Positions 1 through 64,000 of a stretch of DNA of 64,000 nt are shown piece after piece. The notes under the pieces were generated by a model. It was not told the DNA's origin, made no database searches, and worked only from the letters and a program-made list of their open reading frames with translations. Position numbers and translations under genes: made by a program. Source of the stretch: BD2-11 clade cluster bacterium bin43 (GTDB lineage Bacteria; Gemmatimonadota; Gemmatimonadetes; Longimicrobiales; Gaopeijiaceae); the NCBI GenBank assembly GCA_002238605.1, contig MPMR01000011.1, positions 1 to 64,000 of the forward strand, given 5' to 3'. Numbering within the stretch: the first letter of the stretch is position 1; each line of letters opens with the position of its first letter.

Positions 1-740
<740 letters not shown>

Positions 741-990
741 GGGCGTTCCGGGCGCGTCGGGCGATGGCGCCGCCCGTCCGACGGCAGAAGCCGCCAACGG
801 CAGATCCATCGGGCAGGCTGGCGGGCGCGTCGGTCACGTCGACGGCCATGGCCGGTCACGGGCCTGTCGGCGGCCGGGCCGCCCGCATCGGTGGTCAGGC
901 ATGGGCGCGCTTCATTAGCTTGCAGGGTTCGTCGCCGGGGGGTCGCCGCATTCTAATCCGTGGCCCTCTCCACGTCACCCGAGAGCGCGC

Positions 991-2178
991 ATGACCACAC
1001 GCAGCGGCCGGCACTTTCTCCAGCTTCCCGGCCCCACCAACGTACCCGAGCGCGTCCGGCGCGCCATGGACCGAGCGGTCATCGACCACCGCGGTCCGGA
1101 GTTCGCCGAGCTCACCCTCGCGGTCCTCGAAGACCTGAAACCCGTCTTCAAGACCGACGGCACCGTCTTCGTCTTCCCCTCCTCGGCCACCGGCGCATGG
1201 GAGGCGGCCCTGGTGAACACGCTCTCCCCGGGGGACGGCGTCCTGGCCTTCGACCGCGGCTTCTTCGCCGACAAGTGGGCGGAGGTGGCCGCGCGCCTCG
1301 GGCTCGACGTCGACCTGGTCCCCGGCGACTGGCGCGCCGGTGTCGAGCCGCAACTGGTCGAGGACAGGCTCCGCCGCGACACGAATGGCCGCATCCGCAC
1401 GGTGATGGTCGTGCACAACGAGACCTCCACCGGCGTGACCACCAACATCCCCGACATCCGCGCCGCCATCGACGCCGCCGGCCATCCGGCGCTCTTCATG
1501 GTCGACACGGTATCCTCGCTCGCGTCCATCGACTTCCGCCACGATGAATGGGGCGTCGACGTGACCGTGACCGGTTCGCAGAAGGGGCTCATGCTCCCGC
1601 CCGGCCTCGGCTTCACCGCCGCCAGCGAGCGCGCACTCGCCGCGCGCCCGGCTGCCCGGCTGCCGCACTCCTACTTCAATTGGGATGACCACCTCGCGGC
1701 CAACGCCAGCGGCTTCTTCCCCTACACCCCCGCGACTACCCTGCTCTTCGGCCTGCGCGAGTCGCTCGCCATGCTCGCCGAGGAGGGGCTCGACCATGTG
1801 TTTTCGCGCCACCGGCGCTTCGCCGAGGCCACGCGAGCCGCGGTCGCCGCCTGGGACCTCGAGTGCTACAGCGTCAACCCGTGCGAGCACTCCAACTCGC
1901 TTACCGCCGTCACGCTCCCCGATGGCCACGACGCCAACGCCCTGCGCCAGGTCATCCTCAAGCGCTTCGACATGAGCCTCGGCACCGGTCTCGGCAAGCT
2001 CGACGGGCGCGTGTTCCGCATCGGTCACCTGGGAGACCTCAACGAGCTCACGCTCGCCGGCACGTTGGCGGGCGTGGAGATGGGACTGCGGCTTGCGGGA
2101 GTGCCCCACAGAAGCGGGGGCGTGAACGCCGCCCTCGACCCTCTCGCGATGACGAGCCAGCATCCCGGGTCAGGATGA
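991..2178 (+). CDS. Alanine/serine-glyoxylate aminotransferase family protein
   Basis: A 395-residue PLP-dependent class V aminotransferase that would move an amino group from serine or alanine to glyoxylate, giving glycine. The N-terminus carries the family motif LPGPTNVPERV (about 12-22); residues 61-69 (VFPSSATGA) form the phosphate-binding turn; D172 in VDTVSS should hold the pyridine nitrogen, and K198 in GSQKGL is the Schiff-base lysine. The length matches bacterial serine-glyoxylate aminotransferases (about 390-400). ATG 991 follows a GAGAG purine stretch. It lies divergent from the FAD-linked oxidase across a 250-bp gap; oxidation of glycolate to glyoxylate and then transamination would be a coherent route, but that link is inference. 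Serine versus alanine preference cannot be read from sequence. Confidence 0.9.
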   Translation: MTTRSGRHFLQLPGPTNVPERVRRAMDRAVIDHRGPEFAELTLAVLEDLKPVFKTDGTVFVFPSSATGAWEAALVNTLSPGDGVLAFDRGFFADKWAEVAARLGLDVDLVPGDWRAGVEPQLVEDRLRRDTNGRIRTVMVVHNETSTGVTTNIPDIRAAIDAAGHPALFMVDTVSSLASIDFRHDEWGVDVTVTGSQKGLMLPPGLGFTAASERALAARPAARLPHSYFNWDDHLAANASGFFPYTPATTLLFGLRESLAMLAEEGLDHVFSRHRRFAEATRAAVAAWDLECYSVNPCEHSNSLTAVTLPDGHDANALRQVILKRFDMSLGTGLGKLDGRVFRIGHLGDLNELTLAGTLAGVEMGLRLAGVPHRSGGVNAALDPLAMTSQHPGSG

Positions 2179-2202
2179 CTGATACTACGGCCCACTCACC
2201 CA

Positions 2203-2255
2203 TGATATCACTTGTATGGAATCATGATACTATGCCTGGCCCAAGAGTGATATCA
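2203..2255. promoter_or_regulatory. Three 8-bp palindromes upstream of orphan DctP (putative operator)
   Basis: TGATATCA at 2203-2210, ATCATGAT at 2221-2228 and TGATATCA at 2248-2255 lie in the 94-bp gap before the TRAP solute-binding gene. The flanking bases extend the outer two as an imperfect inverted pair (CACTTG after the first, CAAGAG before the second). The gap is AT-richer than its surroundings. An operator is inferred; the central element shares CATGAT with the site at the antitoxin start (3294-3300). Confidence 0.5.
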
Positions 2256-2272
2256 CACACCGGAGAGAGATG

Positions 2273-3259
2273 ATGTCCCGGAAGCACATTCTGGCGCCCG
2301 CGCTGATCGCCGTCGCCCTGTCCGCGTGCGCCCCCGGCGACGACACCGGCCCCGTGGAGATCCGCCTCGGACACGTGGGCGCCCCCGAGTCGCTCTACGA
2401 CATCGTCGCGAACGAATTCGCCGAGCGCGCCAACGAGCGCCTGGGCGAGGCCGGACGCGTCATCGTCTACGGCTCGAGCCAGCTCGGCGGCGACGACGTG
2501 CTGCTGCAGAAGCTCAGGCTGGGCACCGTGGAGATGTCGCTGCCGTCCACGGTCATGTCGTCGGTCATCGACGGCTTCGGGCTCTTCGAGATGCCGTACC
2601 TGGTGCAGGACCGGGAACATATGAAGCGCATCGAGGAGGAGGTCTTCTGGGAACATCTGGCGCCGCTCGCCGAAGCCGAGGGCTACCGCATCCTCGCGTT
2701 GTGGGAGAACGGCTTTCGCCACATCACCAACAACGCACGCCCGATCCGCGGGCCGGAGGATCTCGCGGGCATCAAGCTGCGCACCCCGCGCGGGGTCTGG
2801 CGGGTCAAGCTCTTCCAGGCCTACGGCGCCAACCCCACGCCCATGCCCCTGGCCGAGGTCTTCGTGGCGCTGCAGACCGGGGTGATGGACGGACAGGAGA
2901 ACCCCCTCGCGCAGATTGCCTCGGCCAAGCTGCACGAGGTGCAATCGTATCTGTCGCTCACCGGGCACGTGTACACGCCCGCGTTCGTCACCGTGGGCGA
3001 AGCCCGCTGGCAGCGGCTGCCCGAGGAGGTGCGCGCCACCCTGGAGGAGACCGCGCGCGAGATGCAGGCGTTCGTGTACGAGACCGCAGCGCGCATGGAC
3101 GCGGAGCTGCTGGAGGAGCTGCGCGCCGCCGGCATCGAGGTGAACGAGGCCGACCGGGCGCGCTTCCGCGCCGCCAGCGACGCCATCTACGACGAGTTCG
3201 CGGAAGAAGTCGACGGGGGCGGAGAGCTGGTGCGACGGGTGGGGGAGTTGGCGGGCTAG
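2273..3259 (+). CDS. dctP: TRAP transporter solute-binding lipoprotein DctP (orphan)
   Basis: Extracytoplasmic solute receptor of a TRAP importer. It begins with a lipoprotein signal ending in LSAC, with the lipidated Cys at residue 19. The DctP fold is recognisable from LGHVGAPESLYD near the mature N-terminus, GIKLRTPRGVWR (the conserved arginine segment that contacts the substrate carboxylate), and ALQTGVMDGQENP, a signature of the family. Two adjacent ATGs exist (2270 and 2273); 2273 is preferred because GGAGAG sits at better spacing, giving 328 residues. No DctQ/DctM genes adjoin it; the DctQM pair at 13920-15781 lacks a binding protein and is a possible partner. The substrate is probably an organic acid; its identity cannot be read from sequence. 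Confidence 0.9.
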   Translation: MSRKHILAPALIAVALSACAPGDDTGPVEIRLGHVGAPESLYDIVANEFAERANERLGEAGRVIVYGSSQLGGDDVLLQKLRLGTVEMSLPSTVMSSVIDGFGLFEMPYLVQDREHMKRIEEEVFWEHLAPLAEAEGYRILALWENGFRHITNNARPIRGPEDLAGIKLRTPRGVWRVKLFQAYGANPTPMPLAEVFVALQTGVMDGQENPLAQIASAKLHEVQSYLSLTGHVYTPAFVTVGEARWQRLPEEVRATLEETAREMQAFVYETAARMDAELLEELRAAGIEVNEADRARFRAASDAIYDEFAEEVDGGGELVRRVGELAG

Positions 3260-3300
3260 CAGCGAGTCATTATCATGTTTCATGAAATACTCTCATGATA
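3248..3300 (+). promoter_or_regulatory. Promoter and operator overlapping the antitoxin start codon
   Basis: TTGGCG (3248-3253), a 17-bp spacer and TATCAT (3271-3276) form a sigma70-like promoter whose predicted start falls at about 3282-3283, the antitoxin ATG, so the mRNA may be leaderless; no Shine-Dalgarno is visible. A perfect 7-bp inverted repeat TATCATG (3271-3277) / CATGATA (3294-3300) covers the -10 region and start codon, with a third CATG at 3281-3284. This fits autoregulation by the ribbon-helix-helix protein. Confidence 0.55.
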
Positions 3301-3608
3301 AGCCGCGCAAGCGGCGCGTCGCCGAGCCTGTCCAGGTCTATCTGCGTCCGAGCGAAAAGGAGCGCCTCAAGCGACTGACGGCGGAACTGGACACCACCAA
3401 GTCCGATGTGCTGCGGCAAGGGCTGAAGGCCCTGGAGCTCCAGATCTCGGATCCGGAGCATCATCCGGTCCTGAGAATCATCGGGATGGTGTCTTTGCCC
3501 GATGACCCGGGGTTCGACATCGCGCGCGAGCACGACGAGTATCTCGCCGCCACGGAGATCGCTTCCTGGTCAGATCATCCGCAGGAGCCGACGCCGGATT
3601 CCGAGTGA
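3282..3608 (+). CDS. Ribbon-helix-helix antitoxin-like protein
   Basis: A 108-residue protein, probably the DNA-binding antitoxin of a type II toxin-antitoxin pair. After a basic N-terminus (KPRKRR) it has a short beta strand PVQVYLRP (about 16-23), then two helices (SEKERLKRLTAELD; TTKSDVLRQGLKAL), the CopG/Arc ribbon-helix-helix arrangement. The acidic C-terminal half (70-108) is the sort of segment that wraps and inhibits a PIN toxin. It overlaps the downstream PIN gene by 4 nt (GTGA), the usual coupled antitoxin-toxin order. Repeated CATG half-sites lie over its promoter. The fold assignment is by pattern; no specific family name is claimed. Confidence 0.75.
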   Translation: MKYSHDKPRKRRVAEPVQVYLRPSEKERLKRLTAELDTTKSDVLRQGLKALELQISDPEHHPVLRIIGMVSLPDDPGFDIAREHDEYLAATEIASWSDHPQEPTPDSE

Positions 3609-4021
3609 AGGGCCTCTTCGTCGACACCAGCGCATGGTATCCTCTCGCCAACGACCGGCACCCCGATCATCGGGCCTTCGCCCGGCGTCTGCGCGCCGGG
3701 GTCCGGCGGGGCGCGAGAATCGTGACCACCAACATCGTGGTCGCCGAGGCTCACGCGTTGCTGATTGGTCGCGCCGGTCTCCACGCCGCATCCGCCTTTC
3801 TCAAAGCGGTTCGCGAAGCTCCGACCCAGGTCGAGTACATCACGCCGGAGCGCGAGGAGGCCGCGATCGGGAACTGGATCGAACGCTTCTCCGATCAGCC
3901 CTTCTCTCTCGCGGATGCCGCCAGCTTCGTGGTCATGGCCGAACTGGGCATCCGCGAGGCGCTGACCCTCGACCACCACTTCATGACGGCGGGCTTCATC
4001 ACGCTGCCGGCCCGCTGCTGA
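3605..4021 (+). CDS. PIN-domain ribonuclease toxin (VapC-like)
   Basis: A 138-residue PIN-domain protein, expected to be a Mg2+-dependent endoribonuclease acting on RNA in the cytoplasm unless held by its antitoxin. The four acidic positions of the active site are present: D7 in VDTSAW, E48 in VVAEAH, D104 in SLADAAS and D123 in LTLDHHF. The length is typical for VapC. It starts at GTG 3605, overlapping the upstream ribbon-helix-helix gene by 4 nt, so translation is probably coupled. It ends 10 nt before murB, an unusual position next to an essential gene, so read-through from the TA promoter may contribute to murB expression (inference). Confidence 0.88.
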   Translation: MKGLFVDTSAWYPLANDRHPDHRAFARRLRAGVRRGARIVTTNIVVAEAHALLIGRAGLHAASAFLKAVREAPTQVEYITPEREEAAIGNWIERFSDQPFSLADAASFVVMAELGIREALTLDHHFMTAGFITLPARC

Positions 4022-4031
4022 GGCTCGCCGA

Positions 4032-5009
4032 GTGTCAGGGCCAGCGACCTCGACTTCGTTGAAGCAGCCTGCCCCGGCGCTCCAGGAGCGGTACGCGCAA
4101 GCGGTATGCCCGGAGCGCGTGCGCCGGGATGTCCCTCTGGCTCCGCTGACCACCTTCCGAATCGGCGGTGCGGCCGACCTGTACTACCGTGCTCGGACCA
4201 GCGAGGAGTTGTCCCGCGCGGTGTGTGTCGCACGCGAGATGGGCGTTCCGAGCTTCTTGCTCGGTCGGGGGTCGAACATCCTTGTGGGAGACGGGGGATT
4301 TCGGGGTGTCGTCATCCGGAGCGACATCGCCACGCTGGAGTTCCGGCCCGGCGGAAGGGTCGTGGCCGGGGCGGGTCTCGACGTCTTTCCGAACCTCATC
4401 AATGCGACGGTGGCGCGCGGTCTCGGCGGGCTTCATCACTGCGTCGGAATCCCGAGTACGGTCGGGGGCGCGGTCAATGGGAACCTCCACTTCCTTGCGG
4501 CCCCGCCTGCCCGCGACCGCACCGTGTTCTGGGCGGAGGTCATGGAGGGCGCGACGGTCCTTACTCCCGGCGGCGAGGTAAGGTATGAGGGCAGTCAGTA
4601 CTTCCGATTCGGCTACAACTCCAGCGTCCTCCAGAAAACCGGCGACGTGGTCCTGGATGTATCGTTGAAGCTTGTCCCGACGCCGCGCCCGGAACTCAGG
4701 AGGGTGATACGGGAGAATCTCGCCTGGCGCAACGAGCGATTCCCGGCCCTGTGGCTCTACCCCAACGCCGGATCCATCTTCCAGTTGATCGACGGGATCA
4801 ATGCGGGTCTGCTGATTGACGAGTGCGGACTGCGGGGGCATGTCCACGGGGCGGCGCAGATCTCCCACAGGCACGCCAACATGATCGTCAACCTCGGAGG
4901 CGCGACCTCGGCAGAGGTGATGACCCTGATCGAGATGTCCCGCGAGGCGGTGGCCCGCGAGATGGGATACGAGCTCGAGACCGAAATCGAGTTCGTAGGC
5001 GAGTTCTGA
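4032..5009 (+). CDS. murB: UDP-N-acetylenolpyruvoylglucosamine reductase MurB
   Basis: Cytoplasmic flavoenzyme that uses NADPH to reduce UDP-GlcNAc-enolpyruvate to UDP-MurNAc, the second committed step of peptidoglycan synthesis. At 325 residues it has the FAD-binding motifs TTFRIGGAADL (about 41-51) and GRGSNILVGDGG (about 78-89), the middle signature GIPSTVGGAVNGN, the catalytic-serine loop YPNAGSIF (about 238-245), and a C-terminal glutamate in ETEIEFVGEF expected to assist proton transfer. The start is GTG 4032; the first ~33 residues are an extension before the conserved core. It sits alone behind a toxin-antitoxin pair, not in a mur/fts cluster. Confidence 0.93.
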   Translation: MSGPATSTSLKQPAPALQERYAQAVCPERVRRDVPLAPLTTFRIGGAADLYYRARTSEELSRAVCVAREMGVPSFLLGRGSNILVGDGGFRGVVIRSDIATLEFRPGGRVVAGAGLDVFPNLINATVARGLGGLHHCVGIPSTVGGAVNGNLHFLAAPPARDRTVFWAEVMEGATVLTPGGEVRYEGSQYFRFGYNSSVLQKTGDVVLDVSLKLVPTPRPELRRVIRENLAWRNERFPALWLYPNAGSIFQLIDGINAGLLIDECGLRGHVHGAAQISHRHANMIVNLGGATSAEVMTLIEMSREAVAREMGYELETEIEFVGEF

Positions 5010-5018
5010 CCCGGGCGA

Positions 5019-6023
5019 TCAATTCCCGCGCAGGAGCCTGACCACCTCGCTGACCGTCATGCCGCCCACATCGCGCGCGCGCCCCGCTTCCCGGGCGGAC
5101 CCGATCGCCTGCTCGAAACGGCGTCTCTCGCTGTCCGCAAGCTCGACGATCCCGACCCCGGCCTCCCGCGCGAGCTCCAGGGCCTCGGCATCGACACGCT
5201 CGAACGCCATGGCTCCAGCCACGGAGAGAGCGTCATCCGCGGCTTCGTCGATCCAGGCCCGCTCTTCCGGAGACAGGGCCTCGTACGTCTCCTGGTTCAT
5301 GAGCAGGACAAACGCCAATCCGGATATCGGAAGCCACGTGGTGATGTAGGCGGCCGCCTCGTGAAGTCGGAATGCGACGATTCCCGACGGCCCGATGGCA
5401 ACCCCGTCGATGACACCGGTGGTCAGGCTCTGGTGCAGCTCCGTCGCCGGCTGCATGAGGGCGCTGGCGCCGAGCGCTTCGATGAACGGGATGTCGCTCC
5501 GCGAGGACACGCGGATCTTGAGCCCGCGGATGTCCTCGAGCGTCCGCACCGGAGTCTCGCGGGTGAGGAGCACGGGCGGCGTGCTCGACCAGATCGCCAG
5601 AACCCTGGCCCGGAATTCCGGTTCCAGAACCGGCCAGGCGCGCGCGATCGACTCGGTGCACCCCAGCGCGGTCTCGCAGACCCCCGGATAGCCGATGAGG
5701 TCCGTTTTCGGAAAGAGGTCGGGCGTGTAGGCGGGGACGACGAGCGCGATATCGGCCACGCCGTTCAGGAGTATCGAGTACTGGGCGGGGAGCGACGAGT
5801 TCAGGATGCCGCTGGGGTATTGCCTGACCGTCAGCCGGTCGCCCGAGAGGTCCGCCAGCCTTTCCGAGAACGGCGTGAACACGGCTTCGTTCAGAACGTG
5901 ATCCGCCGGCAGGAAATGCGCGAGCGACAACTCCCTGCCTTCAGTCGTACCCCCGCATCCCAGCGCAATCGACAATCCGGCGGCGAGCAGTCCATGGGCT
6001 GCCGGGACGAGGCTCCGGCTCAC
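5019..6023 (-). CDS. dctP: TRAP transporter solute-binding lipoprotein DctP
   Basis: Periplasmic binding component of the TRAP importer encoded just upstream (DctQ 7441-7980, DctM 6137-7441). GTG 6023 is chosen as start because GAGG lies 8 nt upstream and it gives a compact lipoprotein signal ending IALGC with the lipidated Cys at 23; an upstream in-frame TTG at 6098 would add 25 residues. DctP features are LSLAHFLPADHVLNEA at the mature N-terminus, GLKIRVSSRSDI (substrate-carboxylate arginine region) and QSLTTGVIDGVAIGP. It is the last gene of the SulP-PQQ-DctQ-DctM-DctP unit and shows little similarity to the orphan DctP at 2273, so the two probably bind different ligands. Confidence 0.9.
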   Translation of the reverse strand: MSRSLVPAAHGLLAAGLSIALGCGGTTEGRELSLAHFLPADHVLNEAVFTPFSERLADLSGDRLTVRQYPSGILNSSLPAQYSILLNGVADIALVVPAYTPDLFPKTDLIGYPGVCETALGCTESIARAWPVLEPEFRARVLAIWSSTPPVLLTRETPVRTLEDIRGLKIRVSSRSDIPFIEALGASALMQPATELHQSLTTGVIDGVAIGPSGIVAFRLHEAAAYITTWLPISGLAFVLLMNQETYEALSPEERAWIDEAADDALSVAGAMAFERVDAEALELAREAGVGIVELADSERRRFEQAIGSAREAGRARDVGGMTVSEVVRLLRGN

Positions 6024-6136
6024 CTTCGCCACCTCAGGGCCCCCGCCGAGGCTGCGCTGCGTCCGGGACGCGGAGTGTAGGGATGTCCATGCCGCCAAAC
6101 TGGCGCCGGTGAGCCGGGGAACGCCAGATCATCCCC

Positions 6137-7441
6137 TCATCCGAACATGGCGTTGGGCAGAAGCGTGGCGAGACCGGGCAGCAGCGCGATCAGAATCAGC
6201 GTCGCGAGCATCGCGAACCAGAACGGAACGATGCCCCGAAACATCGTCTGGACCGGCACGTCGGGAGCGACGCCCTTCACCACGAAGATATTGAGCCCGA
6301 CCGGAGGCGAGATCAGGCCCATCTCGAGCGTGATCACGATCATCACGCCGAACCAGATCATGTCGACGCCCAGGGACTCCAGAATCGGCTGAACCAGGGG
6401 CACGGTCAGCACGAGCATCGCGAAGCCGTCGAGAAAGGTGCCCAGCACGATGAACATGGCCAGCACCAGAAGTACGACCTGTGCGCCCGAAAACCCCTGC
6501 TCGCTGACCCATTCGGAGGCGACAAAGGCGATCCCCGTGAATCCGAGAAAAACCTTGAACACGAACGCGCCGGACAGCACCAGGAAAGCGGTTCCTGTCG
6601 CCCGCAGCGTGGCGCTGACCACGTCGGTCACGGCGTTCCGGTCCACCGCACGCCGCGCAAACGCCGCGACCAGCGCCAGCAACGCGCCCACTGCAGCCGC
6701 TTCGACGGCGGAGAAGATGCCGGCGTAGATGCCGCCGATGGTCACCACGACGATGCCCAGGATCCACGTCGCTCGTCCCGTAGCTCTGAGACGATCCCGC
6801 CAGGGAACGGGTGCCGTCGCGTGGGGAGCCTTGTCCGGGTCGCGTCTCACGACGATCCAGACGGCGAGCACGAACAGAAGCGTGAGCAGTATCCCGGGGA
6901 ATACCCCGGCCATGAACAGGCGCCCGATGCTCTCTTCGGTGATAATGCCGTAGATGACCAGCCCCGCCGAGGGCGGGATCAGTATGCCGAGCGTTCCGCC
7001 GGCCGCGATGACGCCCGTCGCCAGCGAATCGTCGTACTTGTACCGTCGCATCTCGGGGAGCGACACGCGCCCCATGGTCAGAGCGGCGGCCAGCGACGAG
7101 CCCGACAGAGCCGAGAATCCGGCACACGCGACGATCGACGCGGACGCGAGGCTGCCCCGGACGCGGCCGAGCCAGCTGTGGGCCGCGCGATACAGGTCCT
7201 GACTCATCCCCGAGATCACCGCCAGGTTCCCCATCAGCATGAACAGGGGCAGGATGGTGAGGGAATACCGCGAGGCTACCGCGAACACCTCCCCCGCCAG
7301 CACCGGCACGACCGCGCCCGGGCGGATCGCGGCGATTCCGGCGACGCCCACGATCAGCATCGCGAGCCCCACGGGCACCCGGATCACGAGCAGCACCAGG
7401 AGGGCGAGGAATCCGAGCAGGGCGATGCTGCTTCCGTCCAT
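6137..7441 (-). CDS. dctM: TRAP transporter large permease DctM
   Basis: A 434-residue integral membrane protein forming the translocation channel of a sodium-driven TRAP importer. It is hydrophobic throughout with about 11-12 predicted membrane segments. Family motifs visible are ILPLFMLMGNLAVISGMS, CAGFSALSGSSLAAALTMG, GGTLGILIPPSAGLVIYG (the conserved IPPS loop) and LISPPVGLNIFVVKG near the C-terminus. Its ATG shares one base with the DctQ stop (TGATG), so the two are translationally coupled. DctP follows after about 110 bp on the same strand. Confidence 0.95.
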   Translation of the reverse strand: MDGSSIALLGFLALLVLLVIRVPVGLAMLIVGVAGIAAIRPGAVVPVLAGEVFAVASRYSLTILPLFMLMGNLAVISGMSQDLYRAAHSWLGRVRGSLASASIVACAGFSALSGSSLAAALTMGRVSLPEMRRYKYDDSLATGVIAAGGTLGILIPPSAGLVIYGIITEESIGRLFMAGVFPGILLTLLFVLAVWIVVRRDPDKAPHATAPVPWRDRLRATGRATWILGIVVVTIGGIYAGIFSAVEAAAVGALLALVAAFARRAVDRNAVTDVVSATLRATGTAFLVLSGAFVFKVFLGFTGIAFVASEWVSEQGFSGAQVVLLVLAMFIVLGTFLDGFAMLVLTVPLVQPILESLGVDMIWFGVMIVITLEMGLISPPVGLNIFVVKGVAPDVPVQTMFRGIVPFWFAMLATLILIALLPGLATLLPNAMFG

Positions 7442-7980
7442 CAGTCGGCGGGCTCGTTGGGGTCATCGCCGTGCCAGGTTGCGAACCCCAGAAGCAGCTG
7501 GGACGCGAGCAGCAGTGCGTAGGCGGCAAGCGACGCGCCGAGCGCGTAATAGAACGGAATGTGGGAGATCGAGACGCTGGGGGTCGCGGCCCCGCAGGCA
7601 GCACCGCAACTGCCGTGCACGAACAGGGCGTACGCGGCCGTGCCGGTCACGGCCACGCTCAGCAGGCGGGCGACGGCGTCCGTGATTCTGGTCAGGCGCC
7701 GTCCCGCAACGCGCGCGATCAGGTTGACGCAGACGTGCGCGCCTTCCCGGGCGCCATAGGCGATCGCCGCCGCCACCACGACCGCGAGCGACATCGTGGC
7801 GAGGTCCTCGGCCCACAGCAGCGAGTTGTTCAGGACGTAGCGCCAGAAGACTTCGGCCACGGTGACTGCGAGCAGGATCACGAGCGCGATCCCGCCGACG
7901 ACCGCGAACGCACCTCCGACGCGGCCGCAGTACGCCTCGGCCTGCTCGAAGCGGTCGCGATGCTGTTCGAGGAAGGTCAT
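7441..7980 (-). CDS. dctQ: TRAP transporter small permease DctQ
   Basis: A 179-residue four-helix membrane protein that supports the large permease. It shows the DctQ pattern: first membrane segment about 22-45, then VAEVFWRYVLNNSLLWAEDLA (the conserved R-Y-V/F-x-N-x-x-x-x-W-x-E-E motif is recognisable), a second pair of helices, and GAREGAHVCVNLI. The gene lies 15 nt downstream of the PQQ dehydrogenase on the same strand and overlaps dctM by one base, so this importer appears cotranscribed with the periplasmic dehydrogenase. Confidence 0.92.
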   Translation of the reverse strand: MTFLEQHRDRFEQAEAYCGRVGGAFAVVGGIALVILLAVTVAEVFWRYVLNNSLLWAEDLATMSLAVVVAAAIAYGAREGAHVCVNLIARVAGRRLTRITDAVARLLSVAVTGTAAYALFVHGSCGAACGAATPSVSISHIPFYYALGASLAAYALLLASQLLLGFATWHGDDPNEPAD

Positions 7981-7996
7981 GGCCTGGCAGCTTCGC

Positions 7997-9952
7997 TCAC
8001 CCGTCCACGGGTCGCGCGAAGGCCACGAGCGCCGCGTCCGCGCCGCCCCCCGTTGCGATGACCACGAACTGGCGTCCCGACCGCGTCCGGTAGGTCATCG
8101 GGTTCGCGCTGGTGGGATGTGGCGTCGCGCCACGCCAGAGTTCGGCGCCGGTCGCCTTGTCGAACGCGTACAGGTACGGGGCGCCGCCGCCGAGGAACAC
8201 CAACCCCCCCCTGGTCACCATTGCCCCCGAGTTGCCGAGCGTGCCCAGCCGCTCCGGCAGATCGACGCCGCGAAGCAGCGGGTGGGTGCGGATCTCCTCG
8301 CTCCCTTCCCCGAAGGGCACCTTCCACGCGATCTCCCCCGCATTGAGGTCTACCGCAACCAGGTGCGCCCAGGGCGGTTTGGTGAGCGGGATCGGGCCGA
8401 GTTCGCTCTCCGGGGTCGGTGCCGCGCCCGGTCCGCCGGCCTCCCGGAACATCACGAGGGTCGCGCCATAGGGGCAGTTGTTGCTGTATGGGACGTCGAC
8501 GCGCGGGTCGTCGCCCGCATTCGTGCAGATCTGGTTTGGGTCGGCCCTCTCTGTGGTCCGCACGTACAGGAGCCCGGTCTCCGGATCGAACGCCGCTCCG
8601 CCCCAGTTCGCCCCGCCGATCGTGCCCGGCCGCTGGAGCGTCCCCTGGAGGCTCGGGGGCGTGAAGAGCGGGCCCAGCCGGAAGCGCTGCATCTCGGCCA
8701 CCGCGAGCGCATGGATCTCCGGTGTCAGGTCGTTCGCGTCTTCGAGCGACACCCCCTGGCTGCCGAAGGGCGGCGGCCTGGTCGGAAACGGCTGCGTCGG
8801 ATGCAGCACCTCGCCCGGGACGTCCGTCGACGTGTCCACCGGACGCTCCTCGATCGGCCACACCGGCTCGCCGGTCACCCGATCGAACACGTAGGTGAAG
8901 CCATGCTTCGAGACCTGCGCCACCGCGTCGATCTCGCGCCCGTCCACCGTGATCGTCACCAGGTTCGGCGCCGCGCCGAGGTCGTAGTCCCACACGCCAT
9001 GGTGCACGGCCTGGAAGTGCCACCGCCGCTCGCCCGTGCGCGCATCGAGACACAGCAGCGACTCGGCGAACAGATTCACCCCCTTCCGGCGCCCGCCCCA
9101 GTAGTCGCTGCTCGACGTGCTCGTCGGCACGTAGAGGAGGCCCCGCTCGGCATCGAGCGACATCGGCCCCCACACGTTGGCGTGGCCGGTGTAGCGCCAG
9201 GACTCGTCCTCCCAGGTGTCGGCGCCGAAAGCGTCGCTCGATTGCGGGACGGTGAAGAACACCCAGCGCCGCTCGCCCGTGCGGACGTCGAACGCCTGCA
9301 CGGTTCCGGGCGGGTCGAACCGGCGCTGCACCCCGTCGGGCACCCGGCTCCCCACGATCACCTGGTCCTCGAACACCACGGGAGGCGAGGTCTGGTCGAA
9401 CTCGTAGCGGCTGACTTCGCGGCCATGCCCCTCGGTCAGCACGACGCTCCCGCCCTGGCCGAAACCCGTGTCCAGCTCACCGTTCGCGGCGTCGATCGCG
9501 TACAGGCGGTCGCGGCTGTTGAGAAAGACGCGCGCGTCGTCCCCGTCGCTCCACCAGGCGACGCCCCGGTGCTTGAAACCCGTCGGCCCCGCACCGACCG
9601 GTCCGCCCTCGTACGCCCGCGGGTCGAACGTCCAGAGCTCCGCGCCCGACTCGGCGTCGAGCGCCACCACGCGCGTGTACATGGTGGAGAGGTAGAGGAC
9701 GCCGCCGACCAGGATGGGGGTCGCCTGGAAGGGGCCCGGCCGCGTGCCGTACTCCTCGAGGGGCGCCTCTTTCGGCTCCCATTCCCAGGCGATCTCCAAT
9801 TCCGCGACGTTGGCGGCCGTGATCGCCTCCGCCGCCGAGTACTTGGTGTGCGCCTGGTCGGAGCCGACGAAGGGCCAGCCGGGCCCGGCGTCCGGTTGCG
9901 GGGTGCATGCGGCGGCGGCCAGCAGAGCCGCGATGGCAACAACTCGTCTCAT
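7997..9952 (-). CDS. PQQ-dependent quinoprotein dehydrogenase, periplasmic lipoprotein
   Basis: A 651-residue eight-bladed propeller dehydrogenase of the pyrroloquinoline-quinone family, close in layout to the soluble domain of membrane glucose dehydrogenase. It would oxidise an alcohol or sugar in the periplasm. The N-terminus is a lipoprotein signal (AALLAAAAC, Cys at about 16). Tryptophan-docking repeats of the type AxDAxxGxxxWxF recur (ALDAESGAELWTF; AFDVRTGERRWVF; CLDARTGERRWHF; AFDKATGAELWRG). Unlike classical membrane glucose dehydrogenase it has no N-terminal membrane domain, and no cytochrome c domain is seen. Its ATG overlaps the SulP stop by 4 nt and DctQ starts 15 nt after its end. 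The exact substrate is not deducible. Confidence 0.9.
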   Translation of the reverse strand: MRRVVAIAALLAAAACTPQPDAGPGWPFVGSDQAHTKYSAAEAITAANVAELEIAWEWEPKEAPLEEYGTRPGPFQATPILVGGVLYLSTMYTRVVALDAESGAELWTFDPRAYEGGPVGAGPTGFKHRGVAWWSDGDDARVFLNSRDRLYAIDAANGELDTGFGQGGSVVLTEGHGREVSRYEFDQTSPPVVFEDQVIVGSRVPDGVQRRFDPPGTVQAFDVRTGERRWVFFTVPQSSDAFGADTWEDESWRYTGHANVWGPMSLDAERGLLYVPTSTSSSDYWGGRRKGVNLFAESLLCLDARTGERRWHFQAVHHGVWDYDLGAAPNLVTITVDGREIDAVAQVSKHGFTYVFDRVTGEPVWPIEERPVDTSTDVPGEVLHPTQPFPTRPPPFGSQGVSLEDANDLTPEIHALAVAEMQRFRLGPLFTPPSLQGTLQRPGTIGGANWGGAAFDPETGLLYVRTTERADPNQICTNAGDDPRVDVPYSNNCPYGATLVMFREAGGPGAAPTPESELGPIPLTKPPWAHLVAVDLNAGEIAWKVPFGEGSEEIRTHPLLRGVDLPERLGTLGNSGAMVTRGGLVFLGGGAPYLYAFDKATGAELWRGATPHPTSANPMTYRTRSGRQFVVIATGGGADAALVAFARPVDG

Positions 9953-12204
9953 GAACCGGACTCCGATGGGGACCCGGACCCCGACTCCACGGCGTCATCC
10001 GGCGGGGAGCTGCCGGGCCCGGCCTCGAAGCGTCCCGCAAGCAGGTGTCGATACAGCTTGAGCGCGAGCCGCTCATCGAGCTCCTCCAGCCGGTGCCGGG
10101 CGACCGGTGTCAGCAACATCGCCTCGCAGGACTCGTCCGCGCTCACCGTGGGCGCCTTCTCATCGGTCGGGTGGACCGGCCAGATCGCATCGCCGGGGCC
10201 GTACTGCCGGACGCGCCTGCCCGCGGCATCATGGGCGGACGCCCGGCCGGACGTCAGCAACTGCAGGCCCTCGCTCGGCGCTCCCGGCCCCGCGAGGGCT
10301 TCCCCGGCGGCGTAGCGGCACGGCTCCAGCCAGATGCCCAGCTCGTTCATCAGGTCCTCGAAACGAATCTGGCGCTCCAGATGGCGCTCGAGGTCGTCGG
10401 CGGCGCGCTCGAACAGCGAGGCGCGCCGCTCGTCGACATCGCCGGCGTGGGCCCTCCATGCCGCGATCACGGTCTCCTCGCAGTACTCCAGGGCACGGTC
10501 CGCATTCGGCTCGATCCGCACCGCGGCGAACTCCGAGGCCGGCAGGTTGCGCTCCAGACCGGTCCCGAGCTGTTCGGACGGCGCGCTCAGCACCACCTGC
10601 ACCCCCGCCGCGTTCGCCGATCGCACGAACCTGGCAAGGACGCTCACCGCCGAGTAGTCGAAGCCCGAAACGTCCGCGAAATCCAGCACCAGGCAGGCGG
10701 GAACGGGATCGCCGCCCAGCGATTCCTTGAGGCGATCGGCCAGCGGATAAACACTTCCGAAGAAGACGTACCCGCGCAGCCGGTACCCGAGCACGCGCTC
10801 TCCTTCCTCGTGCAGGATGACGCGATCCGGGACGGAACGCGCCCGGGTGCTGCGGTGCTCGCGCGCGCTGAAGCGCGATTCGACCGGGTCCACGCGGCTC
10901 AGGCGCACGCTGAAGAACAGGAGCGTGGCCAGCATCCCGACGCCCACGCCCTCGAACAGCCCGAACGCGACGATGACCGCGCCGATGAGCACGAGGATGC
11001 CGTATTCGGACCGCGGGAGCCGCTTCCGGGTCATCACGAGTCCCCGGTCCAGCATGCCGGCGCCGGCGAAGAACAGCATGCCTCCCACGAGCGGCACCGG
11101 GACCAGTTCCAGCATCCCGCCGCCCAGGAACATGGCGGCCGCGATGACGAGGGCGGTGACGACGCCGGTGAGACGCGTGGCGGCCCCGAACAGCTTGCTG
11201 CGGAACGACGCGGACACGATCATGCTCGCCGTCGTGCCGCCGCCGACACCCGCCACCACGTTGGCGAGCCCCGCCGCGCCGAACTCGCGGTCCCAGTCCA
11301 GGTCCTCGTTCGCGGCCATCTCCAGGCCGGCGAGGTTCATGATGACGACCACGAGGGCGACCAGCATCAGGGCAAGCAGGTTCGGGAGCTGGATGGCCAT
11401 CGCCGCCCAGTCCACCTGCGCAAGATCCGTGGGCCCGAAGGCCGGCCACGGGCCGCCCTGCGAGGTGCTCGTCAGCAGCAGGCCCGCCTCCCTCGCCTCC
11501 TCGCCGGAGAAGCCCATGGCCGCGAGCACGAGATGGAACGCACCGACGCCCAGCACTACGCTGGCGGGAAGGATGAGCGGGTGGCCCCACCGCTTCAGCG
11601 CCACATAGAGGAGGATCCCGAACGCCGCCCCCGGAGTCCACTTCCAGAGTGCCGAGGGCTGCAGGAGCGCCGGGATCGCGCGCCAGTCCGGATCCACCCC
11701 CATCATGGACATGGCGGCGAGGCACACGGCGACCCCGATTCCGGTGACGAAACCGCCCGCGACCGGGTAGGGGACGAAGCGCACGAGGTTGGCGAGCCCG
11801 TACCGCCCGATCAGGAGAAAGCACACCCCGGTCGCGACCGCGCCGACCATGAGCGCCGCCACCGTGGTCGCGAACAGCGCCTCGCCCTCCGCCTGCATGG
11901 TGGCGCCGATCAGCGCCATCACGATCACCAGCGCGGGAGACAGTCCAGATATCGCCCCGCGGAAGCCGCCGGCGAGCGCGACCACCAGGCAGGCCGCGAA
12001 GTTGCCGAACAGGACCAGGCCCACGCCCTGGGAGGAATACGGAGCCAGCGCCCCGGAGAAGATGAGGCTCCCGAAGGCCACCTGGGAGGCCACCAGGCCC
12101 AGGCCCGCCGTGAAGCCGGCCGCCAGCGCTGGAACCGCCTTCGGCGACCGGATGTCCGCGTAGAACTCCGACGCGAGACTGCGGAGCGGGGATGATGCCG
12201 TCAC
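9949..12204 (-). CDS. SulP-family anion transporter with STAS and cyclic-nucleotide-binding-like domains
   Basis: A 751-residue inner-membrane transporter. Residues about 20-440 are hydrophobic and carry the SulP/SLC26 core, including VASQVAFGSLIFSGAL and a long GxSPALVIVMALIG segment. Residues about 455-590 resemble a STAS domain (LVLDFADVSGFDYSAVSVL). A C-terminal region (about 640-735) with AGEALAGPGAPSEGLQLLTSG and YGPGDAIWPV resembles a cyclic-nucleotide-binding fold but lacks a clear phosphate-binding cassette. Such fusions suggest regulated anion uptake (sulfate, bicarbonate or dicarboxylate). It starts at GTG 12204 behind AGGA and is the first gene of the unit leading to the PQQ dehydrogenase and TRAP importer. 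Confidence 0.87.
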   Translation of the reverse strand: MTASSPLRSLASEFYADIRSPKAVPALAAGFTAGLGLVASQVAFGSLIFSGALAPYSSQGVGLVLFGNFAACLVVALAGGFRGAISGLSPALVIVMALIGATMQAEGEALFATTVAALMVGAVATGVCFLLIGRYGLANLVRFVPYPVAGGFVTGIGVAVCLAAMSMMGVDPDWRAIPALLQPSALWKWTPGAAFGILLYVALKRWGHPLILPASVVLGVGAFHLVLAAMGFSGEEAREAGLLLTSTSQGGPWPAFGPTDLAQVDWAAMAIQLPNLLALMLVALVVVIMNLAGLEMAANEDLDWDREFGAAGLANVVAGVGGGTTASMIVSASFRSKLFGAATRLTGVVTALVIAAAMFLGGGMLELVPVPLVGGMLFFAGAGMLDRGLVMTRKRLPRSEYGILVLIGAVIVAFGLFEGVGVGMLATLLFFSVRLSRVDPVESRFSAREHRSTRARSVPDRVILHEEGERVLGYRLRGYVFFGSVYPLADRLKESLGGDPVPACLVLDFADVSGFDYSAVSVLARFVRSANAAGVQVVLSAPSEQLGTGLERNLPASEFAAVRIEPNADRALEYCEETVIAAWRAHAGDVDERRASLFERAADDLERHLERQIRFEDLMNELGIWLEPCRYAAGEALAGPGAPSEGLQLLTSGRASAHDAAGRRVRQYGPGDAIWPVHPTDEKAPTVSADESCEAMLLTPVARHRLEELDERLALKLYRHLLAGRFEAGPGSSPPDDAVESGSGSPSESGS

Positions 12205-12290
12205 GGTTTCCTGCGAGAAGGCTCGCGGTTGCCAGAGTAGGAGGCTCGTGTCCGGGCAATCTACCCGCCGCCGTATATCGCGCCAACAAG

Positions 12291-12375
12291 ACCGTCGTCT
12301 CGTGCCAGCAGAATGTCGTATCGGGCCGGCGAGACCGTCGTGCGACGCCGCTGGACCGTCGTATCGTGCCAGAGA
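12291..12375. repeat. Four degenerate ~21-bp tandem repeats
   Basis: Copies begin at 12291, 12312, 12334 and 12355. Each starts ACCGTCGT (AATGTCGT in copy 2) and continues roughly CTCGTGCCAG. They fill the gap between the SulP start and the AbiEii-like stop. No coding sense is evident. Confidence 0.65.
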
Positions 12376-12384
12376 GAACCTCTC

Positions 12385-13119
12385 CTACCGGCGCCGCTTC
12401 CGGACGGGCAGGGTCCGGGCAGTCCGGATATTGCCGGCGGATCGGTCATGCGGCTCCCGCACCGGCCGAAGTCCCGGGCGCGCCGCCAATCGCGGGATGC
12501 AGTCCGGATCGACCTCGTCCGCCGCCCGGGCCAGCCGCGCGCGCACCGATCCGGGCACCCTGTGCAGATCGCCGTCTCCGAAGGAAGTAAGCGCCTTCAG
12601 CGCACCTGGCGGATCGAATCGGTCGCCGAATACGGCGGCGGCCGCTCCCAGCGCCCGTCCCAGGCTGATGCCGCCCGACCGGAGGAGGGCATCGATGTCG
12701 AGGTAGTCCGCCGCGCGGGAACAGGTCTGGACCGCCTGGACGGTGGCGGCCGCAAGGTCCACCAGGGAGGCGACCTCGATGCCGGGCGGTTCGGCGAGGT
12801 CCGGACCCCCCACACGGTTGCGCACCACGCCGCCCGAGAACGAGATGCGCACGATTCCGCCGCGATCGACGATGCACGTGAGCGTGTCCCTGCCCCGCCG
12901 GATGACCTCGGCGTCGCGCAGGTACGGGACCTTGTCGAGGAGCCGAAGAGGGTCGAATGCCTCCGCCGACAGGAAGCTGAAGTCCTCCGGTCTGCGATGG
13001 GCCATCCGGAGCGCGAGCGCGGCTCCGCCATGGAGGACGAACCCGCGTGGCGTGGTCCCGAGCTCCCCAAGCAGGCGCTGTTGATGATGGGAGAGAGTTT
13101 CCAGGAGAGGGTGAAGCAG
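12385..13119 (-). CDS. AbiEii-type nucleotidyltransferase, probable CTG start
   Basis: A member of the AbiEii/AbiGii nucleotidyltransferase family, whose members are toxins of abortive-infection or type IV TA systems. The signature FVLHGGAALALRMAHR followed by EDFSF (the G-G-x-A-L-A-L-R / D-x-D/F catalytic region; here S replaces the usual second acidic residue) lies upstream of the first ATG (13005), so a start at 13005 would lose the active site. In frame, CTG 13119 lies six nt after a perfect AAGGAGG, giving 244 residues, a normal length. The remainder (VASLVDLAAATVQAVQ; ADYLDIDALLRSGGI; LKALTSFGDGDL) matches the family. AGGAGG and CCTCCT around the start form a hairpin that could restrict translation. 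No AbiEi antitoxin is adjacent. Confidence 0.72.
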   Translation of the reverse strand: MLHPLLETLSHHQQRLLGELGTTPRGFVLHGGAALALRMAHRRPEDFSFLSAEAFDPLRLLDKVPYLRDAEVIRRGRDTLTCIVDRGGIVRISFSGGVVRNRVGGPDLAEPPGIEVASLVDLAAATVQAVQTCSRAADYLDIDALLRSGGISLGRALGAAAAVFGDRFDPPGALKALTSFGDGDLHRVPGSVRARLARAADEVDPDCIPRLAARPGLRPVREPHDRSAGNIRTARTLPVRKRRR

Positions 13120-13280
13120 GAGGTGCCTCCTTATCTTCCCGTGCTACGTTCAGTTGCGGGATTTGCCCTTCGGGGTCGCATATCAGGGACCGCACGTCTG
13201 GAGCATCCGTGGCGCGCTGCCCGGTCTCCGGACCACGTTGCGCGGTGGAGTTGGTCGGAATCCGACAACACGGGAGAGTA

Positions 13281-13856
13281 ATGTCGAAGAGCGCGCATGC
13301 CGAGAACCGGGATTCCGGTCGTGCCGGGGAGGCGAGAGGATCGCGCTCCGCCGTGATCGCGTTTGTGGCCACTGCCTTGGTGCTGCACGGAATCTTCACG
13401 GTCGCCCTCCCCGCGCTGATCCTGGGCCGAACCGAAGGCGTGGCGATGCTCCACCCGGACATCGGTCTCGCGCGCTGGCTGGGCGCCGGGCTAGCGGGCT
13501 TCGGCATCTACCTCTATCTGTGGTCGGCGGTGCAGTTGCTGCGTCGCCGGACGTCCGCCGTCCCCGGGAAGACCGCCGCCGCGCTCCTCACACATGGCTG
13601 GTACGGGCGCACCCGTCATCCGCTCTTGCTGGGCGTGGTCGCCATTCTGTTCGGGGAGACCGTCTTCTTCTCGTCGCTGGCCCTGCTCGGCTATGCGCTG
13701 GCGTACTGGCTGTGGCTCACCGTGTTCGTGACCGTGAGGGAGGAGCCGGACCTGCGTCGGACCTTCGGTGCGGACTATGATGCGTATTGCCGGGAGGTGC
13801 CGCGCTGGATTCCGAGGGGGGGAGCGCGGCCGGCCTCCGCCTCTTCTCCGACTTGA
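13281..13856 (+). CDS. ICMT/PEMT-family membrane methyltransferase-like protein
   Basis: A 191-residue protein with four or five predicted membrane segments. The C-terminal half carries the isoprenylcysteine carboxyl methyltransferase/phospholipid methyltransferase pattern: GWYGRTRHPLLLG (the R-H-P cofactor-binding motif), a hydrophobic hairpin, then VREEPDLRRTFGADYDAYC, with the E-E and Y-x-x-Y-x-x-x-V-P-R-W ending typical of the family. It would transfer a methyl group from SAM to a lipid-like or small substrate at the membrane. ATG 13281 follows GGGAGAG. Upstream in-frame starts exist but lie before the plausible ribosome-binding site. The substrate is unknown. Confidence 0.8.
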   Translation: MSKSAHAENRDSGRAGEARGSRSAVIAFVATALVLHGIFTVALPALILGRTEGVAMLHPDIGLARWLGAGLAGFGIYLYLWSAVQLLRRRTSAVPGKTAAALLTHGWYGRTRHPLLLGVVAILFGETVFFSSLALLGYALAYWLWLTVFVTVREEPDLRRTFGADYDAYCREVPRWIPRGGARPASASSPT

Positions 13857-13919
13857 CCGCAGCGTGTCGATTCCGGATGCTGCCCGGATGATCGCACCCT
13901 CCCTCCCCGGAGAAACCCG

Positions 13920-14501
13920 GTGACCACCCTGCCCACGACCGCCCTGCACATCCGCTTCGAGCGCGTGCTCGAGGCGATCGTGCTCATCCTGGTCGCGGCC
14001 CTGGCCGTGGTCGTCGTGATGGGCGTGGGCTTCCGCAAGTTCGGGGCGGCGCTGGTGTGGTACGACGAGGTGGCGTCGATTCTGCTGGCCTGGCTCACAT
14101 ACTACGGGGCGGCGCTGGCGGCCCTGAAGCGGGCGCACATCGGGTTTCCCAACCTGGTGCGACGGCTGGGGCGGCCCTGGCGGATCCCGGTCGTGGTCGC
14201 GGGGGAGGCGGTGGTGGTCGCGTTCTTCCTGATCGCGGCGTGGGCGGGGTGGCGGGTGCTGGTCATCCTGGAGGGCTCCGGCATGGTGAGCCTGCCGTGG
14301 GTGCCCACCCGGCTGACCCAGTCGGTCATCCCCATCGGGAGCGTGCTCTTCGTCATCGCGCAGCTGCTGAGCCTGCCGGAGATGCTGCGGGCCGGCGAGG
14401 ACGGGTCGCGCGAGGGGACCGGCGGCGGGTCGCCGGATGCGGGCGGCGGGGGCGCGACGGGCCCGGCGGCGGCTGGAGTCTCGAGCGAGGGCGGCCCGTG
14501 A
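13920..14501 (+). CDS. dctQ: TRAP transporter small permease DctQ (second set)
   Basis: A 193-residue four-helix small permease. The conserved pattern GFRKFGAALVWYDEVASILLAW matches the DctQ W-x-E-E/D region, with helices at about 15-40, 50-70, 90-110 and 130-150. It starts at GTG 13920 behind GGAGAAA. The C-terminal 45 residues are a low-complexity Gly/Ala/Glu tail not expected in the family, probably disordered cytoplasm-side sequence. It overlaps dctM by 4 nt (GTGA). Confidence 0.9.
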   Translation: MTTLPTTALHIRFERVLEAIVLILVAALAVVVVMGVGFRKFGAALVWYDEVASILLAWLTYYGAALAALKRAHIGFPNLVRRLGRPWRIPVVVAGEAVVVAFFLIAAWAGWRVLVILEGSGMVSLPWVPTRLTQSVIPIGSVLFVIAQLLSLPEMLRAGEDGSREGTGGGSPDAGGGGATGPAAAGVSSEGGP

Positions 14502-15781
14502 CCCTGCTGCTGATGTTCCTGGGGATGATCGCGCTGGTGACGATCAACGTGCCCATCGCGGTCGCACTCGGGGTCATCGCCCTGATCGCGATGGTGGTGA
14601 CGTCCGGCGCCGCGGCCATCCCCAACGCCGGCCTCGTGCTCTTCACGGGCGCCACCTCCTTCCCGCTGATCGCCATCCCGCTCTTCATCCTCGCGGGCGC
14701 GATCATGAACGCGACCGGCATCTCGCGCCGCCTGATCGCCTTCGCCTCCGCGCTCTTCGGCGCCATCCGCGGCGGGCTGGCGATGGTGTCCATCTCGGCG
14801 TCCCTCTTCTTCGCCGAGATCTCCGGCTCCGCGGTGGCGGACGTGGCCGCGCTGGGGTCGATCCTGATCCCGGCGATGAAGAAGCGCGGCTACTCGACGC
14901 CGTTCGCGGCCGCCGTCACCTCCTCCTCGGCGACGCTCGCGGTCATCATCCCGCCCTCCATCCCCATGATCATCTACGGGGTGATGTCGGAGAGCTCCAT
15001 CGTCGAGTTGTTCGTGGCCGGGGTCATCCCCGGCGTCGTCGGCGGCATCCTGCTGATGGCGGTGGCGTACGCGCTGGCGCTGCGGAACGGCTTCCCGGTC
15101 GAGCACGCCTTCCAGCTGCGCCGCGTGTGGACCACCTTCCGCGACGCCGGCTGGGCGCTCCTCCTCCCCGTGATCATCCTCGGCGGCATCTTCACCGGGT
15201 GGGTCACCGCCACGGAAGGGGCCGGGCTGGCGGTGGTGGCCGCGCTGGTGGTGGGCGGGCTCATCTACCGGGAAATCGACCTGGCCGCGCTGCGCCGGGC
15301 CGCCCTCGACGGAGGCGTGCAGACCGCCGTGGTCATGCTGCTGGTGGCCACCTCGGCGCTGCTGGGCGACTACCTCACCGAGGCCCAGGTGCCGCAGCGG
15401 GTGGCGGACAGCATCATCGGCATCACCGAGTCGCGCTGGGCCATCCTCGCGCTGCTGAACGTCTTCTTCCTGGCGATCGGGCTCTTCCTGCACTCCGCCG
15501 CGGCCATCATCCTGGTGGTGCCCGTGGTGATGCCGCTGGTGCACGCGGCCGGCATCGACCCGGTGCACTTCGGCCTGGTGGTGACCCTCAACCTGGGGAT
15601 CGGGCAGCAGACCCCCCCGGTGGCCAGCGTGCTGGTGACCGCGTGCTCGGTGGCCAGGGCCGACATCTGGGATGTCAGCAAGGTGAACGTCTACTTCGTG
15701 GCGGTGCTGGTGGCGGTACTGGTGATGGTCACCTACCTCCCGGCCGTGCCGATGAGCCTGGTGGAGCTCTTCTACCGCTAG
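14498..15781 (+). CDS. dctM: TRAP transporter large permease DctM (second set)
   Basis: A 427-residue channel subunit of a TRAP importer. GTG 14498 overlaps the DctQ stop; the in-frame opening further upstream lies inside dctQ and is not used. Visible family motifs are FPLIAIPLFILAGAIMNATGIS, FFAEISGSAVADVAALGSILIP, TLAVIIPPSIPMIIYG (IPPS loop) and NLGIGQQTPPVASVLVTAC, the conserved Q-T-P-P-V segment. About 11-12 membrane helices are predicted. No binding protein adjoins; the orphan DctP at 2273 is a candidate partner, which is inference. Confidence 0.93.
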   Translation: MTLLLMFLGMIALVTINVPIAVALGVIALIAMVVTSGAAAIPNAGLVLFTGATSFPLIAIPLFILAGAIMNATGISRRLIAFASALFGAIRGGLAMVSISASLFFAEISGSAVADVAALGSILIPAMKKRGYSTPFAAAVTSSSATLAVIIPPSIPMIIYGVMSESSIVELFVAGVIPGVVGGILLMAVAYALALRNGFPVEHAFQLRRVWTTFRDAGWALLLPVIILGGIFTGWVTATEGAGLAVVAALVVGGLIYREIDLAALRRAALDGGVQTAVVMLLVATSALLGDYLTEAQVPQRVADSIIGITESRWAILALLNVFFLAIGLFLHSAAAIILVVPVVMPLVHAAGIDPVHFGLVVTLNLGIGQQTPPVASVLVTACSVARADIWDVSKVNVYFVAVLVAVLVMVTYLPAVPMSLVELFYR

Positions 15782-15848
15782 CGGAAGTGCTCACGTCTGC
15801 CATTTTGTCAGGTGGCAACCGGTGAGTCTGTTAAAAGGAGGGAACGAC

Positions 15849-16028
15849 ATGAAGATCCTGAAGTCCTGGTGGCCGGTGTTCATCCTCGGAGCCATTGCTT
15901 CCTCCGGCGGCCTGCTCAACTGGTTCTGGGACCGGATCCCACCCGACGTGACGTTGGCCATCGCCGGGATCGGACTGGTCTGCGTGGTGCGGGGAATCGG
16001 CACGCGTTTGTTCCCGGGAGAGGACTGA
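15849..16028 (+). CDS. Small membrane protein, unknown function
   Basis: A 59-residue protein with two predicted membrane segments (about 6-22 and 34-51) and a short charged C-terminus. ATG 15849 is preferred because a near-perfect AAAGGAGGG lies 6 nt upstream, one of the strongest ribosome-binding sites in the window; an upstream in-frame GTG at 15822 would add nine residues. No family is recognised. It follows the second TRAP permease on the same strand by 67 nt, so it might be cotranscribed with it. Confidence 0.65.
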   Translation: MKILKSWWPVFILGAIASSGGLLNWFWDRIPPDVTLAIAGIGLVCVVRGIGTRLFPGED

Positions 16029-16064
16029 ACCTTCGGGATCGGCCGGAATGGCGGACACGTCCTC

Positions 16065-16889
16065 TCAGATGGCCTGCTCGCGCACGATGCGCCGCACCCC
16101 CTCCTCGAGCCGGGCCAGATAGTCGTCCAGGTGCTCCGCCGCGATGGGGTTGCCATGGATGGGCGCCACCCAGGACACGTCACGCGCTTCGACCATCTCC
16201 CGCAGCACCCCCATGAGCACTGCCGGATCCGCGTAGCGAAGCCAGATCAGCGTGTCGCGGTGGAAGGTGTAGATCTCCTCGCTCCGGAAGCCTTCCGGCA
16301 GCTGGCGCGAGGTCAGCCCCGTTTCGTCGTCGGCGTGGTGATAGCCGAAGCCGTCCGCGACGAAGAGCACGCGCGAGGCCCGGTCGTACATCCACGAGGT
16401 GTGGGAGCGGTCCGCGAGCGGCGGGTCGATGAAGTCGATCTCCCGTCCGGCCACTTCCAGGCTCCCCCCGATCCGGCTGCGGCGGGCATAGGGAAGCCCC
16501 TGGATCTCCGGCTCACCGGACGAGGCCACGATCTCGAAATCGCCCCACCGGCGCCGGAACGCGGGAATGTTGCCGGAGTGCGGATAGTCGGAGTGCGACA
16601 ACACCAGCGAATGGATGCCTTCCCCGGCGGTGGCGCGCGAGATGCGGCGCACGAGGCTCTCGCGATGATAGAACGAGCCCGAATCGATGAGGATGTTCCT
16701 TTCTCCGGCGCGGATCAGAAACACGCTGACATGGACATTTCGCCCCGCGCCGAGCGGGTAGTTCTCCGCGATCCAGGAAACGTCCCGGGTGAGCGCCACC
16801 TCCGGACCCGCGCCCGGCGCCGTGACCATCGCCTGCTCCCGCGCCACGGAACTCTCGGCACGCCCACCCGACTCCGCTACCCCGCTCAC
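16065..16889 (-). CDS. Metallo-beta-lactamase-fold protein, flavodiiron-like metal site (copy 2)
   Basis: A 274-residue MBL-fold protein. GTG 16889 overlaps the stop of the preceding gene by 4 nt. The metal-binding loop reads LSHSDYPHSGN, with H99, D101 and H104. Compared with the flavodiiron pattern H-x-E-x-D-H, the second acidic ligand is replaced by Pro. A later APIHGNP provides the conserved histidine of the HG segment. The C-terminal ROO-like half is present but there is no flavodoxin domain. It pairs with a similar gene directly upstream, perhaps as a duplicated unit. Function is not known; oxygen or NO chemistry, or an esterase role, would be speculation. Confidence 0.78.
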   Translation of the reverse strand: MSGVAESGGRAESSVAREQAMVTAPGAGPEVALTRDVSWIAENYPLGAGRNVHVSVFLIRAGERNILIDSGSFYHRESLVRRISRATAGEGIHSLVLSHSDYPHSGNIPAFRRRWGDFEIVASSGEPEIQGLPYARRSRIGGSLEVAGREIDFIDPPLADRSHTSWMYDRASRVLFVADGFGYHHADDETGLTSRQLPEGFRSEEIYTFHRDTLIWLRYADPAVLMGVLREMVEARDVSWVAPIHGNPIAAEHLDDYLARLEEGVRRIVREQAI

Positions 16890-17689
16890 AGGACCCCCGT
16901 CCGGCCGCCGGTCGCCACCCGCTCCACGACCTCCTTCATCATCTCGAAGTAGCGCGGCACGTCGGCGCGAATCACGGGCCCGTGCGCGGAGGCGATCATC
17001 GCCGGGCGGTACGTCTCCAGCAGCAGATCGATCTCCGCCTGCGTGCGCGCCACATCCACGTAGCGCATCCAGAACATGACCCGCCCGTGGAACTCTGCGT
17101 AGCGGTCCACGTCCACGAGAGAGGAGAACTCGTCCGCGAACAGAAGCCCTTCCCCGTCCATCAGCGGCAGCCCCATCCAGTCGACCGGCAGGAGCATCCC
17201 CGAGGTCTCCTCGGTCATCCACATCGACATCGCCGCGTCCAGGAAGGCGGCGTCGTGGAAGTGCAGCCGCTGCCCGCCCAGGTCGAGCGAGTCACCGGGG
17301 CCTACCTTGTGCGCGTCTTCCAGGTGATAGAGCTCGTGCGTCCTTCCGAAGCGGGGCGCCACCAGCGTCGCCCCGGGATGGCGCTCCAGGATGCGGAAGG
17401 TGTTGCCCGCGTGGGGAACGTCAGGGTGCGAGAGCGCCAGATAGTCGAGCGCGCGACCCTCCAGCACCGTCTCCAGGTCCGCGAGGATCTGCTCTGCCGC
17501 GGCCGGCGACAAGGTGTCGAAGAGGAGCGTCCGCTCCCCTGCGAAAAGGAAGGCGTTCTGCGGGACGTGGATCTCGCGCCCGGGGCGATACCAGTGGGCT
17601 CCCCGGTCGACCAGGGACTTCGCGATCCCCGGCCGATCCGGCCCGAACTCCTGAATCCAGTGGATGCCGGGATGAATTTCTCTGGGCAT
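16886..17689 (-). CDS. Metallo-beta-lactamase-fold protein, flavodiiron-like metal site (copy 1)
   Basis: A 267-residue MBL-fold protein starting at ATG 17689 (MPREIHPGIHW). The metal loop LSHPDVPHAGN holds H88, D90 and H93; the residue that is Asp in flavodiiron enzymes is Pro, as in the neighbouring gene. A further SAHGPVI gives the conserved HG histidine, and a DEFSSLVD segment lies where a bridging acidic ligand is expected. No flavodoxin or rubredoxin domain follows. Its stop overlaps the start of the second MBL gene. The two proteins share layout but are clearly divergent in sequence, so they may form a heterodimer (inference). Confidence 0.78.
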   Translation of the reverse strand: MPREIHPGIHWIQEFGPDRPGIAKSLVDRGAHWYRPGREIHVPQNAFLFAGERTLLFDTLSPAAAEQILADLETVLEGRALDYLALSHPDVPHAGNTFRILERHPGATLVAPRFGRTHELYHLEDAHKVGPGDSLDLGGQRLHFHDAAFLDAAMSMWMTEETSGMLLPVDWMGLPLMDGEGLLFADEFSSLVDVDRYAEFHGRVMFWMRYVDVARTQAEIDLLLETYRPAMIASAHGPVIRADVPRYFEMMKEVVERVATGGRTGVL

Positions 17690-17938
17690 GGCGCGTGTCG
17701 AGGGAGATGACGCCTTCCGGCGAGAGGCACCCGAAGGTGTAATGCCGGGAGCGCCAGCGCCAGAGGTGCGCGCGGCCCAGTCTGGCCGGATGCCCGAGGG
17801 CAACCAGCACGCCCAGCCAACGCCCGGGCTCGCGGACGCACGAGCGCCGCAGTTGCCCCGACCTCACCTGAACCCATTAGATTCAACCAGGCCCCGGCCA
17901 CCCGCCCAGCCGGTTCCCCCAAAGAAGACAGGACGACC

Positions 17939-18487
17939 ATGAACGTTGCCGCCGCCATCCTGCTCGCCACTTCCGCGCTGCACGCCAGCGGCGCGACCCA
18001 GGAACCCATGTCCACGGGTCCCTCGCACGCCGGCTACAGCGACGCCGTGACCATGCGGCACTCGCACGACGGGCCCCACGGCGAGGACCTCCTCCGCATC
18101 GAGCAGATGATCCGCTGCACCTGCGGATGCAACCTGGACACCCACATCTGCCAGTACCAGATGCAGTGCAGCGAGTCTCCCGTCTTCACGCAGCGCATCC
18201 TGGCGGCGCTGGAGGCCGGCGAGACCGAGGAAGTCATTCTCGCCGGCTTCGTCGCCGACTTCGGCACGGACATCATCAGTTCGCCCCCGGTGGAAGGCTT
18301 CAATCGGGTGGGCTATTTCATGCCCGCAGTCGCGATCGTCTTTTCGGGCGTCCTCATCGGGCTGTTCGTGCGCAGGAACGTGGCCCGGGGACGGAGGCGC
18401 GCGCCGGTGGTGGCGTCGGACATCTCCGACAAGGACTGGGAGCAGCTGCGCAAGGAGATGAAGGCGCTGGAGAAGGAAGACTGGTAG
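17939..18487 (+). CDS. CcmH/NrfF-like cytochrome c biogenesis protein with CxCxC motif
   Basis: A 182-residue exported protein. After an N-terminal hydrophobic segment and a His-rich stretch (41-47) comes LRIEQMIRCTCGCNL, the position of the CcmH active-site motif R-C-x-x-C; here it is R-C-T-C-G-C (C60, C62, C64), followed by C71 and C77. ALEAGETEEVILAGFVADFG and ISSPPVEGFN match the CcmH/CycL helical region and its Pro-Pro turn. One membrane segment (about 121-140) and a charged tail follow. CcmH keeps apocytochrome cysteines reduced for haem attachment. No other ccm gene is in the window, and the extra cysteines suggest a different thiol or metal role. Confidence 0.72.
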   Translation: MNVAAAILLATSALHASGATQEPMSTGPSHAGYSDAVTMRHSHDGPHGEDLLRIEQMIRCTCGCNLDTHICQYQMQCSESPVFTQRILAALEAGETEEVILAGFVADFGTDIISSPPVEGFNRVGYFMPAVAIVFSGVLIGLFVRRNVARGRRRAPVVASDISDKDWEQLRKEMKALEKEDW

Positions 18488-18554
18488 GCGGGCGGAGCCC
18501 CTGAGGGCCGCAAGGCCCAGCCGTCCCACCAAAGCCCCCGGATCCCGGAACCCG

Positions 18555-18989
18555 ATGCCCGAACCCCAGAACTACGGCAATCACGCCAAGCGTCCCCCCC
18601 GGCTGTTTCTCGTGGCGTGGTTCGCCGCGACGGCCGCGGCCGCGAGCTTCCTCTTCCGACTTTTCGCCGACTTCAGCGTCGAGACCCTGGCGCTGTTCCT
18701 CACCGCGGGTGGGGCCTCGGTCGGAATCATGTTGGCGCGCCGGTTCGCCCTGGGCGTCCAGGACCGGGTCATCCGCCTCGAGGAGCGCCTGCGCCTGGAG
18801 AGACTCCTTCCGGACGAGCTGAAGGGCCACGTCGAGGAGCTGACGACGGATCAGCTGATCGGGCTGCGCTTTGCTTCGGACGCGGAGCTGCCCGATCTGG
18901 TGCGCCGGGTTCTGGATGGCGAGCTGACGGACCGGAAAGCGATCAAGCAGGCCGTAGAGGACTGGCGGGCCGACCACCAGCGCATCTGA
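18555..18989 (+). CDS. DUF6526 family protein
   Basis: A 144-residue protein. The N-terminal Q-N-Y-x-N-H motif (PQNYGNHAKRPP), two membrane segments (about 17-35 and 42-62), VQDRVIRLEERLRLERLL and LRFASDAELPDL, ending in a W-x-x-D-x-x-R segment, all match the DUF6526 family as I know it. Its function is unknown. It lies 67 nt after the CcmH-like gene and 13 nt before a methyltransferase gene, so the three probably form an operon. A GGGCC-GCAA-GGCCC hairpin sits in the upstream gap. Confidence 0.75.
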   Translation: MPEPQNYGNHAKRPPRLFLVAWFAATAAAASFLFRLFADFSVETLALFLTAGGASVGIMLARRFALGVQDRVIRLEERLRLERLLPDELKGHVEELTTDQLIGLRFASDAELPDLVRRVLDGELTDRKAIKQAVEDWRADHQRI

Positions 18990-19002
18990 TTCGCAGGCCG
19001 TC

Positions 19003-19692
19003 GTGAGCCACCCCCAGTGCTGCGGGCTCGAACGGCAGTTCGACGACGGCCACGCGGAGCGCAACCTGCGCCGATACCGCCGCAAGGGACCGGCCAAAGC
19101 GACCCGCTGGCTGCTGGGGGCCCTCTCCGAGGACGGCGTCGCGGGCCGCACCTTCATCGACATCGGCGGGGGCATCGGAGCCATCCAGCATGAGCTGATG
19201 GCGCGTGGCGCCGCCGGGGGAACCCACTCGGACGCGGCTCCGGCGTTCCTGCGCACGGCGCGCTCCGAAGCCGAGGCCCGCGGCTATGCCGACCGCATCC
19301 GCTACGTGGACGGCGATTTCGTGGAGCGGGCGGGCCAACTCCCCGCGGCGGACCTGGTGACCCTGGACCGGGTGGTGTGCTGCTATCCCGACATGCCGGC
19401 CCTGCTGAGCGCCGCGGCGCCCCTGGCGAAGCGGACGCTCGGGCTGGTGATGCCGCATGGCGGACCGCTGGCGCGCTTCGGCGTCGGGCTGGTCAACTTC
19501 ATCCAGCGCCTCAGGCGGCATCCGTTCCGGGTCTTCGCGCACGAACCTGCCGCGGTGGAGGCGGTGCTGGAGAGCCATGGGCTCGCGAAGCGATTCGAAC
19601 GCGCCGGCGTGGTATGGCGCGTGTTGGTCTTTACCAGGCCGAAGACCGGCCGGATCCGAGCTTCAGACGAAGGCTGTTCAGGACCACGCTGA
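19003..19692 (+). CDS. SAM-dependent methyltransferase
   Basis: A 229-residue class I methyltransferase starting at GTG 19003. The SAM-binding glycine loop [12 protein letters not shown] lies at about 51-62, an acidic ribose-binding position follows in [10 protein letters not shown], and motif IV is [15 protein letters not shown], with further pieces [12 protein letters not shown]. The layout resembles the BchM-like/UbiE-like class, but the substrate cannot be told. A CCG segment near the N-terminus (C6, C7) is unusual. The last 62 nt overlap the 3' end of the copper ATPase on the other strand. Confidence 0.82.
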
Positions 19693-21928
19693 CGCTCGAG
19701 AACGCCATTGCCAGGGCGGCCAGAACCGGGTGCAGCTGGCTGCTGGCGGCGGCCACCGGAATAAGCGCCACATTGTAGCCGAAGGCCCAGAAGAGATTCT
19801 GGCGAATCGTACGCATGGTGGCGCGCGATAGCTGGATGGCTTCGTTCACTCCGACCAGATCATCCCGCATCAGGGTGATGTCGGCGCTCTCGATGGCCAC
19901 GTCGGTGCCGGTCCCTATGGCGATGCCGACATCCGCCCGCGCCAACGCGGGTGCGTCGTTGGTGCCGTCGCCCACCATGGCGACCGTTGCGCCCGTTTCC
20001 TCCTGAAGCGCGCTCACCACCTCGGCCTTCTCGCGCGGCGGCACGCCGGCCCGCACCTCCTGGATACCGGCCTCGTCGGCGATGGCGGCGGCGGTCGGGG
20101 CGTTGTCGCCGGTGACCATGACCACGCGCATTCGCGTTCGCAGGTTCTCGATCGCGTCACGGGCACCCGGCTTGAGTTCGTCCGCGATGGCGATCAGGCC
20201 CATCGCGCGCCCGTCGACCGCCACCCAGGCCACCGTATGCGCCCGCGCCTCCAGGCGCTCCGCCTCCGCTGCGAAACCGTATCCGTGACTGCCGTGGACG
20301 CCCGCGAACTGCTTCTTCCCCACCACCACCCGATGGTAGTCCACCGTGGCGACCACGCCGTATCCGGGAACGGCCTCGAAGTCGCGCGGAGGCTCCAGTG
20401 CGATCCCGCGCGCCTCCGCCTCCCGCACCACCGCGCGCGCGAGCGGATGCTCGCTGCCCCATTCGGCGGAGCCCGCCATCCGAAGGATCTTGCGCGGGTC
20501 GCTTCCCACCACCGCGCGCACCGCCGGCTTGCCCCGGGTGATCGTGCCGGTCTTGTCGAGCACCACCACCCGCAGCTGCCGGGCGAGTTCGAGCGCCCCG
20601 CTGTTCCTGAACAGGATGCCCTTCCCCGCCCCCAACCCCATCCCGACCATGACCGCCGTGGGGGTCGCCAGCCCCAGCGCGCACGGGCACGCGATCACCA
20701 GCACGGCCACCATCCGGATCAGCGCGGCCGGAAAGCCGGCGCCCGCGGCCATCCACCACACCAGGAAGGTCCCGACCGCGATCGCGATCACGATCGGCAC
20801 GAAGATCCCCGCCACCCGGTCGGCCAGCCGCTGCACGGGCGCCTTGCTGCCCTGGGCCTCGCGAACCAGGCGCACGATCCCCGCCAGGGCGGTGTCGGCT
20901 CCCACCCGGGTCGCGCGCACCTGCAGCAGACCCTGGTGGTTGAGGGTGCCGCCGATCACCTCCACCCCCGGCTCCTTGTCCACCGGGAGGCTCTCGCCGG
21001 TGAAGGTGCTCTCATCCACCGAGGACCGCCCGTCGAGCACGACGCCGTCCACCGGAATCCGCTCGCCGGGCCGCACCAGCACGACCTGGTCCACCTGTAC
21101 CCGGTCGACCGGCACTTCCCGTTCCTCCCCGTCCGCGAGAAGGGTCGCCGTGCGCGGGCGCAACGCCATCATCCGGCGAATGGCGTCGCCGGTCTCGCCC
21201 CTGGCTCGAACCTCCAGCCACTTGCCCAGCTTGATGAGCGTGATGATGGCCGCGGCCGTTTCGAAGTAGACGTGCTCGCCCAGCGTCGTCACCCCGAGGG
21301 TGAGCGCGACCGTCACGGCCACGCTGTAGAAGAAGGCCGCCGAAGACCCCAGCGCCACCAGCACGTCCATGTTGGCGCCGCGATTGCGCAGCGCCTTGAG
21401 GGACCCCGTGTAGTAGCTCCGCCCAACGTAGAACTGGACCGGAGTCGCGAGGACGAGGAAGGCCCAGTTCACCCATGGCGCGTGCGCCCACGCGCCCACC
21501 AGCCCGAAGTCGCGGGCCATGCTGGCCAGGAAGAGGGGAAGGGTGAACGCGAGCCCGGTGCGGAACTCGCGGGCGTGGCGGTCGATCTCGCGTGCGCGGG
21601 CCGTCGCCTCGGCGTCCTCCGCCGCTGCCCCGGAACCCCCGTCCTCCGCCGCCACCGCTTCGGTGACCACCCCGTAGCCGGCCTCCTCGATGACGCGCGT
21701 CACCTCGGCGGGGGTCACGGCGTCGGGCAGGTACTGGATGGTCGCGCGCCCGGAGGCGAAGTTCACGTCCGCGCTCACCACCCCGGCGACGCCCGCGCGC
21801 AGGACGTTCTCGATCGTGGCCGCGCAACCCATGCACGACATCCCCGTGACGGGAAGCTCCAGCCGGGTGGGCGCGGCGCCGTCGCCCGCGGGGCCGGAGG
21901 GTGGTGCGGTTCGGCTTGCAACCGACAA
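19631..21928 (-). CDS. copA: Copper-type heavy-metal P1B ATPase
   Basis: A 765-residue P1B-type ATPase that pumps Cu+ (or Ag+) across the inner membrane. One N-terminal HMA domain carries GMSCMGC (C32, C35). The channel motif CPC is at 414-416, the phosphorylated aspartate is D458 in DKTGT, the HP locus is SEHP (about 492-495), and [10 protein letters not shown] closes the P domain. Actuator motif TGES follows at about 310-313. The start is TTG 21928 with GAGGTGA a few nt upstream. It overlaps the neighbouring methyltransferase tail-to-tail. No copper regulator or chaperone gene adjoins. Confidence 0.95.
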
Positions 21929-22091
21929 GGGTCACCTCGTTTTCGCGGTCTGTTCGCGACTGCCGCAGTCGCTTGCACGACGCGATGCGCTGGCGTAGCG
22001 CGCGAAGACCGAAAATGTTCACGTAAACTTTCACCGGGATCCGGAACAAGCCAATCCCGACCTTCACGCATTCTACCCCGATTACACCGAT

Positions 22092-22940
22092 ATGTCCTTC
22101 ACCACGCTTGTAACCTCGGACGAACTGTCCCGGCACCTCGACGACCCCGACTGGGTGATCCTCGACTGCCGCTTTTCCCTGGTCGACGCGGAACACGGCC
22201 GGCGCGCGTATGAGGAGGGGCACGTCCCGGGCGCCGCCTATGCGCACCTGGAAGAAGACCTCTCCGGTCCCATCCTCCCGGGCGTGACCGGTCGCCACCC
22301 CCTTCCCGAGATCGCCGATTTCGCGCGCACGCTCGGCTCCTGGGGCGTGGACGAGCGGGCCCAGGTCGTGGTCTACGACGACATGGGAGGCGCCATGGCG
22401 GGACGGCTCTGGTGGATGCTCGGGTGGGTCGGCCACGACGCCGTCGCCCTGCTCGACGGCGGCTGGCAGCGCTGGGGCGGCGAGGGGTGGCCGCTCTCGG
22501 CGGAGGCGGCGGCGCGGCCGCCCAGGGTCTTCACGCCCGCCCCGCGACCCGAGCGCCTCGTCCCCGCGGCCGACGTGCACGGCCGCCTGGGCGACGCCTC
22601 CATCCCCCTCATCGACGCGCGCGCCGGCGAACGCTACCGCGGCGAGGTCGAACCGCTCGACCCGGTGGCGGGCCACATCCCGGGAGCGGTGTGCGCGGCC
22701 TTCGAAGAAAACCTCTCGCCCGACGGGACCTTCAAGTCCCCCGAGCAGCTCCGGCAGCGCTTCCGGGCCATCCTCGGCGACACGCCCCCGGAGGACTCGG
22801 TGTCCTACTGCGGCTCCGGCGTCACCGCGTGCCACAACCTGCTCGCCATGGAGCACGCGGGGCTGACCGGCGGACGGCTCTACGCGGGCTCCTGGAGCGA
22901 CTGGGTCACCGACCCCGACCGTCCGGTCGAACGCGGCTGA
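22092..22940 (+). CDS. sseA: 3-mercaptopyruvate sulfurtransferase
   Basis: A 282-residue two-domain rhodanese. The N-terminal inactive domain spans about 1-140 and the catalytic domain about 155-282. The active loop CGSGVTA (C240) is the version typical of mercaptopyruvate sulfurtransferases; thiosulfate sulfurtransferases usually have CRKGVT. The CRFSLVDAEHGR segment and the GHVPGA and GHIPGA motifs mark both domains. It transfers the sulfane sulfur of 3-mercaptopyruvate to thiols or cyanide. It starts at ATG 22092; no clear Shine-Dalgarno is visible. It diverges from copA across 163 bp. Confidence 0.9.
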   Translation: MSFTTLVTSDELSRHLDDPDWVILDCRFSLVDAEHGRRAYEEGHVPGAAYAHLEEDLSGPILPGVTGRHPLPEIADFARTLGSWGVDERAQVVVYDDMGGAMAGRLWWMLGWVGHDAVALLDGGWQRWGGEGWPLSAEAAARPPRVFTPAPRPERLVPAADVHGRLGDASIPLIDARAGERYRGEVEPLDPVAGHIPGAVCAAFEENLSPDGTFKSPEQLRQRFRAILGDTPPEDSVSYCGSGVTACHNLLAMEHAGLTGGRLYAGSWSDWVTDPDRPVERG

Positions 22941-23005
22941 GGGGTCCGCGCCCGTTTCGAGGCGGCGCGGCCTCGACCGGAGGCACCCCACCGGCAGCAA
23001 GAGCG

Positions 23006-23065
23006 CTCACCGGGACCGAGCACCGTCACCCCGGATCGAGCACTCTCATCCGGGCCCGAGCACCC
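23006..23065. repeat. Three imperfect 20-bp direct repeats
   Basis: Copies at 23006-23025, 23026-23045 and 23046-23065, each with a CCGGGxCCGAGCAC-like core. The last copy runs into the 3' end of the phospholipase D-family gene. They separate that gene from the sulfurtransferase end. Confidence 0.65.
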
Positions 23066-24188
23066 TCGCCACCCGTCTGGCGACCCGGATCGGCATCGCG
23101 CGCAGCGCTCTCCCCAGCCTTCCCGCTCCGGAATCGCCATCGTCCTCGAACCGGCGCGAGGCTCGCAGATCCGGTTCCAGCACCCCGCGGCGGAACGCCT
23201 CGATGACCTCCCTCGACCGGAACACGGCCACGATTTCGGCCAGAAACCCGTTGTAGCTCATCAGGTCAAAGTTGGACGATCCAGTCACGAGCGTTCCGTC
23301 GTCGATCAGCATGCACTTCATGTGGATCATGCCACCCTCGAACAGCCAGACCTCGAAGCCGGCCCGCGCCGCCATCGCCAGCAGATACTTCTGCAGATAG
23401 GCCTTGTTGTTCGAGCGCGGCGTCACGATCCGAACCCGGATGCCACGCGCGGCGGCGGCCGCCAGGTGGTCCGTGAAGGGCGGGCTCACGTACGGGCTGA
23501 TGACGTCGATCGAACGCTCGGCGGCATCGATGAGCCCGAGAAGGTCGCGGTATTCCGCTCGGTTGCCCGCGCCCGGCAGCAGGTGCAGGTCCAGTTCCCG
23601 CTCAGGGAAGGAAGCGCGCCCGCGCTCCGAACGTCCCTCCCACGAGGACTCGAAGTCCCGCCTGAGAAAGCACGCGACGTCCGCATCCTCGACCCGCACC
23701 ATGAGATCGTGCCACGCGAAATTGTGCTCCGAGAAGTTGATGCCTCCGATGTAGGACACGCGGTCGTCGAAGAGGATGAGCTTCTTGTGGTCGCGGTTGA
23801 GGAAGTGCTGGCCGAGGATGCCGAACGGGCGGCCGAAGCGCACCCCCACGCCTCCCGCGCGCAGCAGGCGCACCAGCCGGCCCGTGTTGCGCACCTCCGC
23901 CCGAAACGCGGGATCGAAGAGCGTTCCGGGCAGGGCGATCCAGCGGTCGTTCTGGTTGGCGCGCGTATACGAGTCGACGAGCAGGCGGCGGTCGGGAGCA
24001 GGGGCGTCGAGCAGGGCGTCCGAAAGCGCCGTCCCCACCCAATCCCCCTCGAACGAGTAGGTCTGGATGAAGGCGTATTCGCGCGCCGCGGCCAGGTCGG
24101 CCTGCACCGATGCCCAGACCGCCTCGGAATCGACCAGAACCTCGGCTCGTGCGTCGCCTCGCGGGAGGCGCACACCGTCGTTGGGCAT
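23046..24188 (-). CDS. Phospholipase D-family / cardiolipin synthase-like protein
   Basis: A 380-residue protein with two HxKxxxxD motifs: H134-K136-D141 and H289-K291-D296, followed by the usual GGINFSEHN and TGSSNFD segments. These form one active site that transfers phosphatidyl or similar groups through a phosphohistidine. The length fits cardiolipin synthase B-type or related PLD proteins without a large membrane anchor. ATG 24188 is 3 nt after the Nramp-like stop, so the two are cotranscribed. It could act on phospholipid or be a nuclease-like member; lipid synthesis is more likely from the motif context. Confidence 0.87.
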   Translation of the reverse strand: MPNDGVRLPRGDARAEVLVDSEAVWASVQADLAAAREYAFIQTYSFEGDWVGTALSDALLDAPAPDRRLLVDSYTRANQNDRWIALPGTLFDPAFRAEVRNTGRLVRLLRAGGVGVRFGRPFGILGQHFLNRDHKKLILFDDRVSYIGGINFSEHNFAWHDLMVRVEDADVACFLRRDFESSWEGRSERGRASFPERELDLHLLPGAGNRAEYRDLLGLIDAAERSIDVISPYVSPPFTDHLAAAAARGIRVRIVTPRSNNKAYLQKYLLAMAARAGFEVWLFEGGMIHMKCMLIDDGTLVTGSSNFDLMSYNGFLAEIVAVFRSREVIEAFRRGVLEPDLRASRRFEDDGDSGAGRLGRALRAMPIRVARRVARVLGPG

Positions 24189-24191
24189 CTT

Positions 24192-25664
24192 CTAGAAGAG
24201 CCCCTGCAGCCAGAGCACCACGAACGCGCCGTAGAACACCGACGTCGCGACCAGCGCGACCCTGCGCCACATCGGTGGCCGAATCTCCTCCGGCAGGAAA
24301 CGGGTGTTGATGTACAGGAGGTGGAGCGAGGAAATCACGAAGACGATGCCCGCCATATTGGCCCCCAGCTGCAGCAGCACGATCGGCTGCGCCAGCCCCA
24401 GGCCGACGATCCCCCAACCGGCGATCCCCACGAGCACCGTGTAGTAGACGAAGCGCACATCGCCCCCGCGCCAGCGCCGCACGCGCCGGGAGCCAGTCCA
24501 CAGGATGTCGGTGATGGCGCGCGTCATTCCGTCGACGATGTCCAGTTGCGTCTTGAACAGGATCCAGACCCCCATCAGAGCGATGATGCCCCCGAAGAGG
24601 GCGCCCGCCCGCGTGGCCATGGCGTCGGCCAGCGCCGCCGCAACCGACAGGCCGCGGATGTCGGTGCCGCCCTCGATGAAGGTCACGTAGAGGACGGCCG
24701 GCAGGATCATGCCCAGCAGCGCGCCACCGAAGTAGACCCCCCACTGGTCCGCGCGCACGATGCGCCACCACCCCCGCCACCGCCCCATGACGTCCGGGGT
24801 GGGATCGAAGATGTAGCCGGTCGGGGCAAGGCGCACCTGCTTCCCCCCCACCGCGGCCGGAATGTAGCCCACAACGCTCCCCATCCCGTACCCCTTGTCG
24901 CGCGCCCAGTTGGAGAGGGTCAGGTTGGTCATGCCACCCGCGCCCGAGTAGGCCGCGAAGGCCCCGATCAGGAAGAAATCGGCGCCCGCCGGAATGAAGC
25001 GGAACGCCCCCTGCGCCGGGTCGTAGCCGACCAGCCCCGCCGCCCCCGCGACCCATGTCTCCGGGGCCACGAACATGAGCGCCAGCACCAGGAAGGTCCC
25101 GAGGATCGCCACCACCAGGATCCAGTTCAGGATCTCAAGCGTCCGTTCGATGCGCCGCCCGAAGAGCAGGATGGCGACGCACAGGACGAACGTCCCCACC
25201 CCGAAGGCATGCACCAGACCGGCGTTCTCCGGCCCCGCCAGGTCGCGGAACACCAGGAAGAACACCGCGCCCGCCGCCGTGCCCGCCCAGGCCGGCCATC
25301 CCAGCTGCAGGAAGTACAGCAGGGCATAGACCACCGCCCAGAACGGCGCCGCCGGCCGCGTGCGCATGAAGCCGGTGAAGACGGGCTCTCCGGTGGCGAT
25401 GGTCCAGCGCATGAGCTCGGTGTTGAACACGGTCTGCAGGAAGGTGGCGACCAGCGTCACCCACAGCAGCACCAGGCCGTAGCGCACGAAGGCGGAGGGG
25501 CCCAGCAGGAATTCGCCGCCCCCGATGGAGGCGCCCAGCACGATCACTCCGGGGCCCACCACCCCCATCCACGCCAGTCCCCGGGGCCGGGGCGGGACCG
25601 GCAGCTCGGCGCTCCGGAAGGGAGCCAGGCCGGTCCGCGATTCGGGGGTCTGTCGTTCAGGCAC
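24192..25664 (-). CDS. Nramp-related transporter lacking the canonical metal-binding motif
   Basis: A 490-residue membrane protein with 11 or more predicted helices that resembles the Nramp (SLC11) family in the first helix GPGVIVLGASIGGGEFLLGP. In metal-transporting Nramps this position is DPGN and helix 6 carries an MPH motif; here it reads GASIGGGE, and helix 6 has AYSGAGGMTNLTL, so the transition-metal ligands are missing. It may transport another substrate. It starts at GTG 25664. The downstream PLD-family gene starts 3 nt after its end. Membership is by pattern, with the substrate unknown. Confidence 0.75.
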   Translation of the reverse strand: MPERQTPESRTGLAPFRSAELPVPPRPRGLAWMGVVGPGVIVLGASIGGGEFLLGPSAFVRYGLVLLWVTLVATFLQTVFNTELMRWTIATGEPVFTGFMRTRPAAPFWAVVYALLYFLQLGWPAWAGTAAGAVFFLVFRDLAGPENAGLVHAFGVGTFVLCVAILLFGRRIERTLEILNWILVVAILGTFLVLALMFVAPETWVAGAAGLVGYDPAQGAFRFIPAGADFFLIGAFAAYSGAGGMTNLTLSNWARDKGYGMGSVVGYIPAAVGGKQVRLAPTGYIFDPTPDVMGRWRGWWRIVRADQWGVYFGGALLGMILPAVLYVTFIEGGTDIRGLSVAAALADAMATRAGALFGGIIALMGVWILFKTQLDIVDGMTRAITDILWTGSRRVRRWRGGDVRFVYYTVLVGIAGWGIVGLGLAQPIVLLQLGANMAGIVFVISSLHLLYINTRFLPEEIRPPMWRRVALVATSVFYGAFVVLWLQGLF

Positions 25665-25968
25665 GGGTCACCGCCCTCTGTTTCGGTTTGACCGCGAATC
25701 GGCAACAGGACGCACGGCGTCCCAAATCTTGCACTCGGGGCCGTTCTGGTACATCATTGGGGGCAACCGGGGTCGGATGCGACCCCCAGAGCCAACGGGC
25801 CTTCCGGCCCAGCTTCGAACGGGGTCGAACCCAGCCAAGCCGTTTTCTTGACGAACACTCGGCCCCTTCTCCGCTTCCGTCTCGCCTCCGGCTGCCCCGG
25901 CGGCTTTCCGCGCTGACGCCAACTCGGCGGAGTCGCCCGCGCCCCTTCAGGTCCACGGCCAAGGACTG
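25665..25968. other. 304-bp divergent intergenic region with hairpins
   Basis: Lies between the Nramp-like gene (minus) and the 2-oxoacid oxidoreductase operon (plus). It holds inverted repeats GGGGTCG (25769-25775)/CGACCCC (25780-25786) with a 4-nt loop, and GGGCC/GGCCC at 25798-25810. TTGACG occurs at about 25847 as a possible -35 for the plus operon, with no convincing -10. No gene or RNA family is recognised. Confidence 0.5.
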
Positions 25969-27768
25969 ATGCAACCCACGGACGTCAGCAACCCCGACTA
26001 CTACCACAAGGTCGTAGACTGCCAGTGGGGCTGTCCGGCCCACACCAACGTTCCCGAGTACATCCGGCTGATCGCCAACGGTCGCTACACGGATTCGTAC
26101 TGGCTGAACCGGTCGTCGAACGTCTTCCCGGGCATCCTGGGCCGCACCTGCGACCGTCCCTGCGAGCCCGCCTGCCGGCGCACCCGCATCGACGGCAAGC
26201 CGGTCGCCATCTGCCGCCTGAAGCGCGTGGCCGCCGACCTGCGCGATCCGACCGACGACCGCCTGCCCGAGATCCCCGTGGTCAAGAATGGCAAGCGCAT
26301 CGCCCTGGTCGGGGCCGGCCCGGCGTCGCTCACCGTGTGCAACGACCTCATGCCGCTCGGCTACGAGTGCGTCATCTTCGAGGCGCTCGACCGTCCCGGC
26401 GGGCTCATGCGCACCAACATCCCCGCCTTCCGGCTGCCGTGGCAGGTGCTGGACGAAGAGATCGACATGATCCTCGACATGGGCGTGAAGGTCCACTACA
26501 GCACGCGCATCGAGTCGATGAAGGCGCTGCTCGAGGAGGGCTACGACGCCGTCTTCGTGGGCACCGGGGCTCCCAAGGGCAAGGAGCTCAACATCCCGGG
26601 CCGCCAGGAAGCCGCCGACAACATCCACATCGGCATCGAGTGGCTGGAGTCGGTGCACTTCGGGCACGTGGACTCCATCGGCGAGCGCGTGCTGGTCATC
26701 GGGGTGGGCAACACGGCGATGGACTGCTGCCGCTCCTCGAAGCGCCTGGGCGGCGTCGACATCAAGGTGATGGCGCGCAAGTCGCGGCCGTACTTCAAGG
26801 CGTCGCCGTGGGAGCTCGAGGACGCCGAGGAGGAGCTGGTCGAGATCGTCGAGAACTACTCCCCGAAGCGCTTCGTGCTGGAGGACGGCAAGCTCGTCGG
26901 GATGGAGTTCGAACTCGTCAGCTGGCACGAGGACGAAGAGAGCGGCCGGCTGAAGGCGACCGTCCACGGCACCGAGATCCTCCCCTGCGACGACGTCATC
27001 CTCGCCATCGGCCAGGACAACGCTTTCCCCTGGATCGAGCGCGACATCGGCATCGAGTTCAACCACTGGGAGATGCCCGAGGTCGACCGAACGACCTTCA
27101 TGACCAGCCGCGAAGGGATCTTCGTGGGCGGCGACGCGGCCTGGGGCCCGGAGAACATCATCTGGGCGGTGGAGCACGGCCACCAGGCGGCCATCTCCAT
27201 CCACAACTACTGCCAGGGACTGTCCCTGACCGAAGACCGCCCGCCCCAGGACCACAACCTCATCTCCGCCAAGATGGGGATGCACGAGTGGGCCTACTCC
27301 AACGACTACAATCCCTCGGCGCGCCAGAAGATGCAGCACGTCGAGCTGGTGCGCCGCTTCGAGGAGCTCTCCATCGAAGTGGAGATGGGATTCGACGCCG
27401 AACAGACCGCGCGTGAGGTGGAACGCTGCCTCAACTGCGACATCCAGACCCACTTCGAGGCGAAGCTGTGCATCGAATGCGATGCCTGCATCGACATCTG
27501 CCCGGTGCACTGCCTCACGATCACCGTGAACGGCGATGAGCCCGATCTGCGCAGCCGCCTCATGGCCCCCGCGGAGAACCTCACCCAGGATCTGATGGTA
27601 TCAGAAGGACTCCCCCAGACCGGACGCGTGATGGTGAAGGACGAGGATCTCTGCGTCCACTGCGGACTCTGCGCGGAGCGATGCCCCACGGCGGCGTGGG
27701 ACATGCGCAAGTTCGAACTGTTGATCCCCTACGCGGGGCAGGAAGCGGCATGCCCGAGCCAGGTCTAG
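25969..27768 (+). CDS. GltD-like FAD/NAD(P) oxidoreductase with two C-terminal 4Fe-4S clusters
   Basis: A 599-residue electron-transfer protein. The N-terminal region binds iron-sulfur via C18/C22 (CQWGCPAHTNVPEYI) and C61/C65/C69, as in the glutamate-synthase small subunit and dihydropyrimidine dehydrogenase. FAD binding is at VGAGPAS (114-120) and NAD(P) binding at IGVGNTAMD. The C-terminus has two 4Fe-4S motifs: C501/504/507/511 (CIECDACIDICP) and C562/565/568/572 (CVHCGLCAERCP). It would move electrons between NAD(P)H, FAD and Fe-S centres. It is followed at once by 2-oxoacid oxidoreductase genes, so it is probably their NAD(P)-linking subunit instead of, or as well as, free ferredoxin. 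Confidence 0.87.
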   Translation: MQPTDVSNPDYYHKVVDCQWGCPAHTNVPEYIRLIANGRYTDSYWLNRSSNVFPGILGRTCDRPCEPACRRTRIDGKPVAICRLKRVAADLRDPTDDRLPEIPVVKNGKRIALVGAGPASLTVCNDLMPLGYECVIFEALDRPGGLMRTNIPAFRLPWQVLDEEIDMILDMGVKVHYSTRIESMKALLEEGYDAVFVGTGAPKGKELNIPGRQEAADNIHIGIEWLESVHFGHVDSIGERVLVIGVGNTAMDCCRSSKRLGGVDIKVMARKSRPYFKASPWELEDAEEELVEIVENYSPKRFVLEDGKLVGMEFELVSWHEDEESGRLKATVHGTEILPCDDVILAIGQDNAFPWIERDIGIEFNHWEMPEVDRTTFMTSREGIFVGGDAAWGPENIIWAVEHGHQAAISIHNYCQGLSLTEDRPPQDHNLISAKMGMHEWAYSNDYNPSARQKMQHVELVRRFEELSIEVEMGFDAEQTAREVERCLNCDIQTHFEAKLCIECDACIDICPVHCLTITVNGDEPDLRSRLMAPAENLTQDLMVSEGLPQTGRVMVKDEDLCVHCGLCAERCPTAAWDMRKFELLIPYAGQEAACPSQV

Positions 27769-27770
27769 AT

Positions 27771-29621
27771 ATGGCTGACCGGACCAACGACTTCGCGTTC
27801 AAGATCGGGACCGTCAACGGGACGGGGTCGGCGAGCGCGAACGGTCTCATCATGCAGGCGATCTTCCGCATGGGGATCCCCTGTACCGGCAAGAACGTCT
27901 TCCCCTCCAACATCCAGGGGCTCCCGACCTGGTACGAAGTCCGCGTGAGCGGCGACGGCTACTCGGCGCGCACCCCCGAATTCGACCTCATCGTAGCCAT
28001 GAACCCGGCCACCTACGAGCGCGACATCGCCGACGTGCGGCCGGGCGGATACCTGCTGCACGACTCCTCCTGGCCCATGGCGAAGGAGTTCCTGCGCGAC
28101 GACATCAACTTCCTGGGGGTCCCTCTGGGAGAGATGTGCGTGCGGGAGTTCAAGGGCGCGCGCGTGCGCATCCTGATGAAGAACATCGCCTACGCCGGGG
28201 CGCTGGCCGCGCTGCTGTCGATGGACCTCGACGTCATCCGCAGGATGATCCGCGAGAAGTTCGCGGCGAAGCCCAAGCTCATCGGCTCCAACTACAAGGC
28301 GATCGAGCTGGGCTACGACTACGCGATGGAGCACTTCGACTGCCCGCTGCCCATCCGGCTCGAGACGATGGACGCGACCTCGGACCATGTGCTCATGGAC
28401 GGCAACACCGCGGCCGCGCTCGGCTGCGTATTCGCCGGGGCGACGGTGGGCGCGTGGTACCCGATCACGCCTTCGACTTCGCTCATGGACGGCTTCCAGC
28501 GCTTCTGCGAGCGCTTCCGCAAGGATCCGGAGACCGGCGAGCGCAACTTCTTCATCGCCCAGGCCGAGGACGAACTGGCGGCGGCCGGCGTGGTGGTGGG
28601 CGCGGGATGGGCGGGCGCGCGCGCCTTCACCCCGACCAGCGGCCCGGGCATCTCGCTGATGAGCGAGTTCATCGGGCTGGCCTACTACGCGGAGGTGCCG
28701 TCGGTCTTCGTGGACGTGCAGCGGGTAGGGCCGTCGACGGGCATGCCGACCCGGACGCAGCAGGGCGACATCGCGGCGGTGGCGTACGCCTCGCACGGCG
28801 ACACCAAGCACATCGCGCTCTTCCCGGCCAACCCGGAGGAGTCGTTCCACATGGCGGTGGAGGCCTTCGACCTCGCCGAGCGCTTCCAGACCCCGGTGTT
28901 CCTGGTGCAGGACCTGGACATCGGCATGAACGACTGGATGATCCCGAAGCTCACCTGGGACGACAACTTCGCGCCCGACCGCGGCAAGGTGCTCGGCGCC
29001 GACGAACTCGAGCGGATCAAGAAGTTCTACCGCTACATGGATGTGGACGGCGACGGGATCCCCTACCGCTCGCTTCCGGGCGTGCACCCCAAGGGCGCGT
29101 ACTTCACGCGCGGTTCCGGACACACCAGCCGCGGTACCTACACCGAGGACGCCGACGAGTACACCGAAGTGATGGACCGGCTGCGGAAGAAGATCGACTC
29201 GGCGGCGAGCGAAGTGCCCTCCCCGGCGATCGAGATGCGCGAGGGCGCCGGCATGGCGCTGGTCACCATCGGTTCGTGCGACGGGGCGGTGCGCGAGGCG
29301 GCCGACATCCTGGAGAGCCAGGGCGTGCCCGTGGACTACATGCGCGTGCGCGGCTTCCCCTTCGACCCGCTCGTTCGTGAGTTCCTGGACGCGCACGAGC
29401 TCAACTTCGTGGTGGAGCAGAACCGGGACGCGCAGCTGAAGAGGTTGCTGGTGACCGAGACCGAGGTCGACCCGGCCCGCATCCATTCGGTTCTGGACTA
29501 CGGGGGTTTCCCGTTGAGCGCGGCCTTCGTAGCGGGCGAGGTGAACGAGCGCCTGGGCCTCACGCCCGATGACAGGAAGTTGCGGCCGGCGGCGGAGCGG
29601 CCGGAAGGAGCGGTGGCATGA
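27771..29621 (+). CDS. korA: 2-oxoacid:acceptor oxidoreductase, fused gamma-alpha subunit
   Basis: A 616-residue subunit of a CoA-dependent 2-oxoacid oxidoreductase, with the gamma domain (about 1-190; NGTGSASANGLIMQA, VFPSNIQGLPTWYEVR) fused to the alpha domain (GAWYPITPSTSLMDGF, TSGPGISLMSE, QRVGPSTGMPT). The class decarboxylates pyruvate or 2-oxoglutarate to the acyl-CoA and passes electrons to Fe-S acceptors. ATG 27771 lies 2 nt after the previous stop; an upstream in-frame start would overlap that gene. It overlaps the beta gene by 4 nt. Which oxoacid is used cannot be settled from sequence; the kor symbol is a best guess. Confidence 0.9.
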   Translation: MADRTNDFAFKIGTVNGTGSASANGLIMQAIFRMGIPCTGKNVFPSNIQGLPTWYEVRVSGDGYSARTPEFDLIVAMNPATYERDIADVRPGGYLLHDSSWPMAKEFLRDDINFLGVPLGEMCVREFKGARVRILMKNIAYAGALAALLSMDLDVIRRMIREKFAAKPKLIGSNYKAIELGYDYAMEHFDCPLPIRLETMDATSDHVLMDGNTAAALGCVFAGATVGAWYPITPSTSLMDGFQRFCERFRKDPETGERNFFIAQAEDELAAAGVVVGAGWAGARAFTPTSGPGISLMSEFIGLAYYAEVPSVFVDVQRVGPSTGMPTRTQQGDIAAVAYASHGDTKHIALFPANPEESFHMAVEAFDLAERFQTPVFLVQDLDIGMNDWMIPKLTWDDNFAPDRGKVLGADELERIKKFYRYMDVDGDGIPYRSLPGVHPKGAYFTRGSGHTSRGTYTEDADEYTEVMDRLRKKIDSAASEVPSPAIEMREGAGMALVTIGSCDGAVREAADILESQGVPVDYMRVRGFPFDPLVREFLDAHELNFVVEQNRDAQLKRLLVTETEVDPARIHSVLDYGGFPLSAAFVAGEVNERLGLTPDDRKLRPAAERPEGAVA

Positions 29622-30673
29622 CCTACATCCCCAAGCCCGCAGTCAGGCATCCCGGCCTCGGCGCCAACGAGCTCGGCCTGCACATGCGCGACTACGAGGG
29701 CACAATCTCGACCCTGTGCGCGGGGTGCGGCCACGACTCGGTCACGGCCGCGGTCATCCAGGCCTTCTACGAGCTGTCCATCCCGCCGCACCGCATCGCC
29801 AAGATGAGCGGCATCGGCTGCTCGGCGAAGACGCCCGCGTACTTCGTGGAGCAGGCGCACGGCTTCAACGGGGTGCACGGGCGCATGCCCGCCCTCGCCA
29901 CCGGAGCCAACGCCGCCAACCGGGACCTGTACTACATCGGCATCTCCGGCGACGGCGACTCGCTCTCCATCGGCCTGGGCCAGTTCTGCCACGCGATCCG
30001 CCGCAACGTCAACATGCTGTACGTGCTGGAGAACAACGGCGTCTACGGGCTCACCAAGGGCCAGTTCTCCGCCTCGGCCGACATAGGCTCGCGCTCCAAG
30101 CGCGGCGTGCCCAACAAGAGCGAGCCCATCGACCCGGTGGCGCTGGCGCTGACCCTGGGCGCCACCTTCGTCGCCCGAGGCTTCTCCGGTGACAAGCAGC
30201 AGCTCATCCCGCTGCTCAAGGCGGGGCTGATGCACAAGGGCTTCGCCTTCATCGACGTGATCTCCCCGTGCGTCACCTTCAACGACCACGTCGGGTCCAC
30301 GAAGAGCTATCTCTACACGCGCCACCACGGACACGAGCTCGTGCCCGTGGACTTCGTGCCCATCCGCTCGGAGATCTCCGCGCCCTCCAACAACGGCGGA
30401 CGCACCTCCATCACCATGCACGACGGCAGCATGGTGCGCTTCCGCAAGGTGCCCGAGGACTACGACCCCACCGACCGCCTGTCCGCCTACGAGCACTACC
30501 GCTCCCTGCAGAACCGTGGCGAGGTGGTGACCGGGCTGCTCTACCTGGACCCTTCAGGCGAGGACATGCACGACGACAACGCGACCACCTCGACGCCGCT
30601 GTCGGAAATGTCCCACGAGGACCTCTGCCCGGGCAGCGAGCAGATGGACGCGCTGATGGAGGAGTTCAGGTAG
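29618..30673 (+). CDS. korB: 2-oxoacid:acceptor oxidoreductase beta subunit (TPP-binding)
   Basis: A 351-residue subunit that binds thiamine diphosphate through GDGDSLSIGLGQF followed by NNGVYGLTKGQ, and has the cluster cysteines in TLCAGCGHDS and SGIGCSAKTP. It works with the fused gamma-alpha subunit to oxidise a 2-oxoacid. ATG 29618 overlaps the previous stop (ATGA), indicating coupled translation. The size and ending (PGSEQMDALMEEF) are typical of the two-subunit type. With the GltD-like subunit upstream the three genes form one operon ending at the hairpin at 30699. Confidence 0.92.
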   Translation: MTYIPKPAVRHPGLGANELGLHMRDYEGTISTLCAGCGHDSVTAAVIQAFYELSIPPHRIAKMSGIGCSAKTPAYFVEQAHGFNGVHGRMPALATGANAANRDLYYIGISGDGDSLSIGLGQFCHAIRRNVNMLYVLENNGVYGLTKGQFSASADIGSRSKRGVPNKSEPIDPVALALTLGATFVARGFSGDKQQLIPLLKAGLMHKGFAFIDVISPCVTFNDHVGSTKSYLYTRHHGHELVPVDFVPIRSEISAPSNNGGRTSITMHDGSMVRFRKVPEDYDPTDRLSAYEHYRSLQNRGEVVTGLLYLDPSGEDMHDDNATTSTPLSEMSHEDLCPGSEQMDALMEEFR

Positions 30674-30698
30674 AGGGAGGGGACGGCATGGGCCAGTA

Positions 30699-30716
30699 AC
30701 GTAGCCCGTGCTACGT
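30699..30716. terminator. Hairpin between convergent korB and symporter genes
   Basis: ACGTAGC (30699-30705) pairs with GCTACGT (30710-30716) across a 4-nt loop; a second hairpin ACGGC-TTT-GCCGT lies at 30722-30734 at the end of the opposing gene. The T-tract is weak. A bidirectional terminator for the two convergent units is inferred. Confidence 0.6.
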
Positions 30717-30733
30717 GTCAAACGGCTTTGCCG

Positions 30734-32236
30734 TCACTCCGCCGTTGCTTTTCCGTCCCCGTACACGAACCGCTCCACCTCGCCGTGCACCCGCTCGACC
30801 GTCTCGGTCGAGGGTCCCGCGGTGACGCGCGATACGGCGAGGGCCACCGCGAAGTTCGCCGCGAGCCCCCAGAGCCCGCCGTGGACGCCCATCGGGTTCG
30901 GATTGAGCAGGAGGGACCACCACAGGGTGGCCACGCCGGCGGCCAGTCCGGCCAGCACGCCGGCCTTGCTGAGCGAGCGGCCGCCCGGGAAGCACACCCC
31001 GATGATGGCGGGCAGCAGCTGCAGGGCGCCCGAGCCTGACAGGTTGATGATGCTCACCAGCAGGGCGCTCTCCTGCAGCGCCAGCCAGTAGGCCAACCCC
31101 AGCAGCGCCAGCACGATGCCCTGGCCGACGCGCACGTAGTGCCTCTGGCTCGCGTCGCGAACGAGGTAGCGCTGGTACACGTCGCGGGTCAGCACGGTCA
31201 TGTTGGCGTGCAGGATGGAGTCGAGGGTGGACATGGCGGCGGCCGCGGCGCCGGCCAGGATCAGGCCGGTGAGCCAGGGGGGCGCGAAGGAGAAGAGCAG
31301 CTCAGGGAAGATGCGGTCCGCCTGGGCGAGGTCGGGCAGGACCAGCGCGCCTCCGAGACCGACCAGCGCGGCCGGGATATACAGCGTCATCAGGTAGATG
31401 GGCGTGGTAGCCCCCAGCAGCTTGAGCGTCCTGCCGTCCACCGCCGTGTAGTAGCGGATCATCATGTGTGGCTGCAGGACGATGCCGAAGGACAGCGTAA
31501 TCACCATCCCCACCCAGATTCCGGGCGTGAAGAGGCCTTCGGGGCCGGGGAGCGTGAGCAGGTCGGGGCGTTCGCTCGCGACCGCTCGCCACAACTCGAG
31601 CGGACCGCCGAACAGCTCGAAGGAGAGGACGAGCGCGCCCGCCCACACCGCCACGTACATCCACACGCCCTGCATGACGTCGGTCCAGTAGACGGCCCGC
31701 AGCCCGCCGATCGCCAAGTGCACCGCCGCGACCGCCAACATCACGAACACGCCCACTTCGAACGAAATGCGCCCGTCGGAGGCAACTTCCACGATGTAGC
31801 CCAGCGCGAGGGCCTGCACCTGGATGTAGAGGATGGTGAAGAGTACCGAGAACAACGCGATCGCCACCCGCACCGCCTCGGATTCGTAGAAGTCGGCCAG
31901 CATGTCCGCCGGGGTGATGTAGCCGAAGGTCTTGCCCAGCGCCCAGATGCGGGTGCCGACGACATAGGTGATGGCCCCGACCAGCACCGTCCACGCGCCG
32001 GCGGCCCAGAACCCGATGCCGTGGGTGTAGAAGAACCCGCCCGACCCCAGGAAGGCGAAGGCCGAGTGGAAGGTGGCCACCACCGTGAGGTAGAGGACCA
32101 CGAAGCCGGTGCCCCGCCCGCACAGCAGGAAGTCCTCCAGGTTCACCGACATGTGCCGGTTGGCCACCACCGCCACCCCGAGCGTCACCAGCAGGTAGAT
32201 GAAGATCAGGCTGGTGGCGACGACCCAGGTTTCCAT
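30734..32236 (-). CDS. Sodium:solute symporter (SSS family)
   Basis: A 500-residue inner-membrane protein with about 13 predicted helices of the sodium:solute symporter family. Visible landmarks are FLLCGRGTGFVVLYLTVVATFHSAFAF in the first helices, TPADMLADFYES, a YWTDVMQGVWMYV motif and AGAAAAAMSTLDSILHAN, the conserved sodium-site helix with S-T-x-D. It would couple sodium entry to uptake of an organic solute. The gene follows a small DUF3311-type gene, a frequent partner of SSS proteins. The solute (perhaps an acid or sugar) is unknown. Confidence 0.9.
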   Translation of the reverse strand: METWVVATSLIFIYLLVTLGVAVVANRHMSVNLEDFLLCGRGTGFVVLYLTVVATFHSAFAFLGSGGFFYTHGIGFWAAGAWTVLVGAITYVVGTRIWALGKTFGYITPADMLADFYESEAVRVAIALFSVLFTILYIQVQALALGYIVEVASDGRISFEVGVFVMLAVAAVHLAIGGLRAVYWTDVMQGVWMYVAVWAGALVLSFELFGGPLELWRAVASERPDLLTLPGPEGLFTPGIWVGMVITLSFGIVLQPHMMIRYYTAVDGRTLKLLGATTPIYLMTLYIPAALVGLGGALVLPDLAQADRIFPELLFSFAPPWLTGLILAGAAAAAMSTLDSILHANMTVLTRDVYQRYLVRDASQRHYVRVGQGIVLALLGLAYWLALQESALLVSIINLSGSGALQLLPAIIGVCFPGGRSLSKAGVLAGLAAGVATLWWSLLLNPNPMGVHGGLWGLAANFAVALAVSRVTAGPSTETVERVHGEVERFVYGDGKATAE

Positions 32237-32313
32237 CAGCGGGTGACTCCGGCGCGACCACGCGACCGCGCAGGACGGCTACGGGCTCGGCCCTGATCTG
32301 CGGAGCGGGTCAC

Positions 32314-32547
32314 CTATAGCCCCCGCCGATAGGCCCAGATCAGCACGCCGATGAGCACCGTGTAGACCACGAAGAGGGCGACGTAGAAGAACGGGAGCCC
32401 GAGGAAGGTCGGCTCGATCCGGTTCAGCACCCTGTGCGTCACCGGCGGCATCGCGAGCATGAAGAGCGCGACGAACGCGACGACGGCGATGCGCCCGTTG
32501 CGGGTGCGCGGCCGGAAATGGCTGCGGGGAGGGTCGGGCCTGGACAT
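32314..32547 (-). CDS. DUF3311-like small membrane protein
   Basis: A 77-residue protein with two predicted membrane segments (about 22-40 and 47-70). It has PPVTHRVLNRIEPTFLGLPFFY, the N-R-x-x-P-x-x-x-G-x-P-F-F-Y pattern of DUF3311, which is usually next to a sodium:solute symporter gene, as here (77 nt upstream of it). It is likely an accessory subunit. ATG 32547 is chosen because the longer in-frame opening would overlap the preceding gene; no good ribosome-binding site is visible before it. Confidence 0.8.
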   Translation of the reverse strand: MSRPDPPRSHFRPRTRNGRIAVVAFVALFMLAMPPVTHRVLNRIEPTFLGLPFFYVALFVVYTVLIGVLIWAYRRGL

Positions 32548-32600
32548 GGCGGGCAAGATGCCCGCGAAGAGGGCGGCGGGCAAGCACGCCCGCCCGCCCC

Positions 32601-33776
32601 TCAGTTCAGCAGCATCGGCTGACCCAGCAGCCTGCCCGGGTCGGCTCCCGGCCTGGGAACGAACTTCTGCACGTGCCCGCCGTTGTAGGAGGCAACGTAG
32701 AGGTTGCCCTCCTGGTCGACGGCCGCCTGGTGGGGCAGCACCAGCCCGCCCGCCCACGGCGGCCGGCCGATCGCGCCCGCCTCGCCGTACGCCCCCCAGG
32801 TGTCCTGCAGCCGCCCGTCGCGGTCGTACCTGAGCAGCCGGTTGAGGGTCGCGTCCAGCACCCAGACGGCGTGGCTCTCGTCAATGTAGATGTTCACCGG
32901 GTCGAAGATGTCGGGCCACTCCTCGATGAACTCCCCGTCCTCGGTAAACACCTGAATCCGGCTGTTGCGGCGATCCGCCACGTAGACGCGCCGGTCCGCG
33001 TCCACTGCGATGCTGTGCAGCAGGTTGAACTCCCCGGGTCCGTCCCCCGGCCTGCCCCACTCCATCAGGTACTCGCCCTCGGCGCTGAACTTCACGACCC
33101 GGGTCTTCCAGTAGCCGTCCGCGACATAGAAGCTCCCGTCCGGCAGGAAGGCGATGTCGGCCTGGCGCCCGAACACGTACGGCTCATCGTTGGCCCGCGC
33201 TTCCTCCATGGTGTCGGGATAGTTCGCGCGCCCGATCTCCATCACCAGCTCGCTGCCGTCGTTGGTGAACTTGTAGATCTGCATGCGGCGGTTGTCGATG
33301 ACCCAGACGTGCCGCTCGGGGTCGTAGGGGCTGATATAGACCGTGTGCGGCTCGCGCATGATCGAGTCCCACTGGCTCCAGTTCTCGGTGATGTTGCCGT
33401 TGCGGTCGACCACCACGATGAAGTTGCCCGGGCGCGCCTGCTCGGCCCAGGGCCGGTCGTCGTCGAAATCCACCGGCAGGTCGCCCCGGGTCACCACGAT
33501 GATGCGGTCGGGGTTGTCCACGGCCACGCCGGCGACACGCCCCCAGGTCCACTCCTCGTCGTGGCTGGCCGCGGCCTTCCACCACCCCTCCACCACCTGG
33601 TAGTGACCGGTGCGGTCGTCGCCCCCCTTCGGGCCGCCGGCCTCCGCGGTTGCGGACGATGCCTCCGGGGCGGGGCCGCAGCCCGCGAAAACCGCCAGCA
33701 GCGCGACCGATGTCCACCAGCGCCGCAATGCCCGCGACCGTCCATCGCCCGACGTCTGAAGTGAACCCATCCTCAT
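32601..33776 (-). CDS. NHL-repeat six-bladed propeller lipoprotein
   Basis: A 391-residue secreted lipoprotein. The signal ends in VFAGC with Cys at 33. Propeller repeats of the NHL type recur, with phrases such as VYVADRRNSRIQVF, FYVADGYWKTRVVKF and LYVASYNGGHVQKF. NHL propellers bind protein or small ligands; enzyme activity of the peptidyl-amidating-lyase type is not supported by active-site residues I can see. ATG 33776 is preferred because GAGGAGGG lies 4 nt upstream, and a second ATG follows two codons later. It is the first gene of a unit with DUF3311 and the symporter (54-nt gap). Confidence 0.85.
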   Translation of the reverse strand: MRMGSLQTSGDGRSRALRRWWTSVALLAVFAGCGPAPEASSATAEAGGPKGGDDRTGHYQVVEGWWKAAASHDEEWTWGRVAGVAVDNPDRIIVVTRGDLPVDFDDDRPWAEQARPGNFIVVVDRNGNITENWSQWDSIMREPHTVYISPYDPERHVWVIDNRRMQIYKFTNDGSELVMEIGRANYPDTMEEARANDEPYVFGRQADIAFLPDGSFYVADGYWKTRVVKFSAEGEYLMEWGRPGDGPGEFNLLHSIAVDADRRVYVADRRNSRIQVFTEDGEFIEEWPDIFDPVNIYIDESHAVWVLDATLNRLLRYDRDGRLQDTWGAYGEAGAIGRPPWAGGLVLPHQAAVDQEGNLYVASYNGGHVQKFVPRPGADPGRLLGQPMLLN

Positions 33777-33882
33777 GACTCCCTCCTCGGACCGTAATCC
33801 TCCCCGGCCAGCCGGGTATGGTTGTATGGCTCGGCGATATCGCAATACGCCTCCTTGTCGTCTCCGCGCGGCGGGAAACGAA

Positions 33883-33914
33883 CCGACCCCGGAGCCGGCA
33901 AGCCCCGGGGTCGG
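33883..33914 (-). terminator. Hairpin terminator after SusD-like gene 1
   Basis: A perfect 10-bp stem, CCGACCCCGG (33883-33892) with CCGGGGTCGG (33905-33914), and a 12-nt loop lie 25 nt past the SusD stop. On the minus strand the stem is followed by a T-containing stretch. It separates the SusCD unit from the NHL/symporter unit. Confidence 0.7.
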
Positions 33915-33938
33915 CGCATCTGAACCGTCCGGCCGTCG

Positions 33939-35417
33939 CTAGAAGTTGACGGGCCGCGTCGCCGGATCGCAGAGCGTGCCCCGATCGGCGATGGTCACGT
34001 TCTCGTTCAGGTGGAACTCGTTCTCGGGCATGAGAAAGCGGACCCCGCCCTGCAGCTGATGGCCGCCGCGCAGCGTCGCGCCCACGTCCCTCGGGAACCA
34101 GAGCAGATCCGGATTCTGGAGCTTGGTCATGAAGTAGCGGGCCTCCAGGAACAGTGCCCGGCGCCGTTCCTCGATGATCATGTAGCGGATCTCCTCGGCG
34201 TCCCCCGGATTCGCGTAGGTCACCAGCGGCAGCCCGTCGGCAGTCCGGAGTTCGTTGACCAGGTCGATCGCCCTCTGGCCGCCCTCGACCTCGGCACGGA
34301 TCAGGACCATCTCCTTCCAGTTGACAAGGGGGATGTCCGCGCCTTCCTCGTCGTACTTCGCGTTGACGAAGGACTCCACCCCGACACCCTGGATCTCCGC
34401 TTCCATGTGCTGTACCCGCGTGTCGGGTACCGCGCCATCCTCGTCCATCATGCGGTGTGCGCCCGCCGTCCGGATCGGAATGCCGTCGTCCCGGATCGCG
34501 CGCCCATCGGGCAGGATCCCGAGGTTGAGATAACCGGTGAAGGGGATCACATCGGGCCAGGGCTGGCCGGTCACCGGGTTGGCCGGGCCCTCCCACCAGT
34601 CGATCACGTCGTACAGCTCACCGTAGTGAATGAAGGTGCCCGCGTAGAAGGGCTTGTTGCGCCGCACCGGGTCTCCTCCGTCCCGGGTGACGTACGCGGC
34701 GAATCCCTGCGGCACCTGCTGCGCGTCGGCCAGCGCGCCCGAGCCGTCGCCGGCCATCCAGCGCACCTGCGCCCGCAGCCCGTAGGCCATCGCCTGGGCG
34801 CTCGAGGCGATTCCGAAGGGCATCTCGAAGTCCCCCGAGCTGCCGATCTCGCCGAGCGCCCGCGTGAGACGGCCCTCGGCCATGCCCAGCGTTTCCGCCG
34901 GCGTCATCAGCGAACCGCCGTCGACCGCCAGCTCGCACATCGTCGAGCCCATCAGGCTGAATACGGCCCCCTCGTAGAGGGAAGCGATCGCCAGATACCG
35001 GGCGCGGTTGGAGACCTGATCGGCGGTCCACTCGTTCTCGAGCTTGTCGTGCAGCCCTGCGGCGAAGCTGCGCGCGGTCATGAAGTCGAGGAACCGGAAC
35101 TCGTAGTTGTACTGGAAGTGTCCGCAGTCGGTCCCGCCGCTGCAGAGATAGACTTCACCGCCGTCCTCGCGGCCGTGAACCTCCCAGACGTAGTCGTTGT
35201 AGGTGTTCTGGAAGTGGGTAATGATGGTGTTGACCTGCGTTTGGGCGCCCGCCGGGTCGACAAGCGCCTCGTCGGTCAGCTGGGCGGGCAGATCGACCTC
35301 CAGCACGTCGCTGCAGGCGCCGAGAACCGCGAGCCCGAATCCGGCAACCAGAACGGCGAGCGTTCGCCGCATCCAATGCGCGGTGTGCGCGTAATCAAAG
35401 AAGTTCTTCATATTCAT
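33939..35417 (-). CDS. SusD/RagB-family outer-membrane lipoprotein (pair 1)
   Basis: A 492-residue surface lipoprotein that caps a SusC-type transporter and binds the nutrient. The signal sequence ends LAVLGAC with Cys at 35, and ATG 35417 has GGAGG four nt upstream. TPR-like helices typical of SusD occupy the N-terminal half, and the C-terminal part has the RagB signature EEIRYMIIEERRRALFLEARYFMTK. It starts 34 nt after the SusC stop, the standard order. It is quite different in sequence from SusD 2 at 59256, so the two pairs should handle different ligands. The substrate is not deducible. Confidence 0.92.
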   Translation of the reverse strand: MNMKNFFDYAHTAHWMRRTLAVLVAGFGLAVLGACSDVLEVDLPAQLTDEALVDPAGAQTQVNTIITHFQNTYNDYVWEVHGREDGGEVYLCSGGTDCGHFQYNYEFRFLDFMTARSFAAGLHDKLENEWTADQVSNRARYLAIASLYEGAVFSLMGSTMCELAVDGGSLMTPAETLGMAEGRLTRALGEIGSSGDFEMPFGIASSAQAMAYGLRAQVRWMAGDGSGALADAQQVPQGFAAYVTRDGGDPVRRNKPFYAGTFIHYGELYDVIDWWEGPANPVTGQPWPDVIPFTGYLNLGILPDGRAIRDDGIPIRTAGAHRMMDEDGAVPDTRVQHMEAEIQGVGVESFVNAKYDEEGADIPLVNWKEMVLIRAEVEGGQRAIDLVNELRTADGLPLVTYANPGDAEEIRYMIIEERRRALFLEARYFMTKLQNPDLLWFPRDVGATLRGGHQLQGGVRFLMPENEFHLNENVTIADRGTLCDPATRPVNF

Positions 35418-35451
35418 CTGTCCTCCGACAGTGTTCGTTCCCGGAAACAAC

Positions 35452-38400
35452 TCAGAAGGTGACCCGCAGCTCGAGGTGCATGCTGGTGAGCGGTGCCATG
35501 AGCCGGTGGTTGGCGCTCCCGAAATCGGATGTGCCCATCTCGGGATCCAGTACCGGAAGACCGGGATTCCCCGCCTGCGTGCCGAGGAAGTTCCCCACCT
35601 CCTTCTGCCGCTGCCAGATGGTCAGCAGCTCGCGGCCCGAGAAGGACATTGAAGCCCGGTCCGCCCCGATGCGATTCGCCATCGCCTCGGTGAAGTTGTA
35701 GCGGACTCCGACCTCGCGCAGCTTCCAGAAGTCGGCGTCGAAGTACCCCCAGGTCGCCTGGGAACGATAGCGGTCGCCCGCCACCCAGACCGGGTCGCAC
35801 TCGCAGCGGGAGTCGTAGCTGTTGTTGTAGCGGTGCCCCCACTCCTGGGCCCCGTCCAGCCCGACCTTGCCGAAGCCGCCATCCGCCAGGATGTGGATGG
35901 AGACCGCGTTGTCGAGAAGACTGATGCTGGGGTTGACGGAGAACCTGTACGGGAAGAAGGCCGGGCCCGCCATGATGTTGTATCCGGCGTCGCCGCAGGG
36001 AATCGTCGGACCTCCGAGGATTACGCCATACTGGTCGGTCGGCCCGGTGCCGGAGGGAACCGTGGCCGGAGTTCCATCGGGACCCACGATGACACCCGCG
36101 TCGCACATGGCGCTGACGTTCTCGCCGTACGCGTTGCGGACGGGACCGTTGGGGTCGAACTGGGCCGACATCACGTAGTACCGGGGTTCGGAGTAGTTCG
36201 GATACGGCAGTCCGATCCGGATCTCGCGGGTGCCCGCGAAGCTCCCCAGGTCCTTGATCCGGTTCATCACGTAGGATCCGGTGAGGCCCAGGTTGATGGA
36301 GAGCCCGGGTCGCTCGTACAGCCGGGTGTTGACCGAAGCCTCCCACCCCCAGTTGTCGATGCGGCCCAGGTTGCGCTGGGTGAACCCGCCGAAGCCGAGG
36401 CTGGGCGGCAGCGGCACGGCCAGGAGCGCGTCCTCGTTCTTCTGGTCGAAGTACGTGAACTCGGCCGAGACCCGGTCGTCCAGCAGCGCGACGTCGAACC
36501 CGACTTCGAGCTCGGTGCTGCGCTCGGGACCCACCGCGGGGTTGCCCGGGTTGCTGGGATCAAGGGCCGTCGTCCCGCCGGCCCCGGGGATGACGCTGTA
36601 CTGGTTGGTGCCGGCGAAGGCGTCCGGCTGTCGGCCCGCCTGGCCCCACGCGCCGCGCAGACGGAACGAGTTGATCATGTCGAAGTTCCAGAAACTCTCC
36701 TCGGAAATGACCCAGGTGGACGAGACCTTGGGATAGGTCTCCGGCTCGAGCTCGGCGCCGAAGGCCGAATTGTCGTCGAAGCGCACGGCGCCGGTCAGGA
36801 ACAGCCGGTCGTTGTAGCTGAACTCCTCCTGCACGTAGAAGCCGATGGACTTGTTCTCGATGTAATCGAAGTTGAGATCGGCGCTCGCCGGCGGAGTCTG
36901 GTTGACGGTGCGCGAGAACGGAGAGGCGAATCCGCGTCCGGTGGTGCCGAGCATGGAGAGGCGCTCGGAGTAGTACTGCGCGCCCACCGAGGTGGCGCTG
37001 CCCCATGAGTCGGTTACCGGCAATCTGGCGGTCGCGGACCAGTCCGCGGTGAGGTTGGTGGTGACCGGCCTCTCGAGAACGACCAGCCCGGAGGCGGTCT
37101 CCTCGTACACCGGCGAAAGCTGAACCTCCAGCGGCCACAGCACGTTGTTCTCGTCCCAGCCCTTGTCGATCCCCACCACGACCCGTGACGAGAGCCAGTC
37201 GCCGGTGGTGAAGTTGAGCGTTCCGCTTCCGGTGAAGCGGCTGAACTCACGCGTCGCCTCCAGCTTGGCCACGTCGGAGGGGAGGTGCTCCTGGAAGCCC
37301 ATCAGCCGGGCGCAGGCGTTGCGCCCGTTGATGCGCGGATAGCAGAAGCCGTTGCCCCAGGCCAGGTCCTCCCAGATGCCGCCGTCGCCGTCCGCGGGCG
37401 AGAGGAACCTCGTCTTCCCGTCCACATATCCCGTGGAGACGTCGAGCGCGAAGTTCTCCGAGAAGACGACCCCCAGGTTGGCGCGCAACCGCAGCGCCTT
37501 GTTCCAGTTGTAGTAGGTGATGCCTTCGTCGTTGTCGTAGTTGCCGGAGAGGAAGTAGCGGTAGTTCTGGGTTCCCCCGCGAACGCCCAGGTTGTAGCTC
37601 TGGCTGAGCCCGCGCTGGAACAGCTCTTCCTGCGGCCAGGGGAAGGCGCCCTGCTCGATCAGGACGTTGGACTCCTCGTAGGCGTTGTAGGACACGAGCC
37701 CCTCGCCCTCGCGGCAAGGCGGGTCGAAGCTGTTCTGGCACGTCCACTTGGTGCCGATTCGCGCCGCCGGATTCCGCAGGTAGTTGGTGCCCATGCGTAC
37801 CGAGGCGTCGAACTGGGCCTCGCCCTCGGCGCCGCGCTTGGTGATGATCTGGATCACTCCGGCGGATGCCTCGGTCCCGTACAGCGTCGCCGCAGCGGGC
37901 CCCTTGATGATCTCGATGCTCTCGATGTCCTGGGGATTGAAGTCGTTGAGGACGTTGACCTCACGCTCATTCCCCAGATCGGGCCCGGCCTGCGAGTTGT
38001 TGTTGACCCGCACGCCGTCGACGTAGATGAGCGGGTTGGAGCCGAGATTGAAGCTCCCCGTGCCCCGCACCTCGATGGCCGAACCCGTGCCGACGTTTCC
38101 GCTGGCGCGGGCAAACTGGACCCCGGGGGTCCGGGCGGTCAGCAGGTCCTGCATGTTGAGGATCGCGACCTCCTGGGTGACCTGTGCCGCCTCCAGGGTC
38201 GCGACCGCGTTCCCGATCGCGCGCCGCTGGGTGCCGCCGGGCGTTCCGGTCACGATGATCTCGTCGAGCCCGAGCGCCTCCTCGGTCAGCTGGAACTCCA
38301 GCAGAGCGGTCTCGTCGGCCGCCACCGTCACCTCGATGGTCGAGGAGGTGTAACCGATGCGCTGGGCCGTGACCGAGTGAGTTCCGGCGGGCACGCCCGG

Positions 38401-38598
38401 CATCAGGAAGCGCCCGTTCTGCTGGGTGAGCGCGCCGATGCTGGGTTCCGCGATGAAGACCTGCACGGCGGCGAGCGGCTCGCCGGTCTGCCGGTCGGTT
38501 ACCGTGCCTGTCAGGGTCGCCTGTTGCGCGTGCGCCCCCGGCACAAACACCAGAAAGGCCACCGCGTACAGCGGTAAGAGACAAAGTGGTCGAAGCAT
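35452..38598 (-). CDS. SusC/RagA-family TonB-linked outer-membrane protein (pair 1)
   Basis: A 1048-residue outer-membrane TonB-dependent transporter. A signal peptide ends near GAHAQQ; a carboxypeptidase-like regulatory domain follows (ATLTGTVTDRQTGEPLAAVQVF), then the TonB-box-like LDEIIVTG, a plug domain (IYVDGVRVNNN; IEIIKGPAAATLYGTEAS) and a long beta barrel ending in LELRVTF with the C-terminal aromatic. ATG 38598 follows a GGAGG; longer in-frame openings upstream are not needed. SusD 1 begins 34 nt downstream. A consensus promoter lies about 230 nt upstream (38825-38853). Confidence 0.93.
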   Translation of the reverse strand: MLRPLCLLPLYAVAFLVFVPGAHAQQATLTGTVTDRQTGEPLAAVQVFIAEPSIGALTQQNGRFLMPGVPAGTHSVTAQRIGYTSSTIEVTVAADETALLEFQLTEEALGLDEIIVTGTPGGTQRRAIGNAVATLEAAQVTQEVAILNMQDLLTARTPGVQFARASGNVGTGSAIEVRGTGSFNLGSNPLIYVDGVRVNNNSQAGPDLGNEREVNVLNDFNPQDIESIEIIKGPAAATLYGTEASAGVIQIITKRGAEGEAQFDASVRMGTNYLRNPAARIGTKWTCQNSFDPPCREGEGLVSYNAYEESNVLIEQGAFPWPQEELFQRGLSQSYNLGVRGGTQNYRYFLSGNYDNDEGITYYNWNKALRLRANLGVVFSENFALDVSTGYVDGKTRFLSPADGDGGIWEDLAWGNGFCYPRINGRNACARLMGFQEHLPSDVAKLEATREFSRFTGSGTLNFTTGDWLSSRVVVGIDKGWDENNVLWPLEVQLSPVYEETASGLVVLERPVTTNLTADWSATARLPVTDSWGSATSVGAQYYSERLSMLGTTGRGFASPFSRTVNQTPPASADLNFDYIENKSIGFYVQEEFSYNDRLFLTGAVRFDDNSAFGAELEPETYPKVSSTWVISEESFWNFDMINSFRLRGAWGQAGRQPDAFAGTNQYSVIPGAGGTTALDPSNPGNPAVGPERSTELEVGFDVALLDDRVSAEFTYFDQKNEDALLAVPLPPSLGFGGFTQRNLGRIDNWGWEASVNTRLYERPGLSINLGLTGSYVMNRIKDLGSFAGTREIRIGLPYPNYSEPRYYVMSAQFDPNGPVRNAYGENVSAMCDAGVIVGPDGTPATVPSGTGPTDQYGVILGGPTIPCGDAGYNIMAGPAFFPYRFSVNPSISLLDNAVSIHILADGGFGKVGLDGAQEWGHRYNNSYDSRCECDPVWVAGDRYRSQATWGYFDADFWKLREVGVRYNFTEAMANRIGADRASMSFSGRELLTIWQRQKEVGNFLGTQAGNPGLPVLDPEMGTSDFGSANHRLMAPLTSMHLELRVTF

Positions 38599-38901
38599 GG
38601 ATCCTCCAAGGCAGGAGATGTGTTGGGATGCGCCACGGCGAGACGGTCCCCGAAGGCGGCGCCAGGCGCGAAAAGGGCACGAGAATAGTGCACCGGGAGG
38701 TGGGTCACGCGGGACGCGCTGCAGGCGAGGGAAACAGGCAGCGCTACCAGTCCCGGCGACTCCGGCAGCGGAAATCCTCCGGCAGTCCGCGAATCGCGAT
38801 CGGTGAAGCTGATCGCCCTTCTGACTGATACGGAGCGGGGTTCCGCGTGTCAAACTTCAGGGTTTTCGGCGGTTACGTGCGCCGGCGGCGGATGTGCGAG
38901 C
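38599..38901. other. 303-bp gap between SusC 1 and the plug-only pseudogene
   Basis: Apart from the promoter at 38825-38853 this stretch shows no gene. It would give the SusC 1 mRNA a leader of about 220 nt. No riboswitch family was recognised in it. Confidence 0.5.
38825..38853 (-). promoter_or_regulatory. Sigma70-type promoter for SusC 1
   Basis: On the minus strand TTGACA (38853-38848) and TATCAG (38830-38825) are separated by exactly 17 bp. The -35 is a perfect consensus and the -10 matches at T, A, T, A. It is the best promoter match seen in the window. The predicted transcript starts near 38818. Confidence 0.65.
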
Positions 38902-39614
38902 TCAGCCCGGACCCGATCGGGTTTCGATATGGATGGAGCCGTCCGCGGATCCCTGGAGAAAGCCCGAAGCCGGACCGCGCAGCACCCGGATGTTGCGCAC
39001 GTCCCGTGCCGGAATCTGGCTCAGCACCTCCATCGCCGGGCCGAAGGTTCCGATCCGCACGCCGTCGAGAAACACCGTCGGCTCACCGCCGGGCCCGAAG
39101 GTCCCGGTCCCGCGCAGGCGCACCGGGTTCGTGTTCAGGCCCAGGTTCCCCGAGTTCGGGTTCATGTCCAGCACCTTGCGGGCCACCAGTTCGGCGGCGG
39201 TCCTGGCCTCGCTCACGCCGACGGGGGGGTCACGAGCTCTCCCAGGATGACGTCGGCCCTGGGCATCATGACCTGCATGTAGAGGACGACGTCCTGCACC
39301 ACCTCGACCTGCTCCACAATCACAGGATAGCCCGGCGCCTCGATGCGCACGGCCAGCGAGCCGAGCGGCACGCCCTCGAACGAGAATGTGCCGTCTCCCC
39401 CGGTCACCGCCTCGAGCTCGGTACCCACCACCGTCACACGGGCCGAGTCGATGAGGGACATCGTGGCCTGGTCGGCGACCACCCCGTGGAGCGGGCGCTG
39501 GGCGGCGGCCGGGCCCGTCGCGAACCCGATCCCGGACACGAGGAGGGCCGGAAGGCCGGGATTCGCACGCAGCAGGCGAAGCAAGCGGATTGGCGGGCCG
39601 GAGAGCAGCTTCAT
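38902..39614 (-). pseudogene. Frameshifted plug-only TonB-receptor-like protein (copy 1)
   Basis: Two frames together make one protein. From ATG 39614 the first frame encodes a signal peptide and a carboxypeptidase-like regulatory domain (RPLHGVVADQATMSLIDSARV; FSFEGVPLGSLAVRIEAPG) and stops at 39213. A second frame continues VGVSEARTAAEL, then VRLRGTGTF, TVFLDGVRI and IRVLRGPASGFLQGSADGS, a TonB plug domain, ending at 38902. The frames meet at a seven-base C run on the coding strand (39223-39229); one extra C would join them. There is no barrel. It is followed by SusC 1 on the same strand. It may be a real break, a sequencing slip or -1 frameshifting. Confidence 0.75.
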
Positions 39615-39757
39615 CGGACCTCCATCGGTCCATGTGGCCTATCAGTACCTATGATTATACGCGCACGGGGAGCATTGCGCCCGGTGCGCCCCCCGGGTGC
39701 GGGCCGGCTTCCACCAGGGAGCCGCGTCTTCGGTAACCCCAGGACCAGGGTATCCAC

Positions 39758-40198
39758 ATGCCGCGAGCCAGCCGGCGCATGTCGCGAGTCAGCCGCAGGA
39801 TGTGGTATCTGCCAGCGATCCCGCTGCGCGTGCTCCCGATCGTGCTGCTGTCGTCCGCGCTGGCCGGCTGTGCCTCCGCCCGGGGGGACGGTCTCGGGCC
39901 GCCCGGCCGCGCGGAAGGCATATCCCTGGAGGTGCAGAACCAGAGCCGCAACGCGGTGACCATCTACGTATGGAGCGAGACCTACCAGAACCGGCTGGGG
40001 ATGGTCGAGGCGCTCAACCGCGACACCTTCAGCTTTCGCTGGAATCTGGCCGGTCGCGTGTACTTCATGATGGACTTTCTGGCACAGGGATGCGTGCTGT
40101 CGGAGCCCATCGACGTCATCGACGGCGACGAGCTGATCCTCACCGTGCAGCCGATCGACCAACGGCGCGCCTCCCGCGCCGCCTGCCGCAGGCCGTAG
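39758..40198 (+). CDS. Small lipoprotein of unknown function
   Basis: A 146-residue lipoprotein with the signal ending SSALAGC. After the signal the mature part (about 100 residues) has a beta-rich pattern (GISLEVQNQSRNAVTIYVWSE) with no recognised domain. ATG 39758 gives an extended basic N-terminus; ATG 39800 also gives a normal lipoprotein signal. The gene diverges from the plug-only gene across about 140 bp. A beta-sandwich or ligand-binding fold seems possible, but nothing specific can be claimed. Confidence 0.68.
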   Translation: MPRASRRMSRVSRRMWYLPAIPLRVLPIVLLSSALAGCASARGDGLGPPGRAEGISLEVQNQSRNAVTIYVWSETYQNRLGMVEALNRDTFSFRWNLAGRVYFMMDFLAQGCVLSEPIDVIDGDELILTVQPIDQRRASRAACRRP

Positions 40199-40267
40199 CT
40201 CCGCCCGCACAGGGGCCGCGGGTCTTGAGCCCCGGACAGGGTGCACCGCCGAGCGCCGGCGCACGGT

Positions 40268-41656
40268 CTACGGTGTCCCGCCCCTCTCCAACTCGTAGCG
40301 GTACCCGAGCGCCCGTCCCTCGATGGAAACGCGAAAGTCCGCGCTGGCGCCCGGACCCGGAGCGCTGGCCTCCAGAAACCTCTCTCCCAGCGGGCCTGCG
40401 TTGTCGTAGAAGATAAAGCGCAGCCGCACGGGCGCCCCCTCCGGCTGAGCGTTCCCGACGAGGCGCCCCTGGACCACGGTCCCCTCCTCGGTCACGCTCA
40501 GCCTCAGCCCGTCGAGGTGGATGGGGAGGCTGTCGGAACGGGCCACTCCGGCGCGCGCTCCGGCTTCATCCCCTGTCTCCAGCCGGGCCCGCGCCGTGAT
40601 GAGATGCGCGGGTTCGCTCAGGGGGTCGACCGCCAGCAGTCGATCGCCTGCGTCGGCCAGCGCCGCCCATGCCTCGGTCGCGAACAGCGCGTTCGCGTAG
40701 TTGAACCACGCATCCCGCGAGTCGGGCTGCTTGTCCGTGAGAAGCTTGAACGCCCGCGCGGCCTGGTCGTAGCGCGAGGAGCGGAAGAGCGCGATTCCCA
40801 GGTTGAACAGGTCGGCCGCGGCCAGTGATTCGTCGGTCAGAAGCGACGCGTAGAGTTCCGTGGCCTCGTCCGTGCGTCCCAGCTCCACGAGGGTCCTCGC
40901 GAGATCGCTCCGCGCCCGGATGCTCGCGGGATCCCGGGCCAGCTGCCGCCGCAGCAGCGGTTCGGCGTCGGCGAAGCGCCCCGTGGCCAGGAGGAGCTGC
41001 ACGAGTCGATCCTCCGTGTCGGCGCGCAGTTCGGCGCGCACGCGGACCTCGTCCTCCCCCAGCACGCGCGTCGCGGGCCGCCGCTCCAGCCCGCGTAGCG
41101 CATCCTGATACACCCGGATCGCCTCGTCCCGGCGCCCCAGCTCCACCAGAAGGCTGGCGAGGTTTCGATGCGCCGCGGGCTGCAGGTCGTAGATCGCGGT
41201 TGCCTGCAGCCAATGCTCGGCGGCCACATTAAGTTCTCCGCGCGCATAGGCCTCCAGGCCCACGTTGAAGGCCCGGGCCCATGCGGCCTCCCGTTCCGGC
41301 TCGATGTCGAGCTCGTACGCGGGGTAGATGCGCCGGGCTTCCCGGAACCAGCCGTGGGCGTCCCCGTACTCCCCGAGCCTGGCCCCGGCCACCCCGGCCA
41401 GGAAGTAATGGATCGAGTTGCCCGGATCGGCGTCGATCCCCTCCAGGGCCTGTTGGAGGGCAGCCTCCTCCTCCCCGTCGATGTTCAGGTAGAGGGTGGC
41501 GGTCTGGGAAAACCGGGTCTCGACGGGTGGCACGCCCGGAGGGTAGACGATCCCGGTCGGGGACCGCACCGGCCCCCGCGGCCCGCGTCCGCCCACGCAC
41601 CCCGCGAGGATCAGCGTCGCGAGCACGGCGGCGCAGGCGGGATGCCGGCGCATCAT
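40268..41656 (-). CDS. TPR-repeat lipoprotein
   Basis: A 462-residue lipoprotein (signal ends LILAGC, Cys at about 20) with TPR-like helical repeats, e.g. NLASLLVELGRRDEAIRVYQ, DLARTLVELGRTDEATELYA and NLGIALFRSSRYDQAARAF. A C-terminal beta-rich domain (about 380-462) follows. ATG 41656 overlaps the TonB-like stop (ATGA), so expression is coupled. TPR lipoproteins usually scaffold envelope complexes; here it may assist the TonB-like protein. The role of the C-terminal domain is unknown. Confidence 0.85.
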   Translation of the reverse strand: MMRRHPACAAVLATLILAGCVGGRGPRGPVRSPTGIVYPPGVPPVETRFSQTATLYLNIDGEEEAALQQALEGIDADPGNSIHYFLAGVAGARLGEYGDAHGWFREARRIYPAYELDIEPEREAAWARAFNVGLEAYARGELNVAAEHWLQATAIYDLQPAAHRNLASLLVELGRRDEAIRVYQDALRGLERRPATRVLGEDEVRVRAELRADTEDRLVQLLLATGRFADAEPLLRRQLARDPASIRARSDLARTLVELGRTDEATELYASLLTDESLAAADLFNLGIALFRSSRYDQAARAFKLLTDKQPDSRDAWFNYANALFATEAWAALADAGDRLLAVDPLSEPAHLITARARLETGDEAGARAGVARSDSLPIHLDGLRLSVTEEGTVVQGRLVGNAQPEGAPVRLRFIFYDNAGPLGERFLEASAPGPGASADFRVSIEGRALGYRYELERGGTP

Positions 41657-42522
41657 GTCCACGGGAAGGGGATGCTGAAGACCGCGGATCGGGCCACCGC
41701 CACTCCCTGCTCCCTGGCGGGCCGAAACAGGATCACTTCGTTCACGAGTTCCAGCGCAATCTCGTCGACGCGCCGATCTCCACTGGACTCCATGACCTCT
41801 GACCATTCCACGGACCCCGTGCGGTCGATCCACAGGGTAATGCGCACGGTCCGGAAGTCCTCCTCGGCCAGACCCGCGCCCGCCGCGGACCGGCGCATGA
41901 ACTCCATCACTTCGTCGGGATTGCGCACCAGCACCCAGGCCGAGAGCGACGTCAGAGACAGTTCGGGTTCGAGAACGGAGAGCCGGTCCAGATCCAGTTC
42001 GTCGGGATCCGGCAGAGACTCCAGCGACGCCGTCGAAGCTCTGCCGTCGATGGAAAGCGGGTCTTCCCCGGGGGTTCCGTCGCTCTCGGAGTCGACGGGG
42101 GTCTCGGGTTCGCCAACGTCCAGCTCCGGTTCGGCGAGAACCGGCCGGGGGGCGGAGCGCCCGCGCAGACGGTCCAGGAAGCTTCCCCCGCGACCCTCGC
42201 GGCCGCGATCCGCGAACTCGGCGGGATTCCCGTCCGCCGCCTCTTCCTCTTCGGCTTCCCGTGCGGACGCCGAGTCCTCACCTGCGCCCGACACGGCCGC
42301 GGCCACGATGGCCTCCACCCCCGGACCCCGCCCGGGCGGCTGGAGGAGAATCCACTCCGTTCCCTGGGCGCCGAAGACGGGCTGGGGCGCAAGGTCCCGC
42401 AACCTCCACCCCGGGAAGAAGGCGAAGCCGGCCACGTGAACGAACACGGCGACCACGATCGACCAGGCCAGCCGGTCGTCCCACTGCGCCTTGAAGCGGT
42501 CGTTGGCGGTGGGCGCGAACAT
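41653..42522 (-). CDS. TonB-like energy-transducing protein
   Basis: A 289-residue protein with one N-terminal membrane anchor (about 20-38), a long acidic periplasmic linker (EDSASAREAEEEEAAD and further D/E-rich stretches) instead of the usual Pro-rich spacer, and a C-terminal TonB domain (VRITLWIDRTGSVEWSEVMES, VDEIALELVNEVILFRPARE) ending in FPWT. It would energise TonB-dependent transporters such as the SusC proteins here. ExbB and ExbD are not in the window. The TPR gene follows with a 4-nt overlap. The acidic spacer is unusual. Confidence 0.82.
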   Translation of the reverse strand: MFAPTANDRFKAQWDDRLAWSIVVAVFVHVAGFAFFPGWRLRDLAPQPVFGAQGTEWILLQPPGRGPGVEAIVAAAVSGAGEDSASAREAEEEEAADGNPAEFADRGREGRGGSFLDRLRGRSAPRPVLAEPELDVGEPETPVDSESDGTPGEDPLSIDGRASTASLESLPDPDELDLDRLSVLEPELSLTSLSAWVLVRNPDEVMEFMRRSAAGAGLAEEDFRTVRITLWIDRTGSVEWSEVMESSGDRRVDEIALELVNEVILFRPAREQGVAVARSAVFSIPFPWT

Positions 42523-42635
42523 GGGTCACACTAGGGAGCGGCGTGCGGAAAGGACAAGCCCGCCCGAAGCCTGCATCACGGCGGAGGCCGTGCCCGGTGC
42601 GCGTCCAGCCCGGGACCGTCCCGGAACGGAGCCAC

Positions 42636-43400
42636 ATGAAGAACCCCTTCCCCTGGCTGGCGGCGATCCTGACGATGGCCGGGTTCATGATCTGGTTGTG
42701 GTCGGCGCAACCCGACCGTGTCGCGGACGTGCCCCTGCCACCCTCGGCCCCGGCCGAGCCGGACCGGACCGACCTTCCGACCGAGGGATCGTCGATGCCG
42801 TGCCAGGTCCCTCTCGCGTGGCGAATCGCGCGGCTGGACGAGGAGTTCGAGCTCGACGCCGCCACCGCGGAAACGGTGCTCAGGGAGGCTGCCGGGCTCT
42901 GGGAGGCAGCGCTCGGGCGGCCACTCTTCCTGCATGATCCGGAGGCTGGCATGCCGGTCCGGTTCATCTACGACGAGCGTCAGGCGCGCACCAACGAACG
43001 CAGGCGCCTGGAGGCGGCGCTCGAGAGAGAGCGCGCGACCCTGGATTCGGCGGGATTCGCGGCTCGCACACGCGAGCTGTCCGAACTCCTTCCTCCCGAT
43101 ACCGCGGAGGCGGGCGTCTACCGCGAAGCGGTGGTCCGCGACGGCGCGGGCGGGGTCGACGTCAGCCGCGAAATCCGCATCCATCGCTTCGCCGGACTGG
43201 ACGATCTGCGGCGCGTCGCGGCACACGAACTGGGTCATGCGCTGGGGCTCGGCCACGTGTCCGAGCCGGGGTCGCTGATGCGGGGCGGGCCGGCACGCGG
43301 GGAAGCGGATCCGGAAGATGCCGGCGTCGCCCCCGGCGACCGCGACCGACTGCGCGCGCTGTGTCCCGAAATCCGGGAGGGAAGCGCCGGCCCGGACTGA
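42636..43400 (+). CDS. Matrixin-type zinc metalloprotease
   Basis: A 254-residue secreted or membrane-anchored protease. The N-terminus has a signal-anchor (about 5-23). The zinc motif HELGHALGLGH provides H197, E198, H201 and H207, and M215 in PGSLM is the Met-turn, a metzincin/matrixin-like arrangement. ATG 42636 is chosen because CGGAG lies upstream; a longer in-frame start at 42543 lacks a clear site. The preceding residues 80-190 are the substrate-cleft region. It diverges from the TonB-like gene, so may be a separate unit. Confidence 0.85.
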   Translation: MKNPFPWLAAILTMAGFMIWLWSAQPDRVADVPLPPSAPAEPDRTDLPTEGSSMPCQVPLAWRIARLDEEFELDAATAETVLREAAGLWEAALGRPLFLHDPEAGMPVRFIYDERQARTNERRRLEAALERERATLDSAGFAARTRELSELLPPDTAEAGVYREAVVRDGAGGVDVSREIRIHRFAGLDDLRRVAAHELGHALGLGHVSEPGSLMRGGPARGEADPEDAGVAPGDRDRLRALCPEIREGSAGPD

Positions 43401-43410
43401 CTTGACCGCT

Positions 43411-43439
43411 TTGCGACTCCCGCTTGTCTACCCTATACT
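43411..43439 (+). promoter_or_regulatory. Promoter for the DUF1592 operon
   Basis: TTGCGA (43411-43416), 17 bp, and TATACT (43434-43439), a strong -10 match. Transcription would start near 43446, giving a leader of about 55 nt to ATG 43502. Confidence 0.6.
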
Positions 43440-43501
43440 GGAGGCTGGTGTGGAGTGTCTCGTCGCGACGAGGCGGGTCCCCTATGGTTCAGGCGGAGGC
43501 A

Positions 43502-45931
43502 ATGAGAACACTCGTCATCGGAACGGCTCTGGGTGCGGCGCTGACTCTGCTTGGCGACCCCCCTTCCCTTCCTTCCGGGGAATCCCGACCTGCAGGTTCG
43601 GGCGGCGCCAGCGCGGCTTACGCGTCATCGATCGAATCCCCGGCCCTGACCCGGGTGGTGGTCCAGTACTGCCAGGTCTGCCACAACGACGCGCTGCTCA
43701 CGGGCAACGTCTCGCTTCAGGGATTCGACGTGGAACGCGCCCCTGAGCTGGCGGAGACCGCGGAACGCATGATCCGCAAGCTGCGCGCGGGCATGATGCC
43801 GCCCCCCGGGATGCCGCGCCCCTCGGGCGACACCCTCCAGGTGCTGGTGGAGACGCTGGAGCAGCTGGTCGACGAAACCGCCGCCGCCCGCCCCAATCCC
43901 GGGATCCGGCGCTTCCAGAGGCTGAGCCGCGCGGAGTACGAGCGCGTCATCCGCGACATGCTTGACCTCGAGATCGACGCCGGACGCTGGCTCCCCGCCG
44001 ACGTGCTTCTCGGCAGCTTCGACAACCTGTCCGCGGCCCAGGGGCTGTCGACGACGCTGCTGGCCGCCTATATGCGCGCCGCAACCGAAGTGAGCCGCCT
44101 CGCGGTGGGCAACCCGGAGGCTGTTCCCGTGTCGGCCAAGTACACCAACCCGATCGAGGTGTCGCAGCACGCATGGGACCACATCGAGGGGACCCCGTTC
44201 GGCACGCGCGGTGGGATGGTGGTCACCCACGATTTCCCGGCCGACGGCGAGTACGTCCTGACCGTGGAGACCCTGTTCGGACAAGGCACCGGCTTCGAGG
44301 ACCTCGACATCTCCGTCGACGGTGAGGGCGTGGCGGTCATCCCGATCCCGCACAACGGCGAGAGCGGCGTGCCGCTCAAGACCGATCCCGTCTTCGTGCG
44401 CGCGGGCCAGCGCCAGGTGGCGGCGGCGTTCGTGCGGCGCATGGACGGTCCCTACGACGACCGCTTCAGCCCCTTCGACTGGTCGTTCGTGGGCGGCGAG
44501 GACGCCCAGCAGTGGGCCAACTACGGCATCACCGCGCTTCCGCACCTCTCGAACCTGATGATCACCGGGCCCACGGCCGTCGCCGGCGTCTCCGACACGC
44601 CGACCCGGGACAGGATCTTCAGCTGCCGGCCCGCGTCCGAGTCCGAGGAGCGGCCCTGCGCCGAGTCCATCGTGGCTCGGCTCGCGGAACAGGCCTACCG
44701 CCGCCCTGTCAACGACCAGGACCTGCAGGGGCTGATGGCCTTCTACGACCAGGGGTCGGACGGCGGCGGGTTCGAGATCGGCGTGCGCACCGCGCTCCAG
44801 GCACTGCTCGCCAGCCCTTCGTTCGTGTTCCGGCTCGAGCGGGAGCCGGCCGGCCGGGGTGAAGGCGAGAACTACTACCTGAACGACCTCGATCTGGCTT
44901 CCCGGCTGTCCTTCCTCCTCTGGGCCTCGGCGCCCGACCAGGAGCTGCTCGATGTCGCCGCCCGCGGACGGCTTTCCGACGACGCCGTGCTCGAAGCGCA
45001 GGTGCGGCGCATGCTCGCCGATCCGCGCTCCGACGCGCTGGGCACCCGCTTCGCGCATCAGTGGCTGCGCCTGCAGGACGCCGCCAAGAACAACCCGGAG
45101 CCGTACCTCTATCCCGATTTCACCGGCCAGTTGAGCGACGACCTGGTGCGGGAAACCGAGCTCTTCTTCAACCACCTGGTGCAGGAAGACCGCAGCCTGC
45201 TCGAGTTCTTCAGCGCGGATTACACCTTCCTGAACGAGCGCCTGGCGCGGCACTACGGGATCGACGGCGTCACGGGCGACGATTACCGCCTGGTCACGTA
45301 TCCCGACGACAAGCGGCGCGGCATCCTCGGGCACGGGAGCGTCCTGCTGCTGACCTCGATGTCGGCGCGCACCTCTCCGGTTCTGCGAGGGAAGTGGGTC
45401 ATGGAGGTCCTGATGGGTACGCCTCCGCCGCATCCTCCGCCCAACGTTCCCGCCTTCGACCAGACCGAGGGAACGGCGGACGGCCGCCGCCTCACCACGC
45501 GCGAGCGCATGGAGCGTCACCGCGCCAATCCGACCTGCAACGCTTGTCATCGCTTCATGGATCCCATCGGCCTCGCGCTCGACAACTACGACGTGACCGG
45601 CCGCTGGCGCATCCGCGAGAACATGGTGGCGCTGGACACGCGCGGCGACTTCTACGACGGAACGCCCATTACCACGCCGGCCGAACTGACCCAGGTCATC
45701 CTCAAGCGTCCGATCCCGCTGGTGCGCAATTTCACGGCGCATCTGCTGGCGTACGCGATCGGCCGCCCCGTGGAGTACTTCGATCAACCAACCATTCGAG
45801 CCATCGCGCGCGACGCGGAGGCCGAAGGATACAGCATGTCCGCCTTTGTTCTGGGGATCGTGAAGAGCGATCCGTTCCGGATGAGACGAACCGAGGCGAC
45901 CGCCGACACGGAAGCCAACCAGGGAGTGTAA
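43502..45931 (+). CDS. DUF1592/DUF1588-type cytochrome c-like protein
   Basis: An 809-residue exported protein of the Planctomycetes-type DUF1587-1595-1592-1588-1585 set. A CxxCH haem motif occurs near the N-terminus (CQVCH, 57-61) and another near the C-terminus (CNACH, about 679-683). Landmarks are RVIRDMLDLEIDAG (DUF1587), LSFLLWASAPDQELLD (DUF1592), TSPVLRGKWVMEVLMG (DUF1588) and YDVTGRWR plus LLAYAIGRPVEY (DUF1585). It has a predicted signal peptide. The biochemical role of the family is not established. ATG 43502 has GGAGG upstream. It is the first of three genes with DUF1552 and ankyrin proteins. Confidence 0.9.
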   Translation: MRTLVIGTALGAALTLLGDPPSLPSGESRPAGSGGASAAYASSIESPALTRVVVQYCQVCHNDALLTGNVSLQGFDVERAPELAETAERMIRKLRAGMMPPPGMPRPSGDTLQVLVETLEQLVDETAAARPNPGIRRFQRLSRAEYERVIRDMLDLEIDAGRWLPADVLLGSFDNLSAAQGLSTTLLAAYMRAATEVSRLAVGNPEAVPVSAKYTNPIEVSQHAWDHIEGTPFGTRGGMVVTHDFPADGEYVLTVETLFGQGTGFEDLDISVDGEGVAVIPIPHNGESGVPLKTDPVFVRAGQRQVAAAFVRRMDGPYDDRFSPFDWSFVGGEDAQQWANYGITALPHLSNLMITGPTAVAGVSDTPTRDRIFSCRPASESEERPCAESIVARLAEQAYRRPVNDQDLQGLMAFYDQGSDGGGFEIGVRTALQALLASPSFVFRLEREPAGRGEGENYYLNDLDLASRLSFLLWASAPDQELLDVAARGRLSDDAVLEAQVRRMLADPRSDALGTRFAHQWLRLQDAAKNNPEPYLYPDFTGQLSDDLVRETELFFNHLVQEDRSLLEFFSADYTFLNERLARHYGIDGVTGDDYRLVTYPDDKRRGILGHGSVLLLTSMSARTSPVLRGKWVMEVLMGTPPPHPPPNVPAFDQTEGTADGRRLTTRERMERHRANPTCNACHRFMDPIGLALDNYDVTGRWRIRENMVALDTRGDFYDGTPITTPAELTQVILKRPIPLVRNFTAHLLAYAIGRPVEYFDQPTIRAIARDAEAEGYSMSAFVLGIVKSDPFRMRRTEATADTEANQGV

Positions 45932-45937
45932 GCGACC

Positions 45938-47368
45938 ATGAACTTCATTACGGGAAAGCACCTTTCTCGCCGTACCTTCCTTCGCGGGATGGGCACTACG
46001 GTTGCGCTCCCCCTGCTGGACGCAATGGTCCCCGCCGGCAGGCTCTGGCGGGACCGCGCCGCCAGCGACTTCACGCGCTTCGTGGGCATCGAAGAATCGA
46101 TGGGATGCGCGGGCGGGAGCGACTGGGGAGACCAGCAGTTCCTGTTCGCGCCCGAGAAGGTCGGCCGCGACTTCGAGTTCGCGGCGACCAGCCAGCTCAA
46201 GCCCCTCGAGCCCTACCGCGACTACCTGACGGTGATCAGCAACACCGACTCGCGGATGGCGGAGGCGTACCGCGCGGAGGAGATCGGCGGCGACCACGAC
46301 CGCACCACCGCCGTCTTCCTGACGCAGGCCCATCCCAAGCAGACCCAGGGATCGGACGTCTATCTCGGGACCTCGCTGGACCAGTTGCACGCGCGCCGCT
46401 TCGGCCAGGACACCGCACTTCCCTCGCTGGAGCTCACCACCGAGTCGATCGACCGCGGGGGCGGATGCGCCTACAACTACCACTGCGCCTACACGACCTC
46501 GGTGGCGTGGGCCTCCCCGACCCAGCCGCTTCCGGCCATCCGCGAGCCGCGCGCGGTCTTCGAGCAGCTCTTCGGAGCGGGTGACTCCGCCGCCGACCGC
46601 GCCGCCCGCCGCCGCACGGACCGCAGCGTCATCGACTGGATCGCCGCCGAGGTGGCGCGCCTGAAGAGAGAGCTGGGGGCCGTCGACCGCCGGGCCATGG
46701 ACGAGTACCTGACCCACATCCGCGAGCTGGAGCGCCGCATCGAGCTGGTCGAGGAGCGCAACACGAGCGGCGAGGAGCGGGCGATGCCGGAGGCTCCCTC
46801 CGGGGTCCCGGATTCCTGGGAAGAGCACATGGAACTCATGTTCGATCTCCAGCTGCTTGCGCTGCAGACCGACATGACCCGGGTCATCACCTTCAAGATC
46901 GGCTTCGACCAGTCGAACCGGACGTTCCCGGTCAGCGGCACCAACAAGTCGTTCCACGGCGCGTCGCACCACGGCAACGTCCCCGCCGACATCATGGACT
47001 TCAACCTCATCAATACCCACAGGCTGAGCCTGATGGGGTACTTCCTGGAGAAGATGAAGAACACGATGGAGGGCGACGCTTCGCTGCTGGACAAGACCGC
47101 CATCGTCTGGGGTTCCTCGATGGGCGACCCCAACCTGCACAACCACCGCCGCTGCCCGCTCATCCTGATGGGGCACGCCAACGGCGCCCTGGAAGGCAAC
47201 ATGCACTTGCGGGCGCCCAAGGGAACGCCGATGGCCGACGCGTTCGTAAGCCTGATGCAGGGCATCGGACACGACGACCTGCGGTCGTTCGGGGACAGCG
47301 TGAGCCCGTTCCCGCTCTCGTTCCCCAGAGGCGGTTTTGCCGACGCGCTGCGGGAGGCCGGATCGTGA
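45938..47368 (+). CDS. DUF1552 protein, TAT-exported
   Basis: A 476-residue protein with a twin-arginine-like signal (LSRRTFLRGMGTTVALPLLD), consistent with export in folded form. It has the DUF1552 body (FVGIEESMGCAGGSDWGD; TQAHPKQTQGSDVYLGTS; SMGDPNLHNHRRCPLILMG), which is regularly found directly after DUF1592/1588 genes and may fold like a sulfatase/phosphatase relative. Its function is unknown. It starts 6 nt after the previous stop, and its own stop overlaps the ankyrin gene's GTG start by 4 nt. Confidence 0.9.
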   Translation: MNFITGKHLSRRTFLRGMGTTVALPLLDAMVPAGRLWRDRAASDFTRFVGIEESMGCAGGSDWGDQQFLFAPEKVGRDFEFAATSQLKPLEPYRDYLTVISNTDSRMAEAYRAEEIGGDHDRTTAVFLTQAHPKQTQGSDVYLGTSLDQLHARRFGQDTALPSLELTTESIDRGGGCAYNYHCAYTTSVAWASPTQPLPAIREPRAVFEQLFGAGDSAADRAARRRTDRSVIDWIAAEVARLKRELGAVDRRAMDEYLTHIRELERRIELVEERNTSGEERAMPEAPSGVPDSWEEHMELMFDLQLLALQTDMTRVITFKIGFDQSNRTFPVSGTNKSFHGASHHGNVPADIMDFNLINTHRLSLMGYFLEKMKNTMEGDASLLDKTAIVWGSSMGDPNLHNHRRCPLILMGHANGALEGNMHLRAPKGTPMADAFVSLMQGIGHDDLRSFGDSVSPFPLSFPRGGFADALREAGS

Positions 47369-49332
47369 GGGCCCCCGACGAGGCGGTGAAGCGCGGCCGC
47401 ATGGGCGTGCTGGGCGCGACCCTGCTCCTGGCGTCGCTGGCCGCCTCTGTTGAGGCTCAGGATGCCGGGCTGATGGGCGCGGCAAGGCAGGGCGACGCGG
47501 AAGCGGTTCAGACGCTGCTCGCCGGAGGGGCGGACCCGAGTCAGGCGCAGGGCGACGGCATGACCGCGTTGCACATGGCCGCGCTCGAGGGCCACGGCGA
47601 TGTCGTGGACGTGCTGCTGGCCGCGGGTGCCGAGGTCGGCGCGACGACCCGCATCGGGGCGTACACGCCACTCCACCTGGCCAGCCAGGCCGGACACGGG
47701 GCGGTGGTGCGCTCTCTCCTCGAGAGGGGCGCGGATGCGAACCTCGCCACCACCAATAGCGGGGCCACCCCGCTCCACCTGGCCGCGCGCGTAGTGGCCG
47801 GCGAGGACGCGGTAGCCGCGTTGCTGGAACACGGTGCCGACGTCAACGCGCGAGAGGGCTCCGCGGGGCAGACCCCATTGATGTTTGCGGCCTCGTACAG
47901 CCGGACACCGGCGATTCAGGTACTCCTGAAGCACGGAGCCGACCCGAACGTGGCCACCAGAGTGGTGGACGTGCTGCACAGCGTGGCCATCGACCGCGAG
48001 GCCAGCCAGCTCCTGCGCGACCGCATCGAAGGGCTCCGCTTCGAAGCCGAACCGGGCACGGAGCCGGAATTGACCCCCGCACAGGTGCAGGAAGCGATCG
48101 CCGCCCAGCGCGAGTTCCTGCGCGCCGACCACGCGCAGCGGCAGTTCAATGCCGACGATCTGGTCCAGCACCGCGCGGACTACCCCGGCGGCCCGCCGCT
48201 CGCGCGTCCTCCCTACCGGGAGACGCTGGTGGGCATGACCGGCGGCATGACCGCGCTGCTGCACGCCGCTCGCGAGGGCCATGTCGAAGCGGCACTCGCG
48301 CTGCTGGACGGCGGAGCCGACATCGACCAGGTCAGCGGCGACGGCACCAGCCCGCTGCTGATGACCATCATCAACGGCCAGTTCGACCTGGCGATGGAGC
48401 TGGTCGAGCATGGCGCCGATCCCGACCGGGCCGCCGACACCGACGGCATCTCCCCGGTGTTCGCGGTGCTGCAGACCCACTGGGCGCCCAAGTCCAACTA
48501 CCCGCAGCCGCGCGCGCAGGACAACGAGCAGACCGAATACCTGGAGTTGCTGCAGGCGCTTCTGGACGCGGGCGCGGACCCGAACGTCCAGCTCAACACG
48601 CACCTGTGGTACTGGGAGTTCGGCCTCACCAAGATGGGCATCAACCTGGAGGGCGCCACGCCCTTCTACCGGGCCGCCTTCGCGCAGGACATCGAAGCCA
48701 TGAAGATGCTGGCCGCCCACGGCGCCGACCCCAACATCCCCACGCGCTGGCCGGCGGTGGGCATGCGGGAGCGCCGCCAGCAGGACGGGCGCCAGCAGGA
48801 GGATTCAGGCCTTCCCTGGATTCCCGAAGACTCGTACAACGCGTACCCCATCCATGCCGCAGCCGGTGGCGGCTGGCAGGGGCTCGGGGCGTTCAGCGTG
48901 CGCGCAGTCCCCGACAACTTCCTCAACGCGGTCAAGTACCTGGTCGACGAGCACGGGGCGGATGTGAATCTGGCCGACTCCTGGCTGTACCGGCCGATCC
49001 ACTACGCCGCGGCCCGTGGCGACAACGAACTCATCATGTACCTGGTCGAGCAGGGCGCGGACGTGACCGCCATCACCCGGCTGGGTCAGTCCGCGGCCGA
49101 CATGGCGAGGGGCGGACGCTCCGGGTTCTTCGTACGGGTCGCCTACCCGGAAACGGAGGAGTTGCTGGTGAACCTCGGCTCCAGCCGCGAGTGCGAGCAC
49201 ACCCACTTCCTGGACACGGGCGACTTCTGCGAGGGTCTCGGCGTCTTCGACCCGTGGAAGGAAAAGGGGATTCCGCAGACGACGGAGGCCGTGGTGCCGC
49301 CTCCCCCTCCGCCGGGGGGAAACCGGAGGTAG
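47365..49332 (+). CDS. Secreted ankyrin-repeat protein
   Basis: A 655-residue protein with a signal peptide (LGATLLLASLAASVEAQ, about 14-31) followed by about ten ankyrin repeats (G-x-T-P-L-H-L-A-x; e.g. GAYTPLHLASQAGHGAVV; GDGMTALHMAALEGHG). Repeats are split by a 100-residue insert around 215-290, and the final repeat is followed by a Pro-rich tail. GTG 47365 overlaps the DUF1552 stop (GTGA), so translation is coupled. Exported ankyrin proteins usually bind a protein partner; the two exported products of the operon are obvious candidates. Partnership is inference. Confidence 0.88.
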   Translation: MRAPDEAVKRGRMGVLGATLLLASLAASVEAQDAGLMGAARQGDAEAVQTLLAGGADPSQAQGDGMTALHMAALEGHGDVVDVLLAAGAEVGATTRIGAYTPLHLASQAGHGAVVRSLLERGADANLATTNSGATPLHLAARVVAGEDAVAALLEHGADVNAREGSAGQTPLMFAASYSRTPAIQVLLKHGADPNVATRVVDVLHSVAIDREASQLLRDRIEGLRFEAEPGTEPELTPAQVQEAIAAQREFLRADHAQRQFNADDLVQHRADYPGGPPLARPPYRETLVGMTGGMTALLHAAREGHVEAALALLDGGADIDQVSGDGTSPLLMTIINGQFDLAMELVEHGADPDRAADTDGISPVFAVLQTHWAPKSNYPQPRAQDNEQTEYLELLQALLDAGADPNVQLNTHLWYWEFGLTKMGINLEGATPFYRAAFAQDIEAMKMLAAHGADPNIPTRWPAVGMRERRQQDGRQQEDSGLPWIPEDSYNAYPIHAAAGGGWQGLGAFSVRAVPDNFLNAVKYLVDEHGADVNLADSWLYRPIHYAAARGDNELIMYLVEQGADVTAITRLGQSAADMARGGRSGFFVRVAYPETEELLVNLGSSRECEHTHFLDTGDFCEGLGVFDPWKEKGIPQTTEAVVPPPPPPGGNRR

Positions 49333-49429
49333 AAGGCCCTCCAGGAGGAGTGCGGGCGGGGGAAAGCAGGCGGAATCGGTAGAATCCGCCACAAGCCCCA
49401 ATGCAGGCGGATTCTTTCCGGTATCCACA

Positions 49430-49464
49430 CTTGAAATGTGAACATGCGTCATTCATATTTCAAG
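49430..49464 (+). promoter_or_regulatory. Promoter and inverted repeat before the DUF4143 ATPase
   Basis: CTTGAAAT (49430-49437) and ATTTCAAG (49457-49464) form an 8-bp perfect inverted repeat. Within it TTGAAA (49431-49436), 17 bp and CATATT (49454-49459) make a promoter whose predicted start is the ATG at 49466, implying a leaderless mRNA. A repressor could occupy both hexamers. Confidence 0.5.
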
Positions 49465-49465
49465 G

Positions 49466-50635
49466 ATGATGGAGATAGCCCGAGAAAACCACCTGCAGCG
49501 CCTGCGCCTGCTTATCGGCGAGTTCCCTGTCGTCGCCCTTCTGGGTGCGCGACAAGTCGGCAAGACCACACTCGCCCGTCATCTTCAGGCCTCGACACAG
49601 GATCCGACCACGTGGTTCGATCTCGAAGATCCAGCCGATCTGGCGCGGCTGGCGGACCCCGGCCTGGAACTGAGGCCGCTCCGTGGGCTCGTCGTCCTGG
49701 ACGAGATCCAGAGGCTGCCCGACCTGTTTCCGCTCTTGCGCGTGCTCGCGGATCGTCCCGCAACCCCGGCCAGGTTTCTGGTGCTGGGCAGCGCATCACC
49801 GGAGCTCCTCCGGCAGACATCCGAATCTCTTGCGGGCCGCGTGGCGTTTCACGAACTCGACGGCCTCAGCCTGGAAGAGGTCGACGACCTCGAACACCTG
49901 TGGCTGCGGGGAGGGTTTCCACGCTCCTATCTGGCTCGTACGGAACCTGCCAGCCGGCGCTGGCGCGATGGCTTTGTCAGCACGTTCCTGTCGCGCGATC
50001 TCCCTGGCCTGGGAAGCCGGATTCCGCCCACAACCCTCCGCCGCTTCTGGACGATGCTCGCACACTGGCACGGGCAGGTCTGGAACGGCGCTGAATTCGG
50101 ACGCGCGTTCGGAATCTCGCACACGACGGTACGGCGCTACCTGGATCTGCTGACTTCAGTGTACGTGGTGAGACAGCTGCAGCCCTGGTTCGAGAACATC
50201 CGCAAGCGGCAAGTACGCTCGCCCAAGATATACATCGCCGATTCGGGCCTTCTTCACGCGCTTCTCGGGTTGACCAGCCGCGAGGATGTTGTGTCGCATC
50301 CCAAGGTGGGAGCGTCCTGGGAGGGAGTCGTCATTCAGCAGGTGATTCACCTGCTCCGCGTCCCGCCGGAGCAGTGCTTCCACTGGTCCACACACGCGGG
50401 TGCGGAGCTTGACCTGCTGGTGATGTCCGGCGGGCGCCGCCTCGGCTTCGAGGTCAAACGAACGGAAGCACCTCGCGTAACCCGCTCGATGCGTTCAGCT
50501 AACGAGACACTTGGTCTGTCGCAGCTCTTTGTCGTGCACGCCGGAACAGGGACGTATCGGATGGCGCCGAATATGCTCGCCCTGCCCGCGACTCAGCTTC
50601 GGGATACGCTCCACCCCATGCGCGTCGGGAGCTAG
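49466..50635 (+). CDS. DUF4143 ATPase (AAA family)
   Basis: A 389-residue ATPase. Walker A is GARQVGKTT (27-35) and Walker B is VVLDE (76-80). The C-terminal half is a DUF4143 domain with ELDLLVMSGGRRLGFEVK, a pattern like the PD-(D/E)xK nuclease fold (D/E...E-V-K). DUF4143 proteins are often mobile, occur in many copies and have no settled role. Two tandem ATGs occur at 49466. No useful Shine-Dalgarno is present apart from AAGG adjacent to the start. It ends with the shared CTAG of the convergent MOSC gene. Confidence 0.85.
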   Translation: MMEIARENHLQRLRLLIGEFPVVALLGARQVGKTTLARHLQASTQDPTTWFDLEDPADLARLADPGLELRPLRGLVVLDEIQRLPDLFPLLRVLADRPATPARFLVLGSASPELLRQTSESLAGRVAFHELDGLSLEEVDDLEHLWLRGGFPRSYLARTEPASRRWRDGFVSTFLSRDLPGLGSRIPPTTLRRFWTMLAHWHGQVWNGAEFGRAFGISHTTVRRYLDLLTSVYVVRQLQPWFENIRKRQVRSPKIYIADSGLLHALLGLTSREDVVSHPKVGASWEGVVIQQVIHLLRVPPEQCFHWSTHAGAELDLLVMSGGRRLGFEVKRTEAPRVTRSMRSANETLGLSQLFVVHAGTGTYRMAPNMLALPATQLRDTLHPMRVGS

Positions 50636-51072
50636 TCCTCCCAGCTCACCGCATCCCCGACCTGGATGCGCGCGTCGCTCAGCACCGTGCAGAAGACCCC
50701 GCCGCGCCAGCCGGGGTCGAGGGCGTCCCGCAGCCCGGTGAGCTGTTCCTCCATGATCGTGCACGGCCGGGTCTCGCCGCGGATTTGTAACAGGCAGTCG
50801 CCGATACGGATCTTGCGGTCGCGGGTCTCGGCCAGCCTCACGCCGCTCACCATCAGGTTCGCACGCCTGAGGGCCGGATCGACGGACGTGCCGAGTTCGT
50901 CGTTGAGGTCGTCGAAGACTTCCTTCTCGATCAATGTGACCTGACGCCGGGTACGTCCGAAGTTCGCATCACCGGCGAGCCCGCCTCCCGCTTCGGCGGC
51001 GGCTTCGGAGACGGCGCTCATTTCGCCCCCACGTTGCCGCTTGAGCCAGATCGCCTCGAGTCTTCCGCTCAT
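50632..51072 (-). CDS. MOSC-domain protein
   Basis: A 146-residue single-domain MOSC protein. It has GRLEAIWLKR at the start, GLAGDANFGRTRRQVTLIEKE, a key family segment, and TRPCTIMEE, with the conserved cysteine used by MOSC domains in sulfur transfer or molybdenum-cofactor chemistry. It may bind a sulfur or cofactor ligand. ATG 51072 has AGGAG about 9 nt upstream; a long in-frame opening further upstream is probably not translated. Convergent with the ATPase; both stop codons share CTAG at 50632-50635. Confidence 0.85.
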   Translation of the reverse strand: MSGRLEAIWLKRQRGGEMSAVSEAAAEAGGGLAGDANFGRTRRQVTLIEKEVFDDLNDELGTSVDPALRRANLMVSGVRLAETRDRKIRIGDCLLQIRGETRPCTIMEEQLTGLRDALDPGWRGGVFCTVLSDARIQVGDAVSWED

Positions 51073-51456
51073 CCGTATCGCTCCTGTCGGTTCCGTTCTG
51101 TTTCCGGATGTATGGTCGTGTTCCGGATGTGTCGCCGTTTCCCCGATGTGTCGCCGGCCGGTGTTCCGGATGCGTCGTCCGTGCCACCCTGGCTCGAACC
51201 GCTCCAGAATACCCAATCGAGCCGCTGAAGGCGAGAGACGGTTTCCGCCGGTCGGGTGACCGGCCCGGGACGCGGGGCGCGCCTGTCCGGATCGCCCGGC
51301 GGCGAGGCCGCGGTGAAGGCGTCCCATCCAGCCATGGACTCGCCCCGGCATCCGGGTTCGGTGTGGTTCATGAGGGCACCTCAGGCCAACGACGAGCGGG
51401 GCGGTCGACGGCCACGGACTCGCGCCCGCCAGGAGCGTACCCTCAATCCGGAGACC
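51073..51456. other. 384-bp gap with degenerate repeats upstream of MOSC
   Basis: Between the MOSC start and the secreted peptide gene. It holds the degenerate repeats at 51101-51180. An in-frame extension of the peptide gene back to 51256 exists but has no ribosome-binding site or signal-like sequence. No clear promoter is seen. Confidence 0.5.
51101..51180. repeat. Four degenerate direct repeats of about 17-26 bp
   Basis: Starts near 51101, 51121, 51138 and 51164, with the core TTCCGGATGTGTCGCC (one TTTCCCCGATGTGTCGCC). They lie just upstream of the MOSC gene and may overlap its regulatory region. Confidence 0.6.
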
Positions 51457-51681
51457 ATGGACATGACCACTCGACGCAAGACCCCGAACCGCCTCACGAC
51501 GGCCGCGCTTTCCCTCGCGGCCGCCCTGGCCCTGCAGACCGGACCGGCGGCCGCGCAGTTCGCTGATCACGCCCCACCTGTCGAAGACGAGATCATCGAT
51601 GGGCGTCCGGACGCCGACGGCAACGGCAACTGGATCCTGTGCTGGCCGCTGCATTGGCTCATTTACTGCTGGACCAGCTAG
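51457..51681 (+). CDS. Short secreted peptide, Trp/Cys-rich C-terminus
   Basis: A 74-residue precursor. A signal peptide (about 1-33, ending PAAA before Q34) is followed by an acidic linker (VEDEIIDGRPDADGNGN) and a hydrophobic end WILCWPLHWLIYCWTS. Cys62 and Cys71 could form a disulfide; Trp59, 63, 67 and 72 lie about one helical turn apart. ATG 51457 has GGAG upstream. No homologous family is recognised. It could be an antimicrobial, a signal peptide or a small envelope protein. The gene is followed by a 23-bp tandem repeat array. Coding status rests on the signal peptide and ribosome-binding site. Confidence 0.6.
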   Translation: MDMTTRRKTPNRLTTAALSLAAALALQTGPAAAQFADHAPPVEDEIIDGRPDADGNGNWILCWPLHWLIYCWTS

Positions 51682-51745
51682 GAGGCACCTGATTGCGGCG
51701 CAGTCGCCCCGCCGGTGGCACCGGTCGTCCTGGCCGCTGCCACCG

Positions 51746-51929
51746 GCGAGTGCGGTCGCGCACGGGTCGCGTTGAGGGCGGCGCAGGGACGGCGTTGAGG
51801 GCCGCGCACGGACCGCGTTGAGGGCCGCGCACGGGTCGCGTTGAGGGCGGCGCAGGGACGGCGTTGAGGGCCGCGCACGGACGGCGTTGAGGGCCGCGCA
51901 CGGACCGCGTTGAGGGCCGCGCCTCGCCC
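51746..51929. repeat. 23-bp tandem repeat array (7 copies plus a degenerate leader copy)
   Basis: Copies start every 23 bp at 51769, 51792, 51815, 51838, 51861, 51884 and 51907; a degenerate copy precedes at 51746 and the last is truncated in similarity. All begin GCGTTGAGGG, then CxGCGCAxGG with small changes. Copies 1 and 4 are identical, as are 2 and 6, suggesting a 69-bp higher-order unit. No spacers occur, so this is not a CRISPR. It lies between the stops of two convergent genes. Confidence 0.9.
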
Positions 51930-51946
51930 GCGCGTTGGCTTCGCCT

Positions 51947-53461
51947 TCAGTTCGCCGGCACCGCCTCCATCAGCAGGCGCAGAGCCTCGTCGAGCGCCTG
52001 GCCCCCAGGTCCGGAGCCGCTGTAGTGTCCGATGCGCACCACCACCATGTCGTGCGTGGGGATGATGATGGTGCTTTGGCCCCCTGCTCCCGCCATGCGG
52101 AAGGCGCTCGTCGGGATCGGATAGCGGCCGTCACCGTTCACCCAGAAGAAGGCGCCTCCGTAGACCGGGCGCCCGTCGGCCACCCAGGCGGGCGCGAGCG
52201 TGGACGCGTACTCGACGTATCCCTCCGGGAGAATGCGCTCGCCGTTCACGACGCCGTCCTGCAGATACAGGTTGCCGAGCCGCGCCCAGTCGCGCCCGCT
52301 GCCGAACCCGTATCCCTGCAGCAGGAAGTTGCCGTAGGGATCGGTCATCGCCACGAAGTTGCGCATCCCCAGCTTGTCGAAGAGATGGCGCTGCGGGAAC
52401 TGGTGATAGTTCTCGCCCAGCTCCCCTTCAACGCCCAGGCGGACCAGGTAGTTGGTGAGCACGGGGTCGCAGTTCCGGTACCGCCCTACCGTGTCGGGCT
52501 CCCACTGCTGGTCCTTGCCGGCCGCCCACTCGAACGAGTTGACGGTGCCCGTATAAAGGTACAGATGGTCGGGGTATCCGATGTCCGGGTCATCGCCCGG
52601 ATCGCCCAGGTTCCGGCAGCGCAGCCCGGAAGACATGCGCATGATGTCGCCGATGCGGATCGCCTGGCGCGGGTCGCCTTCGGACTGCCACTCGGGAACG
52701 GGCGCGGACTGCCAGATGTCGTAGACCCCCTTCTGGATCAGGATGCCCATGAGCGTGCCGGTCAGGCTCTTGTTCATCGACCAGCTTTCCAGCGGCGTGG
52801 TGTGGTCGATGCCCTCGCGGTAGCGCTCCCCAAGCAGGCGGCCCCGGTGGGTGACCACGAAGGCCGCGGTCAGCGCCTCGGGGGGCGCGAAGGCCGCCTC
52901 CACCGCCTGCGCGACCTTGTCCATGTCCACGTCGGCCGGAAAGGGCTCGTCCGGGAGCAGGTCGCCCAGCGGCCAGGGCGTGGTCTCGGCGTCGGGCAGG
53001 GTCGATACCACCTCGACCGTCTCGTAGTACGGCTCCTCCTCGCCCATGGGGAGCGCCAGGCACCCCTGGTCGCCGTGCAGCTTGGCCGACCGCACCGTGC
53101 CGTCCGCGAGGGTGAGGTGCACGCGCCGGTTCTCGTAGTCGATCACCCGGTCGGTCACCGCGCCGCGGTACCGGGCGGGCGCGCTGAAGAAGCCGACGTG
53201 CTCGGCGGCGAAGTCCGGATCCAGCCCGGACAGGAAGACGTTGGAGCACAGGATCTTCGCGAACCCCGCCGTCGAATGCACCACCGCGTCTCCCGGCGGC
53301 AGCACGTACGCTCCGGGCAGCTCGAGCTCGGCGGCGCGGGCGAGGAGTTGCGCCTGCGGATCTTCGGCTACCGGGTCGGGCGCGTCATCAGCCGGGGCGC
53401 AGCCGGCGGCGAGAATCGTGAGGACGGCGAGGGAGGGCATCAGGCGGTGCAGCATCTTCAT
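51947..53461 (-). CDS. Beta-lactamase-family serine hydrolase, lipoprotein
   Basis: A 504-residue lipoprotein (signal ends LTILAAGC). It contains the class C beta-lactamase/D-alanyl-D-alanine peptidase fold: catalytic S-x-x-K in SWSMNKSLTG, the tyrosine motif YRNCDPVLTNYL, and a final HxG-like GHYSG. An extra 200-residue N-terminal region precedes the catalytic domain. Such hydrolases act on esters, amides or D-peptides; resistance activity is not implied. Start at ATG 53461 (a second ATG is two codons on). It is convergent with the short peptide gene across the tandem repeat. Confidence 0.88.
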   Translation of the reverse strand: MKMLHRLMPSLAVLTILAAGCAPADDAPDPVAEDPQAQLLARAAELELPGAYVLPPGDAVVHSTAGFAKILCSNVFLSGLDPDFAAEHVGFFSAPARYRGAVTDRVIDYENRRVHLTLADGTVRSAKLHGDQGCLALPMGEEEPYYETVEVVSTLPDAETTPWPLGDLLPDEPFPADVDMDKVAQAVEAAFAPPEALTAAFVVTHRGRLLGERYREGIDHTTPLESWSMNKSLTGTLMGILIQKGVYDIWQSAPVPEWQSEGDPRQAIRIGDIMRMSSGLRCRNLGDPGDDPDIGYPDHLYLYTGTVNSFEWAAGKDQQWEPDTVGRYRNCDPVLTNYLVRLGVEGELGENYHQFPQRHLFDKLGMRNFVAMTDPYGNFLLQGYGFGSGRDWARLGNLYLQDGVVNGERILPEGYVEYASTLAPAWVADGRPVYGGAFFWVNGDGRYPIPTSAFRMAGAGGQSTIIIPTHDMVVVRIGHYSGSGPGGQALDEALRLLMEAVPAN

Positions 53462-53696
53462 GACTCCGCTTGCGGGATGTGGCAAGGTGGAAACTCACCA
53501 TAAGGAGGGGTAACCGAAGCAACAAGCGGAGTGGACGGATGCGCTGCCGCGTCGCCGCGGGCCGGAGGAGCAGCGGGCGGGCCTCAACTCCCTTTCCCGG
53601 CCCGGTGCGGAGCGCTAGTCTGAGCCTTCCGATCCGGGCTTTTCCGGGCCCCGTGGAAGCACGAACTCTGGGGAGGCAGGCGTCCTGGATTCCTTC

Positions 53697-54395
53697 TTGG
53701 CCTCCGGCGACCCGGTGCATCCGTTCGTGATCTTCGGGCGCACGCATCTGTTCTCGCTGGCCGTGCTCGCCGTGTTCGGCTATGGGACCCTGCGTCTCGG
53801 GCAATCGGGCAGCGAGTTGACCCGGCGCCGGATCAGGCGGGGCATGAGCGCCGTGCTCCTGATCACCTTCGTGGAAGGACACTTCTGGTACGCGTCCCAC
53901 GGGGAATGGGTGGTGGCGGAGCGCCTCCCGCTGCACATGTGCGGAGCCATGGTCTGGGTCACCATCTACGGGTTGTGGACGGACCGGCCGTGGACCCGTC
54001 CGCTCATGTACTATCTGGGGATCGCCGGGGCGGTCCAGGGGATCCTCCAGCCCGACAGCCCGTACGCACTGCCCCACGTGCGCTTCGTGTCGACGATGTT
54101 GTCCCACACCACGCTGGTGGTCGCGGGGCTGTGGGTGATCCTGGTGGAGAAGTACATGCCGGATCTTCGCTCGACCCTGCGCACCTTCGCGCTGGTCCAT
54201 GTCTACGCGGCGGTCATCTTCGTCTTCAACCTGCTCGTGGGCTCGAACTACCTGTACATCCTGGAGAAGCCGGAGTCCGCGTCGCTCATGGACATCTTCC
54301 CGGAGTGGCCGTGGTACCTGCTGGTGCTCGAGGGACTCCTCCTCGTCATCGTCGCCGGAATGTACCTGCCGTTCGCGCGCCCGCGCAGGGCCTGA
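53697..54395 (+). CDS. TIGR02206/YwaF-like membrane protein
   Basis: A 232-residue membrane protein with six or seven predicted helices. It has PFVIFGRTHLFSLAVLAVFGYG, HMCGAMVWV, a loop with HTTLVVAGLWVILVEKY, and the final GMYLPFARP. These match the YwaF/TIGR02206 family, of unknown function. The start given is TTG 53697; a CTG at 53685, eight nt after a strong GGGGAGG, would give DSFLASGDPVHPF, closer to the family N-terminus. A decayed second copy lies 160 bp downstream (54556-54877). Confidence 0.8.
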   Translation: MASGDPVHPFVIFGRTHLFSLAVLAVFGYGTLRLGQSGSELTRRRIRRGMSAVLLITFVEGHFWYASHGEWVVAERLPLHMCGAMVWVTIYGLWTDRPWTRPLMYYLGIAGAVQGILQPDSPYALPHVRFVSTMLSHTTLVVAGLWVILVEKYMPDLRSTLRTFALVHVYAAVIFVFNLLVGSNYLYILEKPESASLMDIFPEWPWYLLVLEGLLLVIVAGMYLPFARPRRA

Positions 54396-54555
54396 GGCCG
54401 ACTCGGCCCGGGTTCCGCCTCCCACTCTGCGTGGAATCCGGCCGAGCCGGGCCTGCTCTTTCCCTGCCTGTCCGGCAACGCTAATCTGACTTGTGCCACC
54501 CGGGCCCCCTCTTCCGCTCCCTCGGGAAGCCCGCGCGCAAGGAGGCACATGTTGG

Positions 54556-54877
54556 ATGTTTTTTCCCTCCGGCACTCCCGTAGTCCCGTTTGTGCTGCTC
54601 GGCAGCGCCCACCTTCTCAACAACACCAGCCTCGCGGTCCTCGGGTTGCCGGTCATTTGCCCCGGCACCAAGCCCGGCGAGCCAGTCCGACAGAGGCGCC
54701 CGCTGGCGGGCACCCATTGCCCCGTACGCTGCGGCCAGGCCGCAGTCGGCGTCGCCTGATGGACACCTTTCCCGCCGTCCCTCGTATCTGCTCTTCTATC
54801 CGCTAATCCTCGAAGGACTCGTAATTCTCGTCGTAGTCGGGATGTACCTGCCGTTCGCGCGCCCGCGCGGCGTGTGA
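54556..54877 (+). pseudogene. Internally deleted tandem copy of the TIGR02206/YwaF-like gene
   Basis: The N-terminal MFFPSGTPVVPFVLLGSAHLL matches the start of the upstream gene and the C-terminal LILEGLVILVVVGMYLPFARP matches its end, but the middle about 130 codons are missing and the two pieces are in different frames. DNA encoding the end shares 27 identical bases with the intact gene (54360-54386 and 54842-54868). ATG 54556 still has AAGGAGG upstream, so the remnant is recent. Confidence 0.8.
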
Positions 54878-54919
54878 ACCGCGGTACACCGGGTTCCATC
54901 CTCAACCATGGAGGTCCTG

Positions 54920-55951
54920 ATGAAAGCGGGCACCAGAGAGGGCCGCGCCATCGCAGTCCTCCTGATCCTCGCGGTGCTGCCGTGCTGGATGCCGGCAGAC
55001 GTAGCCGCGCAGGAGGACGATCCCGACTATCTGGCAACCTACTCCATCATCGCGCGCGACCCGGGCACCGGCCAACTGGGCATGGGGGTTCAGTCCAAGG
55101 CCTTCGCGGCCGGCAACCGGGCCATGCACGCGAAAGGTGGTGTGGCGGTCATCGCCCACCAGGCGTCCGCCAACCCCATGTACGGTGCCATCGGCGTCGA
55201 CCTGATCGAGCGCGGCTACAGTCCGCAGGAAGCGCTCGACATGATGGTGGCGAGCGACGAGGGGCGCGACCGGCGCCAGGTGGCAATCCTCGACATGGAG
55301 GGCCGCACGGCGGCCTGGACCGGCACCGGCGCCAGCGACTGGAAGGGCCACCGCTGCGGCATGGACTACTGCGCGCAGGGCAACATTCTGGCGGGTCCCG
55401 AAGTGGTCGACGCCATGGCGGCTTCCTTCGAGTCGTCCAGCGGTCCGCTGGCGGAGCGGCTCATGGACGCCCTCGACGCCGCTGAGGCTGCCGGGGGCGA
55501 TGCACGCGGCAAGCAGTCGGGCGCCATCCTGGTGGTGGTTCCGCGCGCGGGGAGCGGTGGGTTCAGCGACCGGGTGGTGGACATCCGGGTGGACGACCAT
55601 CCCCGGCCGCTGGAGGAACTGCGGCGCGTGCTCAACCTCTTCCGGTCCGGCCAGATGGTGCGCAACGCAAACGCGAGCATGGCGCAGGGGAACCTGGATG
55701 AAGCCCTGGCCACCGCCACCGCCGCGCGCGACAGGTCGCCGGAGAACGACAACGCCTGGGTGGCTCTGGCGGCCGTGCAGGCGCGCATGGGACGGGACTC
55801 GGATGCGCTCGAGTCACTCCGCCGGGCAGTCGAACTGAATCCCGGTCGCATGCGCACCCTGCCCCGGGACCGCAACTTCGAGAGTCTTCACGAGAGGCCG
55901 GACTTCCGGCGGCTGGTCGGCGCCGATGATCCCGGTGCGAGTGCTCGTTGA
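54920..55951 (+). CDS. DUF1028 protein with TPR-like C-terminus, exported
   Basis: A 343-residue exported protein. ATG 54920 follows GGAGG by 5 nt (an upstream in-frame ATG at 54908 overlaps the site). After the signal peptide comes a DUF1028 domain, an Ntn-hydrolase-like fold: YSIIARDPGTGQLGMGVQSKAFA and GVDLIERGYSPQEALDMM. C-terminal residues about 235-343 form TPR-like helices (EALATATAARDRSPENDNAWVAL). DUF1028 may be a peptidase-like or self-cleaving domain; its role is not known. It lies 80 bp before SusC 2 on the same strand, so may belong to that unit. Confidence 0.85.
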   Translation: MKAGTREGRAIAVLLILAVLPCWMPADVAAQEDDPDYLATYSIIARDPGTGQLGMGVQSKAFAAGNRAMHAKGGVAVIAHQASANPMYGAIGVDLIERGYSPQEALDMMVASDEGRDRRQVAILDMEGRTAAWTGTGASDWKGHRCGMDYCAQGNILAGPEVVDAMAASFESSSGPLAERLMDALDAAEAAGGDARGKQSGAILVVVPRAGSGGFSDRVVDIRVDDHPRPLEELRRVLNLFRSGQMVRNANASMAQGNLDEALATATAARDRSPENDNAWVALAAVQARMGRDSDALESLRRAVELNPGRMRTLPRDRNFESLHERPDFRRLVGADDPGASAR

Positions 55952-56031
55952 TGGATAGTGTAGCGAATAATCATCGTGGGGGTCTCGCTCGAATCAAGTT
56001 TCCCCCAAGTACCATGAGCCCGGAGGCCACC

Positions 56032-59000
56032 ATGTACGACTTGTGTATGCGAAGACTGATCGCAAACTGGAAGGGAGGGGGAGTTGCGCGAAGTATGCCA
56101 CTCCTCGTGGCGTGCTTTTTCGCGCTGGTGCCTGGCGCCGCGGCGGCGCAGAACACCGTAACGGTGACCGGTCTGGTCTCCGACGCGAACAGCCTCACGC
56201 CCCTGAGCGGTGTCGAGATCCAGGTCCAGGGTACCGGCATCAATGTGGCCACGAACAACGATGGGAGATTCATTCTCCTGAACGTCCCCGTGGGGGACAT
56301 CGTCATCACGGCCTCGCTGATCGGCCGCCGTACCACCGAACAGGCAGTCACGGTTACGGCCGATGCCGCCACGGAGGTGAACTTCCTCCTGGTCGAGACG
56401 GCCATCAACCTCGATGAGATCGTGGTTACCGGGACGGCAGGGGAGCAGCAGGCCCGTTCGCTCGGGACCACGGTCGGATCCCTCCCGGTGGCCGAAACGC
56501 AGATGATCGCTCCCCGGGACAACTTCGAGACCATGCTGGGGGGCGCTGTTCCGGGCGTGAACGTGGCCTACGGCGGCGGCCACGTCGGGGGCGGCAACAA
56601 CATCCGCATCCGGGGAGCCGGATCCATGGTCCTCTCGGGGCAGCCGCTCATCTACATTGACGGTGTCCGGGTGAACAGCGGCGGACCGGGAGCCGAGGGA
56701 TCTCTCGGCGTGGGCACGCAGAGTCCGTCCACGCGACTGAACGACATCAGCCCGGAACTCATCGAGTCCCTCGAGATCATCAAGGGTCCGGCGGCGGCTA
56801 CGCTCTACGGGACGGAGGCGTCGAACGGGGTCATCAACATCATCACCAAGCGAGGCGCCCGGGGAGCCCCCGTATTCACTCTGACAACGAAGGTCGGGCA
56901 GAACTGGTATCGGGATCCCAAGGAGCATTGGCCGGGGAGCTTCTACACCTGCACCGGCCGCGGGACGGATCCGTGCACTCCCGGCGAGATCGTGGAGGTG
57001 AACGTCTTCAAGCGCGACTACGAGGTCCTCGGCATGGAGCACTTCCAGGTCGGCATGCCCATGGGAAGCGTCGGTACCGTCTCGGGAGGCACCGACGCGG
57101 TCCGGTATCACTTCACGCTGGGCTGGGACTTTGATGAAGGACCCGTCCCGAACAATACCAACAACAGGTTGGACGCACGCGCGAACCTCAACTGGCTGCC
57201 CCGCGACGACCTGACGGTGGACTTCGGCTTCGGGGGGATTCGCTCCGAGCTGCACACCACGACGGGGCGCCAGCCCGCGCGTGTCACCGGGTTCCACTGG
57301 TCGTGCCCCGGCGGCGGTTGCGAGATCGGTACCGGGACGCCCAACGCCCTTGATGGTGCTTTCCGCGGCTATATCGCGTATCTGCCGGACCTGTACGACG
57401 AGTTGCTCGATTCCGGTCAGAAGGTCTATCGCAACATCTATACCCTTTCGGCCACGCATCGCCCGTTCGAATGGCTCACCCACCGGTTGGTCGTGGGACT
57501 GGACCAGGCGGAGACCAACGGTTTCCGGCTCAACCGCCACTCGTCGGGGCGGGTTGGCATCAGCGGCCGTCAGGGCGACAAGAGACTCGAGTTTCGCAAC
57601 ACGGACAACTACAGCTTCGACTACTCCGGCACGTTGACCTACGAGCCTTTTGCCGGGCTCTCGCTGGCGACATCGTCCGGCGCCCAGTACTACGAGCGGT
57701 CCTCGGAGTGGCTCGCGGGGCGTGGCTCACGTTTTGCGGTTCCCAGTCTGGAGACGATCTCCGCCGGAGAAGTCCGAGAGACATCCGACGGGTTTTCAAG
57801 CAACAAGACCGTCGGGGTGTATGTCCAGGAGCAAGCCTCCTGGCAGAACCGGATCTTCCTGACCGGTGCTCTCCGGGGAGACGACAACTCGGCCTTCGGG
57901 GCGGACTACGACTTCGTGGTCTATCCCAAGCTGAGCGCAAGCTGGGTGGTCTCGGAGGAGGCCGCGCTGGAGGGGTTGGACTGGCTCAACTCGCTGCGGC
58001 TCCGGGCAGCCTGGGGGAAAGCCGGACAGCAGCCCGATCAGTTCGCTGCGGTGAGGCTCTATAACCCGGAGCCGGGATTCCAGGGCGCGGGCGGCGTGAC
58101 TCCTGCGACGATCGGAAACTCCGACGTGCAACCCGAGGTTGGCGTGGAGACCGAGATCGGCTTCGATGCCGGGTTCTTCAACGACCGGGTCGGCCTCGAG
58201 TTCACCTACTACGACCAGAGGCGGACGGACGCCCTGATCAGCGTTCCGGTGAAGCCTTCGACCGGCTTCCCCGGCTCCCAGCTGAGGAATATCGGAGAGA
58301 TTCAGAACGAAGGAATCGAGCTGGGCCTCAATGTGGATGCATACCAGGGTTCGATGCTGGGGGTCGAGTTCGGCCTGGCGGTCCACATGAACAGGAACGA
58401 GGTGCTCGATCTGGGCGGACTGGCACCGATTCCGGTGTTCGGACGAAACTTCACCACCGGGTGGACGGGCCAGCGCCACGCAGTGGGCTTCCCGCTCGGG
58501 TCAATTTTCCTGCCCGTGGTGGTGTCGTCCGACATCGTGGGCACGGGCTTGCAGGCACGCGCGACAAACGTGATGTGCGAGAGCGGTCCGATCGCAGCTC
58601 CGGGCACCCGAATCACCCGGGGAGGAGGTCCTCCCGTGCCGTGCACGAGCGGAGAGACCGCTCCCGAGGTCTACCGAGGCTCGACTGTTCCAACACGCGA
58701 ACTGGCTTTCAACGCGACCGTTTCGGTACAGGACAACACTCGCTTCTACGTCGACCTGCAATACGTCGGCGGGCACACCATGGTGGACGGGATCACGGCC
58801 GGCTCCCACCTGTTCTTCCGGAACACGAAGGCGATCAACGAGAAAACCGACCCGATCTTCCTCGGCTACGACGAAATCGGCGAAGTCAACCCGTCGGGGA
58901 TCTTCGACGCCTCCCAACTCACGATGCGCAGCGTGTCGCTGAGCCACACCTTCTCGGGTGAGATGGCCGCGAGACTCGGTGCCTCCCGGCTCAACCTGAC

Positions 59001-59187
59001 GCTCTCGGGTCAGAACCTGTGGAGGGTATGGAGAGCGCAGGGTGAGGCCTTCGGGCACCCCATCGTCGATTCGGAGATTCGGGATACTGGTGCAAGGAGC
59101 ACCGACCCCGGAGGGATTTCGGCCTATACGCAGGACGGCTTCCCGATGTTCAAGCGTTTCCTGGCGACCGTGCGGGTGACCTGGTGA
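56032..59187 (+). CDS. SusC/RagA-family TonB-linked outer-membrane protein (pair 2)
   Basis: A 1051-residue TonB-dependent transporter. A signal peptide (ACFFALVPGAAAAQ) is followed by a carboxypeptidase-like regulatory domain (VTGLVSDANSLTPLSGVEIQV), TonB-box-like LDEIVVTG, the plug (IYIDGVRVNSG; LEIIKGPAAATLYGTEAS) and a barrel ending TVRVTW. ATG 56032 has GGAGG five nt upstream; other in-frame ATGs lie further out. SusD 2 begins 69 nt downstream, so the pair is transcribed together. It differs strongly in sequence from SusC 1 outside the plug. Confidence 0.93.
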   Translation: MYDLCMRRLIANWKGGGVARSMPLLVACFFALVPGAAAAQNTVTVTGLVSDANSLTPLSGVEIQVQGTGINVATNNDGRFILLNVPVGDIVITASLIGRRTTEQAVTVTADAATEVNFLLVETAINLDEIVVTGTAGEQQARSLGTTVGSLPVAETQMIAPRDNFETMLGGAVPGVNVAYGGGHVGGGNNIRIRGAGSMVLSGQPLIYIDGVRVNSGGPGAEGSLGVGTQSPSTRLNDISPELIESLEIIKGPAAATLYGTEASNGVINIITKRGARGAPVFTLTTKVGQNWYRDPKEHWPGSFYTCTGRGTDPCTPGEIVEVNVFKRDYEVLGMEHFQVGMPMGSVGTVSGGTDAVRYHFTLGWDFDEGPVPNNTNNRLDARANLNWLPRDDLTVDFGFGGIRSELHTTTGRQPARVTGFHWSCPGGGCEIGTGTPNALDGAFRGYIAYLPDLYDELLDSGQKVYRNIYTLSATHRPFEWLTHRLVVGLDQAETNGFRLNRHSSGRVGISGRQGDKRLEFRNTDNYSFDYSGTLTYEPFAGLSLATSSGAQYYERSSEWLAGRGSRFAVPSLETISAGEVRETSDGFSSNKTVGVYVQEQASWQNRIFLTGALRGDDNSAFGADYDFVVYPKLSASWVVSEEAALEGLDWLNSLRLRAAWGKAGQQPDQFAAVRLYNPEPGFQGAGGVTPATIGNSDVQPEVGVETEIGFDAGFFNDRVGLEFTYYDQRRTDALISVPVKPSTGFPGSQLRNIGEIQNEGIELGLNVDAYQGSMLGVEFGLAVHMNRNEVLDLGGLAPIPVFGRNFTTGWTGQRHAVGFPLGSIFLPVVVSSDIVGTGLQARATNVMCESGPIAAPGTRITRGGGPPVPCTSGETAPEVYRGSTVPTRELAFNATVSVQDNTRFYVDLQYVGGHTMVDGITAGSHLFFRNTKAINEKTDPIFLGYDEIGEVNPSGIFDASQLTMRSVSLSHTFSGEMAARLGASRLNLTLSGQNLWRVWRAQGEAFGHPIVDSEIRDTGARSTDPGGISAYTQDGFPMFKRFLATVRVTW

Positions 59188-59255
59188 TGGGCGCGCGGAT
59201 GGAGGGATCCGGAAACGGATTGTTGATTCCAGACGAAACCACAGAGGGGCCTGTC

Positions 59256-60587
59256 ATGAATAGAGTGATCGAGATGGTGCCGTGGTCGTGGAGGCTGCGC
59301 GGCGTTGTGGCGCTTTTTGTGGCCCTTGGGCTGGCGGGGTGCGACACTGCCGACCTCCTCGAAGTGGATCTTCCGGGTAATGTCACGGCCGAGGACATCG
59401 AGGATCCCGGCTTGGCGGGGACCCTGCGGGTATCCGCCATCGGCGACTTCGAGTGGGCGTGGGATGAGTACGTGGATTTCGCAGCCAAACACTCGGACGA
59501 GTACATTCAGTCATCGGGGAACTTCACCGGAAGGCGGCTGCAGCTCCGCGACATTCCGGCGAATCTCCCACAGTATCAGGACAATATCTTTGGCCGGCTC
59601 CATCGGGCGAGGGTCATGCTCGAGAGCCATTTTGACCGTCTTCAGACCTTTTCCGACGCCGATGTCCCGAACCGGACCCAATACCTGGCCGAGATGCGGA
59701 CGTACGGGGGCTTCATCTACGTGGTCTTCGGCGAGGGCTTCTGCGGAACGCCGCTCAACGGAGACGGGGTGGTCCGGACACCGGAACAGCTCCTGGAGAT
59801 CGCCGTGGAGCAGTTCTCGGAGGCCCTGAGTATCGCGGGGTCGCTGGGGACGGGCCGGGGTCAGGCACTGGTGCAGGCGGCACGTATTGGCCGCGCCCGG
59901 GCGTATCTCGACCTGCAGCAGTACTCCAGCGCCATCGCCGACGCGCAGTCGATAGTGGACGATCCCGCTCTTGATTTCTACGCGACCCGGGAGTATGGCG
60001 AAAACCGGCGCGAGAACTCGATGGCGAACACGAACGAGCTCGATACCAACCAGCAGTCGACGGTAGCCCCGAGCTACCGCAACGTACAATGGAAGGGCAT
60101 GCCCGACCCCCGGGTGACGGTCATGGAAACCGGACTTATCGGCCACGACAACGCGACGATCGTCTGGCGCCACAACAAGACGCCGGAGAGTTTTGTCGCG
60201 GGCGCGGCTCAGGACGTCATCATTGCCTCGTCGCGTGAGGCGCGCATGATCATTGCCGAGGCCTCGGCAATCACAGGAGACCTGGCCACGGCGATCAGTA
60301 TTCTCGACGGCTTCCACACCGCTGCCGGAATTCCGCCGGTGACCGCTGAAGACCTGCCCACCCAGGACGATGTCATTCGGCAAGTGATCGAAGAGCGCCG
60401 GCGAGAGTTTTTCGTTGAAGGCGGTCATCGCCAGAGAGACCATCTGCGCTGGCGGGGTACGCAGTTCAATATCCCATACCTCGGTGAACCCGGCTCCGAT
60501 CACCCGGACGGGGTCGACCAGTATGGTCAGGTGTACGGCACGACCACTTGTTTCCCAATCGCTCAGAACGAGCAGGTAGGAAGCTGA
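59256..60587 (+). CDS. SusD/RagB-family outer-membrane lipoprotein (pair 2)
   Basis: A 443-residue lipoprotein, signal ending ALGLAGC with Cys at 29, ATG 59256 with GAGGGG seven nt upstream. Helical SusD features include YLAEMRTYGGFIYVVFGEGFC and the C-terminal EERRREFFVEGGHRQRDHLRW. It is shorter than SusD 1 (492), consistent with a different binding site. It follows SusC 2 by 69 nt. A strong hairpin terminator follows at 60596. Ligand unknown. Confidence 0.92.
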   Translation: MNRVIEMVPWSWRLRGVVALFVALGLAGCDTADLLEVDLPGNVTAEDIEDPGLAGTLRVSAIGDFEWAWDEYVDFAAKHSDEYIQSSGNFTGRRLQLRDIPANLPQYQDNIFGRLHRARVMLESHFDRLQTFSDADVPNRTQYLAEMRTYGGFIYVVFGEGFCGTPLNGDGVVRTPEQLLEIAVEQFSEALSIAGSLGTGRGQALVQAARIGRARAYLDLQQYSSAIADAQSIVDDPALDFYATREYGENRRENSMANTNELDTNQQSTVAPSYRNVQWKGMPDPRVTVMETGLIGHDNATIVWRHNKTPESFVAGAAQDVIIASSREARMIIAEASAITGDLATAISILDGFHTAAGIPPVTAEDLPTQDDVIRQVIEERRREFFVEGGHRQRDHLRWRGTQFNIPYLGEPGSDHPDGVDQYGQVYGTTTCFPIAQNEQVGS

Positions 60588-60595
60588 TCTGACAT

Positions 60596-60648
60596 CCTGC
60601 GGAAGCCGATTCGGCTCTCCCTCGCGGGGGACCGGAGGCTTCCGCAGG
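60596..60648 (+). terminator. Inverted-repeat terminator after SusD 2
   Basis: CCTGCGGAAGCC (60596-60607) pairs perfectly with GGCTTCCGCAGG (60637-60648), a 12-bp stem with a 29-nt loop. It ends the SusCD 2 unit 9 nt after the stop, facing the convergent plug-only gene. Confidence 0.7.
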
Positions 60649-60718
60649 GTGCGGAGGCCGGTACCAGCCTGGCAGGCGAGAGCTCGGGTCCATCGTGCGG
60701 CCCCGGGCTCTCCGCCGT

Positions 60719-61498
60719 CTATCCGCCCCGGTTCATCGTTTCAACGAGGATGACGCCCGCTGCGGCACCCGGGTACCGCGATGTCGATGCGGGTCCGCGC
60801 AGCACCCGGATCCGCGTCACGGACGTGGCGGGTATCTGCTCGAGGGTCAACATCGCCCGATCCTGTCCGCCGGCGTCGATTCGGACGCCGTCCAGGAAGA
60901 TCTGCGGTTCCTCGCTGAGGAGGAACGAGTTCACGCCCCGAAGCCGAATCCTCACTCCGGTCCCGACTCCACCCTGCGGCTGCTGGGCCGCGACGCCCGG
61001 CACGCCGGTCAGCAGAAGGTCGGCGGCGGTTCGTGACCTCGCACCCGTCCCTGTTACGCGCGCTTCCGAGTGTCCGCGCCCACGATCGTCGACTCGCGGC
61101 ACTTCCACCAGGAGCTGATCGAGCACGACCGAGACACGATGGACATGAAAGTGGATCAGCGACTCCTCCATGGGAGCGATTTCCACCGTTTCGACGAGGG
61201 TGCTGAATCCGTCCCCTTCGACGCGCACCACCACCTCCCCGGCGGGTACGTTGAGGAGCCGAAACCACCCGTCGGCGTCCGTACGAGTGCGGTGGTGGAT
61301 GAATTCCGGGAGCGCCACAAGGGCATCGGACACCGGCTCAAGGCCCTCCTGATCCAGCACCAGGCCCATGACCGAGCCGGTGTCCTGAAGCCCGGCTGCG
61401 CCCTGGGCAGGCGTAAGAAAAGCCACCAGCGCAAACACGCCGGAGGAGACTCGTCGCGCGGCTTGGAGTGGACGCGTTACCACTGGCACTCTTTCCAA
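60719..61498 (-). CDS. Plug-only TonB-receptor-like protein (copy 2)
   Basis: A 259-residue exported protein: signal peptide, carboxypeptidase-like regulatory domain (SVMGLVLDQEGLEPVSDALVAL; GWFRLLNVPAGEVVVRVEG) and a TonB plug domain (VRIRLRGVNSFLL; IFLDGVRIDAGG; IRVLRGPASTSRYPGAAAG), then a stop with no barrel. TTG 61498 with AAGGA seven nt upstream is the preferred start; a longer in-frame opening overlaps the DUF2461 gene. It is the same architecture as the frameshifted gene at 38902-39614. It lies near SusCD 2 but on the other strand. Confidence 0.8.
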   Translation of the reverse strand: MERVPVVTRPLQAARRVSSGVFALVAFLTPAQGAAGLQDTGSVMGLVLDQEGLEPVSDALVALPEFIHHRTRTDADGWFRLLNVPAGEVVVRVEGDGFSTLVETVEIAPMEESLIHFHVHRVSVVLDQLLVEVPRVDDRGRGHSEARVTGTGARSRTAADLLLTGVPGVAAQQPQGGVGTGVRIRLRGVNSFLLSEEPQIFLDGVRIDAGGQDRAMLTLEQIPATSVTRIRVLRGPASTSRYPGAAAGVILVETMNRGG

Positions 61499-61571
61499 CC
61501 GGTGTTCCTTCCCTCTGGACACTTCCTCTACCGGTACCCACTCAAGACGAAATGCTTCCGCATCCGGCCCC

Positions 61572-62258
61572 TCAATACCCCACCCCGATCGCCCCGCACA
61601 GCCACCGCTGGAACGGCGCGGCGGCGCGGCACAGTCGGGTGAATTCATCGAGGAATCCCTCGGACCAGACGTCGTCCTCGGTGAGGTGCGCGACTCCGAT
61701 GAAGTCCTTGCGCCGAAGATCGACGATGAGCGGATGGTCGACGCTGAAGCCCCTGGGCGCGCGGACGAGGGAATCGCCCGACAGCTCGAACGACGCCCGA
61801 AAGCCTTTGTCCCGCGACGCCTCCAGCCACGCATCCGGATCTTCGTCGATGGCTTCCCGGATCTTCCGCAGCGCGGGGCCGCCGGGGCGCCAGCTGCCGC
61901 AGCCCACGAAGACGCTGCCCGGCTCCAGGTGCAGATAGAAGCCGGGTGCGTGCGCGTCCCTTCCGGCCTCGTGGCGGAACTGGATGCCCGTGTATGTCTT
62001 GTAGGGGCTCTTGTCCCTGGAGAAGCGCGTGTCCCGGTAGATGCGGAACAGGGATCCGCCGTTGGCCCTGGGATCCGCGCGAAAACGGGCGCTGATGCGC
62101 GCGAGGTGGGGGCCGAAATCCGAGATGAACCGGAGGGCCGGCGCCTTCACATCTCCCTCGTAGCGTGGCTTGTTCAACGCGAACCACTCGCGGTTGTTGT
62201 TTGCGGCGAGCTCAGTGAGGAATTCGAAGGTGGCCTGCGTGAAGTGGGCGCGGTCCAT
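61572..62258 (-). CDS. DUF2461 (TIGR02453) family protein
   Basis: A 228-residue cytoplasmic protein of the DUF2461 family, recognised from the start FTQATFEFLTELAANNNREWF, RIYRDTRFSRDKSPYKTYTG (the conserved R-F-S-x-D-K-x-P-Y-K), FYLHLEPGSVFVGCG and FDVDHPLI-like segments. Its function is unknown. The start ATG 62258 (MDRAHFTQ) matches family N-termini. No operon partner is evident: it lies 73 nt from the plug-only gene start and 79 nt from the CHAD gene on the same strand. Confidence 0.88.
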   Translation of the reverse strand: MDRAHFTQATFEFLTELAANNNREWFALNKPRYEGDVKAPALRFISDFGPHLARISARFRADPRANGGSLFRIYRDTRFSRDKSPYKTYTGIQFRHEAGRDAHAPGFYLHLEPGSVFVGCGSWRPGGPALRKIREAIDEDPDAWLEASRDKGFRASFELSGDSLVRAPRGFSVDHPLIVDLRRKDFIGVAHLTEDDVWSEGFLDEFTRLCRAAAPFQRWLCGAIGVGY

Positions 62259-62337
62259 GGGCGTGAAGGAGTTGGAGGGTGATCGATGCGGGCGCCTAAG
62301 CTAACACCGTGGACCGGGGTGTCGGGTCAGTGCGCCG

Positions 62338-63222
62338 TCAGGCCCGGCAACCGGAGTGGGTGTCCCAGTAGGCGCCCATCCGTGCGATGAAGCGGCCCGG
62401 CCTCTCCGCGTAGACCAGCCCGCCGACCGCCGTGGCGCGTGCCTCCAGTTCGCGCGACCGACGTTCCGCCGACGCCAGCACCGATTCACGTTCGCGGCTG
62501 CCTCCGGCGAGTCCGGGCGACCTTGAAAGCAGGGCGCGCAGCTCGTGCAGATCATGATGATCTCCGAGCAGATCCCCGAGCCGCCGGGCCGTCGCAGCCG
62601 CCCCCGTCATGACATCGGGCCACAGGGGGACCAGCAGCTCCAGATGGTGGCGATGGTACTTGACGTCCTTCCGCCACTCATGCAGTTCCGTCGCGGACGA
62701 ACCCCGCAGCGCCCGCCGGAAGCCCCGTCGTCCCCTTCGGTAGGTGGCGTGCAGGCCGGAATCGATGACCTCGAACCCCTCTCCGGCGAGGGGCCACTTC
62801 GCGACCCGCTCCCCGGCCTCCTCCAGATCGGCCACCAGCACCGCCAGGGAATGGGTGCCCTCGAACTGGAGCCCGCGTCGAGCTTCGTAGCGGGCCTCCA
62901 GTTCCCGGCGCAGGGCGGCATCTTCGGGGTCCCCCAGCCGGTCCAGCGTCTCCAGGCTCGCCTGAGCCTCGCGCACACCCGCCAGCTGCCGGGCGGCGTC
63001 CCGATACCAGCGGTTCTCCCGACGGAAGGCCGGCCCGAGCCGGGGCGCCGCGAGCCGAAGCAGCGCGCGAATGGCCTTGAAGCGCTTGCGCGCGTCGTGA
63101 ACGCCTTTGGACCGTCCCTCGCGGGCTCCCTGGAGCGCCTCGATGGCGCGGTCCACGGCCTCCCGCGCGACACGGCGGATTTCATCGGAAACGTCGCGGC
63201 CCGGTCTGATCTCGAACGCCAT
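62338..63222 (-). CDS. CHAD-domain protein
   Basis: A 294-residue protein of the CHAD family (conserved histidine alpha-helical domain), known to bind polyphosphate. The pattern HDARKRFKAIRALLRLAAP and HEWRKDVKYHRHHLELL, with repeated basic residues and conserved His, is seen, along with two four-helix-like halves (about 15-150 and 160-290). CHAD proteins often localise to polyphosphate granules. ATG 63222 follows AGGA; a longer opening lacks support. No thiamine-triphosphatase (CYTH) domain is fused. Confidence 0.85.
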   Translation of the reverse strand: MAFEIRPGRDVSDEIRRVAREAVDRAIEALQGAREGRSKGVHDARKRFKAIRALLRLAAPRLGPAFRRENRWYRDAARQLAGVREAQASLETLDRLGDPEDAALRRELEARYEARRGLQFEGTHSLAVLVADLEEAGERVAKWPLAGEGFEVIDSGLHATYRRGRRGFRRALRGSSATELHEWRKDVKYHRHHLELLVPLWPDVMTGAAATARRLGDLLGDHHDLHELRALLSRSPGLAGGSRERESVLASAERRSRELEARATAVGGLVYAERPGRFIARMGAYWDTHSGCRA

Positions 63223-63530
63223 GCAAATCCTGCTGTTCCTGGGCAACTCCCACAGAAGGAGAATGCGGATGAGGTGCCGGATCGGACAACAGTCCGGGCT
63301 TCGGAGGCCGCTGACGGCAAGCTTCACGGCACCCTGGCCTGCACGCTCGTGGAACCCCGTCGCCGCATGTCTGCGGATGCGCGCGGCAACAGGCTCGCGA
63401 GCCCGGTCGCGGGGCCTCCACATCCGTCGTTGACACACCTTCCGGCGGTCGGCAGATTCGACATCAAGAACCCCGTCCCGGCACGTACGGACGGGCTCCC
63501 TCCGCGCCTTCCCAGACGAGAGACCTGTCG
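63223..63530. other. 308-bp intergenic region with a weak promoter
   Basis: On the plus strand TTGACA (63430-63435) is followed, after 17 bp, by CAGATT (63453-63458), a weak -10, upstream of the small gene at 63531. No other feature is recognised between here and the CHAD start. Confidence 0.4.
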
Positions 63531-63701
63531 ATGACCGCTGTTCGCCACAATCCTCTGATCTTCTATGTCCTGCTGATCGCCACCTTCGTGATGTCCGCCG
63601 GGGTGATCTGGTTCGTCGTCAGTTCCAGCGCGGCATCCGTCGGCGTCACCCTGGTGGGCGGGGCGGTCGTATTCCTCACCGGCCGGAAGATCTGCCAGTG
63701 A
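63531..63701 (+). CDS. Small membrane protein (56 residues)
   Basis: A 56-residue hydrophobic protein with two predicted membrane segments (about 9-29 and 35-50) and a basic end (GRKICQ). ATG 63531 follows GACGAGAGACC. Its TGA overlaps the GTG of the downstream gene (GTGA), which argues that it is translated and coupled to it. No family is recognised. Confidence 0.6.
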   Translation: MTAVRHNPLIFYVLLIATFVMSAGVIWFVVSSSAASVGVTLVGGAVVFLTGRKICQ

Positions 63702-64000
63702 GGCCCGGGGCGCGCTTGCCGCGCGCGATGCTGGTCGCGGTGGCCGCACTGGGGTTTGCCCCGCTGTCGGCCGCGGCCCAGCAGGATTTCTCCCAGGTCG
63801 AGATCCGCACCGAGCAGGTCGCCGACGGGCTGTACGTGCTCTTCGGCGCGGGCGGCAACATCGGCCTCTCGGTAGGAGATGACGGCGCCTTTCTGGTCGA
63901 CGACCAGTTCGCACCCCTCACCGGGAAGATCCTCGCCGCCGTGGCGGAGGTCACCGACATGCCGGTGCGCTGGGTACTGAACACACACTGGCACGGCGAC
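63698..64000 (+). CDS. Metallo-beta-lactamase-fold protein, partial
   Basis: The first 101 residues of an exported MBL-fold protein, cut by the right edge. A signal peptide (about 1-26, ending LSAAAQ) is followed by the beta strands and the metal motif HWHGD (H97, H99, D101), a canonical H-x-H-x-D start, unlike the two MBL genes at 16065-17689. GTG 63698 overlaps the small membrane gene stop by 4 nt. Substrate unknown. Confidence 0.85.
   Translation, partial: MRPGARLPRAMLVAVAALGFAPLSAAAQQDFSQVEIRTEQVADGLYVLFGAGGNIGLSVGDDGAFLVDDQFAPLTGKILAAVAEVTDMPVRWVLNTHWHGD

Follow-up and report, generated by a model that had tools for sequence, protein, structure and literature searches.

A gene for a DUF1592-type cytochrome placed directly before a DUF1552 gene is a recurrent but poorly understood arrangement in bacterial genomes. 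In the 64,000-nucleotide stretch of Gemmatimonadota DNA analyzed here (the window; contig MPMR01000011.1), such a pair is followed by a gene for an exported ankyrin-repeat protein, raising the question of whether this third gene truly belongs to the pair and, if so, what the three products might do together. We refer to the genes as CYT (cytochrome), HX (DUF1552 protein), and ANK (ankyrin-repeat protein). A PSCyt3/PSD gene beside a DUF1552 gene has been noted in Rhodopirellula and Verrucomicrobia, in many copies per genome and uncharacterized (PMC5615132, PMC2754498), in agreement with an earlier sequence-only reading of the locus that called the pair widespread and its role undescribed. The planctomycete pair shares with the trio the Pfam domains of CYT and HX, the gene order, the multicopy state, and an association with carbohydrate-binding modules (CBM), CBM domains on PSCyt genes having been noted in Verrucomicrobia (PMC5615132). 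An ankyrin third gene, however, is not described there.

The three genes are arranged CYT, HX, ANK on the forward strand (Table 1), and the coordinates, strand, order, and short overlap of HX with ANK given in the sequence-only reading are confirmed on the sequence. Its single good promoter also stands as a prediction, in that the one match found upstream is the sole such site 5′ of the operon, compared with a mean of 0.2 when the 7.2 kb scanned was shuffled. The operon scan found no terminator-like site. The proposed export of all three products fits their N termini, which read as Sec-like signals in CYT and ANK and include a twin-arginine (Tat) motif in HX. A matrixin-type metallopeptidase is encoded upstream and an AAA_14/DUF4143 ATPase downstream (Pfam), neither with an evident tie to the trio. 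Elsewhere in the window, a PQQ-dependent dehydrogenase (PF01011, E = 6e-193; 8000-9952, reverse strand) is a possible periplasmic electron source.

Table 1. Features of the CYT-HX-ANK operon, in window coordinates.
Feature	Coordinates	Strand	Details and basis
Predicted sigma-70-like promoter, TTGCGA-17-TATACT	43411..43439	+	9/12 versus consensus (consensus scan)
CYT	43502..45931	+	ATG start 43502, stop 45931, 809 aa; two-heme exported protein; Pfam; 12 genomic copies
First heme c site, CQVCH, residues 57-61	43670..43684	+	Sequence; invariant in 73 aligned relatives
Embedded beta-sandwich like CBM6/35/36, residues 204-361	44111..44584	+	AlphaFold model, VIA-align
Second heme c site, CNACH, residues 679-683	45536..45550	+	Cys, Cys, and His invariant in 73 aligned relatives
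HX	45938..47368	+	476 aa; DUF1552 / HXXSHH protein; PF07586, E = 4e-82
Twin-arginine motif SRRTFLR, residues 10-16	45965..45985	+	RR kept in >160 of 165 HX sequences
HGASHH, the HxxSHH motif (H340, S343, H344, H345; residues 340-345)	46955..46972	+	H340 and H344 in every HX having the column
ANK	47365..49332	+	GTG start 47365, stop 49332, 655 aa; exported ankyrin-repeat protein; PF12796 and PF00023
GTGA, 4 nt shared by the end of HX and the beginning of ANK	47365..47368	+	Sequence
C-x11-C near the ANK C terminus (CEHTHFLDTGDFC)	49192..49230	+	Alignments; occupies the place of the terminal NNxxCxxC of relatives

The genome to which the window belongs (4.47 Mb, 65 contigs) encodes 12 PF07631 and 12 PF07586 genes, and an ANK paralog, 42 to 60% identical to that of the window, lies directly 3′ of HX in all 12 cases. 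CYT, HX, and ANK are contiguous in 10 of the 12 modules; CYT is displaced in those on C28 and C45. Five of the modules fall within 60 kb of one contig (C38 of genome G000, 76-136 kb, L042-L045), and the DNA between them encodes TonB receptors as well as an MsrP-like molybdopterin oxidoreductase (PF00174). Across a sample of 61 genomes of the phylum, with ANK presence scored at E < 1e-30, HX and ANK are found together in the same 21 genomes and neither in the other 40; CYT is present in those 21 and in one more. The probability of this HX/ANK co-occurrence, 1/C(61,21) = 8e-17, assumes independence of genomes, which does not hold. By coordinates, ANK lies within 3 kb downstream of 84 of the 88 HX genes of the phylum, and CYT lies upstream of 81. 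Four HX genes lack an adjacent ANK: one because a contig break divides it, and three that are diverged or unexamined HX; at one of these three loci (L246), ANK is found two genes further downstream. Chance adjacency of ANK is ruled out by these linkage and co-occurrence counts, and the earlier suggestion that the ankyrin gene is a true third member is borne out by them.

The paralogs of this one genome also allow coevolution to be assessed with species history removed, using Mantel correlations of distances among the 12 copies. The correlations are strong for CYT-HX (r = 0.72, p = 5e-5) and HX-ANK (r = 0.77, p = 1.5e-4) and weaker for CYT-ANK (r = 0.49, p = 0.008); with the closest pair (window and C28) left out, they become 0.74 (p = 5e-5), 0.50 (p = 0.026), and 0.28 (p = 0.17), respectively. 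CYT and HX clearly evolve together, and ANK evolves with them more loosely. No fused genes among the three families occur in the fetched loci. That CYT, HX, and ANK constitute one exported functional unit is well supported because gene neighborhood, co-occurrence, and co-duplication all point to it.

Beyond the phylum, the association depends on the branch of DUF1552. A genome-wide scan, biased toward close relatives, returned 79 loci, mostly from Gemmatimonadota, together with Acidobacteriota records and two labeled Gammaproteobacteria, and nearly all loci that reach far enough keep the CYT-HX-ANK order. Two of them (L155, L157) read CYT-HX-CYT-HX-ANK, with a single ANK per tandem array; at a third locus (L245), a tandem CYT-HX-CYT-HX has no detected ANK just after the array. 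Among 80 Acidobacteriota genomes, six carry window-type HX alone and all six have ANK, which is missing from four genomes with outlying-type HX alone and from 69 without HX. One genome of this set (G144, 4.8 Mb) contains at least 24 HX genes, mostly of the outlying type, and has ANK; some of its DUF1552 genes have an ankyrin gene and some do not, a natural comparison for what ANK contributes. The outlying branch comprises sequences from Planctomyces, Sphingobium, and some Acidobacteriota, mostly without ANK. The CYT-HX pair stands without ANK in Planctomyces (L187) and on two Sphingobium plasmids (L188, L189), and in the Planctomyces plasmid copy a DUF1080 gene follows HX where the trio has ANK. 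A Novosphingobium plasmid (L186) bears a diverged trio (37-39% identity) whose 444-aa ankyrin gene overlaps HX. When those with short downstream sequence are set aside from 165 HX sequences, ANK accompanies 119 of 123 window-type but 7 of 29 outlying-type genes. On the HX tree (n = 103), the ANK label needs at least nine changes versus 21.8 in shuffles, and the association is therefore strongly clustered: it is nearly fixed in one HX clade and patchy elsewhere. The sequence-only reading, which proposed a survey of gene order across phyla, would have been refuted had most homologous loci lacked ANK or carried it elsewhere; this is not so in the DUF1552 branch of the window, but outside that branch CYT-HX is often found without ANK. 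Two records with Gemmatimonadota-like modules, labeled Gammaproteobacteria (L168, VXNP01000154.1; its genome has 12 DUF1552 copies, like that of the window) and Euryarchaeota (L146, PBUX01000064.1), are probably mislabeled MAGs.

What the unit might do is suggested first by CYT. Its domains DUF1587-DUF1595-DUF1592-DUF1588-DUF1585 (PSD3, PSD5, PSD4, PSCyt3, PSD2; PF07626, PF07637, PF07631, PF07627, PF07624) all exceed the Pfam gathering score, and the label of DUF1592/1588 cytochrome given earlier is justified by its two CxxCH motifs, which recur in each of the 12 copies of the genome. M99, within a Met-Pro-Pro stretch (M99-P100-P101) that is invariant in the 73 aligned relatives, is likely the axial heme methionine. 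In the AlphaFold model (mean pLDDT 85.7), the embedded beta-sandwich matches CBM6/35/36 domains by VIA-align (best Z 9.6, 109 residues aligned, rmsd 3.1), a resemblance at the level of a shared fold only; jelly rolls of other function score Z 8-9, below the CBM match, and Foldseek gave no match under E 1e-3. The structure search was dominated by this domain and barely covered the helical heme parts, and comparison of a CYT sequence profile with solved structures produced no credible match.

The makeup of CYT recalls Cbp2D of Cellvibrio japonicus (X183-DUF1587-X132 with CBM2), which, in the passages of PMC8981238 that describe it, likewise combines two single-heme c (CxxCH) domains, DUF1587, export, and carbohydrate binding, and whose X183 heme domain reduces LPMOs. 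A CBM2 protein of Cellvibrio has, moreover, been annotated as DUF1592 (PMC6004670). By this analogy, CYT could donate electrons to a separate secreted enzyme, as proposed for Cbp2D and LPMOs, with HX and ANK helping to dock or assemble the partners. We regard such a role as unlikely. The CBM2 and YceI domains of Cbp2D are not among the Pfam matches of CYT, a search of the genome for the AA10 family of LPMOs (PF03067), the one LPMO family covered, found no match, and the LPMO partnership proposed for Cbp2D comes, in those passages, with no reported counterpart of HX or ANK.

HX is a DUF1552 protein by its profile match and its HGASHH motif, and its fold is predicted to be that of the alkaline phosphatases and sulfatases. 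Both Foldseek and VIA-align place the best model (mean pLDDT 78, pTM 0.82) in the alkaline phosphatase superfamily, which includes sulfatases, NPPs, and choline sulfatase. The VIA-align scores are about 15-16 over ~250 residues (choline sulfatase: Z 16.3, 258 aligned, rmsd 3.9), and the Foldseek TM-scores are low, from 0.33 to 0.39. A sequence profile of HX gave no credible match to solved structures and nothing useful against two sulfatase-like proteins of the genome. Unlike the enzymes of this superfamily, HX lacks an SDHG-like motif in all 165 sequences, which weakens a hydrolase role; at what would be the position of that motif, window-type HX has GS(P/A/S)MGD. Invariant histidines are found instead: H120, H340, H344, and H401 are almost invariant in both HX types, as is H423 in the window type, and the strictly kept polar residues are H120, D148, H340, H344, H401, D250, and E265. 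From this pattern, HX probably carries a metal site rich in histidine rather than the usual Asp/His one, and its export by the Tat route would fit loading of a cofactor in the cytoplasm. The missing motif is also what one would see if HX were not an enzyme and the unit served mainly as a structural element or in assembly of surface proteins, binding chiefly through ANK, a role to which ankyrin repeats, which usually bind proteins, would be suited. We consider this rather improbable given that the strictly kept polar residues suggest an active or metal site.

ANK consists of many ankyrin repeats (PF12796, PF00023) in two blocks separated by a variable linker. All 72 complete ANK relatives in the 79-locus set have a CxxC terminus, 67 of them as NNxxCxxC, and the subclade of the window protein (window, L041, L084, L086) has C-x11-C in its stead, together with a conserved THF..TGDFC stretch. 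These paired cysteines near the C terminus may contribute a disulfide, thiol, or metal site. An exported ankyrin protein encoded with a heme protein has a precedent in AnkB of Pseudomonas aeruginosa, a periplasmic protein needed by the KatB catalase, as cited in PMC3091734. A corresponding function for the trio, in which ANK would support a heme protein in defense against oxidative stress, seems very improbable to us, in that the operon encodes no catalase or peroxidase domain (Pfam) and the diverged copies, at least 24 in one genome, better suit varied substrates. Most relatives of ANK also end in a cysteine pair, a further difference from AnkB.

Neighboring genes bear on the substrate and on the fate of electrons. 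The genes of the C28 module run in the order CYT-TonB receptor-SusD-HX-ANK along a single strand; in the C45 module a TonB receptor and SusD lie immediately 5′ of HX. A TonB receptor is located within 6 kb of eight of the 12 modules (19% expected for each, p = 4e-4), although five modules share one contig; at 3 kb the count is four of 12 (p = 0.065). Outside the genus, TonB/SusD neighbors are rare, with BLAST probes detecting them at 2 of 79 loci, and a general tight link of the trio to SusCD is not supported there. Genes for a cytochrome c and for a cytochrome of the b561/b6 type come after CYT-HX on the two Sphingobium plasmids, hinting at electron transfer to the membrane. The same plasmid pairs lie near TonB receptor, efflux, Rieske, and monooxygenase or acyl-CoA dehydrogenase genes, and amidase and amidohydrolase genes neighbor modules of the window's genome, as might be expected if each copy took part in the catabolic oxidation of a small hydrophobic or aromatic compound rather than in attack on glycans. 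This account is doubtful: no copies are more distant than those of Sphingobium (23-26% identity), which have no ANK, and the carbohydrate-binding-like domain of CYT points to sugars.

Our preferred reading, which we put forward tentatively and rate at somewhat below an even chance, is that the trio forms an extracytoplasmic redox or hydrolase complex that is directed at a glycan-like substrate and organized by ANK. The assembly of the complex and its metal site are our inference, as are the kind of substrate, the way in which electrons flow, and what ANK does; on this view it would work as follows. CYT would be a two-heme c-type cytochrome holding a carbohydrate-binding-like domain, and HX, exported folded via Tat, would bear its histidine-rich metal site on an alkaline-phosphatase-like fold. 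ANK, in the periplasm or at the surface, would hold CYT and HX together or present the substrate. A glycan-like or similar organic substrate would be bound outside the cytoplasm through the CYT beta-sandwich and attacked by HX, with CYT, and electrons would pass from the CYT hemes to the respiratory chain. Differing substrates for each copy would explain the 12 diverged paralogs. A bolder version, which is doubtful, would make DUF1552 a histidine-metal redox or lytic enzyme on an alkaline phosphatase fold, which together with a two-heme, carbohydrate-binding CYT and a terminal-dithiol ANK would form a new class of complex for the oxidative breakdown of polymers outside the cytoplasm.

The CYT-HX pair itself was already known. 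An ankyrin association of DUF1592/DUF1552 genes was not found in the open-access literature, to which the search was confined (subscription papers lay outside it) and where no paper combined any two of DUF1592, DUF1552, and ankyrin, and within that scope the claim that the trio is undescribed holds; the conserved third subunit ANK, the predicted DUF1552 fold, and the sugar-binding-like domain of CYT are new here. Some environmental bacteria contain dozens of PSCyt/PSD and DUF1552 genes, and the question of their role dates back to the Rhodopirellula genome. A third subunit, a predicted DUF1552 fold, and a sugar-binding-like domain together turn these genes into a defined candidate complex, open to expression, pull-down, and assay.
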